This document shows positions 1 through 64,000 of a DNA stretch of 64,000 nucleotides, one piece after another. The stretch spans positions 1,516,409-1,580,408 of the forward strand of contig NZ_CP059599.1 of assembly GCF_022369455.1 (NCBI RefSeq), given 5' to 3'. Numbering within the stretch: position 1 is the stretch's first letter; every line of letters begins with the position of its first letter. The DNA is from Campylobacter sp. RM5004. GTDB taxonomy: Bacteria; Campylobacterota; Campylobacteria; Campylobacterales; Campylobacteraceae. Position numbers and translations under genes: made by a program. The notes beneath the pieces were generated by a model. It saw only the letters and a program-made list of their open reading frames with translations. It ran no database searches and was not told the origin of the DNA.

Positions 1-109
1 AAATCATTTAAAACAAAATTAGCTTAAAACAAAATCCAAAAAAAGCATACTCTCAAGTCTAAATTATCAAAAAAGTTATTCTAAAATCATAAATTATATA
101 AGGATTTTT

Positions 110-985
110 ATGGAATTTACAAGCGAAAAATTACTCTCATTTTTTTATGAGTTTTTGTTTTTAACTGCTGAAATAAGCTTTTTATTTATTTTTATCAATA
201 TGATTATGTTTTATATTAATTCAAGGTATAGCTTTAATAAATATTTAAAAAATAATGTTTTTTCATATTTTATAGCAATATTTTTAGGCTCAATTACTAC
301 TTTTTGTTCTTGTTCAACTATACCTGTTTTTAATTCTTTAATTAAAAACAATATTAATCACGGAGTAGCTAGTGCTTTTTTACTAACTTCGCCATTAATT
401 AATCCTATGCTAATTACTATGCTACTTAGTGCATTTGGTTTTAGCATAACTTTTTATTACATTATTTATATAGTTATATTTGTATTTATTATAAGCTATT
501 TAATAGGTTTAATACCTGCAAGATTGCTATTAAAAGATATTATAACTAAAGAATTTCAGTTCAATCAAAATGTCAAGCTTAATTTATATGAATGTCTATA
601 CAAGTCTTTAAAATCATATAAGGATATTTTTTATTATGTATTATTTGGTATGTTAATAGGTGCTTTTTTGCATAATTTTATGCCTGTTGAGTTTATTAAA
701 GATTATTTATCTAGTTTTGGAATTTATGGTATATTTTTAGCTAGTTTTGTTGGTTTATTACTTTATATACAAACTTGCTTGATTATTCCACTAGGAGTAA
801 CTTTAATAAATGTTGGGTTTCCTATCGGTATATTTTTTAGCTTTTTGATTGCTGGTGGCGGCTGCTCTTTACCAGAACTTATACTCTTAAAATCAATGTT
901 TAAAACTCGCATGATGATTATATTTATACTTAGTGTTCTTGCTATGGCAAATGTTTTTGGGATATTGCTTTATTTATTTTACTAA
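110..985 (+). CDS. arsP: ArsP-type arsenic efflux permease (DUF318 family)
   Basis: Predicted inner-membrane permease of 291 aa with about eight hydrophobic segments. The family hallmark TTFCSCSTIPVF is at residues 63-74 and a second conserved block, GGGCSLPE, at 249-256; both cysteine motifs fit metalloid binding. In C. jejuni ArsP exports methylarsenite and related trivalent organoarsenicals; this substrate is inferred here from the family. It is the first gene of a four-gene arsenic operon and ends 9 bases before arsC. The ATG follows a TAAGGA ribosome binding site. I cannot define a promoter in the 109 bases upstream with confidence. Confidence 0.85.
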   Translation: MEFTSEKLLSFFYEFLFLTAEISFLFIFINMIMFYINSRYSFNKYLKNNVFSYFIAIFLGSITTFCSCSTIPVFNSLIKNNINHGVASAFLLTSPLINPMLITMLLSAFGFSITFYYIIYIVIFVFIISYLIGLIPARLLLKDIITKEFQFNQNVKLNLYECLYKSLKSYKDIFYYVLFGMLIGAFLHNFMPVEFIKDYLSSFGIYGIFLASFVGLLLYIQTCLIIPLGVTLINVGFPIGIFFSFLIAGGGCSLPELILLKSMFKTRMMIIFILSVLAMANVFGILLYLFY

Positions 986-994
986 GGAATTTTT

Positions 995-1393
995 ATGAAA
1001 GTAGCTTTTATTTGCGTGCATAATTCTTGCAGAAGCCAAATCGCTGAAGCTTTAGCAAAATCAAAAGGCTTAAAAGGAATTGAGTTTTATTCAGCAGGAA
1101 CATCTTTAAAGCCTATTAATCCTAAGGCTATTAAATATCTAAAAAGCGAGTTTGATATAGATATAAGCAAAGAAAAATCAAAGCTAATTGATAGCCTTAC
1201 TGATATTGATTATGTGATAACTATGGGGTGTAATGTAAAATGCCCTAGCTTAAAGCATAATATCGCAAGGCTTGATTTTGGAGTAGCTGACCCTAGTGAA
1301 TATGATGAAAAAGAATTTATTAAAACAATTTATGAAATAGACAAAAAAATCAATGAATTTTTAAAAAACATAGGAGTTTTAGATGAAAAATGA
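995..1393 (+). CDS. arsC: Arsenate reductase, low-molecular-weight phosphatase type
   Basis: Cytoplasmic arsenate reductase of 132 aa that would convert arsenate to arsenite for export. The phosphatase-type P-loop C-X5-R is at the N-terminus (C7 to R13, within CVHNSCR), and the ADPSE segment near residues 98-102 supplies the family's catalytic aspartate. Extra cysteines C79 and C83 could relay the disulfide to thioredoxin, as in triple-cysteine ArsC enzymes. The last 11 bases overlap the next gene, so translation is probably coupled to acr3. Ordinary protein tyrosine phosphatase activity is the alternative, but the operon context argues for arsenate. Confidence 0.88.
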   Translation: MKVAFICVHNSCRSQIAEALAKSKGLKGIEFYSAGTSLKPINPKAIKYLKSEFDIDISKEKSKLIDSLTDIDYVITMGCNVKCPSLKHNIARLDFGVADPSEYDEKEFIKTIYEIDKKINEFLKNIGVLDEK

Positions 1394-2405
1394 TATTAGT
1401 TTTTTTGAAAAAAACTTAAGTTTTTGGGTGATTATATGTATGATAATTGGCACTTTGCTTGGCTATCTTATGCCTAATTTTGCTAATGTTTTAAAATCAT
1501 TAGAATACGCAAATATATCTTTTATAATGCTAATTTTGCTTTGGGTTATGATAATACCTATGTTTTTAAAAATTGATTTTACAAGTCTAAAACATAGCCT
1601 TCAAAATCCAAAAGGTTTATATTTAACTTGGTTTATAAATTGGCTTTTTAAACCATTTTTGATGTATTTAGTAGCGATTTTATTTTTTAAGTATATTTAT
1701 AATTTTGAAAATTATTATGAATTTTTAGCTGGTGCTGTCTTGCTTGGGGTTGCACCTTGCACCGCTATGGTATTTGTATGGGCTAAGCTAACTCGTGCAA
1801 ATGCTAATTATACTTTGATACAAGTTGCTAGTAATGATTTGATAATTTTGTTTGCCTTTGTGCCTATATCTTCATTTTTACTTAATAGGAGTGATATTAG
1901 CATTTCATTTACAACGCTAATTTTATCTACAATTTTATATGTATTTTTACCACTTTTTATAAGCGTTTTTATAAGGCATAAAGTAATTAAGAAAAAAGGT
2001 TTAGAGTATTACGAAAAATCATTTTTGCCTAGTTTTGATAGATTTACAATGCTTGGGCTTTTGCTAACTTTGATAACTATTTTTATTTTTCAAGGGCAAA
2101 ATATCATAAATAATCCTATTTTGATAGTTCTTATTTCAATAGTTTTAATCATTCAAACTTTTATTGTTTTTTTAGTAGGATTTTATTTATCACTAAAGTT
2201 AAAACTACCATTTGAAATAGCTTCAGCAAGTATTTTAATAGGTGCTTCAAATTTCTTTGAACTTGCTGTTGGAGTTAGCATTGCTTTGTTTGGACTTGGC
2301 TCTTTTGCTACCTTAGTTTGTGTTGTTGGCGTGCTTGTTGAAGTGCCATTAATGTTGTTTTTGGTAAAAATTGTTAATATAAATAAAAATAGATTTAAGG
2401 ACTAA
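1383..2405 (+). CDS. acr3: Arsenite efflux transporter Acr3
   Basis: Inner-membrane arsenite exporter of 340 aa with about ten transmembrane segments, in the Acr3 branch of the bile acid/arsenite/riboflavin transporter superfamily. The signature GVAPCTAMVFVW carries the conserved cysteine at C126. It would pump out the arsenite made by the preceding arsC, which it overlaps by 11 bases. The final codon is followed at once by the arsR start, so all four genes look like one transcript. The family assignment is firm; substrate is inferred from the family and context. Confidence 0.88.
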   Translation: MKNDISFFEKNLSFWVIICMIIGTLLGYLMPNFANVLKSLEYANISFIMLILLWVMIIPMFLKIDFTSLKHSLQNPKGLYLTWFINWLFKPFLMYLVAILFFKYIYNFENYYEFLAGAVLLGVAPCTAMVFVWAKLTRANANYTLIQVASNDLIILFAFVPISSFLLNRSDISISFTTLILSTILYVFLPLFISVFIRHKVIKKKGLEYYEKSFLPSFDRFTMLGLLLTLITIFIFQGQNIINNPILIVLISIVLIIQTFIVFLVGFYLSLKLKLPFEIASASILIGASNFFELAVGVSIALFGLGSFATLVCVVGVLVEVPLMLFLVKIVNINKNRFKD

Positions 2406-2406
2406 G

Positions 2407-2709
2407 ATGAAAGATTTGTTAAATTACACAGCGGCGATAAACGATGAAACAAGACTTAAAATAATAGCTTTTTTAGACATTCATAAAAAGCTTTGCGTTT
2501 GTGAGATATGTGAGAGTTTTGATATGATACAATCTCGTATTTCAAGGCATTTAAAGATTTTAAAAGATGCGGAATTATTAATTGCAAGTAGAGAGGGGGC
2601 GTATATTTTTTACGAGATAAATTATGATAATTTTCATACAAAACTAACATTAGAATTATTAAAAAATAAAAACATTAAGCTACCTATGTTAAAGAAAATT
2701 GAGTGCTAA
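2407..2709 (+). CDS. arsR: ArsR-family arsenic-responsive repressor
   Basis: Winged-helix repressor of 100 aa. The metal-sensing motif CVCEIC (C30, C32, C35) sits in the helix before the recognition helix QSRISRHLKIL, the classic ArsR alpha3 site that binds As(III) and releases the DNA. It starts one base after the acr3 stop codon. Placement as the last gene of the operon is less common than arsR first and would let the repressor rise with its own operon. It probably acts on the region upstream of arsP, though I did not identify an operator there. Confidence 0.88.
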   Translation: MKDLLNYTAAINDETRLKIIAFLDIHKKLCVCEICESFDMIQSRISRHLKILKDAELLIASREGAYIFYEINYDNFHTKLTLELLKNKNIKLPMLKKIEC

Positions 2710-2717
2710 AACAAAAA

Positions 2718-2736
2718 GAATTTGAATTAGGAATTT
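2718..2736 (+). repeat. Dispersed 19-bp repeat, one-mismatch copy
   Basis: GAATTTGAATTAGGAATTT, differing from the consensus GAATTTGAAATAGGAATTT at one base. It lies just after the arsR stop. Confidence 0.75.
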
Positions 2737-2987
2737 AAAACTAAAAATATTAAAATATCTTTGTTTTTCAAGGATATTTATAGGTATTTTTAGTATATGA
2801 TTTTTTAAGGCTTTTTGCTAATTTATTTTATTATTATTACTTGCTTTTATTTTGAATAAATCTTCAAATAAATTTAAATAAAATTATTTTAGCTATTTGT
2901 AAGTTTTTTGCCTAAAGTAAAGTTTATTAATTTTAGCTAATTTAATCTGCGTTTTAATTCCTAGTTTATAAGAAATAAAAATTATAA

Positions 2988-3006
2988 GAATTTGAAATAG
3001 GAATTT
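2988..3006 (+). repeat. Dispersed 19-bp repeat, exact copy
   Basis: Exact GAATTTGAAATAGGAATTT. Its last bases form the left arm of the hairpin at 3001-3031. Confidence 0.85.
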
Positions 3007-3031
3007 GAATTATAAATCATAATTCAAATTC
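3001..3031. terminator. Repeat-derived hairpin between converging genes
   Basis: Perfect 13-bp arms (3001-3013 and 3019-3031) around a 5-base loop, lying between the convergent ars operon and Sel1 gene. The left arm starts inside a copy of the dispersed repeat. AT-rich, so terminator strength is uncertain. Confidence 0.55.
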
Positions 3032-3038
3032 TTAGGTT

Positions 3039-3890
3039 TTATTTTTTAATTATTACTTCATATTTATTTTTTTCTTTTTCTTCTTTTAGTGCGTCTGCAA
3101 CTTTTTTAGTTCCTAAACAAGCATAGCTATCGCCTAATTCGCAACCTTTTTTATAATATTTTAAAGCCAAATCATAGCTAAACTCAGCCCCATTCCCACT
3201 AAAATGCATATCTCCTAACTTCGTGCAAGATTTTGCTAAAGGAGAATATTTTCTATCACAACCTTTTAAAAGGCATCTTTTAGCTTCTTTGCCATTTCCT
3301 ACTTTTAAATACTCTATCGCATACATATAAGCTTTATCTTTATCAGCTCCCATAGGGCAAGTTGATGGGAGCATATATCTTTTGCCATTTCTAACATAAT
3401 AAGTATTATATGGGTCATAAGTGTTTTTTGAGCTTATATCGTTTGGATTATAAGAGTTTTGATTATTAGTATTTGCTTGATTTTGATAATAATTATTTAC
3501 GATATTTTCTATTCTTTGCTTTGCATTTTTTGTAGCATTTACTTTATTGCAAGCCACTGAACCTTTGCAAGCTTTATTATAATATAAAAGCGCTTTGTCA
3601 AGATCGGTATTAACACCATCTCCCATATAGTATTTATCGCCTAATTCTTCACAAACTTTATAATTTTTATTATTGCAATCTTTCTCAAGGCTTGCTAAAT
3701 TGTTTTGATTATTTGTAAAAAAATCTTGATTATTCATAAGAAAATTATGAATTTTGCTTAATTTATCACAAGAAGCACCATTTCCACTTGCACACTCTAC
3801 TTGATATTGTTTTATAATTTTCGCAATAGCTTCTCCTTCATTTGCCATTACAAAAACACCAAATAAGCTTAATAAAAATAATTTTTTCAT
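3039..3890 (-). CDS. Secreted Sel1-repeat (Hcp-like) cysteine-rich protein
   Basis: Protein of 283 aa with a signal peptide (about residues 1-16, ending VMA). Sel1-like TPR repeats are visible at each end (LGDKYYMGDGVNTDLDKALL and LGDMHFSGNGAEFSYDLALK), each with cysteines about one repeat apart, as in the Helicobacter Hcp family where they pair within a repeat. A low-complexity Asn/Gln/Tyr-rich linker separates the two repeat blocks. Likely periplasmic or surface-exposed and involved in protein-protein contact; no enzymatic role can be assigned. It stands alone, convergent with the ars operon. Confidence 0.7.
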   Translation of the reverse strand: MKKLFLLSLFGVFVMANEGEAIAKIIKQYQVECASGNGASCDKLSKIHNFLMNNQDFFTNNQNNLASLEKDCNNKNYKVCEELGDKYYMGDGVNTDLDKALLYYNKACKGSVACNKVNATKNAKQRIENIVNNYYQNQANTNNQNSYNPNDISSKNTYDPYNTYYVRNGKRYMLPSTCPMGADKDKAYMYAIEYLKVGNGKEAKRCLLKGCDRKYSPLAKSCTKLGDMHFSGNGAEFSYDLALKYYKKGCELGDSYACLGTKKVADALKEEKEKNKYEVIIKK

Positions 3891-3955
3891 AATATCTCCT
3901 TATTTTTTAAATAAAAATTAAATATTATAAAAATATTATAAATATTTATTAAATA

Positions 3956-3985
3956 GCTTTTTATAAGCAAGCGCTTATAAAAAGC
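3956..3985 (-). terminator. Hairpin after the rpoD/HMA transcript
   Basis: Perfect 13-bp stem (3956-3968 with 3973-3985, GC at both ends) and a 4-base loop, just downstream of the small HMA-like gene. On the minus strand it would end the rpoD transcript; the bases that follow are AT-rich without a clean U run. Confidence 0.65.
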
Positions 3986-3991
3986 CTAATT

Positions 3992-4171
3992 TTAATCTAA
4001 TTTCTTTCCTAGTTTAAAGCCTAAATCTTCTAAGATTTCTCTTAATTCATCTTCATCATGATCGGTTATGATTGTTTTTAAATCATCACTAAAGCTAACA
4101 TTGTCTAATTCATTTTTAATTTTATTTACACAATGAGAGCAATTTACATTAAATATTTCATATTTACTCAT
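3992..4171 (-). CDS. Small heavy-metal-associated (CopZ-like) domain protein
   Basis: A 59-aa protein. It opens [19 protein letters not shown], where N-C-S-H-C matches the CXXC metal site of HMA/CopZ-MerP chaperones at residues 11-14, followed by the usual amphipathic helix; the C-terminus ([10 protein letters not shown]) also fits the fold. The domain is shorter than the usual 68-70 residues. Its ATG overlaps the rpoD stop codon (ATGA), implying translational coupling to the housekeeping sigma factor. A copper chaperone is the likeliest role, but no copper ATPase is nearby. Confidence 0.7.
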
Positions 4172-5994
4172 GTGCTAGCTCCTTTTAATTGTTTTCCGTA
4201 TTTAGGGAATTTTAATTTCTTAATCGCTGTGCTTTCAATCTGTCTTACACGCTCACGAGTAATTTTAAGTTCTGTTCCTATTTCTTCAAGCGTTCTATCA
4301 CTTTCGTCTTCTGTTAAGCCAAAGCGTAATTTAATAACGGTTTTCTCACGCTCGTTTAATTGCTCTAAAACTCCGTTAATTTGCTCTTTTAAATCTTCTT
4401 TTAAGATATGCTCAAGTGGGCTAATGCTACTTCTATCTTCTACGCTATCGCCAAATCTTCCATCATCATCACTTCCAACAGGAGCATCAAGGCTAACAGG
4501 CTCTTTTGCAATCTTCATAACTTGCTTAACCTTATCTTCACTCATTCCGATTTCTTTAGCAATTTCATCTATTGTTGGCTCTTTTCCACATTCTTGAACA
4601 CGCTTTTTGCTAAATTTATTAATCTTATTAATAGTATCAATCATATGTATTGGAATTCTAATAGTTCTAGCCTGATCAGCTACTGCACGGCTAATTGCTT
4701 GTCTAATCCACCAAGTTGCATAGGTTGAGAATTTATATCCACGCTTGTATTCAAACTTATCAACAGCCTTCATAAGACCGATATTTCCTTCTTGAATAAG
4801 ATCTAAGAATGCTAAACCACGATTAGTATAGCGTTTTGCAATACTTACAACCAATCTTAAGTTTGATCTTGCCATTTTACCTTTTGCAGTATCGCTAATA
4901 TTTTTACCACGCTTAATTTGCTCTAAAATCTCTTTTAATCTTTCTTTATCCATATCAAAGCAATTTTCGCTAGCTTCCTTTGTCTGGAATAATTTCTTAA
5001 TTTCCATATATGTGCTTACCATTGTATTTTCAAGTGCAAGTTCAGCGATTTCTTCTTTGCTTAGATTTGTGATATTATCTAAGATTTTTTTATGTCTTTC
5101 TTTTAGTTCATCGCTAAACATAGGCAAGCGGTATTCTAAGCGTTTTAATTCTTTATCAAAATCTACATCGCTTTTTAAAACAGTTTCCATAGATTTTACA
5201 ATTTCATTAATTAGCTTAGAAGTTGGTCCTAGTGCTAATAATTTTTCTTTTAAAATATTTTTCTTAAACGCAATATTTATATGATTTTGTAATTCATCTT
5301 TGCTAAGTTGTTCTTTATGTGAGCTTTTTAGCCATTCTTTTTTAGCTTTTTCTAAAGCTTTAAAGCTTTCTATTACTTTGATTGCTCTTTTATCTTCTTT
5401 TAAAGATTTTGCTGGCTTTCTTTCTTCATCGCCATCTTCAAGCTCATCTTCTTCTAATTCTTCTTCGTTTTCTTCTTCGTCATTATCAAAGTTTTTAAAT
5501 AGCTCTTTTACACGACGCTCACGATTAATTAAAGCATCTTTATAATCAAGTATGAAATCAATCAAATAAGGAACGCTACAAAAAGCATCAATGATTATAT
5601 CTTCTCCTAGCTCAATTCTTTTACTAATTTCTACTTCTTCTTCTTTGCTTAATAAATCAATTTGACCCATTTCACGAAGATACATTCTAACAGGGCTTTC
5701 ACTTCTACTGATTTCGCTTAAATCATAATCCTTGCTTAAATCACCCTCAAGCTCGTTTTCTCTTAATAATTCTCTTTGCTTTGCTCGCTCTTTTGCTTCT
5801 TTTAGATTTCTCATTTTAGCAATTTCTGCTGAGCTTAGAAGATTTACATTATATTCTTTTACTAGATTTTTAATAGTTTTTATATTTGCTGCTGTTGGAG
5901 CTTTTTTAAATAACTTAACTATCATTTCATAGGTTAAATAATCATCTGTATTGTCCTTAAACAAAACCTCTAATTCTTTATCTAAATCTGCCAT
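4168..5994 (-). CDS. rpoD: RNA polymerase primary sigma factor RpoD (sigma-70)
   Basis: Housekeeping sigma factor of 608 aa. Region 1.1 opens the protein ([14 protein letters not shown]). Region 1.2 contains [21 protein letters not shown], and a long acidic Glu/Asp-rich insert follows near residues 170-195. Regions 2.1-2.4 are near-canonical ([43 protein letters not shown]), then regions 3 and 4 ([19 protein letters not shown]). Directs transcription of most genes. The stop codon overlaps the start of a small metal-binding-like gene. The start ATG follows an AAAAAGGAGC ribosome binding site. Confidence 0.97.
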
Positions 5995-6060
5995 TTTTGC
6001 TCCTTTTTGAAAAAACTTACATTATACAAAAAATTAATAAATTAAGGATTATTTAAAAAA

Positions 6061-6079
6061 GAATTTGAAATAGGAATTT
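6061..6079 (+). repeat. Dispersed 19-bp repeat, exact copy
   Basis: Exact GAATTTGAAATAGGAATTT between the autotransporter 3' end and rpoD, followed by inverted fragments (CAAATTC) able to form a weak hairpin. Confidence 0.85.
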
Positions 6080-6111
6080 CAAATCAAATTCTTATTTCAT
6101 AATTCTTAAAA

Positions 6112-8547
6112 TTAAAAGCTATATCCAAGCGAAGCTCTGAATGAATAAGAATCAAAATCTTTATTTAATAAAGTTTTTGATAAATCAAAATAAATATGCA
6201 AATTATCTTTTAATAAAAAGTGAGTTTTGATACCTAATTCTAAAGATTTATGTTTATTAAGCTCTAAGATTTCTTTAGAATATCCATCTCTTAAAATCAT
6301 TTCTCTTTGTTTTGAGAGTTTTTGATAATAATTTGAGCTAAAAGCTAAATCAAAATCGTAAGTTTGATAAATCAAATCAAAGCCTAATTTATAATATAAA
6401 TTATTTTGTTTTAATAATTTAACCCTTATATCTTCATTTTTAAACTTTGTCTTAGGAAAATACTCAAAAATCATTGCAATATTTGGCTTAAACATAACAA
6501 GATTATCGTATATTAAACCAAATTCTAGCTTTGTATTAGCGTGAAAATATTTACTATCTAAAATCCCTAAATCATCAAGATTTACTTTATTTGTGTGTTC
6601 GCTATACTTAAAATCTGTGTTTATATAATAATCTTTAAAATCAAAATTAGCATATATTCCACCACCTTTGATTTTGTGATAAGTGTTTTGCGTATCAAGT
6701 TTATATAAGAAAAATCCTAAATTATTATTAACATTAAAATAATCATTAAATTTATTAAACTTTAATAAAGTCATTTGATAATTATCATCGTTTATATCAC
6801 CACTATGATATTCGTAATTAAAAGAATCTTTATTAATATCATCAAAATTAAGTCTTAAAATAGCGTAATTTAATAATTCGTTTTTATAAAATTTGTCCTT
6901 AATATTTGCTATTATTTTTCTATCTACGCCAACTTTATTTAAGGCTGAATCAAAAGCATAAATTCTATCTTTACTAACATTTTCAAAAATATTTTTATAT
7001 TCATCTTTAAATAATTCGTTTATATCGCTAATTCCTAAAGAATTAAAATCTCCTATACCTAATAAAAACGCTCCGTTTTGATTAATCTTAGCTACAAGCT
7101 CTTTATCAAAACCAAAAACACTAAAGCCTTTTATAGTATAAAGCGAAAAATCATTCATAATATCTTTATTAGTTTTAGCTAACAATATAGGATAAAAACC
7201 TGTGCTTGGGTCGTAATTTATAATCTTAATTGAGTTATTTTCTCCATTTATTTCTTCGGTAACTACGATAGAACCACTAAAACCATCGTTAAAATACACT
7301 ACAAACTCACTATCTTTAGCGTATAGTTTTTTAGTTCTAAAACCACCATAAACTTGAGAATTATCCACTACATTTAAGCTATCAAAATTCATATTAGTTG
7401 AATTAAGCAAAGTATGACTTGCTAAGAAATTTCTAGCATTTATAGAATTATTTACTACCTTACTATAAGCAATCTCATAATCTCCACCATCTAAATCATT
7501 ACTAAAAAATGAAGCATTTGCATATAAATAAGCATTATTAAATTGAGTAATCTTACCCGCGAAATAACTTTTATAAGCACTTAAATTATCATAATTTTTT
7601 ATTTCTTGAAAATCTGAATACATACAATCAAGATTTAAATGATTTTCTAGACTATTTTGAAAATGTAGCCTTGCTCCTATAATATCGCCTTTATTGATAG
7701 TTGGGCTAGCAAAGGTTATTTCATTTCCTATTATCCAACCTTCTTCATAGTTTTCAACTTCGTCTTTAAAATTAACATAATCTCCTAATATCATTGAATT
7801 GTTAAAAACTTTTTGAAACTCCATAGTTTCGCCTGAAATAGTGCTTTCTAAATTATTATTTAAAGTCGCATTAAAGACTAAATTTTCACCATTAATAGTA
7901 TCGTTATTATGCACTTCGCCATTAAAAGTAAGGTTGTTTCCATCAATTACTGAATCATTAACCACTTCGTTAAATTCTGCACCACTACCTATAAAAATAT
8001 AAGAATTATCACTATTTGTAACCTTACCATTAAAGTTAAGATTGCTACCTGATATTAAACTATTAGATTCATTTAAAACTTCGCCTTCAAAGGTTAGATA
8101 ATCTCCAAAAATCCAACCATCATAATAATTTATAAAATTATTAAAAGTATTAAAATCTCCGTAAATTAAGCCAAAATTATGTGTATTTGCAAAATAATTA
8201 CCACTACCCTCAATAATACCATCATATGTATTTGTAAAAGTATTGTTAATATTAGTATCCGAGCTTAAAAAATATCCATTATTTATAAATTCATTTACAA
8301 TATGACCTGAACCTTCAAAAAAGCCATCATTATTTACAATATTAAACATAGAGCCACTGCCACGCAAACTAGCTCCATAATTATTATTAAAAGTTCCTAA
8401 AAACTCATTATTATCGCTACTTATAGTGCCGTTATTATTAACTTCTTCGCTGGTTTTAATAGTGGTTGTAATTTCGTCAAATTCATTAATATCTAAAGCA
8501 AAAATATAAGATAAGCTTAGTAATAAAATTAAATATTTTTTAAACAA
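6112..8547 (-). CDS. Autotransporter with Asn-rich beta-helix passenger
   Basis: Type Va autotransporter-like protein of 811 aa. A signal peptide (about residues 1-17, ending IFA) precedes a passenger of roughly 480 residues. The passenger is built from imperfect units of about 16-20 residues of the form (N/G)xxLxFNGxVxNxxxIxG, typical of a right-handed beta-helix. The last 270 or so residues alternate aromatic and polar strands and end in YSF, the outer-membrane beta-barrel signature. No protease or adhesin catalytic motif is visible. Translation probably starts at a TTG preceded by GAAGGTG. The likely role is surface adhesion, which is inference. Confidence 0.75.
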   Translation of the reverse strand: MFKKYLILLLSLSYIFALDINEFDEITTTIKTSEEVNNNGTISSDNNEFLGTFNNNYGASLRGSGSMFNIVNNDGFFEGSGHIVNEFINNGYFLSSDTNINNTFTNTYDGIIEGSGNYFANTHNFGLIYGDFNTFNNFINYYDGWIFGDYLTFEGEVLNESNSLISGSNLNFNGKVTNSDNSYIFIGSGAEFNEVVNDSVIDGNNLTFNGEVHNNDTINGENLVFNATLNNNLESTISGETMEFQKVFNNSMILGDYVNFKDEVENYEEGWIIGNEITFASPTINKGDIIGARLHFQNSLENHLNLDCMYSDFQEIKNYDNLSAYKSYFAGKITQFNNAYLYANASFFSNDLDGGDYEIAYSKVVNNSINARNFLASHTLLNSTNMNFDSLNVVDNSQVYGGFRTKKLYAKDSEFVVYFNDGFSGSIVVTEEINGENNSIKIINYDPSTGFYPILLAKTNKDIMNDFSLYTIKGFSVFGFDKELVAKINQNGAFLLGIGDFNSLGISDINELFKDEYKNIFENVSKDRIYAFDSALNKVGVDRKIIANIKDKFYKNELLNYAILRLNFDDINKDSFNYEYHSGDINDDNYQMTLLKFNKFNDYFNVNNNLGFFLYKLDTQNTYHKIKGGGIYANFDFKDYYINTDFKYSEHTNKVNLDDLGILDSKYFHANTKLEFGLIYDNLVMFKPNIAMIFEYFPKTKFKNEDIRVKLLKQNNLYYKLGFDLIYQTYDFDLAFSSNYYQKLSKQREMILRDGYSKEILELNKHKSLELGIKTHFLLKDNLHIYFDLSKTLLNKDFDSYSFRASLGYSF

Positions 8548-8610
8548 TTTGCACCTTCAAAGAAAATAAAGCTTATTATATTTTAAAAATAGCTAATATT
8601 TTTATTTTTG

Positions 8611-8629
8611 AAATTCCTATTTCAAATTC
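8611..8629 (-). repeat. Dispersed 19-bp repeat, exact copy
   Basis: Exact inverted copy (AAATTCCTATTTCAAATTC on the plus strand) between the TonB receptor and autotransporter genes. Confidence 0.85.
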
Positions 8630-8638
8630 TTGAAAAAT

Positions 8639-8660
8639 AAAAGGCAAATAAATGCCTTTT
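8639..8660 (-). terminator. Terminator of the TonB receptor transcript
   Basis: AAAAGGCA at 8639-8646 pairs with TGCCTTTT at 8653-8660 around a 6-base loop, overlapping the receptor stop codon. The minus strand reads into a T-rich run after the stem. Confidence 0.65.
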
Positions 8661-10686
8661 AAAATCTATAACTTATGCTAAATCTAAAGTCTCTTCCAGC
8701 TTCCCAATCAGCGCTTTTAGCACTTTTATAGCTTCTTTTGTAGTGTGAAAAATATAGTTTATTAAAAATATTATTAATACTAAAACCTAAATCAAGATTT
8801 TTATTAACTTCGTAATTTACATAAAAATCATGCTTTGCATAAGCTGGTTTAATATAATCATCTACTAAAATAGAGCTAAAATAAATTAAATCATATCCGA
8901 AAATAAAATTTTGATATAAATATTCAAGATTTAAAGTATATTTATCTCCTGCATCACTATAAGCTAAAGCATATCCAGCTCTTACTAAACTATCTTTTTC
9001 ATCATAAGTTCTAGCTCTTGAATAACCAAGCCTTGATTTAAACTGCTTATAGCTAAAAATTGCTTCTAAATCAACTCCATAAATATTATATTTTCCACCA
9101 TTTAGCCTTGTATAATATCCACCTGCTTCGCCAATTCTTTTAGTCTCTTCTCTAATTAGGTTTTTGTAAAATCTATTATAGTATTTTGCACTTGCACCCA
9201 TAGTAAAATCATTTATTTCTTTAAGATAGTCAAGCCCAAACTCATATCCATAACCACTCTCAAATTTTAAATCTTCATTTGTTTTTAGCTTTGCTCTATT
9301 TTCACGCAAAACAATCATTTCAAGCGGGTCAATTCCTTTAGAAATCTTAGAATATCCTGCATAAATTGAAAAATCTTTAGAAAAATTATATTTAAGTCTT
9401 GCAGCGTAATCAATTGAATTAAAATTATGCTTTATTCTATCTTGATTTAAATTAGCAATTGTATTGATTTTATAATTATTAAACTTAGTTCCTAAAATCA
9501 AATCAAAATCTCCTAAACTCATCTTATCTTGTAAAAACACTGAAAGAGTTTGGGAAATATCATTTGAAGCTGGTGTGAATTTTTCATAAATTGCTATATC
9601 TTTACTTAAATTATATTTATAATAATTATTCTTAACATAGCTTTGGGTATTAAAATATTCAAGCCCATAAGTAAAAAGATGAGAAATATCAAATGTTTTT
9701 AATTCACTTTTATTATCAAGATATAATCCATAAGTTTTAACTCCACCTTTTAAATATTCTAAAACATCTTCTTTTAAAAGGTTTTTTTGCTTCCAATTAT
9801 CAAGCTCAAGCACTCTATTTGTATAATAAGTCTTAAAATTAAAATTTATATATTCATCTAAATCATAATTATAATCAAGCACAAAGGTATTTCTTCTCAT
9901 TTCTTGATTAATCAAATCAAACGCCCTTGTTCCTGCACTAATTAAGTTAGCTCCTTGATAATAATCATAAGCAACACTTCCAGCCCATTCAGGCACTAAT
10001 GGATAATCGCCTTTATATTCAACATTTTCATAACTTATATTCAAATTATGTTCATCTTTAGTATATCCACCCTTTAAAAGATAGCTTAAATTATTGCCTT
10101 TTCCACCGCTTTCGTGCTTTAAAGCGTCTTTTGAAAAGCTATGGTTTTTATGATTTATATAAGCTAATAAATGCAAGCCATTGTCGCTTTTGCCATAAGT
10201 TTGCAAACTTTTTTGCCATTCTTTATTATTACTTGCAAAGCTTGTTTTAATCTTTGCTCCTAAATGCTCATTAGCTTCAAGTAAATCAAGCGCATTTAAG
10301 GTATTAAACTTAACGCTACCTGCTAAAGATGAAGAAATAATATTTAAATTATCAGTATTTATCTCAATTGCTTTTAAAATATCAGTATCAACGACTAAAT
10401 CAGCTGAGTGATGCCAATTATTTCCAACTTGTCTTGCACCATCTATGCTAATATTTACTGCCCTATCACTCATTCCACGCATAAATATTTTTTGATTTAA
10501 ATTATTTGTCCCACCTAAATAAATGCTAGGAAGGTTTCTTAAAATATCTCTTGTGCTTGTTGTGTTTTTGTTTTGAATGCTAAACTCATCAATGGAATTT
10601 GATTTTACATTTATTAAATCAAGTTCAACATTAGCATAAGCACCCCCCCCCATTAGCAAAATTGCTGCGATACTAAAACGAAACAT
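8659..10686 (-). CDS. TonB-dependent outer-membrane receptor, polyG phase-variable
   Basis: Outer-membrane active transporter of 675 aa. Signal peptide is residues 1-18 (ending AYA); the plug domain follows (TSTRDILRNLPSIYLGG, IFMRGMSDRAVNISIDGARQ) and the rest is a 22-strand-type barrel ending in the classic C-terminal FRFSISYRF. A G9 tract (10643-10651) falls inside the signal peptide at M12-G15; at nine Gs the gene is in frame, but any change not divisible by three would switch it off. It lies downstream of a nickel/peptide-type ABC importer and a CAT-like gene, suggesting uptake of a metal chelate or siderophore. The ligand is unknown. Confidence 0.9.
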   Translation of the reverse strand: MFRFSIAAILLMGGGAYANVELDLINVKSNSIDEFSIQNKNTTSTRDILRNLPSIYLGGTNNLNQKIFMRGMSDRAVNISIDGARQVGNNWHHSADLVVDTDILKAIEINTDNLNIISSSLAGSVKFNTLNALDLLEANEHLGAKIKTSFASNNKEWQKSLQTYGKSDNGLHLLAYINHKNHSFSKDALKHESGGKGNNLSYLLKGGYTKDEHNLNISYENVEYKGDYPLVPEWAGSVAYDYYQGANLISAGTRAFDLINQEMRRNTFVLDYNYDLDEYINFNFKTYYTNRVLELDNWKQKNLLKEDVLEYLKGGVKTYGLYLDNKSELKTFDISHLFTYGLEYFNTQSYVKNNYYKYNLSKDIAIYEKFTPASNDISQTLSVFLQDKMSLGDFDLILGTKFNNYKINTIANLNQDRIKHNFNSIDYAARLKYNFSKDFSIYAGYSKISKGIDPLEMIVLRENRAKLKTNEDLKFESGYGYEFGLDYLKEINDFTMGASAKYYNRFYKNLIREETKRIGEAGGYYTRLNGGKYNIYGVDLEAIFSYKQFKSRLGYSRARTYDEKDSLVRAGYALAYSDAGDKYTLNLEYLYQNFIFGYDLIYFSSILVDDYIKPAYAKHDFYVNYEVNKNLDLGFSINNIFNKLYFSHYKRSYKSAKSADWEAGRDFRFSISYRF
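10643..10651 (-). repeat. G9 homopolymer in receptor signal peptide
   Basis: Nine consecutive C on the plus strand, G on the coding strand, starting with the last base of codon 12 (ATG) and encoding three glycines. PolyG tracts of 8 or more are the standard phase-variation device in Campylobacter. Confidence 0.85.
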
Positions 10687-10698
10687 AAGTTCTCCTTA

Positions 10699-10749
10699 AT
10701 TAATAATAAAAGCAAGCATTAAAGCATTTTATTATTAATAATTATTTTC
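10699..10749 (-). promoter_or_regulatory. AT-only palindromes upstream of the TonB receptor (possible Fur site)
   Basis: A 13-bp inverted repeat (10699-10711 with 10727-10739, 15-base loop) and, overlapping it, the 12-bp palindrome ATTATTAATAAT at 10731-10742. These fill the 61-base gap before the receptor gene. The repeated NAT-type triplets resemble AT-rich Fur boxes of Campylobacter, which would fit a TonB receptor, but in this base composition the match is weak evidence. Confidence 0.35.
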
Positions 10750-11317
10750 ATTTTAATAATTCAGCAAGATAATCATAAAATTTTTTAGCCTTTGCAAGGT
10801 CAAAAAAAGCATGATGAAAATTAGCGTAAATTACTAATTCTTCACTATCTTTTAAACTTGTAAATATAGGTTGATAAAACTCAAAGCCATTTTTTAAATA
10901 CAAAGAAAAAGAATCAAAATAACCCTTAAAACTTGATACATAAAAACAATTAATATCACTTTGTTTTAAGCTAAAAGCTAAAGGTGATTGCAAAAATAAT
11001 TCATAATCTTTTTCATAATTTCTTACAAATTCTTCATAATTACTAGAATAATTTGTAAAGGTATTTACAATCTCTTGGTTTTTTTCTAAAACATACGCAG
11101 GATTTAACACATTAAATTCTATTATTTCACCATTTATTACGCTTAATTTTAATTCTTTTGTATCATTTACAACCTTACTTAAATTAAATAAAAAATCCAC
11201 ATTTTTAAGTTTTTTGATTTTAAATCTTTTGCTTACTTCAAATCTACTATTTGCACTACTTGTATAAACCTTAAATTTATCTAATTCATAGTTTGATAAA
11301 AAAGCTTTTTTATACAT
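10748..11317 (-). CDS. Chloramphenicol acetyltransferase-like protein
   Basis: Protein of 189 aa, shorter than the usual 210-220 of CAT enzymes. The C-terminal FHHAFFD (H168, H169, D173) matches the catalytic HHxxxD of the CAT/CoA-dependent acyltransferase fold, and the upstream CFYVSSFKGYFDSFSL resembles the CAT segment before it. The glycine normally after the aspartate is replaced by leucine. It is encoded one base after an ABC transporter ATPase gene and before a TonB receptor, so a role acylating a transported ligand or chelator is more plausible than drug resistance. No function is proven, and loss of activity is possible. Confidence 0.55.
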   Translation of the reverse strand: MYKKAFLSNYELDKFKVYTSSANSRFEVSKRFKIKKLKNVDFLFNLSKVVNDTKELKLSVINGEIIEFNVLNPAYVLEKNQEIVNTFTNYSSNYEEFVRNYEKDYELFLQSPLAFSLKQSDINCFYVSSFKGYFDSFSLYLKNGFEFYQPIFTSLKDSEELVIYANFHHAFFDLAKAKKFYDYLAELLK

Positions 11318-11318
11318 T

Positions 11319-11972
11319 TTAAACCTTTTTTATGATTTCGTAATTCCTATTACAAATTCCTTCTGCGATTTCTTTAACATGGCTTATTAAAATCATAGAA
11401 TTTTCATAAGCTTGGCAGTGTTTTATAAATTTCTTTATAGCATTTTTATCAAGTCCAGCTTCTACTTCATCTAAGATTAGTAATTTTGGTTTTACAAAAA
11501 ATGCTCTTAAAAGTCCTATTATTTGAGCTTCTCCACCACTTAATTCACTTGGATATTGATACAAAATCTTATCATCGCTAAAAAAATCATAAAATAATTC
11601 ATCATTAAATCTAACATTATAATTTTTACAAACCATATCAAAATGCCATTTAATATTTTTGAATGGATTTAGGGCTGATTTTTGATTTTGCATTATTAAA
11701 ATCAAATCTTTTCTTATCTCTCTTTTTTCATTATATGTTAGGTTTTTTAAAGATTTTTGATTAAAAATAATATCTCCATCATTAAAATTATCAAGCATTG
11801 CAATGATTTTTACTAAAGTAGTTTTTCCACAGCCATTTGCACCTTTTAAGTTTAACTTATCGCCTAAATCAAGCTTAAAATTAATATCTTTAAAAACTTC
11901 AAAAATCGTAGTTTTTGAATAAAAATGCTCTTTTATTTCAAATCTTTTTGATAAGTTTTTAATTTCTAGCAA
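11319..11972 (-). CDS. ABC importer ATPase, nickel/oligopeptide type (NikV/DppF-like)
   Basis: Cytoplasmic ATPase of about 217 aa. Walker A is GANGCGKTT, the ABC signature LSGGEAQ and Walker B LLILDE, followed by an H-loop histidine (LISH). I chose the TTG at 11972 because it follows AAAGGAG at six bases; earlier ATGs at 12005 lack one. The frame overlaps the preceding ATPase by 14 bases. The C-terminal coding region carries a one-mismatch copy of the dispersed repeat (11342-11359). Pairs with the neighbouring ATPase to power the two permeases. Confidence 0.8.
   Translation of the reverse strand: MLEIKNLSKRFEIKEHFYSKTTIFEVFKDINFKLDLGDKLNLKGANGCGKTTLVKIIAMLDNFNDGDIIFNQKSLKNLTYNEKREIRKDLILIMQNQKSALNPFKNIKWHFDMVCKNYNVRFNDELFYDFFSDDKILYQYPSELSGGEAQIIGLLRAFFVKPKLLILDEVEAGLDKNAIKKFIKHCQAYENSMILISHVKEIAEGICNRNYEIIKKV
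11342..11359 (-). repeat. Dispersed repeat, one-mismatch copy inside a gene
   Basis: AATTCCTATTACAAATTC on the plus strand, one base from consensus, within the 3' end of the ATPase gene. Confidence 0.65.
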
Positions 11973-12576
11973 GAGAGTCTCCTTTAAATTCATAAATCTC
12001 ATCACAAAGGCTTAAAAATCTTTTATCATGGCTAGTTAAGATTATATTTATATCAAGCTCTTTTAAATATGCCATTATATTTATAAGGCTTTTTTCATCA
12101 AGACCAGCGCTTAATTCATCTAAAATTAGTAATTTTGGCTGTTTTACTAATGCCATTATTAAACTAATCTTTTTAGACTCTCCTATGCTTAATTCATAAG
12201 GATTGCTATGCCAAACATCTTTTAAATTAAACTTTTCGCAAAAACTTAAGGTTTTTTCTTTTACATTACTTATTTTTCTATCTTTTGCTAAAAACAGCAT
12301 TAATCTTCCTATATCAAACAAAGGATTTAAAGTGCTTTTTGCATCTTGAAACACTATGCTAAAATCATCTATATTTTTTTCTTTTAATAAATCGTGATTT
12401 AATACCATAAATTTATTAGCCTTTGTATTTACTCCCATAAACTGAAATAAAAAAGTGCTTTTTCCTATGCCATTTTCTCCGATTATGCCTATTGTTTTTG
12501 CATTTGTTGTAAGGTCTATATTGCTAAAAATTACTTTGTTATCTTTAATGCAACTTGCGTTTTTAATATCAATCAC
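11959..12576 (-). CDS. ABC importer ATPase, nickel/oligopeptide type (NikW/DppD-like)
   Basis: ATPase of 205 aa with Walker A GENGIGKST, signature LSIGESKK (a slightly divergent LSGGQ), Walker B LLILDELSAGLD and an H-loop LTSHDKR. It is shorter than typical DppD proteins (about 320 aa) because it lacks the C-terminal oligopeptide-binding extension, as is common for nickel-type systems. The gene follows the second permease gene by one base. With the next gene it forms the heterodimeric motor of the importer. Confidence 0.8.
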   Translation of the reverse strand: MIDIKNASCIKDNKVIFSNIDLTTNAKTIGIIGENGIGKSTFLFQFMGVNTKANKFMVLNHDLLKEKNIDDFSIVFQDAKSTLNPLFDIGRLMLFLAKDRKISNVKEKTLSFCEKFNLKDVWHSNPYELSIGESKKISLIMALVKQPKLLILDELSAGLDEKSLINIMAYLKELDINIILTSHDKRFLSLCDEIYEFKGDSLARN

Positions 12577-12577
12577 T

Positions 12578-13330
12578 TTATTTCCTAATTATTGAGCTTA
12601 AATTATTTAAAGAATATATAAGCAAGAACAAATATATCCCTGGAGCTAAAATCAAATGATAATGTCCTAAATAAATACATTTTGCATTATCATTTAGCAT
12701 ATTTCCTATGCTTGCTTCATAAGGTTTAAGACCAAGTCCAAAAAAGCTAAGAGTTGATTCGCTAAGTATGATATGAGCTACATTTTGTATAAATAAAACT
12801 AAAATTATATTAAATAAAACAAAGCTAATTTGCTTAAAAATATCAAATTTACTAGCTCTAAAAATAATTAAGTTTAAAATATAATCTTGTTTTAAATATG
12901 TGCTAAAAAATACATTTAAAGTTTTAGAAGTAATCGCAAAATGTGTAAAACCAAATAATAATATTATTGTTAATTTTCCGCCATCAAATAAGCTTTGTAT
13001 AAACATAATTAAGATTAAAGATGGGGTTGCTATTAATAAATCAAGGATTTTTAAAATTGCATTTTTGAAGAAAAACTGCATAAAAATAGCAACAATAACT
13101 CCTATTACGCAAGCAAGTAATGATGAAAATATTCCTATTTGAAGTGATGAATTGCTTGCATGTATTAATTCAACCACAACATCTTTTCCTAAAAAATCCG
13201 TCCCAAAAATATGCTCTAAGCTAGGATTTGCGAACATATTTGCAAGATTTATTTCAGGTCTTTGTATAAAAAAACTAAGCATTGAAAAACAAATACAAAA
13301 GACTAAAATCAAAATATTAAGTATTTTCAT
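12578..13330 (-). CDS. ABC importer permease 2, nickel/oligopeptide type (NikX/DppC-like)
   Basis: Inner-membrane permease of 250 aa with five to six transmembrane segments. The N-terminal DppC-type segment includes HIFGTDFLGKDV, and the binding-protein-dependent transport loop is LSESTLSFFGLGLKPYEASIGNML, the coupling-helix region that contacts the ATPase. The start overlaps the upstream permease stop by 4 bases. Forms the membrane channel with the other permease. Order SBP-permease-permease-ATPase-ATPase matches the C. jejuni nikZYXWV operon as I recall it. Confidence 0.8.
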   Translation of the reverse strand: MKILNILILVFCICFSMLSFFIQRPEINLANMFANPSLEHIFGTDFLGKDVVVELIHASNSSLQIGIFSSLLACVIGVIVAIFMQFFFKNAILKILDLLIATPSLILIMFIQSLFDGGKLTIILLFGFTHFAITSKTLNVFFSTYLKQDYILNLIIFRASKFDIFKQISFVLFNIILVLFIQNVAHIILSESTLSFFGLGLKPYEASIGNMLNDNAKCIYLGHYHLILAPGIYLFLLIYSLNNLSSIIRK

Positions 13331-14265
13331 AAAGCCTCTTTCTTTGCAAAAATTATTTTTTCTAAAAATAAAGCTAGAAAATTAAAAAAACTAACAATAA
13401 AAAAGCTAACAATTATCAAAACCAAGCTTAATGGATAATCTTTAAAAATCAAAGAATCAATAAACAAACTTCCTATTCCAGAATAAGAAAAAACTTTTTC
13501 AATAATATATGAACTTCCTAAAAGCCCTATGAAATTAGCACTAAAATATCCAAAAATAGAGCTAAAAGCATCATAGATTATAAAAAAATAAACTCTTCTT
13601 CTTTTAAATCCCATTAAAAAAGCAGCGTTTATGTAAGGCTTATTTAAAGTTTGTATAAAAGTATTTTTGCAAAAACTTACCAAAATTCCAAGACCACTTA
13701 AAATAAGCGCACTAAGTGGTAAGATTAAATGATGCAAATAGTTTAAAAAAGTTGGATTTTGAATATCATTTGATAAAGAACTAGGAAAAAGCTCAAACCA
13801 AATGCTAAAAGTTAAAATCAAAAGAATTCCCATATAAAAACTAGGCAAACAAAAGCAAAGCATTAAAACAAAATTAATGCTTTTATCAATTAAACTTTTA
13901 TTCATTAATGCAGAAATTAATCCTAATAAAATCCCAAAAACTAGCATTAAAAATCCGCCGCCAAAGATTAAAACAATAGAATTAAACAATCTTTCTTTAA
14001 TTAATAAAAATATATTTTTATCGCTTGTTAAAGACTTTAAATCAAGACTTATTAAACCTTTTAAAAACTGAAAATATTGATAAAACAACCCTTCATTTAA
14101 ACCAAGTCTTTTAAGCTCATTATCTATGAAAGATTTTGATAATAATATGGATTTGTTTGCATAAACTGCACTACCATTTGTGTAATAAATCAAACAAAAT
14201 AGCACAAAGCTAAGTATTAAACTAAGTAATACAAAACTAAGTGCTTTTTTAATAAAATAAATCAT
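13327..14265 (-). CDS. ABC importer permease 1, nickel/oligopeptide type (NikY/DppB-like)
   Basis: Permease of 312 aa of the DppB type: an N-terminal transmembrane segment, a periplasmic domain (residues 30-90), then five more segments. The coupling loop near the C-terminus reads GLLGSSYIIEKVFSYSGIGSLFIDSL, a strong DppB/NikB signature. The stop of the substrate-binding protein gene overlaps the start by one base. Translocates the ligand delivered by the binding protein together with the second permease. Confidence 0.82.
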   Translation of the reverse strand: MIYFIKKALSFVLLSLILSFVLFCLIYYTNGSAVYANKSILLSKSFIDNELKRLGLNEGLFYQYFQFLKGLISLDLKSLTSDKNIFLLIKERLFNSIVLIFGGGFLMLVFGILLGLISALMNKSLIDKSINFVLMLCFCLPSFYMGILLILTFSIWFELFPSSLSNDIQNPTFLNYLHHLILPLSALILSGLGILVSFCKNTFIQTLNKPYINAAFLMGFKRRRVYFFIIYDAFSSIFGYFSANFIGLLGSSYIIEKVFSYSGIGSLFIDSLIFKDYPLSLVLIIVSFFIVSFFNFLALFLEKIIFAKKEAL

Positions 14266-15776
14266 TATTTATCTTCGTAATAAAAATCTTCTATTCCGTA
14301 TAAATATCCGTTTCCATGGTGTCCTAATGCGTGGTTTTTAACACCTTTTAGATTTTTATTGAAAGCAATTACATAATCTATATAAGCTAAGAAAACATAA
14401 GGAGGATTGTCCTTTAATGCAAGCATAGCTTTTGTGTAATATTCATTTTTTTCTTTTTCATTATCGGTAATTCTTGCAAGATTTAAATATTTTGAAACTT
14501 CTGCATCATCGTAATGATTATAATTTAAGCCGTTTTCATTAGTTTCTACATCATATTCTTTAGAAAATACTCTGTAAGTATAAAAATCAGCACCATAAAC
14601 ACTACCCCAACCTATTAAAAAGCTATCAACCTTGTCAATCTCAAAACTTCCATGCTCTTTAGCATAAACATTTGCACTAATTCCAACTTTGTCTAATTCT
14701 TGCTTAATATAATAAGCCATTTGAGTGCGTAATAAGTCAAAGTTAAATGTGTAAATATCAAAACTTAAAGCCTTACCATCTTTATCATAAAACTTATTAT
14801 TTTTTAATGTATAACCTAAATCAATTAGCTTTTGTTTTGCTAAATCTTTATTGCAAGTGCTATAAGTAATATCAGTTTTTACTTGTTTTTCAATAGGATT
14901 ATTTGCAACACTACCTAAGTTATTTAAAATACCTTTCACTAAATCTTCTTTACAAATAGCTAAATCAATAGCTTTTCTAAAGTCTTTGTTTGGGAATTTT
15001 TTCATATTAAACATTAAAGCTCTATAATCATTTGAAGGCATAATTTGATAATTAACCTTATTATTTTTAGCTAATTTATCTAAAAATATAGGAGCAACGA
15101 TAGAAATATCTAATTTATTATTTTCTAATTCAAGTGCTACTAGATTTGGATCTTGAATAAACTTTAAAATTACTTCTTTTATATGAGCTTTATGCTTATA
15201 AAATTTATCATTTGCAACTAATTTAATATATTCGCCTGATTTTCTTTCTACGAATTTATAAGGACCAGTTCCTACTGGGTGCTTGTCAAACTCATCAAGA
15301 CCGATTTTTTCTACAATATGCTTTGGCATAATTCCTAAGCTAAGAACTTCATAAAAACTAGGATATGGGTGTTTTAAAGTTACTTTAAAGCTTAAATCAT
15401 CAATTTTGCTAATTTCTTTAATATCTAAGAAATTGCCTAAAACTTCTGAATTAAGTTTTTCATCACGAGCAAGATTAAGAGTATAAATTACATCATCACT
15501 GCTAAGTTTTGCACCATCATGAAAATAAACATCATCTCTTAAAGTAAAAGTATAAACCAAGCCATCTTTTTTTACATCTTTTACTAAATCTTTTTCTAAT
15601 GTGTCATTTCTATAAGAAAATAAGCCATTAAAAACTAAACCTAGCATTACGTTATGATCTTCATCATAAAGTGGATTTAGCCTTTCGGTTTCGTTTTCTA
15701 CCCCTACAACTAAAACATCTTTAGCATTTAAACAACTAAAGAGTAAAACAAAAATAAAAAATAATTTTTTAAACAT
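14265..15776 (-). CDS. Periplasmic binding protein of nickel/peptide ABC importer (NikZ-like)
   Basis: Protein of 503 aa with a signal peptide (residues 1-18, ending LNA) and the full-length SBP_bac_5 fold: NPLYDEDHNVMLGLVFNGL near the start, then FTLRDDVYFHDGAKLSSDDVIYTL and HPVGTGPYKF. It captures nickel chelates or peptides in the periplasm and hands them to the two permeases. Nickel is suggested by the short ATPases and operon order, not proven; oligopeptide is the alternative. A 21-base A run begins 39 bases before the ATG, where length changes could alter expression. Confidence 0.75.
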   Translation of the reverse strand: MFKKLFFIFVLLFSCLNAKDVLVVGVENETERLNPLYDEDHNVMLGLVFNGLFSYRNDTLEKDLVKDVKKDGLVYTFTLRDDVYFHDGAKLSSDDVIYTLNLARDEKLNSEVLGNFLDIKEISKIDDLSFKVTLKHPYPSFYEVLSLGIMPKHIVEKIGLDEFDKHPVGTGPYKFVERKSGEYIKLVANDKFYKHKAHIKEVILKFIQDPNLVALELENNKLDISIVAPIFLDKLAKNNKVNYQIMPSNDYRALMFNMKKFPNKDFRKAIDLAICKEDLVKGILNNLGSVANNPIEKQVKTDITYSTCNKDLAKQKLIDLGYTLKNNKFYDKDGKALSFDIYTFNFDLLRTQMAYYIKQELDKVGISANVYAKEHGSFEIDKVDSFLIGWGSVYGADFYTYRVFSKEYDVETNENGLNYNHYDDAEVSKYLNLARITDNEKEKNEYYTKAMLALKDNPPYVFLAYIDYVIAFNKNLKGVKNHALGHHGNGYLYGIEDFYYEDK

Positions 15777-15814
15777 CTTCTCCCCTTAAAAATAATTTAA
15801 AGTTTTATTATAAT

Positions 15815-15835
15815 AAAAAAAAAAAAAAAAAAAAA
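15815..15835. repeat. A21 homopolymer in the importer operon promoter region
   Basis: Twenty-one consecutive A on the plus strand (T on the coding strand), between hipO and the binding protein gene, 39-59 bases upstream of the ATG. Such long tracts are prone to slippage. Confidence 0.8.
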
Positions 15836-15900
15836 CGATTAATACTTTTTTAAAAAATTATTTAATTTTTTATTTAATTTAACTTTTATAAAACCTATTT

Positions 15901-15929
15901 CAAATTCTTATTTTAAAAACAAGAATTTG
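15901..15929 (-). terminator. Repeat-derived hairpin after hipO
   Basis: CAAATTCTT (15901-15909) pairs with AAGAATTTG (15921-15929) around 11 bases. Both arms belong to degenerate copies of the dispersed repeat: 15894-15907 is a partial inverted copy and 15923-15941 a two-mismatch copy that runs into the hipO stop. Confidence 0.5.
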
Positions 15930-15939
15930 AATTCGGAAT

Positions 15940-17109
15940 TTAATCTTTTAAATAGTCTAAAACTAAAGTAGAAAAATACTTGCTAGCAAGCAATAAAACT
16001 TCATCATTAAAATCATATTCAGGATGATGAAGGTTCGCACTATCGCCATTGTTTATGAAAGCATAAGTTCCTTTTACCTCATCTAAGAATGCTGAAAAAT
16101 CTTCGCTACCCATTAAATGCGGATGATTAAACTCGCAATCATTTTCACCAAATGCTTTTATAGCTGCATTTTTTGCAATGTCGTAAGCTTCATCATTATT
16201 TATTGTTGCTTTTATATTTTCTGCTCTTTTAACATTTACTTCTACATTAAATGCTGCTGCAATGCCTTTTGCAATTTCGTTAATTCTTTTATGAATAAAG
16301 CTAAGCTCATCATTGCTAAGCCCTCTTACGTTTATCATAACACTTGCTTCATTTGGAATAATATTAAACGCTTTTGTTGTTCCTGCTAAAAAGCCTGTAA
16401 CATTTAAAACACTATCTTTTAATTCAAGAGATTTAAAAGTATATAAAGCATTTACGAAATTATTTGCAACACTTATTGGGTCTTTACATAAATGTGGAGC
16501 TGACGCATGTCCGCCTAAACCTATAAAATCAACCCTATAAGCACTAACTCCAGCCATCATAACGCCGCGCTTCATAAAAAACTTTTTGTTTTCATAGCCT
16601 TTCATTTGAGAGCTTGGCATATTGTGAATTCCATAAATATAATCAACCCTAAAGCGTTCTAATGCTTTATCTTTTATCATTCTCATTGCACCACTTAATA
16701 ATTCTTCATCACAGCATTCTTCAGCAGGTTGGAAGAATAAATTAAGTGTTCCGTTAAATTCAGCACTTGCTAAATACTTTGCAGCCATTAAAAGCCCTGC
16801 AGTATGTCCATCATGTCCGCATGCGTGCATACAGCCGTTTTTACTTGCATATGAAAAATTATTGCATTCATTAATACTAAGTGCGTCCATATCTGCTCTA
16901 AGTCCTATGCTTTTAGCTGAATTACCCTTTTTAAGCACTCCTACAACGCCGGTTTTTCCAATGCCTTCATAAACTTCGTATCCAAATTCTTTTAGCTTAT
17001 TTGCAACTAATTTTGCTGTATTTAGCTCATTAAATCCTAGTTCTGGATTTTGATGAATAAAATGTCTTAATTCTTTAAATTCCTGATACAAATTCTCTAA
17101 ATTTTTCAT
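15940..17109 (-). CDS. hipO: M20-family amidohydrolase, hippuricase (HipO) homologue
   Basis: Zinc-dependent aminoacylase/hippurate hydrolase of 389 aa, cytoplasmic. It keeps the M20D metal motifs: HACGHDGHT (near residues 95-103), PAEE, a dimerisation-domain histidine in GLGGHASAPH, and C-terminal MGSEDFS. The N-terminal half closely resembles C. jejuni HipO (IHQNPELGFNELNTAKLVA, EFGYEVYEGIGKTGVVGVLKKG). It would release an amino acid from an N-acyl conjugate, such as glycine from hippurate. The start overlaps the rluB stop (TAATG). Confidence 0.85.
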   Translation of the reverse strand: MKNLENLYQEFKELRHFIHQNPELGFNELNTAKLVANKLKEFGYEVYEGIGKTGVVGVLKKGNSAKSIGLRADMDALSINECNNFSYASKNGCMHACGHDGHTAGLLMAAKYLASAEFNGTLNLFFQPAEECCDEELLSGAMRMIKDKALERFRVDYIYGIHNMPSSQMKGYENKKFFMKRGVMMAGVSAYRVDFIGLGGHASAPHLCKDPISVANNFVNALYTFKSLELKDSVLNVTGFLAGTTKAFNIIPNEASVMINVRGLSNDELSFIHKRINEIAKGIAAAFNVEVNVKRAENIKATINNDEAYDIAKNAAIKAFGENDCEFNHPHLMGSEDFSAFLDEVKGTYAFINNGDSANLHHPEYDFNDEVLLLASKYFSTLVLDYLKD

Positions 17110-17873
17110 TAGTAATATACCTTATTTTCTTTTAAAAAGCTTCTTAAGTCTTCATACTCGCTATTTGTTAAAAATCTATATTTTTTAGGTTTTAAAACAC
17201 CTAAATCAACCCTACCAAAAGCTACTCTTTTAAGCTCAACAACTTCTAAATCAAACTCAGCAAAAAAGCGTCTTAACTCTCTATTTTTACCCTCATCAAT
17301 TATAACTCTTAGCTTTGTATATCCGCCACTACTTCCAAATATTTCGTATTCTAAAAATGGCTTTAAGCTAAGATTTGTGATTTTACTTTTTGGGTGTGCT
17401 CCTTTTAAGCTATTTACGATTTCAAGCCCATTTTCCATAGCATTGATTACTTCTTTTGTGATAGTTCCTTTAATTTTTAAATAATATTCACGCTCTAGGT
17501 TACTTTGCATTAAAAAATCCGCTATCACAGGACTATCAACTAATAAAAGTATCCCGGTAGATGCGTAATCTAGTCTTCCAACAGGATTAAAATGTCTAAA
17601 ATCTCTTGGTAAATTATCAAATATCAAAGCTCTTCCACGCTCATCTTTATGACTTACTAATTCGCCTTTATCTTTGTGATATACGATTACGCTAAATTCG
17701 CTTTTTTTATAAATTCTTTTACCTTTTACAAAAACTTTATCATCAACTCCAACTTCGCTCCAGTCTTCTAAAACGACTTTATTATTGATTTTTACTAAAC
17801 CTTCTTTAATTAGCTTATCAGCTTCTTTTCTTGAATATTTGCTATTGTGTGCAATAAATTTATTAAGTCTCAT
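17109..17873 (-). CDS. rluB: Ribosomal large-subunit pseudouridine synthase (RluB/RsuA family)
   Basis: rRNA pseudouridine synthase of about 254 aa. An N-terminal S4 RNA-binding domain (RLNKFIAHNSKYSRKEADKLI) precedes the catalytic domain, where GRLDYASTGILLLVDS carries the catalytic aspartate. A later conserved block is EGKNRELRRFFA. I prefer the ATG at 17873, which overlaps the kdsD stop as TGATG, over a GTG three bases earlier. RluB versus RsuA cannot be settled by eye. Confidence 0.88.
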   Translation of the reverse strand: MRLNKFIAHNSKYSRKEADKLIKEGLVKINNKVVLEDWSEVGVDDKVFVKGKRIYKKSEFSVIVYHKDKGELVSHKDERGRALIFDNLPRDFRHFNPVGRLDYASTGILLLVDSPVIADFLMQSNLEREYYLKIKGTITKEVINAMENGLEIVNSLKGAHPKSKITNLSLKPFLEYEIFGSSGGYTKLRVIIDEGKNRELRRFFAEFDLEVVELKRVAFGRVDLGVLKPKKYRFLTNSEYEDLRSFLKENKVYY

Positions 17874-18796
17874 CACTCATCCAATAATTGTAATAAACCT
17901 ATTATTTTTTCATCTTCAACAACTACTAAAATAGATATTTTGTTCTCTTTCATATAAGAAAACGCCTTGTGAGCTAGCTCTGTTTTTATTATTGTTTTAG
18001 GATTTTTACTTGCGTATGTTAAAGCTAATTGCTCTAAAGAAAAATCTTCTTTTGCCATTGCTCTTCTTAAGTCTCCATCGCTTAAAAATCCAAGTAATTT
18101 TTCATTATCAACTATTAAAGCACAACCAAAACTAGCCTTACTCATACATAAAATTGCTTCTTTTAAATTAGCGTCTTTATTAATAATAGGAAGATTATTT
18201 TTATGCATTAAATCACTTACTTTTACATAATATCTCTTACCTAAAGCTCCACCAGGATGATTTATACCAAAATCACTTACACTAAAATCTCTTAAAGCAA
18301 TTACACAAGCTAGTAATGCGTCTGCTAAAGCTAGTGTTAGGGTTGTTGAGCTAGTTGGTGCAGGTAGATTTGTGATTGCTTCATTACAATTTGTTGCGAT
18401 ATTAAATAAGCATGAATTAGCTAGTGGAGAATTACTTTGCGAAATGCTAATTAAAGTGCAAGCTCTATCTTTTAAAAAAGGAATAATTTTTAAAACTTCT
18501 TCGCTTTTTCCACTAAATGAAATTAAAATCACTAAATCTTCTTTAGAGATATTTCCTAAATCTCCATGCATTAACTCACTTGCATGAATAAAAAACGACT
18601 TTACCCCACAACTAGCAAATGAAGCAGCAATTTTGCGTCCAACTATGCCACTTTTACCAACTCCAACCACTATTAAATTGCCTTTGCAATCATTAACTAA
18701 ATTAGCAATTTTAATAAAACTCTCATCTAAACTTAAAGCTGCTTCTTCTAAAGCGAAAGCTTCTCGCTTTAGAATGTTTTTTGCAATTTCTAGCAT
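17873..18796 (-). CDS. kdsD: Arabinose-5-phosphate isomerase (KdsD/KpsF)
   Basis: Cytoplasmic isomerase of 307 aa converting ribulose-5-phosphate to arabinose-5-phosphate for Kdo and lipo-oligosaccharide synthesis. The SIS domain (residues 1-190) shows VGVGKSGIVGRKIAASFASCG, HASELMHGDLG and PTSSTT, and two CBS domains fill the C-terminus (residues 200-307). One base of overlap couples it to rluB. In a genome with capsule it may serve as KpsF. Confidence 0.9.
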   Translation of the reverse strand: MLEIAKNILKREAFALEEAALSLDESFIKIANLVNDCKGNLIVVGVGKSGIVGRKIAASFASCGVKSFFIHASELMHGDLGNISKEDLVILISFSGKSEEVLKIIPFLKDRACTLISISQSNSPLANSCLFNIATNCNEAITNLPAPTSSTTLTLALADALLACVIALRDFSVSDFGINHPGGALGKRYYVKVSDLMHKNNLPIINKDANLKEAILCMSKASFGCALIVDNEKLLGFLSDGDLRRAMAKEDFSLEQLALTYASKNPKTIIKTELAHKAFSYMKENKISILVVVEDEKIIGLLQLLDE

Positions 18797-18805
18797 AATT
18801 TATCC

Positions 18806-20710
18806 TTAATGTATATTTAATAATAAATATGGATATTTCTTATACTTTTTAAAGAAATACTTTTTAAGTGCGTTTCTTAGTGCTGGCTCAAAAGCTTTTT
18901 TGTCTTTCATAATGCCTTCTTTTGCATCTGCAATGAATAATTTAATGTAATTACTCACATCAGTTCCAAAATCTTGAGCTAGTTTATTTGATACAAGACC
19001 AAAATTTATAATATGTGCGTGATTTAGAGTTTTTGCACCCATATTTATATGAAGATTTAGCTGAACTATTCCATGCTCTGCTAGATTTTTTCTAGTATTT
19101 AATAAATCATCATGAACTTCTCTATCCACTTGATTATCTATATAAGTCTTTCCTGTTTTAACGCTCTTTAATTTTCTTAATTTATTCCAGCTTATTTCCA
19201 TTTGATCGCCGTTATCTAATAAATAAATATTTCTTTCATTTACACCACAAGCAATCGCACTAGCTTTGTGTTTGCTAATATGAGAATATTCTCCATGAAC
19301 AGGTAGAAAATACTTAGGTTTTACTAATCTTAATATCAATTTTTGCTCTTCAGCAGCTGCGTGTCCGCTTACATGAATTTCGCTAAATTCTTGATAAGCA
19401 ACACTTGCTCCATGACGCATTAATAAATCAATTACACCTGAAACACTTGCTTCATTACCTGGAATTGCTTTTGCACTTATTATTACTTGATCGCTTGGTT
19501 TAATCTTTACATGCTTATGCTCGCTTGTTGCCATTCTATATAATGCACTCATACTCTCACCTTGTGAGCCAGTAGTAATGATTAAAATCTCTTCATCAGG
19601 GAATTTATCAAGCTCATCAGCACTTATGAAAATCTTTTTATCAAATTTTAAATAACCTAGCTCAATTGCTGTAAATAAGTTTCTTTCCATTGAACGGCCT
19701 ATAATACAAACTTTTCTATTATAGTTTAGTGCGTGAGTAATTGCTTGATGAATTCTATGAATATTTGAGCTAAATGTACTCATTATCACACGACCCTTAC
19801 AGCGTGAATAAATTAAATCAAATGTAGCCCCCACAGTGCTTTCACTCTTAGTTACACCTTCACGGTAACTATTAGTGCTATCACTAAACAGACATAAAAC
19901 TCCCTTTTCGCCATAATAAGCTAAACGATGTAAATCACTCGCATAACCATCTATTGGAGTATGGTCTATTTTAAAATCTCCTGTATGAATGATAGTTCCT
20001 GCAGGTGTATTTATAGCTAATGCACAGCTATCAATAATACTATGTGTTATATGAATAAACTCAACCTTAAATGAGCCAATTTCATATATTTCACGCTTTG
20101 TTATAGGTCTAAATAGTTTGCACTTATCTTTAAGTCCGTGTTCGCTAAATTTATTTGAAATCATTCCTAATGGAAGCGGAGTTGCATAAATAGGAAAATC
20201 AAATTCTTTATAAAAATAAGGCATCGCTCCGATATGATCTTCATGAGCGTGAGTAATTAATACAGCTTTAACCTTATCTTTTATCTTTCTAATATATGAA
20301 AAATCAGGAACTACAATATCAACACCTAAAGTATCAGCATCAGGAAAGCTCATTCCAACATCAATGATAATTGCCTCATCTTCATATTCAATTACGCTCA
20401 TATTTCCACCGATTGCACCTAAACCACCAAGTGGAGTGAATTTCACGCTAGCATTACCTTTATAATTAATCCACGGGCTTAATCTTTTTTCTTGAGCTTT
20501 TTCGTTTGCTTTCATTGATTCAGCTAAAGCTTTTTGCCAATCTAAATCACCTTTTAAAGAAGCTGGTAAGATTTTTTTCTTGCGTTTTTTCTTCTTTTTT
20601 GATTTTTTTTCGTCAATTTCTTCTTCTAATTCTTCTAAAAGTTCATCTTCATTTTCTGCGTTTTCATAACTTCTAGCTATTTTTGTCTTATTTAATTCAT
20701 CTATACTCAT
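18806..20710 (-). CDS. rnj: Ribonuclease J
   Basis: Metallo-beta-lactamase/beta-CASP ribonuclease of about 634 aa for mRNA turnover and rRNA processing. The zinc motif THAHEDHIGA is followed by HTGDFKIDH, SDSTN and the beta-CASP FSSNIHRI and HVSGHA motifs. An N-terminal Lys/Glu-rich extension of about 80 residues, typical of epsilonproteobacterial RNase J, precedes the catalytic core. I chose the ATG at 20710, six bases after AAAGGA; the ATG at 20716 is too close to that site. The 5' end overlaps ksgA. Confidence 0.92.
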   Translation of the reverse strand: MSIDELNKTKIARSYENAENEDELLEELEEEIDEKKSKKKKKRKKKILPASLKGDLDWQKALAESMKANEKAQEKRLSPWINYKGNASVKFTPLGGLGAIGGNMSVIEYEDEAIIIDVGMSFPDADTLGVDIVVPDFSYIRKIKDKVKAVLITHAHEDHIGAMPYFYKEFDFPIYATPLPLGMISNKFSEHGLKDKCKLFRPITKREIYEIGSFKVEFIHITHSIIDSCALAINTPAGTIIHTGDFKIDHTPIDGYASDLHRLAYYGEKGVLCLFSDSTNSYREGVTKSESTVGATFDLIYSRCKGRVIMSTFSSNIHRIHQAITHALNYNRKVCIIGRSMERNLFTAIELGYLKFDKKIFISADELDKFPDEEILIITTGSQGESMSALYRMATSEHKHVKIKPSDQVIISAKAIPGNEASVSGVIDLLMRHGASVAYQEFSEIHVSGHAAAEEQKLILRLVKPKYFLPVHGEYSHISKHKASAIACGVNERNIYLLDNGDQMEISWNKLRKLKSVKTGKTYIDNQVDREVHDDLLNTRKNLAEHGIVQLNLHINMGAKTLNHAHIINFGLVSNKLAQDFGTDVSNYIKLFIADAKEGIMKDKKAFEPALRNALKKYFFKKYKKYPYLLLNIH

Positions 20711-21467
20711 TGTCATCCTTTAGTAATTTAAAAATTTCTAAGAATGATTTAACCGATACCTCATGAGCTCTTACATTTTCGTTTATTCCTAATAAATCTA
20801 ATGCTTTTTTTACTTTTTCTTTATTTGAAAATGAGCTTAGCATTTTTTTTCTAGGTTGATTAAAGGCTGTTTTTATAAAAGCATTAAAGCCTTTTATATC
20901 CTTTTTATCCATTAAACTTGGCTTTTTAATAAGCTTAATTACGCTTGAATTTACTTTCGGCATAGGTACAAAAGCACTAGGTGGCACTTCACAAACTAGT
21001 GATTTTTCACAAAGTAATTCAGTAATTACGCTTAAAGCACAATAATCATCGCCAAAAAATCTATCAGCAAGCTCTTTTTGAATCATAACAAGCATACCTG
21101 TGCAGTTATCATCAAACAAAGCATTTAGGATAATTTGCGAACTAATATAATACGGCAAATTAGCACATATAAAATAAGGCTCATCACTAATTTTCACGCT
21201 CATAACATCAGCATTAATTAATGTAAAATCTCCACTTAAAATCTCTTTATTAAAACGCTCATTTAAAATAGGTATCAAACTATCATCTATTTCAATACTA
21301 GTGAGCTTAAAACCACTTTTAAGTATAGGAGCAGTTAAATCACCTAAGCCAGGCCCAATCTCAATTAAAATTGACTTTAAATCTTTGGGTATCGCTTGGA
21401 TGATCTGCTGTTTTACTAATTCATCTTTTAAAAAATTTTGTCCGAATTTCTTTTTTGCCTTAATCAT
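20697..21467 (-). CDS. ksgA: 16S rRNA dimethyladenosine transferase KsgA
   Basis: Methylates two adjacent adenines near the 3' end of 16S rRNA during 30S maturation; 256 aa, cytoplasmic. It starts KKKFGQNFLKD, the family N-terminus, then motif I IEIGPGLGDLT, acidic IEID and motif IV ANLPYYISS. The C-terminal FVPMPKVNS and AFNQPRKKM blocks complete it. The gene overlaps the RNase J start, so the two RNA-maturation enzymes are likely co-translated. Confidence 0.95.
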   Translation of the reverse strand: MIKAKKKFGQNFLKDELVKQQIIQAIPKDLKSILIEIGPGLGDLTAPILKSGFKLTSIEIDDSLIPILNERFNKEILSGDFTLINADVMSVKISDEPYFICANLPYYISSQIILNALFDDNCTGMLVMIQKELADRFFGDDYCALSVITELLCEKSLVCEVPPSAFVPMPKVNSSVIKLIKKPSLMDKKDIKGFNAFIKTAFNQPRKKMLSSFSNKEKVKKALDLLGINENVRAHEVSVKSFLEIFKLLKDDNEYR

Positions 21468-21547
21468 TGCAGGAGTATAAAGAAAAATATTTAATACTTA
21501 GAAAAAAATAAAAAAGATTAAAAATAAAAAAATGGGAAAAATAAAAA

Positions 21548-21623
21548 TGGTGGTTAGAGGCAGAATCGAACTGCCGACACGCAGATTTTCAGTCTGCTGC
21601 TCTACCGACTGAGCTATCCAACC
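21548..21623 (-). tRNA. tRNA-Phe (GAA)
   Basis: A 76-base cloverleaf on the minus strand with encoded CCA. The acceptor stem pairs GGTTGGA with TCTAACC, the anticodon loop CTGAAAAT gives anticodon GAA, and the T loop is TTCGATT. It sits between ksgA and the small membrane protein gene. Confidence 0.97.
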
Positions 21624-21659
21624 ACCTGAAGTAAAAGCTTGAATTATATGCAAAAATTC

Positions 21660-22058
21660 TTAAACTTTGCTTAAAATATTTTCTAAAGCAAAAATTTGTT
21701 GTTTTAAAAATGAATAATTTAAAATAGAAAGTATAAAAACCACAATACTTGCAATTGTTAAAAACGAAATTCCTATTTCAAATTCCGTGAAAAATAATGC
21801 TATAAAAAGTGCAAGGCATATTATAAATGTAATAAAAATTGCTCTTTTTTGCCTTGCTTTTGCATTTTTAAAATTATCTTCTTCTTTATTCTTAAATAAA
21901 ATTACTCTATCAATAGCAACTACGAAATAAGTATTATTAGGATTTTTTAATTCATCTTGCAGTAAAAATTCTTTATTTTTATAAATTAATTTATTTTCTT
22001 TTATTTCATAATCGCTATTTATTAAAGCACTTTTTGCAAGTCTTAAAAAACTAAACAT
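21660..22058 (-). CDS. Small two-helix membrane protein, unknown function
   Basis: Unrecognised protein of 132 aa. An N-terminal soluble part of about 75 residues is followed by two hydrophobic helices (about residues 80-95 and 100-118) with a lysine/arginine cluster before the first. ATG at 22058 is preferred over TTG at 22061; either way it overlaps the murD stop. An exact 19-bp dispersed repeat is embedded in the coding sequence and encodes E-F-E-I-G-I at the helix boundary. Function unknown. Confidence 0.65.
   Translation of the reverse strand: MFSFLRLAKSALINSDYEIKENKLIYKNKEFLLQDELKNPNNTYFVVAIDRVILFKNKEEDNFKNAKARQKRAIFITFIICLALFIALFFTEFEIGISFLTIASIVVFILSILNYSFLKQQIFALENILSKV
21767..21785 (-). 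repeat. Dispersed 19-bp repeat, exact copy inside a gene
   Basis: Exact copy read on the minus strand in the frame GAA TTT GAA ATA GGA ATT T, giving E-F-E-I-G-I within a membrane protein gene. Confidence 0.9.
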
Positions 22059-23238
22059 CAAGCTCTTTCGTATATTTTATAAACAAATCCCCACGCTCAG
22101 CATAAGAGCTAAACTCATCTAAGCTTGCACACGCAGGACTTAATAAAGCGATTTCATCTATTTTTAAATCTTTATATATTAAAGCAACAGCTTCTTTTAA
22201 ATTCGTTCTAATAGGATTAAATCCATTTGCCTTTGCAATGTCGCTAAAATCTATCTTTCCTATCAAATAAAGCTTTGTATTTTTAGGTAAATATTTAAAA
22301 AACTCATTTAAATCTTGACCTTTAGCATCTCCACCTGCAATTAAATGTAAGGGTTCTTTAAAGCTATTAATCGCTGCAAGTGCTGCAGAAATATTTGTAG
22401 CCTTGCTATCATCAATCCAAGTTCTATTTTTACTATCTTTAAATACTTCAACCCTATGACGACCGATTTTAAATAAACTTAATTTATCATATTTAATCTC
22501 ACCACTAATTATTTTTGTGGCTGCTAATGCTAAACACGCATCTAATAAAAACGGCTCTTTATAGTTTAATTTAGACAAATCAATATCAAAAGTTTTTGCT
22601 AAATCGCTTGAGTTTTCATAAAAATATTTAATACATTTTGCATTCTCTAAATATTGTTTATATTTTTTAGGAACTATTACGCTAGCAGTTTTATTCATTC
22701 TAAAAACCAAATCAAGCTTTGCTTTTTCGTAATTACTAAAGCTTCCATGCCAACTTATATGATCATCACAAATAGGGAGTAATACATAAAGCTCAGGTCT
22801 TGCAACCTTAGTATAATGAAGAGCAAAAGAGCTCATCTCAAGCACTACTAAAGGTGCTTTAAGATTCATTAAAGCCAAAGGTTTTCCTATATTTGCTCCA
22901 GCTTCAATATCTAATAAATGAGCTATCATCTCAGTTGTTGTAGTTTTGCCATTTGTTCCACTTACCCAAATACTAAGCCCTAAAGCTTCATTGTAAAAAT
23001 CAATCTCGCTTGTAAGATTTCTTGCCTTTTTGCATAAAATATGATTAGGAGCAATTCCAGGGCTTACAACTTCAATGCTACTTAGCTCAGGATTAAACTC
23101 ATTTACAGGCAAAAGTTTATTGCCAAACTCATCTTCACTAGCTGCGCTAAATTTATCATCATATATATTCCACTCGCCTTTTTTGTAAGTGCTAGTAATT
23201 GCTTTAGCAACATTTCCATATCCAAACATTGATAACAT
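22051..23238 (-). CDS. murD: UDP-MurNAc-L-alanine:D-glutamate ligase MurD
   Basis: Peptidoglycan precursor ligase of 395 aa, shorter than the usual 430-450 but normal for Campylobacter. The ATP-binding loop is VSGTNGKTTTTEMIAHLL and the central ligase motif LEMSSFALH. The C-terminal domain has IDDSKATNISAA and LIAGGDAKGQDL. Adds D-glutamate to UDP-MurNAc-L-Ala in the cytoplasm. It follows mraY by 4 bases, making a two-step lipid I pathway unit, and overlaps the small membrane gene after it. Confidence 0.93.
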   Translation of the reverse strand: MLSMFGYGNVAKAITSTYKKGEWNIYDDKFSAASEDEFGNKLLPVNEFNPELSSIEVVSPGIAPNHILCKKARNLTSEIDFYNEALGLSIWVSGTNGKTTTTEMIAHLLDIEAGANIGKPLALMNLKAPLVVLEMSSFALHYTKVARPELYVLLPICDDHISWHGSFSNYEKAKLDLVFRMNKTASVIVPKKYKQYLENAKCIKYFYENSSDLAKTFDIDLSKLNYKEPFLLDACLALAATKIISGEIKYDKLSLFKIGRHRVEVFKDSKNRTWIDDSKATNISAALAAINSFKEPLHLIAGGDAKGQDLNEFFKYLPKNTKLYLIGKIDFSDIAKANGFNPIRTNLKEAVALIYKDLKIDEIALLSPACASLDEFSSYAERGDLFIKYTKELDV

Positions 23239-23242
23239 AATC

Positions 23243-24289
23243 TCACCTTAATTTAATAGTAATTAATGCAAACACATTGCATAAAAACGCAATTAGCCAA
23301 AATCTAACGATTATTTTATTTTCACTCCAACCGATTTGCTCAAAATGATGATGAATTGGTGCCATTTTGAAAATTCTTTTATGAAAAATCTTAAAGCTTC
23401 CAACTTGTAAAATAACGCTAATTGTCTCAAGAACAAAAACAAAACCTATTAATATAAGCAAAATTTCATTCTTTGAAATAATCGCTAAATACCCAACAAT
23501 AGCTCCTAATGTAAGCGAACCACTATCTCCCATAAATACTTGCGCAGGATGGCAGTTATACCATAAAAAGCCTAGTAAAGAGCCAATTAATGCAAGTGCA
23601 ATTACAACGCATTCTTCAGCACCGCTAACCTTAGGTAATAATAAATAATTAGCATATACAGCATTAGAACTAAGATATAAAAACACAGATAATGTAAATA
23701 AAGAAAATACACTAGGAACACAAGCAAGGCCATCAAGACCATCGGTTAAATTAATAGCATTTGAGCTTGAAATTAATACCAAAATCCAAAAAATTAAAGC
23801 AAAATATTTCATATCTATTATTGGATATTTATAAAAAGGAACGAAAAGCTCCGTGCTAAAATCACTAAAAATCATAATAGGAAGTAAGGTAATTAATGAA
23901 GCAATTATCATTAAAAGCATTTTTGAGCGTGGTTTAAGACCTGCTTTATTAGCCTTTTTTAAAACCTTACCTAAATCATCAATAATTCCAATCGCTCCAA
24001 AGCACACTAAGCACAAAAACGCAGAAATACTATAAACATTAAAAGTAGCAAAAATAAGGCTTGAAAGAAGTGTTGAGCCTAAAAATATCACTCCGCCCAT
24101 TGTAGGGGTATTGCACTTTTTTTGATGAGTTTTTGGAGCATCACTTAAAATAGGTTGATTTGCACCTATATTTTTTGCCCAAGAAATAAAAAGTGGCATA
24201 ATAATTAAAGTCATAAAAAAAGACAATAAAAAAGCTAAAAACGCCCTAACGCTAATGTATGAAAATAAGTTTATATCAATGTTAAACAT
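23243..24289 (-). CDS. mraY: Phospho-MurNAc-pentapeptide translocase MraY
   Basis: Polytopic inner-membrane enzyme (about 348 aa, ten helices) that makes lipid I. Diagnostic motifs are KTHQKKCNTPTMGG, NLTDGLDGLA (catalytic aspartates), CHPAQVFMGDSGSL and APIHHHFE. I chose the ATG at 24289 because TAGGAA precedes it by five bases; the upstream ATG at 24322 would add 11 residues with no ribosome site. The pair with murD matches the order I recall in C. jejuni. Confidence 0.93.
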   Translation of the reverse strand: MFNIDINLFSYISVRAFLAFLLSFFMTLIIMPLFISWAKNIGANQPILSDAPKTHQKKCNTPTMGGVIFLGSTLLSSLIFATFNVYSISAFLCLVCFGAIGIIDDLGKVLKKANKAGLKPRSKMLLMIIASLITLLPIMIFSDFSTELFVPFYKYPIIDMKYFALIFWILVLISSSNAINLTDGLDGLACVPSVFSLFTLSVFLYLSSNAVYANYLLLPKVSGAEECVVIALALIGSLLGFLWYNCHPAQVFMGDSGSLTLGAIVGYLAIISKNEILLILIGFVFVLETISVILQVGSFKIFHKRIFKMAPIHHHFEQIGWSENKIIVRFWLIAFLCNVFALITIKLR

Positions 24290-24387
24290 ATTTGTTCCTA
24301 AAAAATTAAATAAAAAAGGCAAATATTATAATAAAATTATAAATTTTTAAGTATTATTTCGCTTCTAATTCATATTAAGGAGCTTAT

Positions 24388-25170
24388 ATGTTAAATCCAG
24401 TTCTAACGATTGCAGGTAGTGATTGCAGTGGGGGTAGCGGACTTGAGGCTGATTTAAAAACTTTTACAATGCATAAAACTTTTGGAATGGCAGTGGTTTT
24501 AGGTGTTTATTCTGTAAATACTCAAGGTGTTTATGGTGCTTGTGTTATGGATAAAGAAATTGTTGCATCTCAATTTGATGCAGTTTTTAATGATATAAGA
24601 CCAAAAGCTCTTAAAACAGGTTTAATGGGAGATGCTGATTTAATTAGATTAATCACTGCAAAATTTAAAGAATTTAAGCCAGAAAATATAGTAATTGACC
24701 CTGTTATGTTTTCAAAAAGTGGTTTTAGACTAATTGGCGATGAAGATTTTAAATTATATGTAGAAGAATTCATACAATTTGCCGATGTTTTAACACCTAA
24801 CAAACTTGAAGCTGAACTTCTTTGTGGATTTAGCATTGATTCAAAAGAAAAATTAAAAGATTCAGCTAAAAAACTAATTGATTTAGGAGCTAAAAGCGTT
24901 TTGGCTAAAGGTGGAAAATATTTTGATTTAGCAGTGGATTATTTTTATGATGGAAAAGATTTTCACGAACTTTGTGGTAAAAACTTGCAAACTTCAAACG
25001 ACCACGGAGCAGGTTGTACTCTAAGCGCTGCAATTGCTGCAAACCTAGCAAATGGCTTAGATAAATTAAGTGCAGTTGCAAATGCAAAAATTTATACTCA
25101 AAATGCAATGGAAAACGCACCAAAATTAGGTGCTGGAAGAGGCCCTTTAAATCATATGTTTGATTTATAG
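24388..25170 (+). CDS. thiD: Hydroxymethylpyrimidine/phosphomethylpyrimidine kinase ThiD
   Basis: Cytoplasmic thiamine biosynthesis kinase of 260 aa that phosphorylates HMP twice. It begins LTIAGSDCSGGSGLEADLKTF, the ribokinase-fold HMP site, then DPVMFSKSG, TPNKLEAELL and the catalytic NDHGAGCTLSAAIAANLA. The 65-base leader shows AAGGAG before the ATG but no THI-box riboswitch. The gene ends in a repeat-derived hairpin whose first base is the last base of the stop codon. Confidence 0.93.
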   Translation: MLNPVLTIAGSDCSGGSGLEADLKTFTMHKTFGMAVVLGVYSVNTQGVYGACVMDKEIVASQFDAVFNDIRPKALKTGLMGDADLIRLITAKFKEFKPENIVIDPVMFSKSGFRLIGDEDFKLYVEEFIQFADVLTPNKLEAELLCGFSIDSKEKLKDSAKKLIDLGAKSVLAKGGKYFDLAVDYFYDGKDFHELCGKNLQTSNDHGAGCTLSAAIAANLANGLDKLSAVANAKIYTQNAMENAPKLGAGRGPLNHMFDL

Positions 25171-25208
25171 AATTTCATTTAGGAATTTCAAATTCCTAAA
25201 TGAAATTC
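25170..25208. terminator. Perfect palindromic hairpin made of an inverted repeat pair
   Basis: Arms of 19 bp (25170-25188 with 25190-25208) around a single central C. Each arm, GAATTTCATTTAGGAATTT, is a variant of the dispersed repeat with the same ends. Follows thiD directly. Confidence 0.6.
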
Positions 25209-25309
25209 CTAAGCAAATTATCTAAAAAATAGCTTTATTTATCTTACTTACTTATTTTTAAGCTTGTGAGTTTATAATTTTTGTTTTTATTTTGAAAAAA
25301 GGAGATTTT

Positions 25310-26608
25310 TTGGACCCCAGTTATACAGCTTTAATGCTGTTTTTAGCATTATTTTGTGTTTTTTTAAATGGATTTTTCGTGTTATCTGAATTTAGCATTG
25401 TAAAAATTAGAAAAAGTAAGCTAGAAGAATTTGTAAATCAAGGAAGAACTAACGCTAAATTAGCCTTAGAAATGTATAAAAACTTAGATACTTATTTATC
25501 AGCTACTCAGCTAGGAATTACTTTAAGCTCACTTGCTCTTGGTTGGTTGGGCGAGAGTTCTGTTGCGGTTTTATTAAACAAACTTTTATCTAATTTTAAT
25601 GTAAATCCTATCGCAATTCATAGTGTTTCTGTTGTTATTTCTTTTATATTAATTACGCTTTTACATGTTGTCTTAGGCGAAATTGTTCCAAAAAGTATAG
25701 CAATAGCAAAAACTGAAACCGTTGTATTATGGATAGCAAGACCACTTTATTTATTTAGAATAATTTTTGCACCTTTTATTGCTACATTTGATTTTTTATC
25801 TTTATCAATTTTAAAAATGTTAAGAATAAAAACAAACGAGCATGCAGCTCACTCTGAAGAAGAAATTAAATTTATAGCAAGTGAAAGCCAAAAAAGTGGA
25901 GTTTTAGATGAATTTGAAACTGAACTTATCCAAAATGCAGTTGATTTTAGCGACATTGTAGCTAAAGAGATTATGACTCCAAGACGCGATATGATATGCT
26001 TAAACAAAAGCAATACTTATGAAGAAAATATAAAAATAGTTCATGATTATAAACACACTAGATTTCCTTTCATAGATGCTAGTAAAGATAATGTATTAGG
26101 TATGATTCATATTAGAGATTTATTAGATAATCAAAATAAAGACCTAAATGAATGTGTTAGAAAAGTTCTTTTTGTTCCTGAAAATATCAGTATTTCAAAG
26201 GTTCTAGTTCAAATGAATAAAGAGCAAATCCATACAGCAATAGTAATGGATGAATACGGCGGAACCGCAGGATTGCTTACTATGGAAGATATTATTGAAG
26301 AATTAGTAGGTGATATTAATGATGAGCACGATAAAAAAGAGCAAGATTATAGAAAAATAAATGATGATATTTATATCGTAAATGGAAGGCTTGATATTGA
26401 AAGCGTTGAAGAATTGCTTGATATAAAATATGATGATGAATTAGAAGAGCTAACCATAGGTGGATATATATTCAATCGCTTAGGGCATGTTCCTAGTGAA
26501 AAAGAGCGTTGTGAAGACGAACATTGCTATTATGAAGTAAAACAAATGCAATCAAATAGCATAAAATATTTAAAAATAATCAAAAAGCAAAGGAAAAATA
26601 ATGAATAA
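25310..26608 (+). CDS. CNNM/CorC-family membrane protein (hemolysin C-like)
   Basis: Membrane protein of about 432 aa with the CNNM (DUF21) transmembrane domain (about residues 1-190), a pair of CBS domains (about 205-330; MTPRRDMICL, HTRFPFIDASKDNVLGMIHIRDLL, DEYGGTAGLLTMEDIIEELVG) and a C-terminal CorC/HlyC domain. Members are linked to magnesium or cobalt efflux; hemolysin is a historic label. The start is a TTG at 25310, preceded by AAAGGAG. It overlaps the next gene by 8 bases. Confidence 0.85.
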   Translation: MDPSYTALMLFLALFCVFLNGFFVLSEFSIVKIRKSKLEEFVNQGRTNAKLALEMYKNLDTYLSATQLGITLSSLALGWLGESSVAVLLNKLLSNFNVNPIAIHSVSVVISFILITLLHVVLGEIVPKSIAIAKTETVVLWIARPLYLFRIIFAPFIATFDFLSLSILKMLRIKTNEHAAHSEEEIKFIASESQKSGVLDEFETELIQNAVDFSDIVAKEIMTPRRDMICLNKSNTYEENIKIVHDYKHTRFPFIDASKDNVLGMIHIRDLLDNQNKDLNECVRKVLFVPENISISKVLVQMNKEQIHTAIVMDEYGGTAGLLTMEDIIEELVGDINDEHDKKEQDYRKINDDIYIVNGRLDIESVEELLDIKYDDELEELTIGGYIFNRLGHVPSEKERCEDEHCYYEVKQMQSNSIKYLKIIKKQRKNNE

Positions 26609-27527
26609 ATATAGATTAATAACTAGAAGTGATATGGATGGACTTGTATGTGCTGTATTATTAAAGCACATGGATTTAATTAGCGATATTAAATTCGTTC
26701 ATCCTAAAGATATGCAAGATGGCACAATAGAAATTACAAGCAATGATATAGTAACAAACTTGCCGTATTGCCCTAATGCACATTTAGTATTTGATCATCA
26801 TGAAAGCGAAAGTATTAGAAATGGTAAAGCTGATAATCATATTATAATACCTGATGCACCAAGTGCTGCTAGAGTTGTGTATGATTATTACACTAAACAA
26901 GGCGTAGAATTCCCTAAAGAATGGGATGATATGATGGTTGCAGTTGATAAAGCTGATAGCGCACAATTTTTAATGGAAGATGTGCTTGAGCCTAAAGGTT
27001 GGGAATTTTTAAGCTTTTTAATGGATAGTAGAACTGGTCTTGGAAGATTTCACGACTTTAGAATAAGCAACTATAACCTTATGATGGATTTAATTGATTA
27101 TTGCAAAAATCACAAAATTGAAGATATTATGAAATTACCTGATGTTGTTGAAAGAAGTGATTTGTATAAAAAATACGAAAATGAATTTAAAGAACAATTA
27201 AAAAGATGTTCTAAAGTTTATAAAAATCTAGTTGTATTAGACTTAAGCAAAGAAGAGATTATTTATCCAGGCAATCGCTTTATGATTTATGCGCTTTATC
27301 CAGAATGCAATATCTCTATTCATAAAATCTTAGGCTTTAGAGGTCAAAATATGGTTTATGCAACAGGTAAGAGCATATTCAATAGAACTAGCAAAACAAA
27401 CATCGGAGAGCTAATGCTAAAATACGGCGGAGGCGGACACGAAGCAGCAGGCACTTGCCAAGTATCTCACGAAGATGCCGAAAAAGTTTTAAACGAACTA
27501 ATAGCAAAAATCAACGCAGACGGCTAA
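26601..27527 (+). CDS. DHH-family phosphoesterase
   Basis: Protein of 308 aa with SDMDGLVCAVLL at the N-terminus, the metal-binding DHH motif VFDHHES near residue 70, and a C-terminal DHHA1 domain with GGGGHEAAGTCQV. The family includes NrnA-type oligoribonucleases/pAp phosphatases and exopolyphosphatase-like enzymes; which substrate applies cannot be told from sequence. It overlaps the preceding CNNM gene by 8 bases, so they are probably co-expressed. Confidence 0.8.
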   Translation: MNKYRLITRSDMDGLVCAVLLKHMDLISDIKFVHPKDMQDGTIEITSNDIVTNLPYCPNAHLVFDHHESESIRNGKADNHIIIPDAPSAARVVYDYYTKQGVEFPKEWDDMMVAVDKADSAQFLMEDVLEPKGWEFLSFLMDSRTGLGRFHDFRISNYNLMMDLIDYCKNHKIEDIMKLPDVVERSDLYKKYENEFKEQLKRCSKVYKNLVVLDLSKEEIIYPGNRFMIYALYPECNISIHKILGFRGQNMVYATGKSIFNRTSKTNIGELMLKYGGGGHEAAGTCQVSHEDAEKVLNELIAKINADG

Positions 27528-27535
27528 TAATCACA

Positions 27536-27564
27536 ATTCCTATTTGAGAATTTCAAATAGGAAT
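27536..27564. terminator. Repeat-derived hairpin after the DHH gene
   Basis: Twelve-bp arms ATTCCTATTTGA (27536-27547) and TCAAATAGGAAT (27553-27564) around GAATT. The sequence is two half-copies of the dispersed repeat in inverted orientation. Confidence 0.6.
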
Positions 27565-27705
27565 CTAAATTACTTTACTTTTATAATAATTTATATTGTA
27601 TCTTCACTATATACTAACAAACAATATAGTTTCTTATCAATATCGATATTAGCTTTTTAAACAAAAAAATAATTTTTCATTTGTTTATAGTTTAAAAGTT
27701 ACCAT

Positions 27706-27720
27706 AAACAAACGAAATTT
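27706..27720 (+). repeat. AAACAAACGAAATTT motif at the 3' side of a specificity gene
   Basis: The same 15 bases recur at 47765 (and 14 of them at 47731), in both cases just downstream of an hsdS-type gene. Here it also forms a 9-bp inverted pair with 27680-27688. Confidence 0.45.
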
Positions 27721-27743
27721 AGTATCAAAAGTAATAAATTAAA

Positions 27744-28832
27744 TCATATAAACTTTAAAATTTCTTTTGATATTGTTTTTAGTATCGCACTAGCAAAATC
27801 ATTTATAAATTTAAAGTCTATTTGTTTATTTTTTGAAGGTAATACGATATATTCGTTTTTTACTTTTTCCCAACTACCCTTATTGTCCCAATTGTATTTT
27901 CTCATAACTTTAGAAATAGAACTTACAAAAAACAAACTTTCATTTTCATTTAATACCCTAACTTGATATTTTATAGCATAAGCATCTTGAAATATTGTAA
28001 AATCTTTGCTTTGATAAAAAACTGGACATTCTCCATTAGAAGCAATAGATATAACATTTTTCAAAATTGTAGTATCTACCATTGGCACATAAACACTTAG
28101 TCCTTGATTTTGAGTTGTTGAAGTAAGTGCAGGTAACACGAACTCACCTTGCTTATATTTCGGTAAATAGGAGCCTTTATAGCTCAACTTATTTGTTTTT
28201 ATTTTTTCAAATAAACTACCTAGCCTATAATCATTCCAAACAATACAACCGCTCTTAAAATCTTTTAAAGCTTTTGCTTCATCGCTCGTTAAGTTCATAT
28301 CTAATTTTTTGTCAGCTAAGTATTTTTTTACTTGTGATAGACCTAATCGCCTAATTTCACTCATAAAATCACCAATAAAACTTAAATTAATTCCACTATT
28401 ATCTATTGGTAGCTTTACAATGCTTTCATTAAATATTTTATCTACATCTCTAACCAAAACAGATAATAATTTTGATTTTTGATGATTAAGTATTGTGGTA
28501 AAAAAATGTGCCATATTTTCATTAATTTGAAATTTACAATCAATTTTTCTAACAAATTGACCTGCATACCACTTTCTTTTTCTATAAAAAAAGTCCATTT
28601 GTAATAAACCTAAACTCCAACTTTTGGCATTGTTTAAATTAGAATCATTTACAAATCCAGTACTTTGCAAAATTCCTTGGTTTTGTGATGTTCTAGTGAT
28701 GTAATCGTATTCGTTGCCGCTAACAAGCTTGTCTTTATTAAAACTTTTTGTCGCATTTATACTAAATAAATCACCTAATTTATATTCAGCCCACTTAACG
28801 CTTTTTAAACCATCATTAAGTGGGCTTAGAGC
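27744..28832 (-). CDS. Specificity (HsdS-like) domain read in the -1 frame of the nuclease-methylase gene
   Basis: An open frame of 362 codons carrying a type I/IIB specificity module. It opens ALSPLNDGLKSVKWAEYKLGDLFSI, a typical target-recognition-domain start, and later repeats the form WNDYRLGSLFEKI, so there are two half-domains. No ATG, GTG or TTG occurs in frame until a TTG at 28670, which would cut about 54 residues off the first domain. The frame joins the upstream methylase ORF at an A AAA AAG heptamer followed by a stem-loop, so I infer expression by -1 frameshifting. A simple frameshift mutation is the alternative. Confidence 0.7.
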   Translation of the reverse strand, partial: ALSPLNDGLKSVKWAEYKLGDLFSINATKSFNKDKLVSGNEYDYITRTSQNQGILQSTGFVNDSNLNNAKSWSLGLLQMDFFYRKRKWYAGQFVRKIDCKFQINENMAHFFTTILNHQKSKLLSVLVRDVDKIFNESIVKLPIDNSGINLSFIGDFMSEIRRLGLSQVKKYLADKKLDMNLTSDEAKALKDFKSGCIVWNDYRLGSLFEKIKTNKLSYKGSYLPKYKQGEFVLPALTSTTQNQGLSVYVPMVDTTILKNVISIASNGECPVFYQSKDFTIFQDAYAIKYQVRVLNENESLFFVSSISKVMRKYNWDNKGSWEKVKNEYIVLPSKNKQIDFKFINDFASAILKTISKEILKFI

Positions 28833-28838
28833 TTTTTT
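28788..28838 (-). other. Candidate programmed -1 frameshift signal (slippery heptamer plus stem-loop)
   Basis: On the minus strand, A AAA AAG (28838-28832) lies in the methylase reading phase, one codon before its TAA stop. Five bases later begins a perfect 11-bp stem: AGCCCACTTAA (28826-28816) with TTAAGTGGGCT (28798-28788), around a 17-base loop. After a -1 slip the next codons are GCT CTA AGC, open into the specificity domain. The same heptamer and a similar spacer drive E. coli dnaX frameshifting. No strong Shine-Dalgarno-like enhancer is seen upstream. Confidence 0.7.
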
Positions 28839-30859
28839 AACAATTCTTCATCTTTAATAATATTTATTATCTCCCACGATAAAAAATCGCCAATTGTTTT
28901 TACAAAATCTTCTAATTTTGGTATAGTGTCAACTGGGGCTACTTGATTCCAATCAGCTCCATTTTCTGGATCTATTGTACTTTCATAGTACTCATTTGCA
29001 CTAAAAATTTTAAGCTTTGTTTTGCCAAACCTAACTAAATCTACCAATTCTTGGTATCTAACTTTTGCATTATCAATATCAATTAAATTTGAATTTGATT
29101 TTTTACGAGCATTTCTTGAATATCCATCGTTTGAAAAGTCAATAAACTTTACAACTTCATCTTTTTCATGTTTTTCGCCTACTCTAAATACATAAACATA
29201 TGTTTGCACGCTTGATTTTCCTACAAATAAATCATTTGGCATTTTAATGCTTGCTATTAGAGTATTATTTTTTAATATCTCTTTGTTATATTCTATTGCT
29301 TTTCCACTACCTGCAGAACCTTGAATTATAACCGACGCATAACCTTTGCTCATCATAGATAATGCTTGTTTTACAAATATCATTCCACATCCATCTGCTG
29401 AATATGGTGGGTTTAAAACGAAAGCTGTTGCAGGGAATTTTTCTCCTTGTTTATTAAATTCATACTCTCCATTAAAATCATATAAAGAATCCTTATTTAA
29501 TATATTAGAACTTCCATCTCCCATCAAAATCATATTTAAAATAGCAAGCATATAAATTTCAGGTAAAACTTCTAAACCTAAAAGTTGTTCAGCTTTAATC
29601 TGGGCTATTTTTTTAGCTAATTCATCAGGGGATTTTATGTTTTCTTTTGCATTATTTATCATTTCATTCATAGCAGCGACTAAAAGCCCAGCTGAACCAG
29701 TAGCAAAATCCCAAACATAAGAATTCATATCAACTCTTGCTAATTTTGCTAAAAGCGTTGCAACGTATGGTGGTGTTAAAACAACATCATTTAATTTATC
29801 TTGTGTGAAACCAAGCCAATTATACATTTCATTAAATAACTTGCCCGTAAAATCAGTGCTTAGATTAACTTTATAATAAAAACCTAATTCATCTACAATC
29901 TTAACAAATATTCTTCTTATTTGACTTTCTCCATCTTTTACTTTGTTTAAATTTTCATTAGTTAAAAGATTTTCAAAAGCTCTTAAAATAAAGTCTTTTT
30001 TATCTTGCGGAATGCTTCTTTTATCTAAAAAAGCTTTGATTTTTCTTAGTATTATATCGCCGTCTTGATTACCTAATTCTGACAAAGATTTTAAATCTTT
30101 TTTATCAAGTGGAGCAACCCCACTAGCTCCTAAAGTAGCCATAATGGTAGCTACTACTAAATAAACTCTATCTTTTTCTGATATACCCTTTTCATTTGAA
30201 TATATATGCTTATTTAAGTTTTTAATAATACTATTTAACTCTTGCTCTCGCTTAATCCTTAAAGCCTCTATTTCGTCATCGTTTAGATTGAGATTATCAC
30301 AATCTTTTATAAAATCATCAAAATGAGTTTTTTGTAAAAATGATAAATCAGTGTATTTTCCAATCTCTTGTCCTATACCAAAATTATCTTTTGATACCAA
30401 ATATACTCCTATTTCATGACTCAACTTATCTAAATATTTATAACCTGTAACTCCGATTGCTATGATTTTTTCATAATTTGTGTGTTCTAGCAAGGCATTT
30501 GCATAATGAATAGCACCATTTACTGCATAATTTTTTATGTTATTAAATTGAAAAACACCATTTTCATCTTTATTAAAAACATTATTTTGTTTATCTAATT
30601 TTACTAATTTGTCTTTATAACCCTTATACTCTATAAGGATTGGATAGAAGTTTCCAAATTTATCTTTTAATAATAATTTTGCATCAGGTCTATTCCCCCC
30701 GCCCATTCCACTTTTTGAATAGTATTCATTTAAAGCATAATCTACTTGAGTATTTAAACTTTCTTGCTCTAGCTTATAATCAAGCCCATAGTTTTTAAGC
30801 CAATTATTAACCATATCAGCGATATTTGGTTCTACTGATTGAATTTTTATTTTTGCCAT
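28826..30859 (-). CDS. Nuclease-methylase subunit of a type IIB/IIG-like restriction system
   Basis: Protein of 677 aa, larger than ordinary HsdM. The N-terminus carries a PD-(D/E)XK-like nuclease site, RPDAKLLL...PILIEYKG (P58-D59, E77-x-K79). The N6-adenine methylase core follows: motif I DFATGSAG (384-391) and motif IV NPPY (483-486). The architecture recalls BcgI subunit A, where cleavage and methylation share one chain and a separate subunit gives specificity. No separate hsdR lies alongside. The ATG follows TAGGAG. The ORF ends at a candidate frameshift signal that would fuse it to the specificity domain (1038 aa in total). Confidence 0.82.
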   Translation of the reverse strand: MAKIKIQSVEPNIADMVNNWLKNYGLDYKLEQESLNTQVDYALNEYYSKSGMGGGNRPDAKLLLKDKFGNFYPILIEYKGYKDKLVKLDKQNNVFNKDENGVFQFNNIKNYAVNGAIHYANALLEHTNYEKIIAIGVTGYKYLDKLSHEIGVYLVSKDNFGIGQEIGKYTDLSFLQKTHFDDFIKDCDNLNLNDDEIEALRIKREQELNSIIKNLNKHIYSNEKGISEKDRVYLVVATIMATLGASGVAPLDKKDLKSLSELGNQDGDIILRKIKAFLDKRSIPQDKKDFILRAFENLLTNENLNKVKDGESQIRRIFVKIVDELGFYYKVNLSTDFTGKLFNEMYNWLGFTQDKLNDVVLTPPYVATLLAKLARVDMNSYVWDFATGSAGLLVAAMNEMINNAKENIKSPDELAKKIAQIKAEQLLGLEVLPEIYMLAILNMILMGDGSSNILNKDSLYDFNGEYEFNKQGEKFPATAFVLNPPYSADGCGMIFVKQALSMMSKGYASVIIQGSAGSGKAIEYNKEILKNNTLIASIKMPNDLFVGKSSVQTYVYVFRVGEKHEKDEVVKFIDFSNDGYSRNARKKSNSNLIDIDNAKVRYQELVDLVRFGKTKLKIFSANEYYESTIDPENGADWNQVAPVDTIPKLEDFVKTIGDFLSWEIINIIKDEELLKKL

Positions 30860-31034
30860 ACTTACTCCTATAATAATTCAAATTTATTATAAAAATTATT
30901 TTACAAGCTATAAAGCTAAAATATTTTAATTTTATAATGTTATGAGTTTAACAAATAGTCTAAAACAATCAAGCTAAAATAAACTATTTACTATAACATT
31001 TTTATGAAGTTTAATGAGCTACCACAAAAATCCT

Positions 31035-31052
31035 AATTCCTATTTCAAATTC
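31035..31052 (-). repeat. Dispersed repeat, exact copy
   Basis: AATTCCTATTTCAAATTC on the plus strand; left arm of the hairpin. Confidence 0.85.
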
Positions 31053-31084
31053 CAAGATTTTTTCAAGAATTTGAAATAGGAATT
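31035..31084. terminator. Hairpin of two exact inverted repeat copies
   Basis: Eighteen-bp perfect arms, 31035-31052 and 31067-31084, each an exact copy of the dispersed repeat, with a 14-base loop. It sits after the lipoprotein gene and before the restriction gene, where it would separate the two transcripts. A third partial copy follows at 31086-31097, across the lipoprotein stop. Confidence 0.7.
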
Positions 31085-31085
31085 T
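31067..31085 (+). repeat. Dispersed 19-bp repeat, exact copy
   Basis: Exact GAATTTGAAATAGGAATTT; right arm of the hairpin. Confidence 0.85.
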
Positions 31086-31092
31086 GAAATTC

Positions 31093-31533
31093 CTATTTAA
31101 CCTTTACAGGATATAGCGAAGGGTATTCGTAGATTTTCCACTCGCCGTTTTCGTTGTGTAAAATTACATCTTTACTGAATTTATGCTGCTGTATTTTATA
31201 GTTTGTATCAACTTGTACCACAGCTATTTCGCTACTTTTATTCTTCTTAGTAAAGCTCATTTCAATAGTATCATCATTACCCTTGTAATCATAATCTATA
31301 AAAATCATATCCTTACCTTTATCTTGAAACTTCTTAAAATAATCTACATTATTCTTTTTTGCAAGAAGTTTTGAAGCTTCATTCATTTTTCCAGCTTCAC
31401 ATAAAAGCACAAAATCCTTAACCACCATTTCAGGCTCTTTTTTCTCGTTACCGCAAGCACTTAAAATAAGTGCTGCAGTAACTAAAGAAGAAGCCATAAA
31501 ACTTAAAATTATATTAGCATCTTTATTTTTCAT
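31093..31533 (-). CDS. Small lipoprotein (DUF4878-like)
   Basis: Protein of 146 aa with a lipoprotein signal peptide: a hydrophobic run, then lipobox LILSACGN, so it is probably anchored in a membrane facing the periplasm. The mature part (MVVKDFVLLCEAGKMNEASKLL..., ending in ENGEWKIYEYP) resembles DUF4878/NTF2-like lipoproteins. The ATG at 31533 follows the cytochrome fusion stop by four bases, so it is the last gene of that operon. Its role in respiration is unknown. Confidence 0.65.
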   Translation of the reverse strand: MKNKDANIILSFMASSLVTAALILSACGNEKKEPEMVVKDFVLLCEAGKMNEASKLLAKKNNVDYFKKFQDKGKDMIFIDYDYKGNDDTIEMSFTKKNKSSEIAVVQVDTNYKIQQHKFSKDVILHNENGEWKIYEYPSLYPVKVK

Positions 31534-31537
31534 CAAC

Positions 31538-33574
31538 TCAACCTATCAACATATCTGCAAATGCATAAATTATCAAGAACAGAAAAATTAGTCCAGTAAA
31601 TAGCATTAAAAATCCAACAACTCTTGCAAAATAAAAATACTTAGCAAAAGAATTGCTTTCATTTTTAAGGCTCTCTAATTTTCCACTAGCCTTAAGCCTT
31701 GCATACCATTCAGGTCTATCGTGCTTTAATTCTTCTTCTGTTAATTCTCCACTAAATATAACCATATCCATTGGGAATCTATCAGCTCTAAAGTGAGTAT
31801 TAAAGAAGTGAACTGCAAAAATAAATCCAGTAGCTAAAAGTGCTTCATCAGAATGCACAAGTGTTGCAAGATTTAGCATAAAGCCAGGTAAAATCTTTGT
31901 AAATTCAACCGGAAACCACAATACAAGCCCACTAAATCCTATAATAAACATACCCCAAAATACTGCTATATAATCAAACTTCTCCCAGTAAGTAAATCTA
32001 TCAAACTTAGGTCTTTCACCTTTACCAATAAACCATTTAAAGTGAGCTACAACGTCTCTTAAGTCTTGCATTCTAGGCATTAAACTATCAGGTCCAAATA
32101 ATTTTGCTAAGAATAATTTAAAGCTTAGTTTTCCATTAGCATCACGAATAGCGTCACGCTTAATCCAAGAATTATAAATTACTTCAGCAATATGGCTTAA
32201 GAACACTGCTATCATAATAAATGCACTAAAATGGTGTATCTTAGTAGCCATTACAATTCCACCCATCATATCAATCATAGTTTGCGCCCAAGGAGCTGTA
32301 TAGAACTTTTGTGGTAAACCACTAAAGCTAAGCCCTAAGAAGCTTGAAGCTACGAAGAAATGTTGAATTCTATGCAATGTACTAAAGCGTTTAATATTTA
32401 CCTTATCTTTATGCATTTTTTCTTTTGCTGCACGCCACTCATCTTTATATTTAATACTCATATAAATTAGTTTCATACTCCACAAGAACGTGTGTAAGCC
32501 AAAGAATGCAAATACAGATATAACAAGCCCTGTCATAAACACATAAGCCCAATAAAGCAATGGGAAATTCTCTTTATCTGTATGGTCAGCATGAGCTATA
32601 AAATCACTAAAGTTAGCATTAGCACCTTCATGGCACTTTTCACAAGTTTTGATTTTTGCTTCATCATAAAGTGTTGATTTTTTATCTTCAGGTTTATGAA
32701 TATTGTGTGCTCCATGGCAGTCAAAACAAGCTGCTATTTTTTTACTCTCACCATCTTGTGCTAAAAGCATAGCTTTACCATGGAATGTTTCATGATAATG
32801 CTTTTGTTCTTTTTCGTGGCAACTTCCACATTTAACATCACTTAATTTTTTAACAGCTAAAGAAGTTAATTGTTGTTTATCATGCACGTTATGACAATCC
32901 GAACATGATGGAGATTTTTCTCTTGGATTTGTCCTTTTATCATGAACGCTTCCGCTAAACTCAGATTTAACTTCTTTATGACAGCTTGAGCAGTTATTAT
33001 TTACATTATCTTTATCATTTGCTAATTCATTGATTTTTCCACTATCACCATGACAATCTCTACAAGCAGGAAGATTACCAAATCTTAGATTTTTATGTAA
33101 CTCATCTTTAAAGCTACTAACTTCACTACCTTCATGCCAGCTATTTATATCATAGCTTTTTACAAGTGGTTTAATTCCGCCTTTTTCAATAGGTCTTGCA
33201 CTAAGAATCCAGCTTTCAATTCCATCAAGCATTACACGAACATTTGTATAGCCTAATTTTTGTGCTTTTAAAGCTGCATCAGAGCTTGCATAACACATTC
33301 TATTTAAACAATAAAAAATAATCTTAGCATCTTTATTGCTAGGTAATAAACTTACCCATTCAGGAGTATTAATAAAAATAGAGCCCTTTAAATAGCCGTA
33401 TTTTATTCTTTCTTCTTTTGTGTTTGCATCAAATATATAAACATCTTTTTTACCTAATTCTTTTTCTACATCAGCCATAGATATGGGAATTACCCCATCA
33501 ACTACTGCAAAATCGCCTTCTGATGCAAAAAGGTTAAAGCTTAAAAAGATGGCAAAAATAAGTCTTAACAACAT
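31538..33574 (-). CDS. Rhodanese - six-haem cytochrome c - cytochrome b fusion protein
   Basis: Protein of 678 aa with three parts. After a signal peptide (about 1-17) comes a rhodanese domain (residues 20-130, cysteines C89 and C94 in FYCLNRMC). A periplasmic cytochrome part follows with six CXXCH sites at C171, C195, C224, C249, C283 and C311. The C-terminus (345-678) is a membrane cytochrome b/formate-dehydrogenase-gamma-like domain with several helices and histidines (KIHHFSAF, HFFNTHF). It likely oxidises menaquinol and passes electrons to the adjacent octahaem enzyme. The rhodanese part suggests handling of sulfur. The combined role is inference. Confidence 0.75.
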   Translation of the reverse strand: MLLRLIFAIFLSFNLFASEGDFAVVDGVIPISMADVEKELGKKDVYIFDANTKEERIKYGYLKGSIFINTPEWVSLLPSNKDAKIIFYCLNRMCYASSDAALKAQKLGYTNVRVMLDGIESWILSARPIEKGGIKPLVKSYDINSWHEGSEVSSFKDELHKNLRFGNLPACRDCHGDSGKINELANDKDNVNNNCSSCHKEVKSEFSGSVHDKRTNPREKSPSCSDCHNVHDKQQLTSLAVKKLSDVKCGSCHEKEQKHYHETFHGKAMLLAQDGESKKIAACFDCHGAHNIHKPEDKKSTLYDEAKIKTCEKCHEGANANFSDFIAHADHTDKENFPLLYWAYVFMTGLVISVFAFFGLHTFLWSMKLIYMSIKYKDEWRAAKEKMHKDKVNIKRFSTLHRIQHFFVASSFLGLSFSGLPQKFYTAPWAQTMIDMMGGIVMATKIHHFSAFIMIAVFLSHIAEVIYNSWIKRDAIRDANGKLSFKLFLAKLFGPDSLMPRMQDLRDVVAHFKWFIGKGERPKFDRFTYWEKFDYIAVFWGMFIIGFSGLVLWFPVEFTKILPGFMLNLATLVHSDEALLATGFIFAVHFFNTHFRADRFPMDMVIFSGELTEEELKHDRPEWYARLKASGKLESLKNESNSFAKYFYFARVVGFLMLFTGLIFLFLIIYAFADMLIG

Positions 33575-33590
33575 ATTTTATCCTTTCACG

Positions 33591-33614
33591 AAGGCTAGGA
33601 AAATCCCTAGCCTT
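33591..33614 (-). terminator. Hairpin between mccA-like and fusion genes
   Basis: AAGGCTAGG (33591-33599) pairs with CCTAGCCTT (33606-33614) around six bases, in the 40-base gap between two genes that otherwise look like one operon. It may attenuate transcription or stabilise the upstream mRNA. Confidence 0.6.
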
Positions 33615-35540
33615 TTATTTCTTACCATCTAATAACTCTTGAGCTTGTTGTGCATAAACTAATGCTTCATTTATTAATTTTAGAGCATATTTTGGACCAT
33701 GCACACCCCAGCTGCCGTCTTTTTCAATTTTTTCATAAATTGTTCTTGCTTCTTTTGTAAGTAGAATAATTTCAGCTTTAACTTTTGTGCTTAAATTATC
33801 CATTTTTGCTTGTTCTCTATCAATTTTGCGAATTGCAAGCTCAAGTTTTTTAAATCCTTCTTTAACAGGTAATTGCCACTCCATAACCTTATCATAGATT
33901 TGCTCTTGGTCTGTAAAGTGTAATTCTTTTGGTAAAGTTGATTGAACTGCACTATGGCATCCACTAGCCCCAGGCCCAACAAGATTTACATCACTCCAGC
34001 TAGTTCTTCCACAACTCCACATTAAATCAACGAAGAATTTTCCATCTTTTCTAGCAATTGTCCAACCCTTAGTATTTTGTGGATCTCTTGGCTTGCCTGC
34101 TGGTGGATTTAGAGTTTTTGCGTCTTTATCTACATAAATCTTCCAAATATGACTTGCACGAACGTTATCAAATCCACCTTTATCAGGGTTTTGAACGCTT
34201 GCAAAGTTTTCACAACTCATCATATTTGGCATATGACAACCTGTACAATTATCTTTTGAGTGTGCTCCGCCGTATTTAAACATATCAGCTTGAGTTTCGT
34301 GGCAATCACTACAAGTTTTCTTAAGCCCTACTTTTGTATATGGATCTTTCCAATCGTTTGCAGTAACTTCGTGTGGATCATGGCAAGTTGAACATCTCAT
34401 ACCTTTATCATAGTGCATTGTGTTATACATTTGTGAGCCTTCTGTTCCACAAGATGGACATGCTGATTTAAAGTAGCTATTAAATGGCTTTCTTGGATCA
34501 ATCTTAGCGTCTTCACTATCATAAGCAAATCTTTGATGACATCTTTCGCAGTTACTTGGCATACCAGCACCCCTTGCTCCATAAAGGTGAGCTCCTGCTC
34601 CGTGGCATTCTTCACAGCTAATTCCTTTAGAAATTGCGTGTTTTCTAAGTTCATCTTTATTACCGATTGCTGCTAAAAATTCTTCTTTAGATTTAAAGTC
34701 AAATTTAAAGCTATGGCAAACTTCACAATATGCAGATGCAGGTTGAAACATCATCTTTTCTTTATAAGTAGAACCATAAGAGTTAATTCCCCAAACGCTT
34801 GAAGTTTGTTTGCCAAAATCTTCTAATTTTGTAGGGAAATTTGGAGAAAATTCAGCTATTTTTTTCGCTACTTCAGGTGTAAGTGATTCAACCCAAAGGC
34901 GTGAGAATTGATTACCACCAGCAACCATTTTACCTGTTCCATCAGCTAATTTTCCATCTTCAATGTGATAAGTTCCACGAACCAACCACTTATCAATAAA
35001 ACCATATTTTGTTCTAGGAGTTCCTACGATAACGAATACATCATCAGCTTCAACACCTTTAGGTAAAATTGTAGCTTCGCTGCTTCCATACATAGGCTTT
35101 TTAGGATCTCCTCCTGCTTCTTCTAGCTCATCAGGGAAGCGAATAACTTTTGAGTGGCGTGAGCGTTGCCAAGCTTCATATTGTGCAGGGTGGCACTCTC
35201 CACATTTTTTAGGACCAACGAATTTGTTTGGATAATCTAAAATACTTTCCATACCTAAGCGATATGTAATTGAAGCACCATGTCCTTTGTCTTTTTCATA
35301 GTTTGCTGCACCACCAAATTCTACGAATTCTTCTTGGCGATTTGAAATAGAATATTTTCCTACTAATCTGCCTTCTTTTTCGTATTTAAACATAGGGTGG
35401 CGATCTTTTAAAAACTCTATAAAATCAGTTTCTTGATTAACATAATCATGAAGAGTTCTAGGTTCTATACCATCAGCTTGCGGCGTAACACCAAATAGCA
35501 TTGAGCTAATACAGGCACTAAGCACCAATAATCGTTTCAT
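33615..35540 (-). CDS. mccA: Octahaem cytochrome c, MccA/SirA-type sulfite reductase
   Basis: Periplasmic protein of 641 aa with a signal peptide (about 1-22). Seven CXXCH sites start at C113, C272, C309, C331, C383, C410 and C432. An eighth, unusual haem site is C510-X17-C528-H529. Seven normal plus one long CXnCH motif is the hallmark of MccA, the Wolinella sulfite reductase whose long motif needs a dedicated haem lyase. Non-haem cysteines C361, C364 and C443 are candidates for the Cu(I) ligands found in MccA. It would reduce sulfite to sulfide. Tetrathionate reductase or hydroxylamine oxidoreductase-like enzymes are alternatives but lack the CX17CH. Confidence 0.75.
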   Translation of the reverse strand: MKRLLVLSACISSMLFGVTPQADGIEPRTLHDYVNQETDFIEFLKDRHPMFKYEKEGRLVGKYSISNRQEEFVEFGGAANYEKDKGHGASITYRLGMESILDYPNKFVGPKKCGECHPAQYEAWQRSRHSKVIRFPDELEEAGGDPKKPMYGSSEATILPKGVEADDVFVIVGTPRTKYGFIDKWLVRGTYHIEDGKLADGTGKMVAGGNQFSRLWVESLTPEVAKKIAEFSPNFPTKLEDFGKQTSSVWGINSYGSTYKEKMMFQPASAYCEVCHSFKFDFKSKEEFLAAIGNKDELRKHAISKGISCEECHGAGAHLYGARGAGMPSNCERCHQRFAYDSEDAKIDPRKPFNSYFKSACPSCGTEGSQMYNTMHYDKGMRCSTCHDPHEVTANDWKDPYTKVGLKKTCSDCHETQADMFKYGGAHSKDNCTGCHMPNMMSCENFASVQNPDKGGFDNVRASHIWKIYVDKDAKTLNPPAGKPRDPQNTKGWTIARKDGKFFVDLMWSCGRTSWSDVNLVGPGASGCHSAVQSTLPKELHFTDQEQIYDKVMEWQLPVKEGFKKLELAIRKIDREQAKMDNLSTKVKAEIILLTKEARTIYEKIEKDGSWGVHGPKYALKLINEALVYAQQAQELLDGKK

Positions 35541-35778
35541 AACATTCTCCTTAAAAAATATTTTGGTTCTTAAGTTTAGTCCATTTTCATTTAAAGCTTT
35601 CTTAAAAAAACTTAAAAAAATAAATATAATTTAAAAATTTAAAATAAGATATAAATAGTATGAAATAAAATTTTATAATTTTTCTATTTTTTAAGGCTTT
35701 TATTATAAAATATTAATTTAAGTTTAGATAATAAATTTTATCAACTAATAAAGATTTTAAGAATAAGGTTTGTAATTT

Positions 35779-38526
35779 ATGAAAATTATTAATAAGATTT
35801 TTTCTTTAAAATTTAGTTTATTTTATATGTTTATATTCGCATTTTTATGTATGATTGCAACTTTTATTGAGAGTAAAAACGGCACAGCTTATGCAAATAG
35901 TTTGATTTATAACGCTTGGTATTTTTATTTAATTATGATTTTGCTATTTTTAAGCACAATTTTTTGTATATTTAAATATAAACTTTATAAAAATCTTTCA
36001 TTATTTTTAATACATAGTTCTTTTATTTTTATTTTTATAGGTGCAGTGCTTACGCATTTTTTTGGCTTTGAAGGAGTAATTCATTTAAGAGTTGATAATA
36101 AAGCTAACGAGATTAAAAGCACTAAAACCAAATTAATCTTAAAACATAATGATGAAATAATTAGCACGGATAATTTAAACGAAAGTCTAAAGCTAAATAA
36201 TGCTAGTTTAAAGTTTTTAGATTTTAGCAACGAAGCAGGTCTTACTAAAGTAAAAAGCGATAATTTAAACGACCCAAGTTATTTAAAATTAAGATTTAAC
36301 TTCGCAAGTGGTTATAGCGATGTTGAGATTAATTATAATGATTGCCTTTTAGTTGGCAAAACTAATTTTTGCTTTAATAAAACAAGCTTAAATAATTATG
36401 TAAATTTTTATATTAAAGATAATGAGTTTTATGTAGCTACAAATGAAAAAATCAAATTCCTAAATCAAATTCTTGATTTTGATTTTAAGCTAAAAGATGG
36501 AATATATACTTTAGATGATTTTTCATTTTCTGCTTTAAATTATTTAGTTCATTCAAAAGACGCTCTTAGTATGAGTGGGGGTAATTTACAAGCAATTAAA
36601 GTGGAATTTAAAATAGGATCATCAAAAGAAAATCTAATCCTAGCTCTAAATGATAGTATTAAAATAAATGATTATGAAATATTGTGGAGTCAAGAAAGCT
36701 TAAAGCTTGATTTTGATGTTTATCTAAAAAGATTTAATCTAATAACTTATGCAAACAGCAATAGCCCAAAAGATTATGAAAGCGAAATCGTAATAATTGA
36801 TAAAGATAAAAATATTCATACAAAAATCGCTATGAATAAAGTGCTTGATTATAAAGGCATTAGGTATTTTCAGCATTCATACGATGAAGATTTAAAGGGC
36901 TCAATTTTAAGTGCGAATAAAGATTTAGGCAAAACCCCTACTTATATAGGATATTTTTTATTATTTTTAGGCTGCTTTTTAAATCTATTTAGCAAAAAAA
37001 CCATAAGCTATTTTAAGGCTTTAAGCTTAGTATTTTTAGTATTTTTTAGCACTAATTTAAGGGCAAATCATATAGATAATTTAAACACTTTAATTATTCA
37101 AGATTACAATGATAGATTTTTGCCATTTTATTCATATTCAAAAAATTTATGCAATAAAATAGGCTGTCCTGATATATCTAATGCAAGTAGCGAGATTTTT
37201 AGGCTAATTAGTGATGTTAATTATGTAAATGAAGCAAGATTAATAAAGGTAAAAAATCCTAAATTAAGAGAGTTTTTAAACTGCGAAAAACAAGCAAAAT
37301 TTAGCGATTTTTACGAAGGTTCAAGCTATAAATTAAAAGATGAACTTAAAAAAACTTACGCAAAAGGCGAAGCAAATTTTAATGATTATGATAAAGACTT
37401 AATTAGAGTTGATGAAAGCGTAAATATTCTTTATTTAATTTTCACAGGAGAATTATTCAAAATATTGCCAAACGAAAATCACTTGCAAAGCCCATTTGCA
37501 AATAATGTAAGCTTAGAAAATCAAAAGCTTGTAAATGATTATTTAAGCGCATTATTAATTGCTAAAAAAACAAACAATTATGATGAAGCTAACATTGCTT
37601 TAGAAAAAATTAAAAATCTTCAAAAAATGCAAGATTTTTTACCTAGTGAAAATCAAATAAAAGCTGAAATATTTCTTAATAAATACGATGTTTTTTATAA
37701 TCTATGCTTAGCTTATTTAATATTATTTTTTATATCTTTATTTTTTATAAATAAAAGAAGCAAAATCATATTTTATTTAAGCTCAATTCTTTTTGTAATT
37801 CATCTAGCCTTAATCATTACAAGGGGCTTTGTGGCTGGATTTGCTCCGCTTAGCAATACTTATGAGAGTTTAATTTATATTGCTTTAAGCTCTGTTTTTG
37901 CTGGACTTGTATTTAGAAAAAATCTCTTGCTAAGCTTATGTTTATTACTTAGCGTTGCTGTCTTAATGACTGCTCATTTAAACGATATAAATCCACAAAT
38001 TACAAACCTAATTCCTGTTTTAAATTCTCCTTATCTTAGCATTCATGTTAGCTTAATTACTGCTTCTTATGGCTTTTTTGCTTTAAGTGCTTTAATTGCA
38101 TTTGTAAAATTAGTTTGTATTATCATAAAACGACCTTACGAAAAAGCACTAATTCAAATGCATTTAGCAAATCTTTTAGGCTTATTATTATTAATTTGTG
38201 GCAATTTCTTAGGTGCTATTTGGGCGAATGAATCGTGGGGAAGATACTGGGGCTGGGATTCTAAAGAAACTTGGTCTTTAATTAGTATTTTAATTTATGC
38301 AATATTAGTTCATTTAAAATTAAAATCAGAACTTATTAAAAGTTTGCTTAGTTTATGGAGTTTTGGCTCAATTTTAATGACTTATTTTGGGGTTAATTAT
38401 TATCTAGTTGGCAAGCATTCTTATGCAGGAGAACAAAGTAATTTCAATTCACCTTCTTGGCTAATAATTAGCGTTTTAGTATTGCTAATCTTTAGTTTAG
38501 TTGCAGTTTTTAGGAGTAAAAAATGA
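35779..38526 (+). CDS. ccsBA: Fused cytochrome c synthase CcsBA (ResBC)
   Basis: System II cytochrome c haem lyase of 915 aa, fused CcsB (ResB, N-terminal) and CcsA (ResC, C-terminal). The CcsA part carries the tryptophan-rich WGRYWGWDSKETW haem motif near residue 820, with flanking histidines in membrane helices. It attaches haem to cytochromes outside the inner membrane. It is divergent from the mccA-like gene, so, like CcsA1 of Wolinella, it may be dedicated to the CX17CH haem site. A general CcsBA elsewhere in the genome would support that. Next gene overlaps by 4 bases. Confidence 0.9.
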   Translation: MKIINKIFSLKFSLFYMFIFAFLCMIATFIESKNGTAYANSLIYNAWYFYLIMILLFLSTIFCIFKYKLYKNLSLFLIHSSFIFIFIGAVLTHFFGFEGVIHLRVDNKANEIKSTKTKLILKHNDEIISTDNLNESLKLNNASLKFLDFSNEAGLTKVKSDNLNDPSYLKLRFNFASGYSDVEINYNDCLLVGKTNFCFNKTSLNNYVNFYIKDNEFYVATNEKIKFLNQILDFDFKLKDGIYTLDDFSFSALNYLVHSKDALSMSGGNLQAIKVEFKIGSSKENLILALNDSIKINDYEILWSQESLKLDFDVYLKRFNLITYANSNSPKDYESEIVIIDKDKNIHTKIAMNKVLDYKGIRYFQHSYDEDLKGSILSANKDLGKTPTYIGYFLLFLGCFLNLFSKKTISYFKALSLVFLVFFSTNLRANHIDNLNTLIIQDYNDRFLPFYSYSKNLCNKIGCPDISNASSEIFRLISDVNYVNEARLIKVKNPKLREFLNCEKQAKFSDFYEGSSYKLKDELKKTYAKGEANFNDYDKDLIRVDESVNILYLIFTGELFKILPNENHLQSPFANNVSLENQKLVNDYLSALLIAKKTNNYDEANIALEKIKNLQKMQDFLPSENQIKAEIFLNKYDVFYNLCLAYLILFFISLFFINKRSKIIFYLSSILFVIHLALIITRGFVAGFAPLSNTYESLIYIALSSVFAGLVFRKNLLLSLCLLLSVAVLMTAHLNDINPQITNLIPVLNSPYLSIHVSLITASYGFFALSALIAFVKLVCIIIKRPYEKALIQMHLANLLGLLLLICGNFLGAIWANESWGRYWGWDSKETWSLISILIYAILVHLKLKSELIKSLLSLWSFGSILMTYFGVNYYLVGKHSYAGEQSNFNSPSWLIISVLVLLIFSLVAVFRSKK

Positions 38527-38939
38527 AAGCTTTTTTAATATTAATAGCACTTTTTTTTATTGCTTGTAATGATGAAAAAATTGATGAAAATTACTTAAAT
38601 ACTCCGCTTAAATGCTCTATAAATAAAGATATTTGCGAAGTTAGCTTTAAAGGAAAGCAAATTAGCTTTGAGATACTAAACCGCCCTATTCGTTTTATGG
38701 AAGAATCTAAATTAATAATTAAAGGCTTACCTAAATACGATAATCTAAGCCTTAATTTATACGGGCTTAATATGGATATGGGAGTAATAAAAGCTGAATT
38801 TGAGCGCTTAGAAAATGGCGATTATGAAAGCGTTTTTGTAGTAAGCTCATGCTTATTAAGCACTATGAGATATAGATTAGAATTATTAAATAATAATAAA
38901 AAAATAGGTTTATTTATAGATTTTGATATGAAAAGGTAA
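38523..38939 (+). CDS. Small periplasmic lipoprotein (YtkA/FixH-like, possible metal handling)
   Basis: Protein of 138 aa with lipobox FFIACN (cysteine near residue 15). The C-terminal half reads LNMDMGVIKAEFERLENGDYESVFVVSSC, resembling YtkA-like beta-sandwich proteins in which an MDMG-type methionine segment may bind copper. ATGA overlap with ccsBA couples them. Since MccA uses a Cu(I) at its active site, a copper-delivery or cytochrome-maturation helper is attractive, but this is speculation from one motif and the context. Confidence 0.5.
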   Translation: MKAFLILIALFFIACNDEKIDENYLNTPLKCSINKDICEVSFKGKQISFEILNRPIRFMEESKLIIKGLPKYDNLSLNLYGLNMDMGVIKAEFERLENGDYESVFVVSSCLLSTMRYRLELLNNNKKIGLFIDFDMKR

Positions 38940-38942
38940 AAT

Positions 38943-39704
38943 ATGAGAATACTTCTTACAAACGATGATGGATACGACGCAGCAGGTCTTATTGCTCTTA
39001 GAAAAAGACTTAAAAAAATTAAAGATTTAGAAGTTTTTGTAGTAGCTCCTTGGTCTAATAAAAGTGCATGCGCACACTCACTAACCCTAAATCACCCACT
39101 AAGCTTTGTAAAAATAAAGAAAAATTATTATGCTTTAAAAGATGGCACTCCGAGTGATTGCGTAAATCTTGCATTTTGCACTATTTTTAAGGATAAATTA
39201 CCTGATTTAGTAGTAAGTGGGATTAATAATGGAGCAAATCTAGCCGAAGATATTACTTATTCAGGCACGGCAGCTGCTTGTATGGAAAGCGTTTTATGTG
39301 GAGTAAATGCCATTGCTTTTTCACAACTTTATGAAAAAGAAGTAGATTTTAAACGCTCAAGCAAACTTGCCGTTAAATTAATCTTAAAATTACTTAAGAC
39401 AAATCCACTTAAAAAAAGAAGATTTTTAAATGTAAATTATCCAAGTTGCGAGAGTGATTATAAAGGTTATAAAGTTTGTAAAATGGGTAAAATGAGATAT
39501 GTATTCTCAAGCAAAATGCAAAAAAATCCTAGGGGCTTAGAGTATTATTGGCTAGATAGCTTGTATGATTTAAGCAAGGTAAAAGCAAATAATGATGATA
39601 TTGATTTTGTAAGACGTGGCTATGCAAGTATAACCCCAATAAAGCTAAATCTAACAGCAAAAAAAGAAATAAAAAAAGTTAAAAAGTGGCTAGAAAATGA
39701 ATGA
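38943..39704 (+). CDS. surE: 5'-nucleotidase SurE
   Basis: Survival protein SurE, 253 aa, a metal-dependent nucleoside 5'-monophosphate phosphatase. The N-terminal RILLTNDDGYDAAGL holds the metal-binding Asp pair, and conserved APWSNKSACAHSLTL and VSGINNGANLAEDITYSGTAAA follow. Cytoplasmic. Three bases after the lipoprotein stop, and overlapping the next gene by 8 bases. Confidence 0.93.
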   Translation: MRILLTNDDGYDAAGLIALRKRLKKIKDLEVFVVAPWSNKSACAHSLTLNHPLSFVKIKKNYYALKDGTPSDCVNLAFCTIFKDKLPDLVVSGINNGANLAEDITYSGTAAACMESVLCGVNAIAFSQLYEKEVDFKRSSKLAVKLILKLLKTNPLKKRRFLNVNYPSCESDYKGYKVCKMGKMRYVFSSKMQKNPRGLEYYWLDSLYDLSKVKANNDDIDFVRRGYASITPIKLNLTAKKEIKKVKKWLENE

Positions 39705-40359
39705 TAAATATACAAGGTCAAGGCTTTTATTTGCCGAAAATTACGAAGAATTAACAAATAAAAAGGTCTTAATTTGTGGGCTTGGTGGCGTTGGTGGAAT
39801 GTGTTTTAGCTCGCTTGCAAGAGTTGGGATTAATGTAAGCGGAATTGATAAGGATTATTTTGATATAACAAATTGCAACCGCCAACTACATTCTGAAAAT
39901 ACAGGACTTAGTAAAGCTAGTGTTTTTGCTAAGTTTTATAATGCAAATTGTTATGAGCTACTAATTACTAAAGAAAGCTTTTTAGAGTTTTTAAAGGATA
40001 AAGAATTTGATTTAGTGATTGATTGTATTGATGATGTTAAGGCTAAGTGTGATTTAGCTGAAATTTGCTATGAAAAAGGAATTAAATTTATTAGCTCTGG
40101 TGGAGCTGCAAAAAGAATTGATCCTACAAAAATAAAAATTGCTAATTGGGATAAAACCAAAATGTGTGCTTTAGCAAAAGCTGTTAGACTTGAGCTTAAA
40201 AAACGCAAGTTTAAAGGTAAGTTTAAAATGACTTATAGTGAAGAAGAGCCTATGTGTCAAGGTTTAGGCTCGTTTATGGGAATGACAGGCTCAATGGGGT
40301 TAATGCTTTCAAGCTTAGCAATACAAAAATTACAAAACATTAGCTTTAATAAAAAGTAA
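39697..40359 (+). CDS. ThiF/TcdA-family E1-like adenylyltransferase
   Basis: Protein of 220 aa of the ThiF/MoeB/TcdA fold: nucleotide-binding GLGGVGGMCFSSLARVG at residues 25-41, then DYFDITNCNRQ and DCIDDVKAK. It lacks the zinc-binding CXXC pairs of true ThiF/MoeB and ends early, like TcdA, the tRNA cyclic threonylcarbamoyladenosine dehydratase, which is the likeliest identity. It overlaps surE, and its 3' end overlaps the convergent membrane gene by 30 bases. Confidence 0.8.
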   Translation: MNDKYTRSRLLFAENYEELTNKKVLICGLGGVGGMCFSSLARVGINVSGIDKDYFDITNCNRQLHSENTGLSKASVFAKFYNANCYELLITKESFLEFLKDKEFDLVIDCIDDVKAKCDLAEICYEKGIKFISSGGAAKRIDPTKIKIANWDKTKMCALAKAVRLELKKRKFKGKFKMTYSEEEPMCQGLGSFMGMTGSMGLMLSSLAIQKLQNISFNKK

Positions 40360-40830
40360 CAATAAAAGAAATACGCAAATTCCTAATATAATAACTCCTG
40401 CCATATTAGGAGCGCATTTATTATTAGTTTCTAATCCTAAATCCGTACTTTCAATAAATTTTTTAATTAAAAAATAATAATGCAATTTACCAAAAACAAA
40501 TATACAAGCAACATATACCAAAAAAGATATAATTATTGTCTCAACAATCAAGCTTATAAAATCAACCGTAAATGATATAAAAAAGGCTGTCCAAAGCCTT
40601 CTATATACAAAAGAAAATTCAATAAAAAATCCAGAAATCCAAAAAAACGGCAATTGCATAAAATCATAAATCAAAACCTTATCTTGCTTATGCCCTGATA
40701 ATAATAAATTTGTCATTGTCATAACATTTTGAGTTTGTTCTGGCTCAGCTAAAAACCCAGCTACTTTTTGTCTTAAAGCATTTTCATCTTTTAATAATTC
40801 ACGTGACCTATCGCCTAAAAAAATATTCAT
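40330..40830 (-). CDS. Membrane protein of unknown function behind a G9 tract
   Basis: Unrecognised protein of 166 aa with a soluble N-terminus of about 50 residues and roughly three hydrophobic helices (about residues 75-90, 90-120 and 145-162). I start it at the ATG at 40830, preceded by AAAGGAGAT; the longer TTG start at 40854 has no ribosome site. A run of nine Gs lies 37-45 bases before the ATG, not in frame with it because a TAA stands just before the run, so any switching would be through promoter or leader length. Confidence 0.6.
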   Translation of the reverse strand: MNIFLGDRSRELLKDENALRQKVAGFLAEPEQTQNVMTMTNLLLSGHKQDKVLIYDFMQLPFFWISGFFIEFSFVYRRLWTAFFISFTVDFISLIVETIIISFLVYVACIFVFGKLHYYFLIKKFIESTDLGLETNNKCAPNMAGVIILGICVFLLLLLFIKANVL

Positions 40831-40866
40831 AAAATCTCCTTTTAAAAAATTCAAAAAGAATGATAA

Positions 40867-40875
40867 CCCCCCCCC
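40867..40875 (-). repeat. G9 homopolymer in a leader region
   Basis: Nine C on the plus strand, upstream of the membrane protein gene at 40830. Confidence 0.75.
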
Positions 40876-41316
40876 TTAAATTAAACTTAAAAATTTAATC
40901 ATCTGGAATTTGAATTCGGAATTAACTTTATTTTATTTTGCTTGGGCGTGGTAAATTTAGCTGTTATCTTTTGCCAATATTTGGCTTTATTATTGAAGTG
41001 TATCCACCAAAACCATCTTTATCCCATACGTTATGAAATTCTTTTTTAAGGCTTATATAGATATAAATATTTATTTTACTAAAATGATTGATATTTATTA
41101 GATTTAGCAAGGTTGCTAAGTCTAGTAAGATTGTTCATGATTTTATTTAATTAAAAATTCATTTTTAATTTGTCTATAAGAGCAAACTTAACATAAAAAC
41201 TAGTTAGCATTATAACACTACTAAAACGCAACTCATATGAATATAACAAGCTAAATTAGGCTAATGCTTTCTTCTCTTGCGATTAAAGAACTTTCAAAGA
41301 ATTTGAAATAGGAATT
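40876..41316. other. Intergenic stretch with a possible gene remnant
   Basis: No intact gene in about 440 bases. A two-mismatch copy of the dispersed repeat is at 40906-40923. On the minus strand a short open frame ending at 40964 gives FHNVWDKDGFGGYTS, which looks protein-like but has no start codon, possibly the tail of a decayed gene. Confidence 0.3.
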
Positions 41317-41327
41317 TCAAATTCTTT
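41296..41327 (-). terminator. Repeat-derived hairpin over the addA stop codon
   Basis: Perfect 14-bp arms (41296-41309 and 41314-41327) around AGGA. It includes an exact dispersed repeat (41299-41317) and covers the addA stop. Confidence 0.65.
41299..41317 (+). repeat. Dispersed 19-bp repeat, exact copy
   Basis: Exact GAATTTGAAATAGGAATTT; last base belongs to the addA stop codon. Confidence 0.85.
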
Positions 41328-43965
41328 TTATATTAAAACTTTCATTTTCATAAAACACTACATAAGAGCTAATTTTGTGATTAGAAAAATTAGTTTTTAT
41401 AAAGTTTTCATAAGTTTTTAGCTGTTTTTCATAAGATTTATTAAAAAATGAGCTTTTATAATCAATTATCTTAACCTCATCATTGCTAATAGCTAATAAA
41501 TCTATTCTATTCACTTTATTCTCATACAAAAAGTTATATTCTTTAACCAAATGATGATTTTTGATTAGTTCTTTAAACTCCACACATTTAAGCAAATCTT
41601 CGCAAAGTTTTTTTAATTTATCAAAATCTACCTGATTAAACTTATTATACGCAAGTCTTAAGCACTCATTTAAACTCTCATCATTAAAATCGCTTAATTC
41701 ACAAAAATAGTGAAATGCGTTTCCTAACATAATCGCATCAGTGCTAAACTCTTTAGTCTTTACATTTTGAAGTGGCACGCAAGGATTAAACTCATAGCTA
41801 ATATTTACAACACTTGCTTCATTTTCTTTATATCTAAAATTAAGCAAATCATCATCTAAACTCTCATTAGTAATTTCAGCATAATTAATCCCGCTAAGCC
41901 CAGCTCCTTCATTCATAACGATACAAAGTGAGCTAATCGCTCTTGTATAAGCTACATAATAGGTATTTATCTCATCATTTTTTTTCGTGTTTTCATAAAT
42001 TTCAAGCTTTTTTGCATAATCTTTATCATATACACATCTAAGATTTCTAATAGCACTAGCGTCTTTTTTAAAGCCATACCATTTATGGCTAGAAAAATCA
42101 TATTCAATTTTAAGCCCTGTATCATGTGGGGCATTTTTACTTAAATGAACGCAGATTAAATGCTCAAATTGTAAGCCCTTGCTTTTATGAATTGTCATGA
42201 TATTTATGCCTTTTGCTTCATTGCTTGATGCAAGTTTAGTGCTAAGATTAAAAATAGTATCTAAAAAATCTTTAGAGCTAATATCATCTAAAAACTCTAA
42301 AACATATTCATCTTTACATAAATCAAGATGAGTGATTATCTCATTATAAATCTCATAAGCGCTTTTTGTAATATCAATTTTAAGCTTTGAATAATCCTTG
42401 CCTAGCACAGATTTTACAAAATAGCCATAAATCTCATCTTCTAAAAGAGAGTATTTAGCAAATTCTATTAAAACCCTAACGCTCATTTTTGAAACTAACA
42501 AAGAATTATTATTTACATTAGTTTTTAAGCCAAATTCATTTAAAAAATTAGCTATTTCATTTGCATTTGCATTATCTCTTGTAAGTATGCAAATATCATC
42601 TAATTTTGCTCCATTTTGTAGCAAACTTGCAATTTTTTTATAAACATCATTTAAGTAATTTTCAGTAATTATTTTGCTTACAGCTCCGTTTTCTTTACTT
42701 GCAACTAATTGCTCGTAATAATCATCATAAAGATTTTTAAAATTATTATTTACAAACTCTACTATGGCTTTTTTACTGCGATAATTAGTATCAAGATTTT
42801 GCAAGGTTATATTATAGGTTTTATTTTTATGAAATAAATCAAATACTTCTTGCTTAGCACCCCTAAATGAATAAATTGATTGCTTTTTATCTCCTACATA
42901 AAAAAAGCTTTTTTGCTTATCATCTATGCCAATTCCAGCCACTATTTCTTCAACCAAAGGCTTAATGATTTCATATTGAATAACTGAAGTATCTTGAAAC
43001 TCATCTATTAAAAGATGGCTTAAGTTTGAGTTAAGTCTAAAATAAAAAAGGTCTTTTAAATCCTTATTTTGCAATATTTTATGAACATAAATCGCAACAT
43101 CACTAAAGCTTAAAATATTTTGCTCTTTATGATAGTTTTTAGCAACTTCGCTAAATTTATCTAAATAATTAAAGCATAATTTTAATTGATTACTTTCTAA
43201 AAAGCCGTAATATTTAGCAACGATTGATAATAATTCTTCATAAGCTGCTGCAAAAGTCGGAAGTTCCAAAGCTTTTTGCACATTTGATTTACCAGCGTCT
43301 AAAAGTGAGCTAGAAAGTAAAGAATTTAAATCCGTAATTTTGCCAAGCCATTCATCTACTTTTTTATTCGCCCCAGTAAAATTATCTTTAAGCCTTAAAA
43401 ACTCATCAAAAGGGCTGATAAACTCCGTATCATTTATGATTTTTTCGCCTGTATAATTTAGATATAAACTCTCAAGCCAGTTTAAAAAATCTCCTAAGCT
43501 CATATTAAAATCTTTTAAATCTTTTACTAATTTTATAGCTTCATTTGTATCTAAAGACTTTAAAAACTCTTCTTTAATGTCTAAATAATCAATTAATTCT
43601 GCATCAACGCTTAAGCCCTCATGCGTTGCAAAAAGCCTTAAAATCTTAGAAAAAAAGCTATCAAAAGTATAAATCCTGAGTTCATCTTCTTTAAAGTTTT
43701 TTAAGAATTTATTTCGTGTATTTATGATTTGCTCGGCACTTAAGCCTAATGAATCTTGCAAAACTTTTAGCTCAGCAGCTCTATTTTCAAGATTTAAAAA
43801 TACATTTGTAATTCTTTCTTTCATCTCATTTACAGCTTTTTTTGTAAATGTAAGAGCTACTATATCATTAATGCTAGCACCTCGTAAAACTAGAGCAATA
43901 TATCTAATACTTAAGGTAAATGTCTTGCCACTTCCAGCACTTGCTGATAATGCGATATGTTTCAT
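41317..43965 (-). CDS. addA: AddA-type helicase-nuclease (RecB-like)
   Basis: Protein of 882 aa, an UvrD-family helicase with a C-terminal nuclease. Helicase motifs: ALSASAGSGKTFTLSIRY (Walker A, residues 6-23), LTFTKKAVNEMKER, LLIDEFQDTS, VGDKKQSIYSFRGA, NIMTIHKSKGLQFE and VAYTRA. The PD-(D/E)XK nuclease lies near the C-terminus (RIDLLA...VKIIDYKS). With AddB it processes double-strand breaks for RecA loading and also degrades foreign linear DNA. Start overlaps addB stop by 4 bases. Confidence 0.88.
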   Translation of the reverse strand: MKHIALSASAGSGKTFTLSIRYIALVLRGASINDIVALTFTKKAVNEMKERITNVFLNLENRAAELKVLQDSLGLSAEQIINTRNKFLKNFKEDELRIYTFDSFFSKILRLFATHEGLSVDAELIDYLDIKEEFLKSLDTNEAIKLVKDLKDFNMSLGDFLNWLESLYLNYTGEKIINDTEFISPFDEFLRLKDNFTGANKKVDEWLGKITDLNSLLSSSLLDAGKSNVQKALELPTFAAAYEELLSIVAKYYGFLESNQLKLCFNYLDKFSEVAKNYHKEQNILSFSDVAIYVHKILQNKDLKDLFYFRLNSNLSHLLIDEFQDTSVIQYEIIKPLVEEIVAGIGIDDKQKSFFYVGDKKQSIYSFRGAKQEVFDLFHKNKTYNITLQNLDTNYRSKKAIVEFVNNNFKNLYDDYYEQLVASKENGAVSKIITENYLNDVYKKIASLLQNGAKLDDICILTRDNANANEIANFLNEFGLKTNVNNNSLLVSKMSVRVLIEFAKYSLLEDEIYGYFVKSVLGKDYSKLKIDITKSAYEIYNEIITHLDLCKDEYVLEFLDDISSKDFLDTIFNLSTKLASSNEAKGINIMTIHKSKGLQFEHLICVHLSKNAPHDTGLKIEYDFSSHKWYGFKKDASAIRNLRCVYDKDYAKKLEIYENTKKNDEINTYYVAYTRAISSLCIVMNEGAGLSGINYAEITNESLDDDLLNFRYKENEASVVNISYEFNPCVPLQNVKTKEFSTDAIMLGNAFHYFCELSDFNDESLNECLRLAYNKFNQVDFDKLKKLCEDLLKCVEFKELIKNHHLVKEYNFLYENKVNRIDLLAISNDEVKIIDYKSSFFNKSYEKQLKTYENFIKTNFSNHKISSYVVFYENESFNIKRI

Positions 43966-46151
43966 GCTCTATCCTTTTTATTGATTATTAGATGATAATA
44001 GCCGTAAGCGTTTTCGTTTTTATCCAAAACAAAGCCATCTTTTAGCATTGCGATATCGTTTTCAATTTCTTTAGATAATTTATCAAATCTATTGCATTCA
44101 AGCACAGCTCCACGGGTGCTTTTTAGATAAATTAAAGCTGTTTTTATTAAAGGCTTATCTAAAAGCATTGCATAAAAGGCTAATTGTTTTTCATGATTTT
44201 TGCTTGAGTTTGGTTTGTTTGAAGTCTTATAATCAATTATTAGCTCATCATTTATTCTATCGGCAATTCCGTAAGCGTTAATATTTGCGATTTTACCCGA
44301 GATTTTTTCTTCACATTTTGCATTTGGCTGATTATTGTTAATATAATACGCGATTTCATCTAAATTATCGTATATTAAAGCATAATCAATAGGGCTTAAA
44401 TTATCTTTTAGCTCTTTTTCAAATTCCTGTTTCAAATTCTTAAAATCAACATTTTGAAAAAACTCATGAACCTTTAATCCGATTGCTGCTTTTTCGTTTA
44501 AATTGCTTGGCTCACTTAGTTTTAAAATATATTTTAAATAGTATTCATAAGGCGAGTTTAAATAGCATGATAATCTTGAAAAACTCAGTGGCTCTGCAAA
44601 AAAATCATGATTTTTTATAAGTTCTAAATCAGGCTCAAGTATGTTTTCATTTGCTTTTGTTTTGCCATTAAATGCCTTTAAAAATGATTCTATAAGTCCT
44701 TTTTCATCTACGATTTGTTTTTCACAATTAAAATCTTTTAGCATTCTAGCAGGTGATTTTTCTTCGTTTTCAAGGTATAAAACAAAAACTTCCTTAGCAT
44801 TAAAAAGCTCTTTATAATAATGTCTTTGTAGATTTTCTCTATCAGAATAGCTAATTAGCCCAGCCTTTGTGCGAACTGCGTTGTTTAAAAACATTTCATT
44901 CACACTTCTTTTTGGCACTAAATCATCGTTAAAATCAAGAACGATTACTATATCCTTACTCATTCCACGGCTTTCTAACACTCCTAGAGCATCAACATTT
45001 CCGCCGTTTGTATGAGAAATTTTAATGTTATTAGCATCAAGTAGCTTGATAATTTGCGAAAAGTCTAATTTAAACTCATCATTTAAAAGCTTTATTTCAT
45101 TTAGGCGATTTTTTAAGATTTCTTTAACTTCAGCGTTTTTGCTAAGGCTTAATAATTGCTCTTTTAATTTATCAAAATCATTTTTATTAAGCTCAATACA
45201 ACCTAGCAATTTTTTTTGCAAAGTTGCTATTTCATCTTCGTTTAAAATAGCATTTAGTTTTTGTGCGATTTCGTTTGAGTTTAGCCCACTTGCTATGTTT
45301 AAATAATTATGAATATCAAGAGCTTTTAAGCTACTTGCAACACTTTCATCTGGCATAATAAGTGCAATTTGTTTATCATCTTGATAATATTTTGAAATTA
45401 GGCTAAGTGCGTAAATGTATTGATAAATTGAGCTTTTAAACGAAGCAGTTTTTATAGTGTTATTATAATTTAGCCCAGTTTGCTCTAAGATTTGCCAAGA
45501 ATTATTAAAGCTTAGAGTATAAGTATAATTTGGCTTAAAGTCTATTTTAAAAGATTTTTTTAATAAATTTGCGTTGTAATCGCTTATATTTGTGATGATT
45601 TTTACATTAGTTTCATTTGATAACTTTTCAAAAAATTCTAATTCATATTGCTTTAAAAAGCCGTTTAAATAAAAGGTAATTGATTTAAATTGATTTAATA
45701 AAAAATAATTAGGTCTAAGCTCATTAATCGTTATATCATCATATAAATTTTGGCTATCTAGTTCATTTTTATAATGCTTTAAACACTCTTCTAAAATGTC
45801 TAAATATTCATCAAAAAAGCTATATAAATCATTGTTTCTTAAATCATTTATGCTTACTTTTTGGCTATTTAATTCGCTAAAAAATGAGAATAAATATTCT
45901 TTATTTTTTAAAAAACTTAAAAAATCATTTGAAAAATTAAGCTTTTTATAATCTTTAGTTTTATTACAAGCTCTATTCATTGCGATGATTTGCTCTACTT
46001 CGGTCGCTCTTCTTTTATCATTTATCGCATAATCTTGAAAAAACTCATTAATACTAATCGTAGTCGCAAAAAAACCATCATTTTTAAGATTTTTTATATA
46101 ATCTTTTATCTGCCTTAAGTTAGAAAATATAATCAAGTCTTTTTTAATCAT
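43962..46151 (-). CDS. addB: AddB-type nuclease subunit
   Basis: Protein of 729 aa, the AddB-like partner of AddA. A degenerate helicase-like N-terminal half precedes the PD-(D/E)XK nuclease: SRLSCYLNSPYEYYLKYIL, then AYGIADRINDELIIDYKTS (catalytic Asp and DYK). I see no clear cluster of four cysteines of the AddB iron-sulfur type. A one-mismatch dispersed repeat lies inside the gene (44421-44439). The start is 8 bases after the hsdM stop, so addAB may be read from the restriction locus. Confidence 0.85.
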   Translation of the reverse strand: MIKKDLIIFSNLRQIKDYIKNLKNDGFFATTISINEFFQDYAINDKRRATEVEQIIAMNRACNKTKDYKKLNFSNDFLSFLKNKEYLFSFFSELNSQKVSINDLRNNDLYSFFDEYLDILEECLKHYKNELDSQNLYDDITINELRPNYFLLNQFKSITFYLNGFLKQYELEFFEKLSNETNVKIITNISDYNANLLKKSFKIDFKPNYTYTLSFNNSWQILEQTGLNYNNTIKTASFKSSIYQYIYALSLISKYYQDDKQIALIMPDESVASSLKALDIHNYLNIASGLNSNEIAQKLNAILNEDEIATLQKKLLGCIELNKNDFDKLKEQLLSLSKNAEVKEILKNRLNEIKLLNDEFKLDFSQIIKLLDANNIKISHTNGGNVDALGVLESRGMSKDIVIVLDFNDDLVPKRSVNEMFLNNAVRTKAGLISYSDRENLQRHYYKELFNAKEVFVLYLENEEKSPARMLKDFNCEKQIVDEKGLIESFLKAFNGKTKANENILEPDLELIKNHDFFAEPLSFSRLSCYLNSPYEYYLKYILKLSEPSNLNEKAAIGLKVHEFFQNVDFKNLKQEFEKELKDNLSPIDYALIYDNLDEIAYYINNNQPNAKCEEKISGKIANINAYGIADRINDELIIDYKTSNKPNSSKNHEKQLAFYAMLLDKPLIKTALIYLKSTRGAVLECNRFDKLSKEIENDIAMLKDGFVLDKNENAYGYYHLIINKKDRA
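44421..44439 (-). repeat. Dispersed repeat, one-mismatch copy inside addB
   Basis: AAATTCCTGTTTCAAATTC on the plus strand; encodes KQEFEK-type residues in addB. Confidence 0.7.
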
Positions 46152-46154
46152 CTT

Positions 46155-46172
46155 AATTCCTATTTCAAATTC
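46155..46172 (-). repeat. Dispersed repeat, exact copy spanning the hsdM stop
   Basis: Exact 18 bases; on the minus strand the hsdM TAG stop codon is inside it. Confidence 0.8.
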
Positions 46173-47617
46173 TTTAAAAGCTTAGATGATTTTGCTAGGT
46201 TCTCATCTAATGATTTTAGGATTTCATCTACACTTCTTAGCTCTTTTTCTTCTTTTATATTTGGATTTTTTGCACTTAAATCATAGTTTTTGCTAGCAAG
46301 TTCACTTTTACTTACTAGCCATGAGTTATTAGTAACCTTACGCTCCTTAACACAAGCTAAAAAATCCTTAAAATGCTCATATTCTAAAGGCTTATTTTTA
46401 GTGAGTTTATAAGGTGGCACTAGCTCATAATAATACACCTCATCACTATCATTTAAAAACCTTTTACCAAGTGAGAAAAACAGTACATTAGTCTTTACAG
46501 CACTATAAGGCAAAAACACCCCGCTAGGTAGGCTTAAAACGCACTCCAAATTATACTCATTTACCAAATCTTGCTTTACACTTGTAAAGGCGTTTGAGTT
46601 TTGAAACAGCACTCCTTCAGGCACTACCACAGCACATCTGCCGTTTATTTTAAGGCTTTTTAGGATATGTTGTAAAAATAGTAGCTCAGTGGCGTTTGAT
46701 TTTACTAAAAAGTTGTTTTGGATTTGCTCTTTTTCTTTGCCACCAAATGGTGGATTTGCTAGGATTATTTCATATCTATCATCTTCGCTTATATCGGTGA
46801 TTTTTTTATTTAGCGTGTTTGTTTTGATGATATTTGGAGATTTTATGCCGTGTAAAATCATATTCATCACACCCATTGCATAGCTTAGCGGGGTCTTTTC
46901 CTTGCCGTGCAAGGCGTCATTTTGCATAAAATCTATCTCATCATTGCTAAGGCTTGTTTTATCTCTCATCACATGCAAAAAGCTCTCACACAAAAACCCA
47001 CAGCTACCACTTGCAGGGTCATACACACGCTCATTTGCCTTTGGGTCTATCACTTCAACGATAGCTTTTATAAGTGGTCTTGGGGTGTAAAACTCCCCAC
47101 TATTTCCCCCATCGCTCCCCATATCTTTTAGCAGTTTTTCATACACTAGGCTTAATGCAAACGCATCATCATCTTTGCTAAAGCTGCATTCATCAATGAT
47201 ATTTATGATATCTCTTAGCGTGTGTCCGCTGCTTATTCTGTTGTCAATATTTTCAAAAATACCGCCGATTTTATACTCAATGCTTTTAAAATCATCGTTA
47301 TTTTTAAAGCTTTTAAGATAGACAAAAAGTTCATTATTTACAAAATTAGTCAAATCATCACCACTTAGGGCGTTTTTGATATCTAGTGTGCCATCTTCTT
47401 TTTTAGGTGCTGCCCAACTACTCCATGCAAATTTGTTATCTAATATGCTTACATACTCTTTGTCATCATAAAACGCCTTTTCTTCAAGCTCTTTTTCATA
47501 ATCATCTAAGAATTTTAAAAATAGTATCCAACTAATTTGCTCCGTATAATGCATAGCCCCACTTATGCCATCATCACGCCTTAAAATGTCTGTTATTTGG
47601 TCTATTTTGTTTTGCAT
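46160..47617 (-). CDS. hsdM: Type I restriction-modification methyltransferase HsdM
   Basis: N6-adenine DNA methyltransferase of 485 aa, standard length. Motif I is DPASGSCGFL, motif IV NPPFGG; the helical N-terminal domain (ILRRDDGISGAMHYTEQISWILFLKF) is also typical. Together with HsdS it methylates the recognition site and with HsdR it restricts unmodified DNA. It is separated from hsdS by 190 bases containing an 11-bp hairpin, so it may have its own promoter. The C-terminal codons and stop fall in a copy of the dispersed repeat. Confidence 0.92.
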   Translation of the reverse strand: MQNKIDQITDILRRDDGISGAMHYTEQISWILFLKFLDDYEKELEEKAFYDDKEYVSILDNKFAWSSWAAPKKEDGTLDIKNALSGDDLTNFVNNELFVYLKSFKNNDDFKSIEYKIGGIFENIDNRISSGHTLRDIINIIDECSFSKDDDAFALSLVYEKLLKDMGSDGGNSGEFYTPRPLIKAIVEVIDPKANERVYDPASGSCGFLCESFLHVMRDKTSLSNDEIDFMQNDALHGKEKTPLSYAMGVMNMILHGIKSPNIIKTNTLNKKITDISEDDRYEIILANPPFGGKEKEQIQNNFLVKSNATELLFLQHILKSLKINGRCAVVVPEGVLFQNSNAFTSVKQDLVNEYNLECVLSLPSGVFLPYSAVKTNVLFFSLGKRFLNDSDEVYYYELVPPYKLTKNKPLEYEHFKDFLACVKERKVTNNSWLVSKSELASKNYDLSAKNPNIKEEKELRSVDEILKSLDENLAKSSKLLKNLK

Positions 47618-47640
47618 TTTTGTCCTTTTATATCTTTTTT

Positions 47641-47673
47641 ATATGTTAAAATTTTTTGAATTTTTTAACATAT
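47641..47673 (-). promoter_or_regulatory. Inverted repeat upstream of hsdM
   Basis: ATATGTTAAAA (47641-47651) pairs with TTTTAACATAT (47663-47673), 11 bp, 24 bases before the hsdM start. It could be an operator or a terminator of the hsdS transcript. Confidence 0.45.
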
Positions 47674-47730
47674 CAAGCTTAGAATTTATTTCGTGTATTT
47701 TTGGCTCAAATGTCACTTGTTTGAAATTAT

Positions 47731-47779
47731 AAACAAACGAAATTCCTAATTCAAATTCCATTTCCAAACAAACGAAATT
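47731..47779. repeat. Pair of AAACAAACGAAATT motifs flanking a dispersed repeat
   Basis: AAACAAACGAAATT starts at 47731 and again at 47765; between them is a one-mismatch dispersed repeat (47740-47758). The block lies directly 3' of hsdS, as does the copy at 27706 next to the other specificity gene. Confidence 0.5.
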
Positions 47780-47807
47780 TAAGCTAAATTACGGATTTAA
47801 ATTCCAC

Positions 47808-48965
47808 TCACAAGCCACCCTTAAAGGCTAAGTCTAGTAAGCTTTCTTTTAACTCTTCATAGTCTTTTAGCCTTTTTGTATAAAGCTCTTTTAGTTCTTT
47901 TATGGTCTTTGCTTTGCTTTCTAGCTCTTTTGCGATACGCTCTTGTTCTTTTAATGGTGGCAATGGGATTTGGATTTGTTTTACCACATCTAATTTAATT
48001 CCTTTTACGGTAGCACCAATCCCCATACCTACCAAATAAGAAGCAATATTTTTAAAGTAATAAAACAAAAATATTTTATTTAATTTATCGCTAGGTAAAA
48101 CACCCTTTAAGTCTTGATTAAATGAGATTGGATTATTTATTAAACATACCTTGCCTAACCCAACCCTAGTTGCTATTATCACATATCTATCATCAACTAA
48201 ATTTGCAGAACTACATTCTAAACCTTTTTGAGTTATTGATAGTTCAGTTTTTAAAATAAAATCATCATTCATATCTCTTACAGACGCCCAAGATATAGTT
48301 CCATTTTCCCAAAATTCACTATTGTTCTTTGATGGTGTTCCACCACCAACAATAGTAGAAATATCCCCGAGTTTTTCCCATTTCCAAGTGGGTGGGAGTG
48401 TGTAGGTATCGTTGTCTAGCTTTGATTTTAGGGGGTTAAAGCTATCATTTAGGATACTTTGCCACAACTCATCAAGGCTTAGCAAATCATCTTTTACTAG
48501 CCTTATACTCTCATCAATACTTGCAAATTTTTCATCAAGTATCTTTACGATTTTCCTTTGCTCTTCTAATGGTGGCAATGGAATTTGCTCGTTTTTATAA
48601 TTTTTAAAATAAATATGTGGGATAGCTGCACCAAAAACATATTGTGAAAAATCAATGGTTTTAAGAAAATAATACAAATATTTTAAATTAGTATTTTCAA
48701 GGTTTTTTAGATAATTTAAAGTCCCAATTACAGATGATTTAGGTGGTAAAATAAACACCCTACCAAATCCCGCCCCATCTTTTACAATGCCTAAAATTTC
48801 ATCTTCTTTATGATAAAAATCAGCCCAAGCAACTATCCCACTAGCTCCGTAAATAGGGTATTTGCCATCTAAATCTTTTACATCTTTTAAGGCTAGATTT
48901 GAGCTTGAAACTTCGCAAACTTCTTCAAGCTTTTTAACTTCCCAACCATTCGGTAATTTTGTCAT
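47808..48965 (-). CDS. hsdS: Type I restriction-modification specificity subunit HsdS
   Basis: DNA-recognition subunit of 385 aa with two target-recognition domains (about 1-150 and 190-330), each followed by a conserved coiled-coil region: IPLPPLEEQRKIVKILDEK and IPLPPLKEQERIAKELESK. Domain starts are WEVKKLEEVCEV and WKWEKLGDISTIVGGGTPS. It sets the bipartite target. The start overlaps the RloC-like gene by 4 bases. No homopolymer tract that would vary it is seen. Confidence 0.92.
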   Translation of the reverse strand: MTKLPNGWEVKKLEEVCEVSSSNLALKDVKDLDGKYPIYGASGIVAWADFYHKEDEILGIVKDGAGFGRVFILPPKSSVIGTLNYLKNLENTNLKYLYYFLKTIDFSQYVFGAAIPHIYFKNYKNEQIPLPPLEEQRKIVKILDEKFASIDESIRLVKDDLLSLDELWQSILNDSFNPLKSKLDNDTYTLPPTWKWEKLGDISTIVGGGTPSKNNSEFWENGTISWASVRDMNDDFILKTELSITQKGLECSSANLVDDRYVIIATRVGLGKVCLINNPISFNQDLKGVLPSDKLNKIFLFYYFKNIASYLVGMGIGATVKGIKLDVVKQIQIPLPPLKEQERIAKELESKAKTIKELKELYTKRLKDYEELKESLLDLAFKGGL

Positions 48966-51439
48966 TTATTGCCTTTTTTGCTTTGTTCGTTGTTTGTTGT
49001 AGTATCTGAGCTACTTAAAATACTATCTTCTAAAGCTTTATATTGTTTTTCATCATTTTTTTTCATCGTATCTAAAAGAAAACTAGCTATTTTTTTAGTT
49101 TCTTCTATATCAATAGGTTGCATTCCCCTATCTGGTATTTCTCTTAAATGCGAATATTCATTTTGATATCTGTTTATAATACTTGCTATTACTCTTTTAT
49201 TTTCTTCAAGCTCATCATCTTGATATGTATCTTTAAAAAATGTTTCAATTTGCTCCTTGCCTAAACTTTTAAAATTGTTTGGGTATTTAAAAAATAAATA
49301 AATTTCAAGGAATTTTCTTAAATTGTTTCCAAAATTATAAACAAGTGTAGCTTTTAAATCTTCACTATATTCATCGCTAAGATTTTTAAATTTATAAATT
49401 TGTTTAAAAAGATAATTAAATTCTGTTGTGTATTCTTTTAAGTATGTAGGCAATTCTTTAATCTCGCTCGTTTCTCTATTTTCATGAATGTTTTTTTCAA
49501 TGAAATAGTATTTTAAACCATATTTTTTATTTTCGTTTTCTTGTTTCTTTACTTCTAATCTTTTCAAATATTTTAAAAAATCTAAATTATGAGTAGATAT
49601 AAATAATTGTTCAAAAAGAATTTTGTTTGCTATCTCATTTTCTATAAGAGAAAAAATATAAAATATATGATTATTATCAAGGCTTGAGATAGGGTCATCA
49701 ATCCAAATTATAGGCTTTAATGTATTATCTTCCGCCTTTAAAGTCGCTATAAAGTAGCAAAAAGCCACCAAACTACATTCGCCTTCACTTAGGTTTTTTG
49801 CGGGTTTTTTGTTTCTTAAAATAGTAAAAGTTTGTCTTTCGTTGCTATCTTCTCCAATCTCAATTTCTAAAGCATTATGTCCAAAATATGATTTTAAATA
49901 TGTATTTATATTTTTTACTGATAAATCAAGGTCTGAAAGTTCTTCTTGCTTGGCTTTAATTTTATCTTCTATTTTTGTAATTTCATCTTGCTTATTATCT
50001 TTTTCGTTTTTCACTTTATTTTTATTTTTCTCTAATTCTTCTTTTTTGCTAATTTTTTCATCATAGCCAAAATCTTTCCAAAATTTCAAAACTTCATTTT
50101 GTCTTAATTGTTTTCTTGCATCTTCTTGTTTTTTCTCTAATTCATTTCCATAAGCGTTGTTATCATTGCATAATTTTTTAATTTTATTTAAAATTTCATT
50201 TATATCTGATGAGCAATCATTTTCTTCTGCTATCTCTATTGAATCAAATATATTCTCAAGTTTTTTGTCTATATTTGATATGAATTTATCAAATATAGCA
50301 TTGTATTTTTGAATAGATATTTTTAAGCTAATCTCATTTTCTTCAAATTCTCCTTTAAAATGTGAATAAAAATTGTCTTTATTAATATCACATAGCAATT
50401 TGCTTGTTTCTAATTTATTTTTTATAATTGTATTTTTTAATTTTTCCAACTCTTGTTCTAGTTCTTGTTTTTCATTACTATTAAAATTTACTATTTTTTC
50501 TAGCTCTTCTAATCTTTCTTTTGAGAGAATATTTTTACAAAACTGACATTGTTGATTATCCCCATGTGAATGTATTTCAAATCCGTCTTTTAGCCATTTT
50601 CTTATGTTAGAATTTAATTTGCTGTTGTCTGTAATTGCTTTTGATAAGAGTGTTTTATACTCATTAAATATATTTATAAAATTTTTATCGTTAAATCCAA
50701 TATTAAATATTATTGAGTTTAATTTATCATCTTTTATAATTTCTTGAAACTTGATTTGCTCGTCATCGCTTAAATATTTCAACTCATTATTAGCAAACAA
50801 ACTCAATTCATTGTGCTTGTTAGATATTTCTTCTAATTCTCGTTCTAGTATTCTTCTATTATAGTTATTCTCTTGATTATTAAAAAATTTATTTTTTTTA
50901 ATCTCGCTAGCTTTATCGGTAATATTATTAAAACTTTTTACATTTGTTATTATGTCTTTTTCTATGTTGTCATATTTTTGTTCTAAAACTTCTAATTCTA
51001 AATACAAACCGCTTGCATTCTCTCCATCAGAGCTTTTTTTACCAAGCTTATTTTCTAGTTCTTCTATTTCTTTAAGTAGATTTGTATTTTTTTCTCCTAG
51101 AGTTTTAAACCCTTTTATGTCTCCATTATCATCATATAAGTAACTTAAATTATCTTTTACAAAATCACTATTATAAACCTTGATATTTAGTGGTTGATTT
51201 TTTATATCTTTTTCAGTGATTTCACCATTTTCTAAAGATATTTTAAAGCTAGAACCACCAAAGTCTTTATGAATGTTTTTAAGCTCAAAACTTCTAGCTA
51301 TCCTTGAAAGAGTGGTTTTGCCTGAATAATTACGACCATAAATAATATTTATTTTATTAAAATCGTATTCTTTGCTAGTGAATTTCCATTTAAAATCTTT
51401 ATAAGAACCAAAATTAATTTCTTTAAATTGTTGTATCAT
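48962..51439 (-). CDS. rloC: RloC-like AAA ATPase, candidate anticodon nuclease
   Basis: Protein of 825 aa encoded between hsdR and hsdS, where C. jejuni carries R-linked ORFs (rlo). ATPase parts: Walker A GRNYSGKTT (35-43), signature LSEGECSLVAF and Walker B IIWIDDP near the C-terminal third. Long coiled coils surround C298-x-x-C301 (CQFC), matching the zinc hook of RloC. The C-terminus has RKFLE and R757-x6-H764, reminiscent of PrrC/HEPN ribonucleases. RloC cuts tRNA anticodon loops after DNA damage or restriction failure. The nuclease activity is inferred, not shown. Confidence 0.65.
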   Translation of the reverse strand: MIQQFKEINFGSYKDFKWKFTSKEYDFNKINIIYGRNYSGKTTLSRIARSFELKNIHKDFGGSSFKISLENGEITEKDIKNQPLNIKVYNSDFVKDNLSYLYDDNGDIKGFKTLGEKNTNLLKEIEELENKLGKKSSDGENASGLYLELEVLEQKYDNIEKDIITNVKSFNNITDKASEIKKNKFFNNQENNYNRRILERELEEISNKHNELSLFANNELKYLSDDEQIKFQEIIKDDKLNSIIFNIGFNDKNFINIFNEYKTLLSKAITDNSKLNSNIRKWLKDGFEIHSHGDNQQCQFCKNILSKERLEELEKIVNFNSNEKQELEQELEKLKNTIIKNKLETSKLLCDINKDNFYSHFKGEFEENEISLKISIQKYNAIFDKFISNIDKKLENIFDSIEIAEENDCSSDINEILNKIKKLCNDNNAYGNELEKKQEDARKQLRQNEVLKFWKDFGYDEKISKKEELEKNKNKVKNEKDNKQDEITKIEDKIKAKQEELSDLDLSVKNINTYLKSYFGHNALEIEIGEDSNERQTFTILRNKKPAKNLSEGECSLVAFCYFIATLKAEDNTLKPIIWIDDPISSLDNNHIFYIFSLIENEIANKILFEQLFISTHNLDFLKYLKRLEVKKQENENKKYGLKYYFIEKNIHENRETSEIKELPTYLKEYTTEFNYLFKQIYKFKNLSDEYSEDLKATLVYNFGNNLRKFLEIYLFFKYPNNFKSLGKEQIETFFKDTYQDDELEENKRVIASIINRYQNEYSHLREIPDRGMQPIDIEETKKIASFLLDTMKKNDEKQYKALEDSILSSSDTTTNNEQSKKGNK

Positions 51440-51449
51440 TTAATCTCCT

Positions 51450-53702
51450 TTATACCCTAAAAAGCTCTTCTTGGAGCTTTTCAAAACTTGCCTTTAATAG
51501 CTCTTTTGAGCCAAAGCCTTGTGCGATTTTGTCCTTATCTAGTGTGCTATTTGTTAGCAAGGTGCCAAGCCCTGCGTCAAATTCTTTTATGCCAAATCTT
51601 TCGTATTTATCAAGCAAGAAATTCATAAAAGCCATAGCATTATCATCTTTAATATCCTTTATAAACTCCGTATTTTTAAGGCTTTGCACTCTGTCCTTTC
51701 TGCTCTTTTTAAACGCCCCAAAGCTAAGATAAGCAAACACATCATACAAATCACAATCATCAGCATTTAGTATATGCTTTAGCTCTTCTAAATCTTCATC
51801 GCTTATGCCATTTGCTTCTAAAGTCTTTAAAAACTCAAGCCTAGTTTTTTTCTCACTCCAAATCTGCCTTAGCATTTGTTCGTTTGCTACAACTGCTCTT
51901 ACTTTGCCTAGCACTGCTTCTAAAAACTCTTTGGTATTTAGTGGGATATCATCGTTTAGGATGTATTTTGTCTCTACCTTTTCTAATCTTGGGTATTTGC
52001 CAAGATATACCACTGGCTTATCTTTGCTTGGCTTTTTTGTGATTTCTTTTGGTTCTTTTTCTTCTTTGCTCTTTGGCTTTAGCTTGATAGGCTCATCGCT
52101 CATCATCTCGCCGTCCCACTCGCTATCATAAAAAAGCTCGGTTGAATTAGTAAAATCAATTATCGTGAAAAAATCCTTGCCTTTATAAACTCTAGTTCCT
52201 CTGCCTATGATTTGTTTAAACTCTACCATAGATGCGATATTTGAAAGCAAAACTATATTTCTAACATTTCTAGCATCTACTCCTGTGGTTAGCATTTTTG
52301 AGCTTGTGAGTATCACTGGGTAGGCTTTGTCATTGTCTTGAAAAAGGCTTAGATAATCAAGCCCGATTTTACCTTCATCGCTAGTAACCCTTACACAATA
52401 ATCATTGTGATTTACGCTTTTGTGTTTATCAATGTAGTGTCTTATTTCACTTGCGTGTTTTTGATTGGCACAAAAGATGATGGTCTTATCCATAGAATCT
52501 TCCATATTTTCTAGGATTAGCCTTGCTACTAGGTCGTTGTAGGCTGGTATGCTTATGTTTTTTTCAAACTCGCTAAATTTATAGCGGGGTTTTTCTAGCT
52601 CCCCTTTTACTATATCGCCAGTGCTATAAATATAGCCATCGCTTAGGCTTGTGCTTAGCTTTTTTACCTTATACGGGGTCAAAAATCCATCGTTTATGCC
52701 ATCTTTTAGGCTGTATTTATAGATACTTTCGCCAAAGTATTTATAAGTATCTATATTATCATCTCTTTTTGGTGTGGCTGTTAAGCCTAGCTGAATGGCA
52801 CTTTCAAAGTATTTTAAAATCTCTTGCCATGAGCCGTTTTCGTTCGCTCCGCCCCTATGACACTCATCTATGATTATAAGGTCAAAAAAGTCTTTTGGGA
52901 ATTTGGTGTAAAACTCGTTGTAATTTTTGTCTTCACTTGCTAGGCTTTGATATATGCCAAAATACACATTTGCACTTTTTATCATGCCATCTTTTTGGCT
53001 TGATTCTAGGCTGACGCAGTCATTTTCTATGGGGTTAAACTCTCCTAAGGCTTGATTTCTTAGGCTTATTCTATCGCATAGAAAAAGGATTTTTGGTTTT
53101 CTTTTGGCGCTATCTTTGTTCCATCCAGCGCTAAGTAGTCTTGTAACTATCGCAAAAGCTATGGTGGTCTTGCCTGTGCCTGTGGCTAAGGTTAGAAGCA
53201 TTCTTGATTTGTTTTGCAAAATGCCTTTTATCACGCTATCAACGGCTATTTTTTGATAGTATCTTAGCTGTTTGTTTTCTACTATTAGCTCTTTTTGGCT
53301 TAAAAGGTTTTGCTTTGCTAACTCGCCAAAGGTTTTTTGATAAAGCTCATCAGGGCTTGGGAATTCATCTATAAATTCGCCTTTTGACAAATGCATATCA
53401 TACTCATAAAGCTCACGCCCATTGGTTGAATACACATAGCGGATATTTAAGATTTTTGCATATTCTTTGCCTTGCTGTAAGCCGTCTTGGCAGTCTTTGC
53501 CTATCCTTTTGGCTTCTATTATTGCTAGGTTGTTGTTTTTGTGATGTAGTAGATAATCAGCGAATTTTCTAGCCCCACGCTTACCGCCGATTAGTATCCT
53601 ACCATCGGTGAAATAATACTCTTTCTTAATGTTTTCCTTAAGCCACCCAGCGTTTTCTAGCTTTGTGTCAATATATTTTGTTCTAGTTTCGTTTTCTAAC
53701 AA
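51450..53702 (-). CDS. hsdR: Type I restriction endonuclease subunit HsdR
   Basis: ATP-dependent translocase-nuclease of 750 aa, the short EcoEI/EcoAI-type (type IB-like). The N-terminal nuclease shows ADYLLHHKNNNLAIIEAK (PD-(D/E)XK type). Superfamily 2 helicase motifs follow: LLTLATGTGKTTIAF, DECHRGG, GLTATP, TTGVDARN and IIGRGTRV. First gene of the locus; the start codon is about 40 bases after the LDH-like gene end, and 10 bases separate it from rloC. This region looks slightly richer in GC than its neighbours, consistent with acquisition. Confidence 0.92.
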   Translation of the reverse strand: MLENETRTKYIDTKLENAGWLKENIKKEYYFTDGRILIGGKRGARKFADYLLHHKNNNLAIIEAKRIGKDCQDGLQQGKEYAKILNIRYVYSTNGRELYEYDMHLSKGEFIDEFPSPDELYQKTFGELAKQNLLSQKELIVENKQLRYYQKIAVDSVIKGILQNKSRMLLTLATGTGKTTIAFAIVTRLLSAGWNKDSAKRKPKILFLCDRISLRNQALGEFNPIENDCVSLESSQKDGMIKSANVYFGIYQSLASEDKNYNEFYTKFPKDFFDLIIIDECHRGGANENGSWQEILKYFESAIQLGLTATPKRDDNIDTYKYFGESIYKYSLKDGINDGFLTPYKVKKLSTSLSDGYIYSTGDIVKGELEKPRYKFSEFEKNISIPAYNDLVARLILENMEDSMDKTIIFCANQKHASEIRHYIDKHKSVNHNDYCVRVTSDEGKIGLDYLSLFQDNDKAYPVILTSSKMLTTGVDARNVRNIVLLSNIASMVEFKQIIGRGTRVYKGKDFFTIIDFTNSTELFYDSEWDGEMMSDEPIKLKPKSKEEKEPKEITKKPSKDKPVVYLGKYPRLEKVETKYILNDDIPLNTKEFLEAVLGKVRAVVANEQMLRQIWSEKKTRLEFLKTLEANGISDEDLEELKHILNADDCDLYDVFAYLSFGAFKKSRKDRVQSLKNTEFIKDIKDDNAMAFMNFLLDKYERFGIKEFDAGLGTLLTNSTLDKDKIAQGFGSKELLKASFEKLQEELFRV

Positions 53703-53743
53703 TTTTAACCCCTTTAATATCTTAAAGGTATATTAAACAAAAA

Positions 53744-54631
53744 TTATAAAAAATTAACAACTGAGTTTATGGTTTTTAAAATATAGTTTTTTGAAATTTC
53801 TAACTTTTCTTTTTCGCTTTCGCTTAGATTTAAATCAAGAACTTTTTTAATCCCACCTTTGCCTAAAATAACAGGGCGAGAATAAGCCAAATTGCCTTGA
53901 ACGAAACTTAAAGGCGTGATTAAATTCTCATCATCTTTAATAGCCTTAATAATTCTTGCAATCGTGCTTCCTATTCCAAATTCCGTTTTACCTTTAACCT
54001 TAAAAATCTCTCCGCCTTTAAAACGAGCTTTGTTTTCAATTTCTTCTAAATTTAAATTAAATTCGCTTATATTTTTACCTGCAATACTAGCATTACTAGC
54101 ATATAAAAACTGAGTATCTCCATGCTCTGCTAACATATAAGCATTTATATTTTTATACGAAACATTAGTTCTTTTTGCTATCTCAATCTTTACTCTTGCA
54201 CTATCTAAGGTAGTTCCTGTCCCTATTACTTTTGTAGCATCAATTTTGCTTAATTTTTGAGCATAATAAACTATGCTATCGTTTGGATTAGTAGCGATTA
54301 CAAAAATACCTTTAAAACCATCTAAGCCTTTGATAATTTCTTTTAAAGGTTCATAATTTGCCTTAAGCTCAAGTGTTCTATCAGGCTCAATACAAGCTGT
54401 ATAAGCTAGAACAATAACATCACATTGAACTAATTCGCTTAAATTATTTGCTGCGATTATTTTAGAATTTGAATTCGTATATTCTAACGAATCTTCAAGA
54501 TCTTGCATACTTGCAAGTGCAAGACCTTGAATCTTATCAAACAAATAAAGTTCGTTTGCTATATTGCAACTTGCAATCATAAAAGAAGCTGCACTGCCAA
54601 CTGCACCTAATCCAACAATTCCTACTTTCAT
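53744..54631 (-). CDS. Lactate/malate dehydrogenase-family protein, substrate unclear
   Basis: NAD-dependent 2-hydroxyacid dehydrogenase of 295 aa. Rossmann motif GLGAVGSAAS opens the protein; catalytic pieces are TLDSAR (Asp and Arg) and AEHGDTQF (His). The substrate loop reads TACIEPDR: the position that is Gln in lactate and Arg in malate dehydrogenases appears to be Ala, so the usual labels may not apply. The C. jejuni homologue next to metK is annotated Ldh although its activity has been questioned. ATGA overlap with metK. Confidence 0.75.
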   Translation of the reverse strand: MKVGIVGLGAVGSAASFMIASCNIANELYLFDKIQGLALASMQDLEDSLEYTNSNSKIIAANNLSELVQCDVIVLAYTACIEPDRTLELKANYEPLKEIIKGLDGFKGIFVIATNPNDSIVYYAQKLSKIDATKVIGTGTTLDSARVKIEIAKRTNVSYKNINAYMLAEHGDTQFLYASNASIAGKNISEFNLNLEEIENKARFKGGEIFKVKGKTEFGIGSTIARIIKAIKDDENLITPLSFVQGNLAYSRPVILGKGGIKKVLDLNLSESEKEKLEISKNYILKTINSVVNFL

Positions 54632-55827
54632 TTCGCTAAACTTTTAAAAATCTCAACGCTATCAAGCTTTTCCCAAGGATATGACGCAACGCCAACTTGT
54701 CCGTAAGTTGCCACATCAGCATAAGAAAATCCTGCTTTACTTGGCTCATCTAATCTAAATTTTTCTTTAATCCATCTAGGAGTTAAAGCGAAATTGCTTT
54801 CAACAAATGCACTTAAAATATTATCATCTACACTTGTATTTGTTCCCATACAATCAACATTTACGCTTGTTGGTTTTGCAATACCTATTGCGTAACTAAT
54901 TTGCACTATGCACTTTTTAGCTAAGCCACTTGCTACGATATTTTTTGCAATGTATCTTGCAGCATATAGCCCACTTCTATCAACCTTGGTATAATCTTTA
55001 GAGCTTTGAGCACCCCCACCTATTGGGCTATACCCACCAAAACTATCTACTATTAGTTTTCTACCTGTAAGACCACTATCATGTAAGCTTGAGTGATTTA
55101 CATAGCGACCTGTTGGGTTAATATAAATAATGCAATCATTTTTATTAAATAATTCTTTTGGTAAGCCTGAGTTTTCTATTAAACTCATAATTTTTGTGCG
55201 AACCTCATCAAGGCTTAAAGAACTCACACTTGGAGCTGAAACTACTATTGTATGGATTTTTTTAGGCTTACAATTTTCGTAATTTTCTTTGCTCTCATAA
55301 TCAATTGTAACTTGAGTTTTAATATCAACTCCAAACTCATGCGGATTATTTAAAGCGTATTCATAAACTTTATTGCAAATTAATCTTGCATAATAAATTG
55401 CAGCAGGCATAAACTCAGGCGCTTCACTACTTGCAAAGCCAAACATCATACCTTGATCTCCTGCTCCTATTTCGCCGTCTTTTTGATCAACACCTTGATT
55501 AATATCATTACTTTGTTCGTTTAATAAAACTTGCACTTTAACATCACTTGGGTGTAAGCACTCAGCCTTGCTAAAATGTGAATCTTCTTTATAACCTATC
55601 TTAATTAAAGCGTTTTTTACTAATTCTTCGTATTCTTCTTGACTAACTTTTAAATTTGATTTGATTTCTCCGCCGATTATTACATTTTTACCAGCTACGA
55701 AAACTTCGCTTGCTACACGAGCATTTTTATCATAGTTTATATGCAAATCAACTATGGTATCAGCAATAATATCAGCACATTTATCAGGATGACCCGCACT
55801 AACTACTTCACTTGTGAATAAATACAT
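54628..55827 (-). CDS. metK: S-adenosylmethionine synthase MetK
   Basis: Makes SAM from methionine and ATP; 399 aa. Signatures are TSEVVSAGHPDKCADIIAD, GAGDQGMMFGFAS and GGGAQSSKDYTKVDRSGLYAAR. Two insertions relative to E. coli MetK are common in this phylum. Cytoplasmic tetramer. The gap to the divergent sstT is 99 bases and has no SAM riboswitch. Confidence 0.95.
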   Translation of the reverse strand: MYLFTSEVVSAGHPDKCADIIADTIVDLHINYDKNARVASEVFVAGKNVIIGGEIKSNLKVSQEEYEELVKNALIKIGYKEDSHFSKAECLHPSDVKVQVLLNEQSNDINQGVDQKDGEIGAGDQGMMFGFASSEAPEFMPAAIYYARLICNKVYEYALNNPHEFGVDIKTQVTIDYESKENYENCKPKKIHTIVVSAPSVSSLSLDEVRTKIMSLIENSGLPKELFNKNDCIIYINPTGRYVNHSSLHDSGLTGRKLIVDSFGGYSPIGGGAQSSKDYTKVDRSGLYAARYIAKNIVASGLAKKCIVQISYAIGIAKPTSVNVDCMGTNTSVDDNILSAFVESNFALTPRWIKEKFRLDEPSKAGFSYADVATYGQVGVASYPWEKLDSVEIFKSLAK

Positions 55828-55898
55828 TTATTATCCTTTATAATAAATTTTTGCTTAATTTTAGCCTTTATAGTTAATATTTTGTAAGAGTGATTTGC

Positions 55899-55904
55899 TA
55901 TATT
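55899..55904 (+). promoter_or_regulatory. Probable -10 element for sstT
   Basis: TATATT preceded by TG (extended -10, TTTGCTATATT), 22 bases before the sstT ATG, followed by the ribosome site AAGGAGAG. Confidence 0.4.
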
Positions 55905-55926
55905 TTTTCCTTTTTAAGGAGAGTTT

Positions 55927-57156
55927 ATGAGTATGCTAAGTTCAGTTATTACAAGGTATAAAAGCACTAATTTAATCGTGCAAATACTAATAGGCATTAT
56001 TTTAGGTGTTATTGTTGGAATTTTTGTTCCTAGTTTGGTTGATTTTACTTCACTTTTGGGTAATTTTTTTATAGGTGCATTAAAAGCTATTGCTCCAATT
56101 TTAGTATTTATTTTAGTGCTTAGTGCGATTTCTACTAGAGAATACGGAGATGGAACAAAGAAAATTAAAAAAGTTATAATTTTATATTTAATAGGGACAT
56201 TTTTAGCTTCTGTTTGTGCTGTTGTAGCGTCGTTTTTATTCCCTACAAAGCTAATTTTAGAAATCCCACAAAATACTGATTTGATCCCACCTAGTAGTGT
56301 TATTAAAGTATTTCAAGATTTATTATTTAGTATGGTTGAAAACCCTGTAAAAGCCTTAGCTAACGGAAATTATATAGGTATTTTAACTTGGGCAATTGCA
56401 GCAGGAATTGCACTTAAGACTTGCTCAAAAGAAGTAAAAAGAGTTTTTATAGATATTAACGAAGGAACTATTAAAATCGTAGCATTTATTGTTCGCTTAG
56501 CACCATTTGGAATCTTTGGACTTGTAAGCTCAAATATAGCAAGAACAGGAATTGAAACAATGGCAAATTATGCGATGTTATTAGTAGTTTTGGTTGGCAC
56601 TATGCTATTTGTAACATTTGTAATAAATCCTTTAATAGTATTTTTTGTAACTAAGAAAAATCCTTATCCTTTGGTTTGGGTTTGTTTAAAACATTCTGCA
56701 ATTTATGCTTTCTTTACTAGAAGTTCGGCTGCAAATATTCCTGTAAATATGGCACTTTGCTCAAAAATCAATGTAGATAAAGAATTATATGGAGTTTCAA
56801 TTCCACTAGGTGCAACCATCAATATGGCAGGAGCTGCCGTAACCATTGCTATATTAGCACTTTCGGCTGTGCATACTCTAGGAATTAATGTAAGCTTTAC
56901 ACAAGCATTATTGTTAAGCTTTTTAGCTGCGTTTGCTGCTTGTGGGGCTAGTGGGGTTGCTGGGGGTTCTTTGCTTTTAGTTCCACTTGCTTGCTCGTTA
57001 TTTGGGATAAGCGATGATATTGCTATGCAAGTAGTTGGAGTTGGCTTTATAATAGGTGTTATTCAAGATAGCGTTGAAACTGCACTAAATAGCTCAACTG
57101 ATGTGCTATTTTCTGCGATTTGCTCTGATACACAAATAGATTTAAGTAGGGTTTAA
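55927..57156 (+). CDS. sstT: Sodium/serine-threonine symporter SstT
   Basis: Inner-membrane amino acid:cation symporter of 409 aa, DAACS family, with eight helices and two re-entrant loops. Key parts are [36 protein letters not shown] and [23 protein letters not shown]. Serine is a main carbon source for Campylobacter, fitting the assignment. One base separates the stop from pepF. A canonical AAGGAG lies before the start. Confidence 0.9.
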
Positions 57157-57157
57157 A

Positions 57158-58855
57158 ATGGAATGGGATTTAAGCATAATTTATAAAAACAAAGAAGATT
57201 TATACAATAATTTAAAAGATTTAGAAAAAAGAGCTGATGATTTTGCTAGTAAATACGAAAATAAACTTAACGAATGCGTGGAATTTGAAATAGGAATTAA
57301 AGAATTAGAAAATATTTACGAAGGACTTAGCAAAGCTGGTGCTTATGCTTATTTAAACTTTGCAAAAGATAGCTCAAACGGAGCATTTTTGCAAGAAATA
57401 AGCGAAATTTGCACAAAAATTTCTTCAAAATTAGTATTTTTTGAAATTGAGTTTTGCGAACTTGAAAACGCACAAGAAATTGCAAACAAAAGTAGCGAAT
57501 ACTCATATATGCTAAATAACTGGCTAAAGAGCAAAAAATATCAGCTAAGCAAGAGTAACGAACAAATATTTATGAAAATGAGCGTAAATGGAAATGAAGC
57601 CTTTTCAAGATTATTTGATGAGTATTTAAGCAATATTACTTTTAAGCTTGATTTAGAAAAAATTAGCGAAGAAGAATTATTAAGCAAACTTTATAGCCCT
57701 GATAGAGCTTTAAGAAAAAGAGCAGCCGACGCACTTACAAAAGGACTTAAGAAAAATATCAAAACTCTAAGCTTTATTTTTAATATGATTAAAAATCATC
57801 ACAAAACCGAATGCGAATTAAGAGGATATGAAAATCCTTTAAGAGCAAGGAATTTAAGCAATCAAATAAGTGATGAAAGCGTTATGAGTTTAATCAAAGT
57901 TGCTGAAAGCAATTATCATCTGGTAGAAAAATATTATAATAAAAAGCGTGAAATTCTAGGCTTAAAAGAGCTAAAAGATTATGATAGATACGCACCGCTT
58001 TACTCTGATACTAGCAATGATTGGGATTTTGAAAAATCTTGTAAAGTTGTAAAAGATACATTTAATAAATTTAGTCCAAAATTTGCTGATATTATGCAAA
58101 AAGCTTTAAATAATCATGCACTTGATGTATATCCAGCTAAAAATAAGCGTGGTGGAGCATTTAGCTATGGTATAAATCCACAACCATTCGTAATGCTAAA
58201 TCATACAAATAATCAAAGAGATTTATTTACCTTAGCTCACGAATTAGGGCATTTAATTCATCAAAGTTTAGCTGGGCAAAAGCTTGGATATTTTAATGCA
58301 AACACACCATTAACCACAGCTGAGACTGCTAGTGTATTTGCTGAAATGCTAACTTATGACGCTATTAAAGATACGCTTAGTGCAAAGGAGAAAAAAGCAC
58401 TTCTAGCAAGTAAAATTGAAGATATTTTCGCAACCTTTTTTAGACAAATTAATTTTACAAATTTCGAAATTGCTTTACATAATCACGAAGGCGAATTAAG
58501 TGTAGATGAGCTTTGCGATTTATGGCTAGCTGAAGGGCAAAAAATGTTTGGCTCTAGCGTAAAATTACGCAAAAAATATAAATATTGGTTTAGTTATATT
58601 CCACATTTTATACATTCGCCGTTTTATTGCTATGCTTATTCTTATGCGCAATTATTAGTTTTAGCTTTATTTGGACTTTATAAGAGTGGAAAATGCCCTA
58701 ATTTTGTGGATATTTATACTGAGTTTTTAGCAAGTGGGGGTTCTAAATCACCGGCTGAGTTGGTTGCTCTTTTTGGTCTTGATTTAAATAGCGATGAGTT
58801 TTGGCAATTAGGTATAAATGAAATTTCAAAAATGGTTCAGGAGTTTTGTGAATGA
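57158..58855 (+). CDS. pepF: Oligoendopeptidase F family metallopeptidase
   Basis: M3 family cytoplasmic peptidase of 565 aa with the zinc motif HELGHLIH near residue 365 and the downstream glutamate in ETASVFAEM. Cleaves peptides of about 7-17 residues. An exact dispersed repeat (57281-57298) is embedded near codon 42, encoding E-F-E-I-G-I. It overlaps the next helicase gene by 4 bases. Confidence 0.9.
   Translation: MEWDLSIIYKNKEDLYNNLKDLEKRADDFASKYENKLNECVEFEIGIKELENIYEGLSKAGAYAYLNFAKDSSNGAFLQEISEICTKISSKLVFFEIEFCELENAQEIANKSSEYSYMLNNWLKSKKYQLSKSNEQIFMKMSVNGNEAFSRLFDEYLSNITFKLDLEKISEEELLSKLYSPDRALRKRAADALTKGLKKNIKTLSFIFNMIKNHHKTECELRGYENPLRARNLSNQISDESVMSLIKVAESNYHLVEKYYNKKREILGLKELKDYDRYAPLYSDTSNDWDFEKSCKVVKDTFNKFSPKFADIMQKALNNHALDVYPAKNKRGGAFSYGINPQPFVMLNHTNNQRDLFTLAHELGHLIHQSLAGQKLGYFNANTPLTTAETASVFAEMLTYDAIKDTLSAKEKKALLASKIEDIFATFFRQINFTNFEIALHNHEGELSVDELCDLWLAEGQKMFGSSVKLRKKYKYWFSYIPHFIHSPFYCYAYSYAQLLVLALFGLYKSGKCPNFVDIYTEFLASGGSKSPAELVALFGLDLNSDEFWQLGINEISKMVQEFCE
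57281..57298 (+). repeat. Dispersed repeat, exact copy inside pepF
   Basis: Exact GAATTTGAAATAGGAATT in frame as E-F-E-I-G-I, the same reading as the copy at 21767. Confidence 0.9.
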
Positions 58856-60864
58856 GTTATTTAGATAAACTAAATCCCGCTCAAAAAGAGGCGGCTACTT
58901 TTGTAGATGGAAGTTTGCTAATTTTAGCAGGTGCTGGAACAGGTAAAACCCAAACTATGATTAGTAGATTAGTTTATCTAATAAGCGAAGTTGGAATTAG
59001 TCCTGAATCAATCTTAAGCCTTACATTTACAAATAAAGCTGCAGCTTCTATGAAAGAGAGAGCAGTTTCAATGCTAAACGATATTGGCTTTAGTGGAAAT
59101 TTGCCAACTCTTAGCACATTTCATAGCTTTGGAATGGAGTTTTTGAGTGAATATATAGAATTACTTGATGGGCGTAGAAGAAAAAATTATAGGCTAATTG
59201 ATACTGATGATAAAAAAGACATTATAAAAAGCCTAGTCTTAGATAAAATTAGGCTAGATGATATTAATTTCTTAGTAAAAGATAAAAAAGATAAAGAAAT
59301 TTTAAAAGAAGAAAGAGAATTTTTAAACGATGAAACGAAAAAAGCTCTTGCTTATATAGAAGAAGTAAAAAATACTTTGGAATTTGAAACAGCAAATACA
59401 AATCACGAAATATATGTAAAATACGAAGAAATTTTAACTAGAGATAATTTAATTGACTTTGATGATTTAATCATTTTACCGCACGATATTTTAAAGCAAA
59501 ATCCAGCAACTGCAAAAAAAGTAAGCGAAAAATACTCTTATATAATGGTAGATGAGTATCAAGATACTAACCTAGCTCAATTAAAATTATTAAAGCTACT
59601 TTGCACGGCTCATCAAAATATAGTAGTAGTTGGTGATGATGATCAAAGCATTTATTCATTTCGCCATGCAAGGGTGCAAAATATCTTAGGTTTTGCTGAT
59701 GATTTTAAGGGTTCAAAGATAATAAAACTTGAAGAAAATTATAGAAGCACGAAAACTATATTAACTCATGCAAACAATGTAATCTCAAACAATAAATCAA
59801 GATATGGAAAAGAGCTTTTTACTAATAATAAAATAGATGATGATATTACTAGGCTTGAAAATTATCATGAAGTAGTTTATGAGATAAAAAAACTTATAGA
59901 AAACGATGTAAAACCTAGTGAGATTTGTATTATTTATAGAATGAATATGAGTGCAAATTTCATTGAACCTAGGCTAATTAGCGAAAATATTCCTTATAAA
60001 GTAATAGGCTCGGTGCCGTTTTTTGAAAGAGCTGAGATAAAACTGCTTTTAAATTATTTAAGGCTTTATATTAATCATAATGATAATTTAGCTTTCAAAA
60101 AAATCATAAATATGCCTAAAAGAAAGTTCGGTGAAAAAGCCTTAGAAAAGCTTGAAAATAATGCTACTAAGCTTTCTTTACTTGAGAGCCTAAAGGATAA
60201 TCTAGCAAGTTTTAAAAATAAAGAAATTAATGATTTTGTGGAGCTTTTTACCAATACGCAAGATAAATTTGCTTTATTTTTAAATAAATTATTAGGCTTA
60301 GAAGTTCATAAATTATTTGATAATGTAAAGGCAAGAGAAGAAAACTGCTCGGTGTTTTTTGATATTATTAGAAGAGAATGTGGCTTTAATGCTGATATTA
60401 CTAAACTTACTAATTTTTTAAACAAAATCATCTTACAAGAGCAAATCCTAAAAGAAAGTAATGAATGCATAAATCTTTTAAGCATACATGCTAGCAAGGG
60501 GCTTGAGTTTTCTTATGTATTTTTGATTGATTGTGATAATGGCAAAATGCCTTGCGCTTTTATGGGTGGCGGGGTTGATATTGAAGAAGAGCGAAGACTT
60601 TTATATGTAGCAATTACTAGGGCTAAAAAGAAATTTTATTTTCAATACGATTTAACAAATCCAAGTATTTTTGTAAGCGAAATAATGCTTATTAAAGCAA
60701 AAGAAGAAGTAAAAGAAGAAAGCTCAGAGTTTAAAATAAATGCTTTAGTATCTCATAAATTATTTGGCATAGGCAAAGTAACAAATGTAGAAAACAACAC
60801 AATCAGCGTTAATTTTCAAGGAAATATAAGAAAATTAAACAAAAGCTTTTTAACTCTTATTTGA
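58852..60864 (+). CDS. UvrD/PcrA/Rep-type DNA helicase
   Basis: Superfamily 1A 3'-5' helicase of 670 aa, cytoplasmic. It opens LNPAQKEAATFVDGSLLILAGAGTGKTQTMISRL (Walker A), then TFTNKAAASMKER, VDEYQDTN, VGDDDQSIYSFRHA, LEENYRST, SIHASKGLEFSYVFL and VAITRAKK. The C-terminal tail LVSHKLFGIGKVTNVENNTISVNF is a UvrD-type Tudor-like domain that may bind RNA polymerase. Whether it should be called Rep, PcrA or UvrD cannot be told here. It ends the sstT-pepF-helicase run. Confidence 0.9.
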   Translation: MSYLDKLNPAQKEAATFVDGSLLILAGAGTGKTQTMISRLVYLISEVGISPESILSLTFTNKAAASMKERAVSMLNDIGFSGNLPTLSTFHSFGMEFLSEYIELLDGRRRKNYRLIDTDDKKDIIKSLVLDKIRLDDINFLVKDKKDKEILKEEREFLNDETKKALAYIEEVKNTLEFETANTNHEIYVKYEEILTRDNLIDFDDLIILPHDILKQNPATAKKVSEKYSYIMVDEYQDTNLAQLKLLKLLCTAHQNIVVVGDDDQSIYSFRHARVQNILGFADDFKGSKIIKLEENYRSTKTILTHANNVISNNKSRYGKELFTNNKIDDDITRLENYHEVVYEIKKLIENDVKPSEICIIYRMNMSANFIEPRLISENIPYKVIGSVPFFERAEIKLLLNYLRLYINHNDNLAFKKIINMPKRKFGEKALEKLENNATKLSLLESLKDNLASFKNKEINDFVELFTNTQDKFALFLNKLLGLEVHKLFDNVKAREENCSVFFDIIRRECGFNADITKLTNFLNKIILQEQILKESNECINLLSIHASKGLEFSYVFLIDCDNGKMPCAFMGGGVDIEEERRLLYVAITRAKKKFYFQYDLTNPSIFVSEIMLIKAKEEVKEESSEFKINALVSHKLFGIGKVTNVENNTISVNFQGNIRKLNKSFLTLI

Positions 60865-60885
60865 AATTACACAAATCGTAATTTC
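60863..60885 (+). terminator. Hairpin over the helicase stop codon region
   Basis: GAAATTAC (60863-60870) pairs with GTAATTTC (60878-60885) around 7 bases, followed by a one-mismatch dispersed repeat (60886-60904). Confidence 0.5.
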
Positions 60886-60953
60886 AAATTCCTATTTTAA
60901 ATTCTACAAATTTCTATCACAAAAATAAAAGAATTTAAACTAAGAATTTCAAA

Positions 60954-60985
60954 GTAATTTTGTGAGCGTTAGTGAACAAAATTAC
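60954..60985. repeat. Hairpin 1 of a three-hairpin cluster
   Basis: GTAATTTTGT (60954-60963) pairs with ACAAAATTAC (60976-60985). The 12-base loop GAGCGTTAGTGA is nearly the loop of hairpin 2. Confidence 0.7.
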
Positions 60986-60998
60986 AGTAAAAAATAAT

Positions 60999-61080
60999 GG
61001 AAAATTGCCGTTAAAAAACTCATTTGGCTTTTTATGAGCGTAAGCGAATAAAAAGGTTATGAGTTTTAGGCAATTTTTCC
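60999..61080. repeat. Hairpin 2: long nested inverted repeat
   Basis: Three nested helices: inner CTTTTTAT/ATAAAAAG (61028-61035, 61048-61055) with loop GAGCGTAAGCGA; middle AAAACTCAT/ATGAGTTTT (61015-61023, 61059-61067); outer GGAAAATTGCC paired to GGCAATTTTTCC with one bulge (60999-61009, 61069-61080). It would fold as an 82-base extended hairpin. Confidence 0.7.
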
Positions 61081-61112
61081 CTTAAGTAGCGTTGTCAGTG
61101 GATGGGAAGGGG

Positions 61113-61172
61113 TTTAAGGGGAAGGGAAGGAGAACGACTTCGCAATTCAAGTCTCCTTCCCTTCCCCTTAAA
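61113..61172. repeat. Hairpin 3: GC-rich 21-bp perfect stem
   Basis: Arms at 61113-61133 and 61152-61172, made of runs like AAGGGGAAGGGAAGGAGA, perfectly complementary, with an 18-base loop. It is unusually GC-rich and purine/pyrimidine-strand-biased for this genome. Could be a strong terminator, a structured RNA or a mobile palindrome. Confidence 0.75.
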
Positions 61173-61225
61173 TAATTTAAAAAATATCTCAATTCAAAAA
61201 AACAATCACTAAAAAACAAAACTTG

Positions 61226-61244
61226 AAATTCCTATTTCAAATTC
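61226..61244 (-). repeat. Dispersed 19-bp repeat, exact copy
   Basis: Exact inverted copy in the gap before the EF-hand gene. One-mismatch copies are at 61319-61337 and 63325-63343. Confidence 0.85.
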
Positions 61245-61389
61245 CTTAATTTTTTCAATGTATTTTCAAGATAAATTCAAAGGAATTTAAAATAAGAAAT
61301 TCAAATTTTTAAAAACTTAATTTCCTATTTCAAATTCCTTATCAATTTTTTCTCAAATTAACCGATATAAGTTAAATAAAGGAGAAAAA

Positions 61390-62280
61390 ATGCTAAAAAT
61401 AGATGGGTTTTGCGTAGATTTAAGTTCTTGTATAAATACAAGTGTTAGTAAAAAAGCTGATGTAAATAGCACCCTAAATCTAAGCCAAATAAGAAAAGAT
61501 ATAAAAACAAATAATTTTGAATATAAAACAAGTGATAAAGAATTAAATGTATTTTTTAGCCTTGATAATAAAAGCGTAGGAATTAGCTTAGATAAAGATA
61601 TTTTAAAAGATTTAAAAAGCTTTTTTAATAAGAATGATTTTTTAGATGAAAATGGAAAAACTATTTTAAAAGGAGATGCGGCTAATTATGTAGCGGGTTG
61701 GTTTAGTGAGATTGCTAATAAATTTTTAGAAGTTAGCCAAAACGCAGTGCTTAGCAAAGAAGAGATATTAAACTCAAGACTAGGTATAAGGCTTAATGGT
61801 GAAATTAACGAATATAATTTATTGCAAATTACTAATGTAGAACTTAACGCTAAAGGAGATTATATTAGTGATGAAATATACGAAGCTCACAATACTATTT
61901 CAAAGGATTTAAGCGATACTATTTTAAAGGATAAAAACAAAGATGGTTCATTAACTTTAGATGAACTTGTGCTAAACGAGAGTAAAGAAAAATATCTAAA
62001 AGACTTAGAAAACTTATATAAATATAGCGAAAAAATTGAACTTGATGAAAAACCTAAAATAGACAAAAAGCTAAAAGAATACGCAATAAATGAAGAAAAC
62101 AATCGCATAAGAAAACTAAAGCAAGATATAAAACTATTTAAAAACTCAAATGCTTTAAAAATAAATGAAGATAAAGAAAAAGAATTAAAAGACAAAAATA
62201 CTTTAGAAGATTTTTGCAATTTTAGTATAAAGCTAATTGATGAGCTTAAAGATTATAAATTGCTAGATTTAAAAGCTTAA
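61390..62280 (+). CDS. EF-hand-containing protein of unknown function (paralogue A)
   Basis: Unrecognised protein of 296 aa without a clear signal peptide. One canonical calcium-binding EF-hand loop, DKNKDGSLTLDE, lies near residue 180. The N-terminal 120 residues align with the convergent neighbour: FEYKT..., then a segment FF(S/N)...DFLDENGK...AANYVAGWFSEIA. The C-terminal third is lysine- and glutamate-rich and probably helical. The ATG follows AAAGGAG. Its stop is 7 bases from the stop of the paralogue. No known family comes to mind. Confidence 0.7.
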   Translation: MLKIDGFCVDLSSCINTSVSKKADVNSTLNLSQIRKDIKTNNFEYKTSDKELNVFFSLDNKSVGISLDKDILKDLKSFFNKNDFLDENGKTILKGDAANYVAGWFSEIANKFLEVSQNAVLSKEEILNSRLGIRLNGEINEYNLLQITNVELNAKGDYISDEIYEAHNTISKDLSDTILKDKNKDGSLTLDELVLNESKEKYLKDLENLYKYSEKIELDEKPKIDKKLKEYAINEENNRIRKLKQDIKLFKNSNALKINEDKEKELKDKNTLEDFCNFSIKLIDELKDYKLLDLKA

Positions 62281-62287
62281 TCTTAAT

Positions 62288-63247
62288 TTAAACTCTAATA
62301 TCTAGTAATTTTACCTTACTTAAATCTTGTAAAAAATCTTTTAAAAAATCATCGAATTCATCTAGTTTATCGTTGTTAATAATGTTTTCTAAATCGTTTT
62401 TATTTATTTTAAATTCTTTTGAAATATTATTTATTTTATCTTGATAATCCATATTAAAAGCTTTTAAAACTTTTATATCATCATCGCTTAACTTATCATT
62501 TCTCTCAGCCTTTGCTAAAATTGCAGCTAATTTAATTAACATTTCATATTCTTCTTCTATGTTTTTTTTCATCAACTCTTCTAATTTTGCTTTATCAATA
62601 TTGTTTAAATTAATATCAACACTTCTAGCAATTCCACTAACCCCATAAGCTTCTTTACCGGTTATTCTTAAATCAAAATTAGTATCATCGCTTATTACCT
62701 TATTTAATGCATTACTTATACTAGTGTAATTTTTTAACTCCCCTAACAAACTAGCTATTTTATAATCAACTTCACCAAAACGCTCATAAATATTACCTTG
62801 ATTATAAGCTGTAGATTTGAATGTATTTAGCATCTCTGCTTTATTTAAAAAACCATCTTTATTGGTATCTGCATTTAAAAAATTTTGATTAAATGCAATT
62901 TCATTAAACCAAGAACCAATAAAACTAGCAGCACTTTTATCTAATATAAAACCTTTATTATTTTTAATAAAATTATCATTGTCAAAAAAATCTTGCATTC
63001 TTAATAAATTTTTTTCATCTAATTTTACTCCTATATTTTCGTTTAAAAATGAAAAGAATGTATTGTAATCTTGCTCTTTATTGGTTTTATATTTAAAATC
63101 ATTTGTAATGCTTGTTATATTAATTTGATTAATTTCTTCATCACTTAGTTTATTTTCATCAATTAAACTAGTTTGCTTTAAAGTAGTGTCTTTTAAAAAA
63201 CTAAAATTAGACCAAGTAAGGTTATAAATAGGTTTAGTGATATTCAT
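62288..63247 (-). CDS. EF-hand-containing protein of unknown function (paralogue B)
   Basis: Unrecognised protein of about 319 aa, paralogous to the gene facing it. A canonical EF-hand loop DTNKDGFLNKAE lies near residue 125, in a different position from that of paralogue A. Shared blocks are FKYKT, GVKLDEKNLLRMQDFFDNDNFIKNNKG and SFIGSWFNEIA. I prefer the ATG at 63247 to the GTG at 63259; neither has a clear ribosome site. Calcium sensing or a secreted effector are possibilities without evidence. Confidence 0.65.
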   Translation of the reverse strand: MNITKPIYNLTWSNFSFLKDTTLKQTSLIDENKLSDEEINQINITSITNDFKYKTNKEQDYNTFFSFLNENIGVKLDEKNLLRMQDFFDNDNFIKNNKGFILDKSAASFIGSWFNEIAFNQNFLNADTNKDGFLNKAEMLNTFKSTAYNQGNIYERFGEVDYKIASLLGELKNYTSISNALNKVISDDTNFDLRITGKEAYGVSGIARSVDINLNNIDKAKLEELMKKNIEEEYEMLIKLAAILAKAERNDKLSDDDIKVLKAFNMDYQDKINNISKEFKINKNDLENIINNDKLDEFDDFLKDFLQDLSKVKLLDIRV

Positions 63248-63324
63248 ATTTTTACCCACATTAATTTAGTAATTATTCTAAATAATAGAATATCAAAACA
63301 TTTATAAAAATTTAATAATTTTTC

Positions 63325-63343
63325 AAATTCCTAATTCAAATTC
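63325..63343 (-). repeat. Dispersed repeat, one-mismatch copy
   Basis: AAATTCCTAATTCAAATTC on the plus strand, in the gap between the EF-hand gene and the truncated gene. Confidence 0.7.
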
Positions 63344-63402
63344 TTTTAATTAAGAGGAACATATTTTGCTACTTCTTATCAAATTACATTAAAGGAGAGC
63401 AA

Positions 63403-64000
63403 ATGATAATAAATGATAGGATTGTTCTTAGTTCTTACACTAAGACAAATAATTTAAAAGATAATAAAAACACTTCATTTGAAGAAGCCTTACAAGCTCA
63501 AAGTAAAGCAGCAAACACTATAAATGATGAACTAATTAATAAGTGTATATCAAATGCTGAAGATGATTTTGCTTGGTTACATTATGGACATTGTTTATTT
63601 TTCCCAACTGAATGGCACACTCCTAGGAAAGATAAAGAAACCCCAGATGACTATATAGCAAGATTACCTAAAGAAGATGTAGGAGTAATGATGTTCTTAG
63701 AAGCTTGTGGGATAGTTGAGACTAAAAAAATAGAATCAGTTAAAAATGATTTAGATTACGAAGGTTTAAAAACTGCAGAAGAAATCATAGAAAACTATCA
63801 AATAACACCTGATTTAGAATTAAAAATAATTGAATTTGCTAAAAAATCATCAAAAGAATTTATGAATAATTTTGATTTACCATCTGGAAGTGTAGGACTT
63901 GATCACCCTAAATTACAAGCTATTTTTAAAAAACATGGAATTTCAATGGATGAATTTGTAGATAAAGAAAAACTAATGAAACAAAGCTTTAAATTTGATT
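63403..64000 (+). CDS. Partial gene, unknown function, cut by the window end
   Basis: An open frame of 199 codons still open at the window end; starts MIINDRIVLSSYTKTNN after AAAGGAGAGC. It contains a helical N-terminal region, then WLHYGHCLFFPTEWHTP and ARLPKEDVGVMMFLEACGIVE. It lies directly after the EF-hand pair and may belong to the same functional set. I do not recognise a family. Confidence 0.7.
   Translation, partial: MIINDRIVLSSYTKTNNLKDNKNTSFEEALQAQSKAANTINDELINKCISNAEDDFAWLHYGHCLFFPTEWHTPRKDKETPDDYIARLPKEDVGVMMFLEACGIVETKKIESVKNDLDYEGLKTAEEIIENYQITPDLELKIIEFAKKSSKEFMNNFDLPSGSVGLDHPKLQAIFKKHGISMDEFVDKEKLMKQSFKFD

Follow-up and report, generated by a model that had tools for sequence, protein, structure and literature searches.

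The window, i.e. the whole stretch of 64,000 nucleotides that we analysed, carries on its minus strand an ORF with an ATG start for an RM subunit of 677 aa (28826..30859), the product expected when no shift takes place. This protein fuses a PD-(D/E)xK nuclease stretch (PDAKLLLKDKFGNFYPILIEYK at residue 58) to an N6-adenine methylase with motif I DFATGSAG at 384 and NPPY at 483. It matches the Pfam profile N6_Mtase (3.4e-18) and the PADLOC profile REase_MTase_IIG, which denotes a Type IIG RM (1.6e-226). Downstream of RM lies an open specificity (S) frame (27744..28847, minus strand), positioned at -1 relative to RM and matching Methylase_S (1.5e-23) and Specificity_II (3.1e-64); its two Methylase_S stretches represent two target-recognition domains. 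Solved structures gave no sequence match to RM or S.

The 3' end of RM reads TTA AAA AAG CTC TAA. A first-pass annotation of this DNA had described a methylase ORF of 677 aa ending in an in-phase A AAA AAG, CTC and TAA, and verification of the coordinates placed the slippery heptamer A_AAA_AAG at 28832..28838 and the TAA stop, one codon (CTC) past it, at 28826..28828, both on the minus strand. The S frame is open through the heptamer, and its first ATG, GTG or TTG is a TTG at 28670, 54 codons past the slip site, just as the annotation had claimed for a start-less S. Translation likewise verified that a slip on the heptamer opens a fusion reading frame of 1038 aa: the predicted RM-S protein (27744..30859, minus strand) would consist of 676 RM residues followed by 362 S residues and would read ...EELLKK|ALSPLNDGLKSVKWAEY... 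across the junction.

Five nucleotides past the heptamer starts a stem formed by a 5' arm, AGCCCACTTAATG (28814..28826, minus strand), and a 3' arm, CGTTAAGTGGGCT (28788..28800, minus strand). The spacing agrees with the first-pass annotation; the 11 bp and 17-nt loop given there have to be revised, because two further pairs, one of them G-U, can be added, resulting in 13 bp and a 13-nt loop. The stem has an energy of -19.5 kcal/mol compared with -11.0 +/- 2.7 in shuffles (z -3.2). In the RM gene of the window, 1.9% of positions hold an in-phase heptamer, amounting to a ~12% chance of finding one in the 7-codon overlap. Jointly, the heptamer, the correctly spaced stem, the matching frame and the missing start go far beyond chance.

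Relatives of the locus and their frame classes

We searched genome contigs (Campylobacterota and other groups), viral contigs, plasmids, phages and E. coli genomes. No homologue was found for comparison in the genus-mates of the window; loci were found in Campylobacterota, Bacillota, Bacteroidota, Spirochaetota, Planctomycetota and Pseudomonadota. Among 147 non-redundant junctions, S is located at -1 in 104, at +1 in 22 and fused in frame in 17, and the remaining 4 fit none of these classes.

A FastTree phylogeny of 140 RM proteins, in which long branches leave some positions unsure, separates two clades with 100% support. The larger one has 122 rows, and the -1 arrangement is seen in 98 of these; the other, with 18 rows, is BcgI-like, and its S is either fused to RM or possesses an overlapping start of its own. 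In this outlying clade S lies at +1 and its start, mostly ATG, overlaps RM or is nearby. Fused forms have several separate origins within the 122-row clade. A single indel would suffice to fuse the two frames, and most lineages remain unfused. The first-pass annotation had named two arrangements that would refute its proposal of a programmed shift. One of these, a normal start for S, was seen only in the outlying clade with overlapping S starts; the other, a single intact frame, occurs only as a minority of fused genes.

Selection on the heptamer, its phase and the stem

Survey of the overlap in which both frames are open revealed an in-phase X_XXY_YYZ heptamer in 100 of the 104 -1 junctions, against 13.8 expected from each RM gene's own in-phase heptamer rate. 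The loci without a heptamer are L106, L139 (own S ATG), L079 (short S) and L155 (Pasteurellaceae). Five loci added later (L164 and four from E. coli) bring the number with a heptamer to 105. The motif differs between lineages, with GGGAAAA in 46 loci, GGGAAAG in 38, CCCAAAG in 11, AAAAAAG in 4, AAATTTT in 3, AAAAAAA in 2 and CCCTTTT in 1. These heptamers encode five different kinds of codon pairs (GK, PK, KK, NF and PF) and synonymous recoding would retain a heptamer only 9% of the time on average, indicating that the motif is kept by rule and not by the peptide. The RM stop is found 0 or 3 nt past the heptamer in 89/105 loci and at most 24 nt past it.

Three of the motifs used by the restriction family, CCCAAAG, GGGAAAG and AAAAAAG, are the three best -1 motifs measured in E. 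coli, where the best motifs reach up to 54% shifting with a strong stimulator (PMC4066793). GGGAAAA, the commonest motif of the family, was called inefficient in E. coli (PMC4066793); its carriers are mostly bacteria other than E. coli. An SD-like core of at least 5 nt is present 3-20 nt before the heptamer in 40/105 loci, compared with 3.0 expected, and these elements sit ~10 nt before it. No clear upstream SD-like element was seen in the window or in the CCCAAAG group.

Most stems of the family have 8-17 bp and start 4-7 nt past the heptamer. Among 55 non-redundant sequences that share one geometry, 96.7% of cells are paired, whereas slid controls of the same sequences show 35-49% pairing. 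Double-change cells number 31 in these sequences versus 9.3 +/- 3.6 when shuffled (0/500); as the sequences in the covariation test are related, the shuffle counts cannot be read as probabilities. Since the stem lies within S-coding sequence, we recoded the S frame synonymously with each gene's codon use as a control. Recoded sequences form 8.3 +/- 0.2 of 12 pairs versus 11.6 observed (55 loci), and 54 of the 55 loci individually have more pairs than their recoded versions (p <= 0.05), indicating that protein coding alone does not account for the preservation of the stem. In L032 and the L061, L063, L067 and L071 groups, stems that differ in sequence and size occupy the same place, those of the latter four groups being longer. 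Within the loop, which is unpaired, the third codon position of the -1 frame is the most variable (0.58 vs 0.46 and 0.34), as translation of this frame from the heptamer onward would predict.

What these comparisons show is the anatomy of the junctions and, family-wide, selection acting on the heptamer, its phase and the stem. The homologue test proposed in the first-pass annotation, namely conservation of heptamer, phase and stem with compensatory changes, was passed, and in at least six phyla, not in Campylobacter alone.

Synthesis of the S subunit

We propose that the window contains a Type IIB/IIG BcgI-like operon whose S is made only via programmed -1 frameshifting, and assign this reading a probability of about 0.9. 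It is inferred from sequence, with no expression data and no measurement of the shift; the slip itself is strongly supported by the selection on heptamer, phase and stem, and both its occurrence and its rate remain inferences. Ribosomes at A_AAA_AAG would be held up by the stem downstream. A fraction of them would re-pair one base back and enter S, producing RM-S, and the others would stop at the TAA and release RM.

Could S instead be translated by coupling, as happens for EcoKI hsdM-hsdS, with ribosomes that stop at the RM stop reinitiating close by or at a non-standard codon? This is true of the outlying BcgI-like clade, with its overlapping or nearby starts at +1, and even within the frameshift clade L007, L012, L031 and L057 display ATGA or GTGA at the RM stop. 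However, no S start codon of the EcoKI type was found at or near the RM stop in the window, where the -1 codons read AAA GCT CTA, nor does the window meet the BcgI criterion of a separate S polypeptide with its own start, S being a -1 continuation instead. Upstream of the conserved Trp, the open S frame is free of ATG, GTG and TTG in 45/105 loci of the family; in the remaining ones starts fall at scattered codons with no common position. The RM stop of L021, L026, L028 and L033 lies well past the slip site, either within the 5' stem arm or beyond it. The SD-like elements, we infer, are placed too far from the ATGA to serve an S start. As coupling also leaves the heptamer and the stem unexplained, we regard it as very unlikely.

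That a once fused or coupled gene has merely been broken by a frameshift mutation, or misassembled, is scarcely credible. Single fused forms do exist among the relatives and restriction genes often have broken frames, but the S of the window is intact and conserved, and the same -1 offset, heptamer and stem recur in ~100 relatives from six phyla. Transcriptional slippage at the A run, conceivable given the six As of the window and the seven of L013 and L142, has equally little in its favor, as the runs are only three or four As long in most relatives (GGGAAAA, GGGAAAG, CCCAAAG) and the spaced stem and codon-phase rule are translational features.

If S is made by programmed frameshifting, one RM and one RM-S would form an (RM)2S unit and no free S would be made, so that the slip rate would set the subunit ratio. 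The subunit make-up of BcgI is indeed (RM)2S (PMC4027205, PMC3874165). Equal amounts of RM and RM-S would need ~50% shifting, a level known from dnaX (cited in PMC3711429) and also reached by a CCCAAAG construct (PMC4066793). An engineered M-S fusion of EcoKI works as one M plus one M-S and requires added free M in vitro; in EcoKI the end of M is close to where each recognition domain begins (PMC3510504). That the slip serves a stoichiometric purpose is an inference, which we consider probable though far from settled. We lean with similar confidence toward a broader proposal: the clade, in at least six phyla, would set its RM:RM-S ratio by recoding while swapping the means, namely several -1 motifs, a prfB-like +1 site (three Campylobacteraceae genomes) and fused genes whose retained -1 slip makes the short form.

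The arrangement is similar to that of E. coli dnaX in its A_AAA_AAG and downstream stem, in the SD-like element upstream in many family members, and in its two products, whose ratio is thought to match a complex. It differs in that the gene and the stem are others, and in that the dnaX shift leads to the short form, whereas here it leads to the long form (except in the fused L095 and L102-L104). With BcgI and Type IIB enzymes it shares an RM subunit that matches their profile and an S with two recognition domains; the S of BcgI is a separate chain, whereas the start-less S is predicted only joined to RM. The EcoKI M-S fusion, by contrast, is man-made, and the natural EcoKI overlap acts by coupled reinitiation, not slippage. 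The -1 frameshifts of IS3 and IS911 use the same heptamer classes and downstream structure (PMC4066793), but in mobile-element genes. For the NsoJS138I C-REase fusion, also a restriction gene, -1 frameshifting was proposed from sequence; there the shift product was tested and none was seen, and a regulator and a nuclease are fused, not S (PMC3850674).

The H. pylori systems HP1472/HP1471, JHP1365/JHP1364 (Hpy99XXII) and HpyUM032XIII are BcgI-like as well and have a poly-G tract in S. For the first two, no S start after the RM stop was reported, and in 2013 the authors judged the H. pylori BcgI-like systems inactive, most likely from the missing S start, and added a start (PMC3936762). HpyUM032XIII, a system of this type, is active as a methylase both in its native setting and after cloning (PMC4450513). 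Those of our loci that combine CCCAAAG or GGGAAAG with a poly-G tract in S fit these genes, and we infer, without a match by name, that they are those H. pylori genes.

No paper that we found links a restriction-specificity gene of Type II to programmed ribosomal frameshifting, many subscription papers being outside the search. The main text of the recoding surveys contains no restriction system (GeneTack, PMC3711429; PMC4066793; PRFect, PMC10885494), and none is named in the portion available to us of a recoding review (PMC5009743). Within the same scope, no paper was found to report a restriction enzyme built in this way. The enzyme type and the recoding type are each known; their combination, with apparent ratio control, is new. 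As far as we found, programmed frameshifting would here build restriction enzymes for the first time, and the family would be a widespread instance of it in bacterial genes outside transposons. The proposal would answer how S is made in systems dismissed as start-less and inactive, including those of H. pylori. RM and RM-S from one message would also address, in a way open to testing, the question of where fused RM-S enzymes find enough RM domains (PMC3874165). The proposal would further imply that annotation pipelines mis-start or discard S: in the E. coli copies, RefSeq begins S late or lists it as a partial pseudogene.

Variant junctions

Three loci of one genus (L051, L060 and L066, from three Campylobacteraceae genomes, the family of the window) have a full-size S at +1, and their junctions read AAAAGGAYTTA CTT TAG C. 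Neither an S start nor a stem was found at these junctions. The CTT_TAG_C after AAGGA resembles what we take to be the prfB +1 site.

Among the fused genes, L095 and L102 (both G_GGA_AAC) as well as L103 and L104 (both G_GGA_AAG) have kept an in-phase heptamer and a 10-11-bp stem. A -1 slip in these genes reaches a stop after 2-9 codons and would yield RM alone, the arrangement of dnaX, which argues for the slip mechanism. Most fused genes (e.g. L017, L025 and L043) show no convincing slip signal, suggesting that some lineages can do without RM as a separate product. For fused genes of the C. concisus group, which read TTA AAA AAG GAT AGT with an immediate -1 stop, a dnaX-like reading was rejected as weak, no strong stem being present. 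The RM proteins of L065 (fused) and L066 (split at +1) are 98.4% identical; judging from this pair, junction and S seem to have been swapped between loci by recombination.

In L101 the stem has lost one C (CCCCC to CCCC), putting S out of the -1 frame; this is probably an off or broken copy. Poly-G tracts of 8-21 are located ~600 nt into S, between the two recognition domains, in L059, L069, L072, L074-L077, L097, L099 and others, and point to phase variation of S length stacked on the frameshift. The E. coli copies (L161 in phage PhiR12_3, L166-L170 in prophages) come in two alleles, G_GGA_AAG TAA and A_AAA_AAG CAG TAA.
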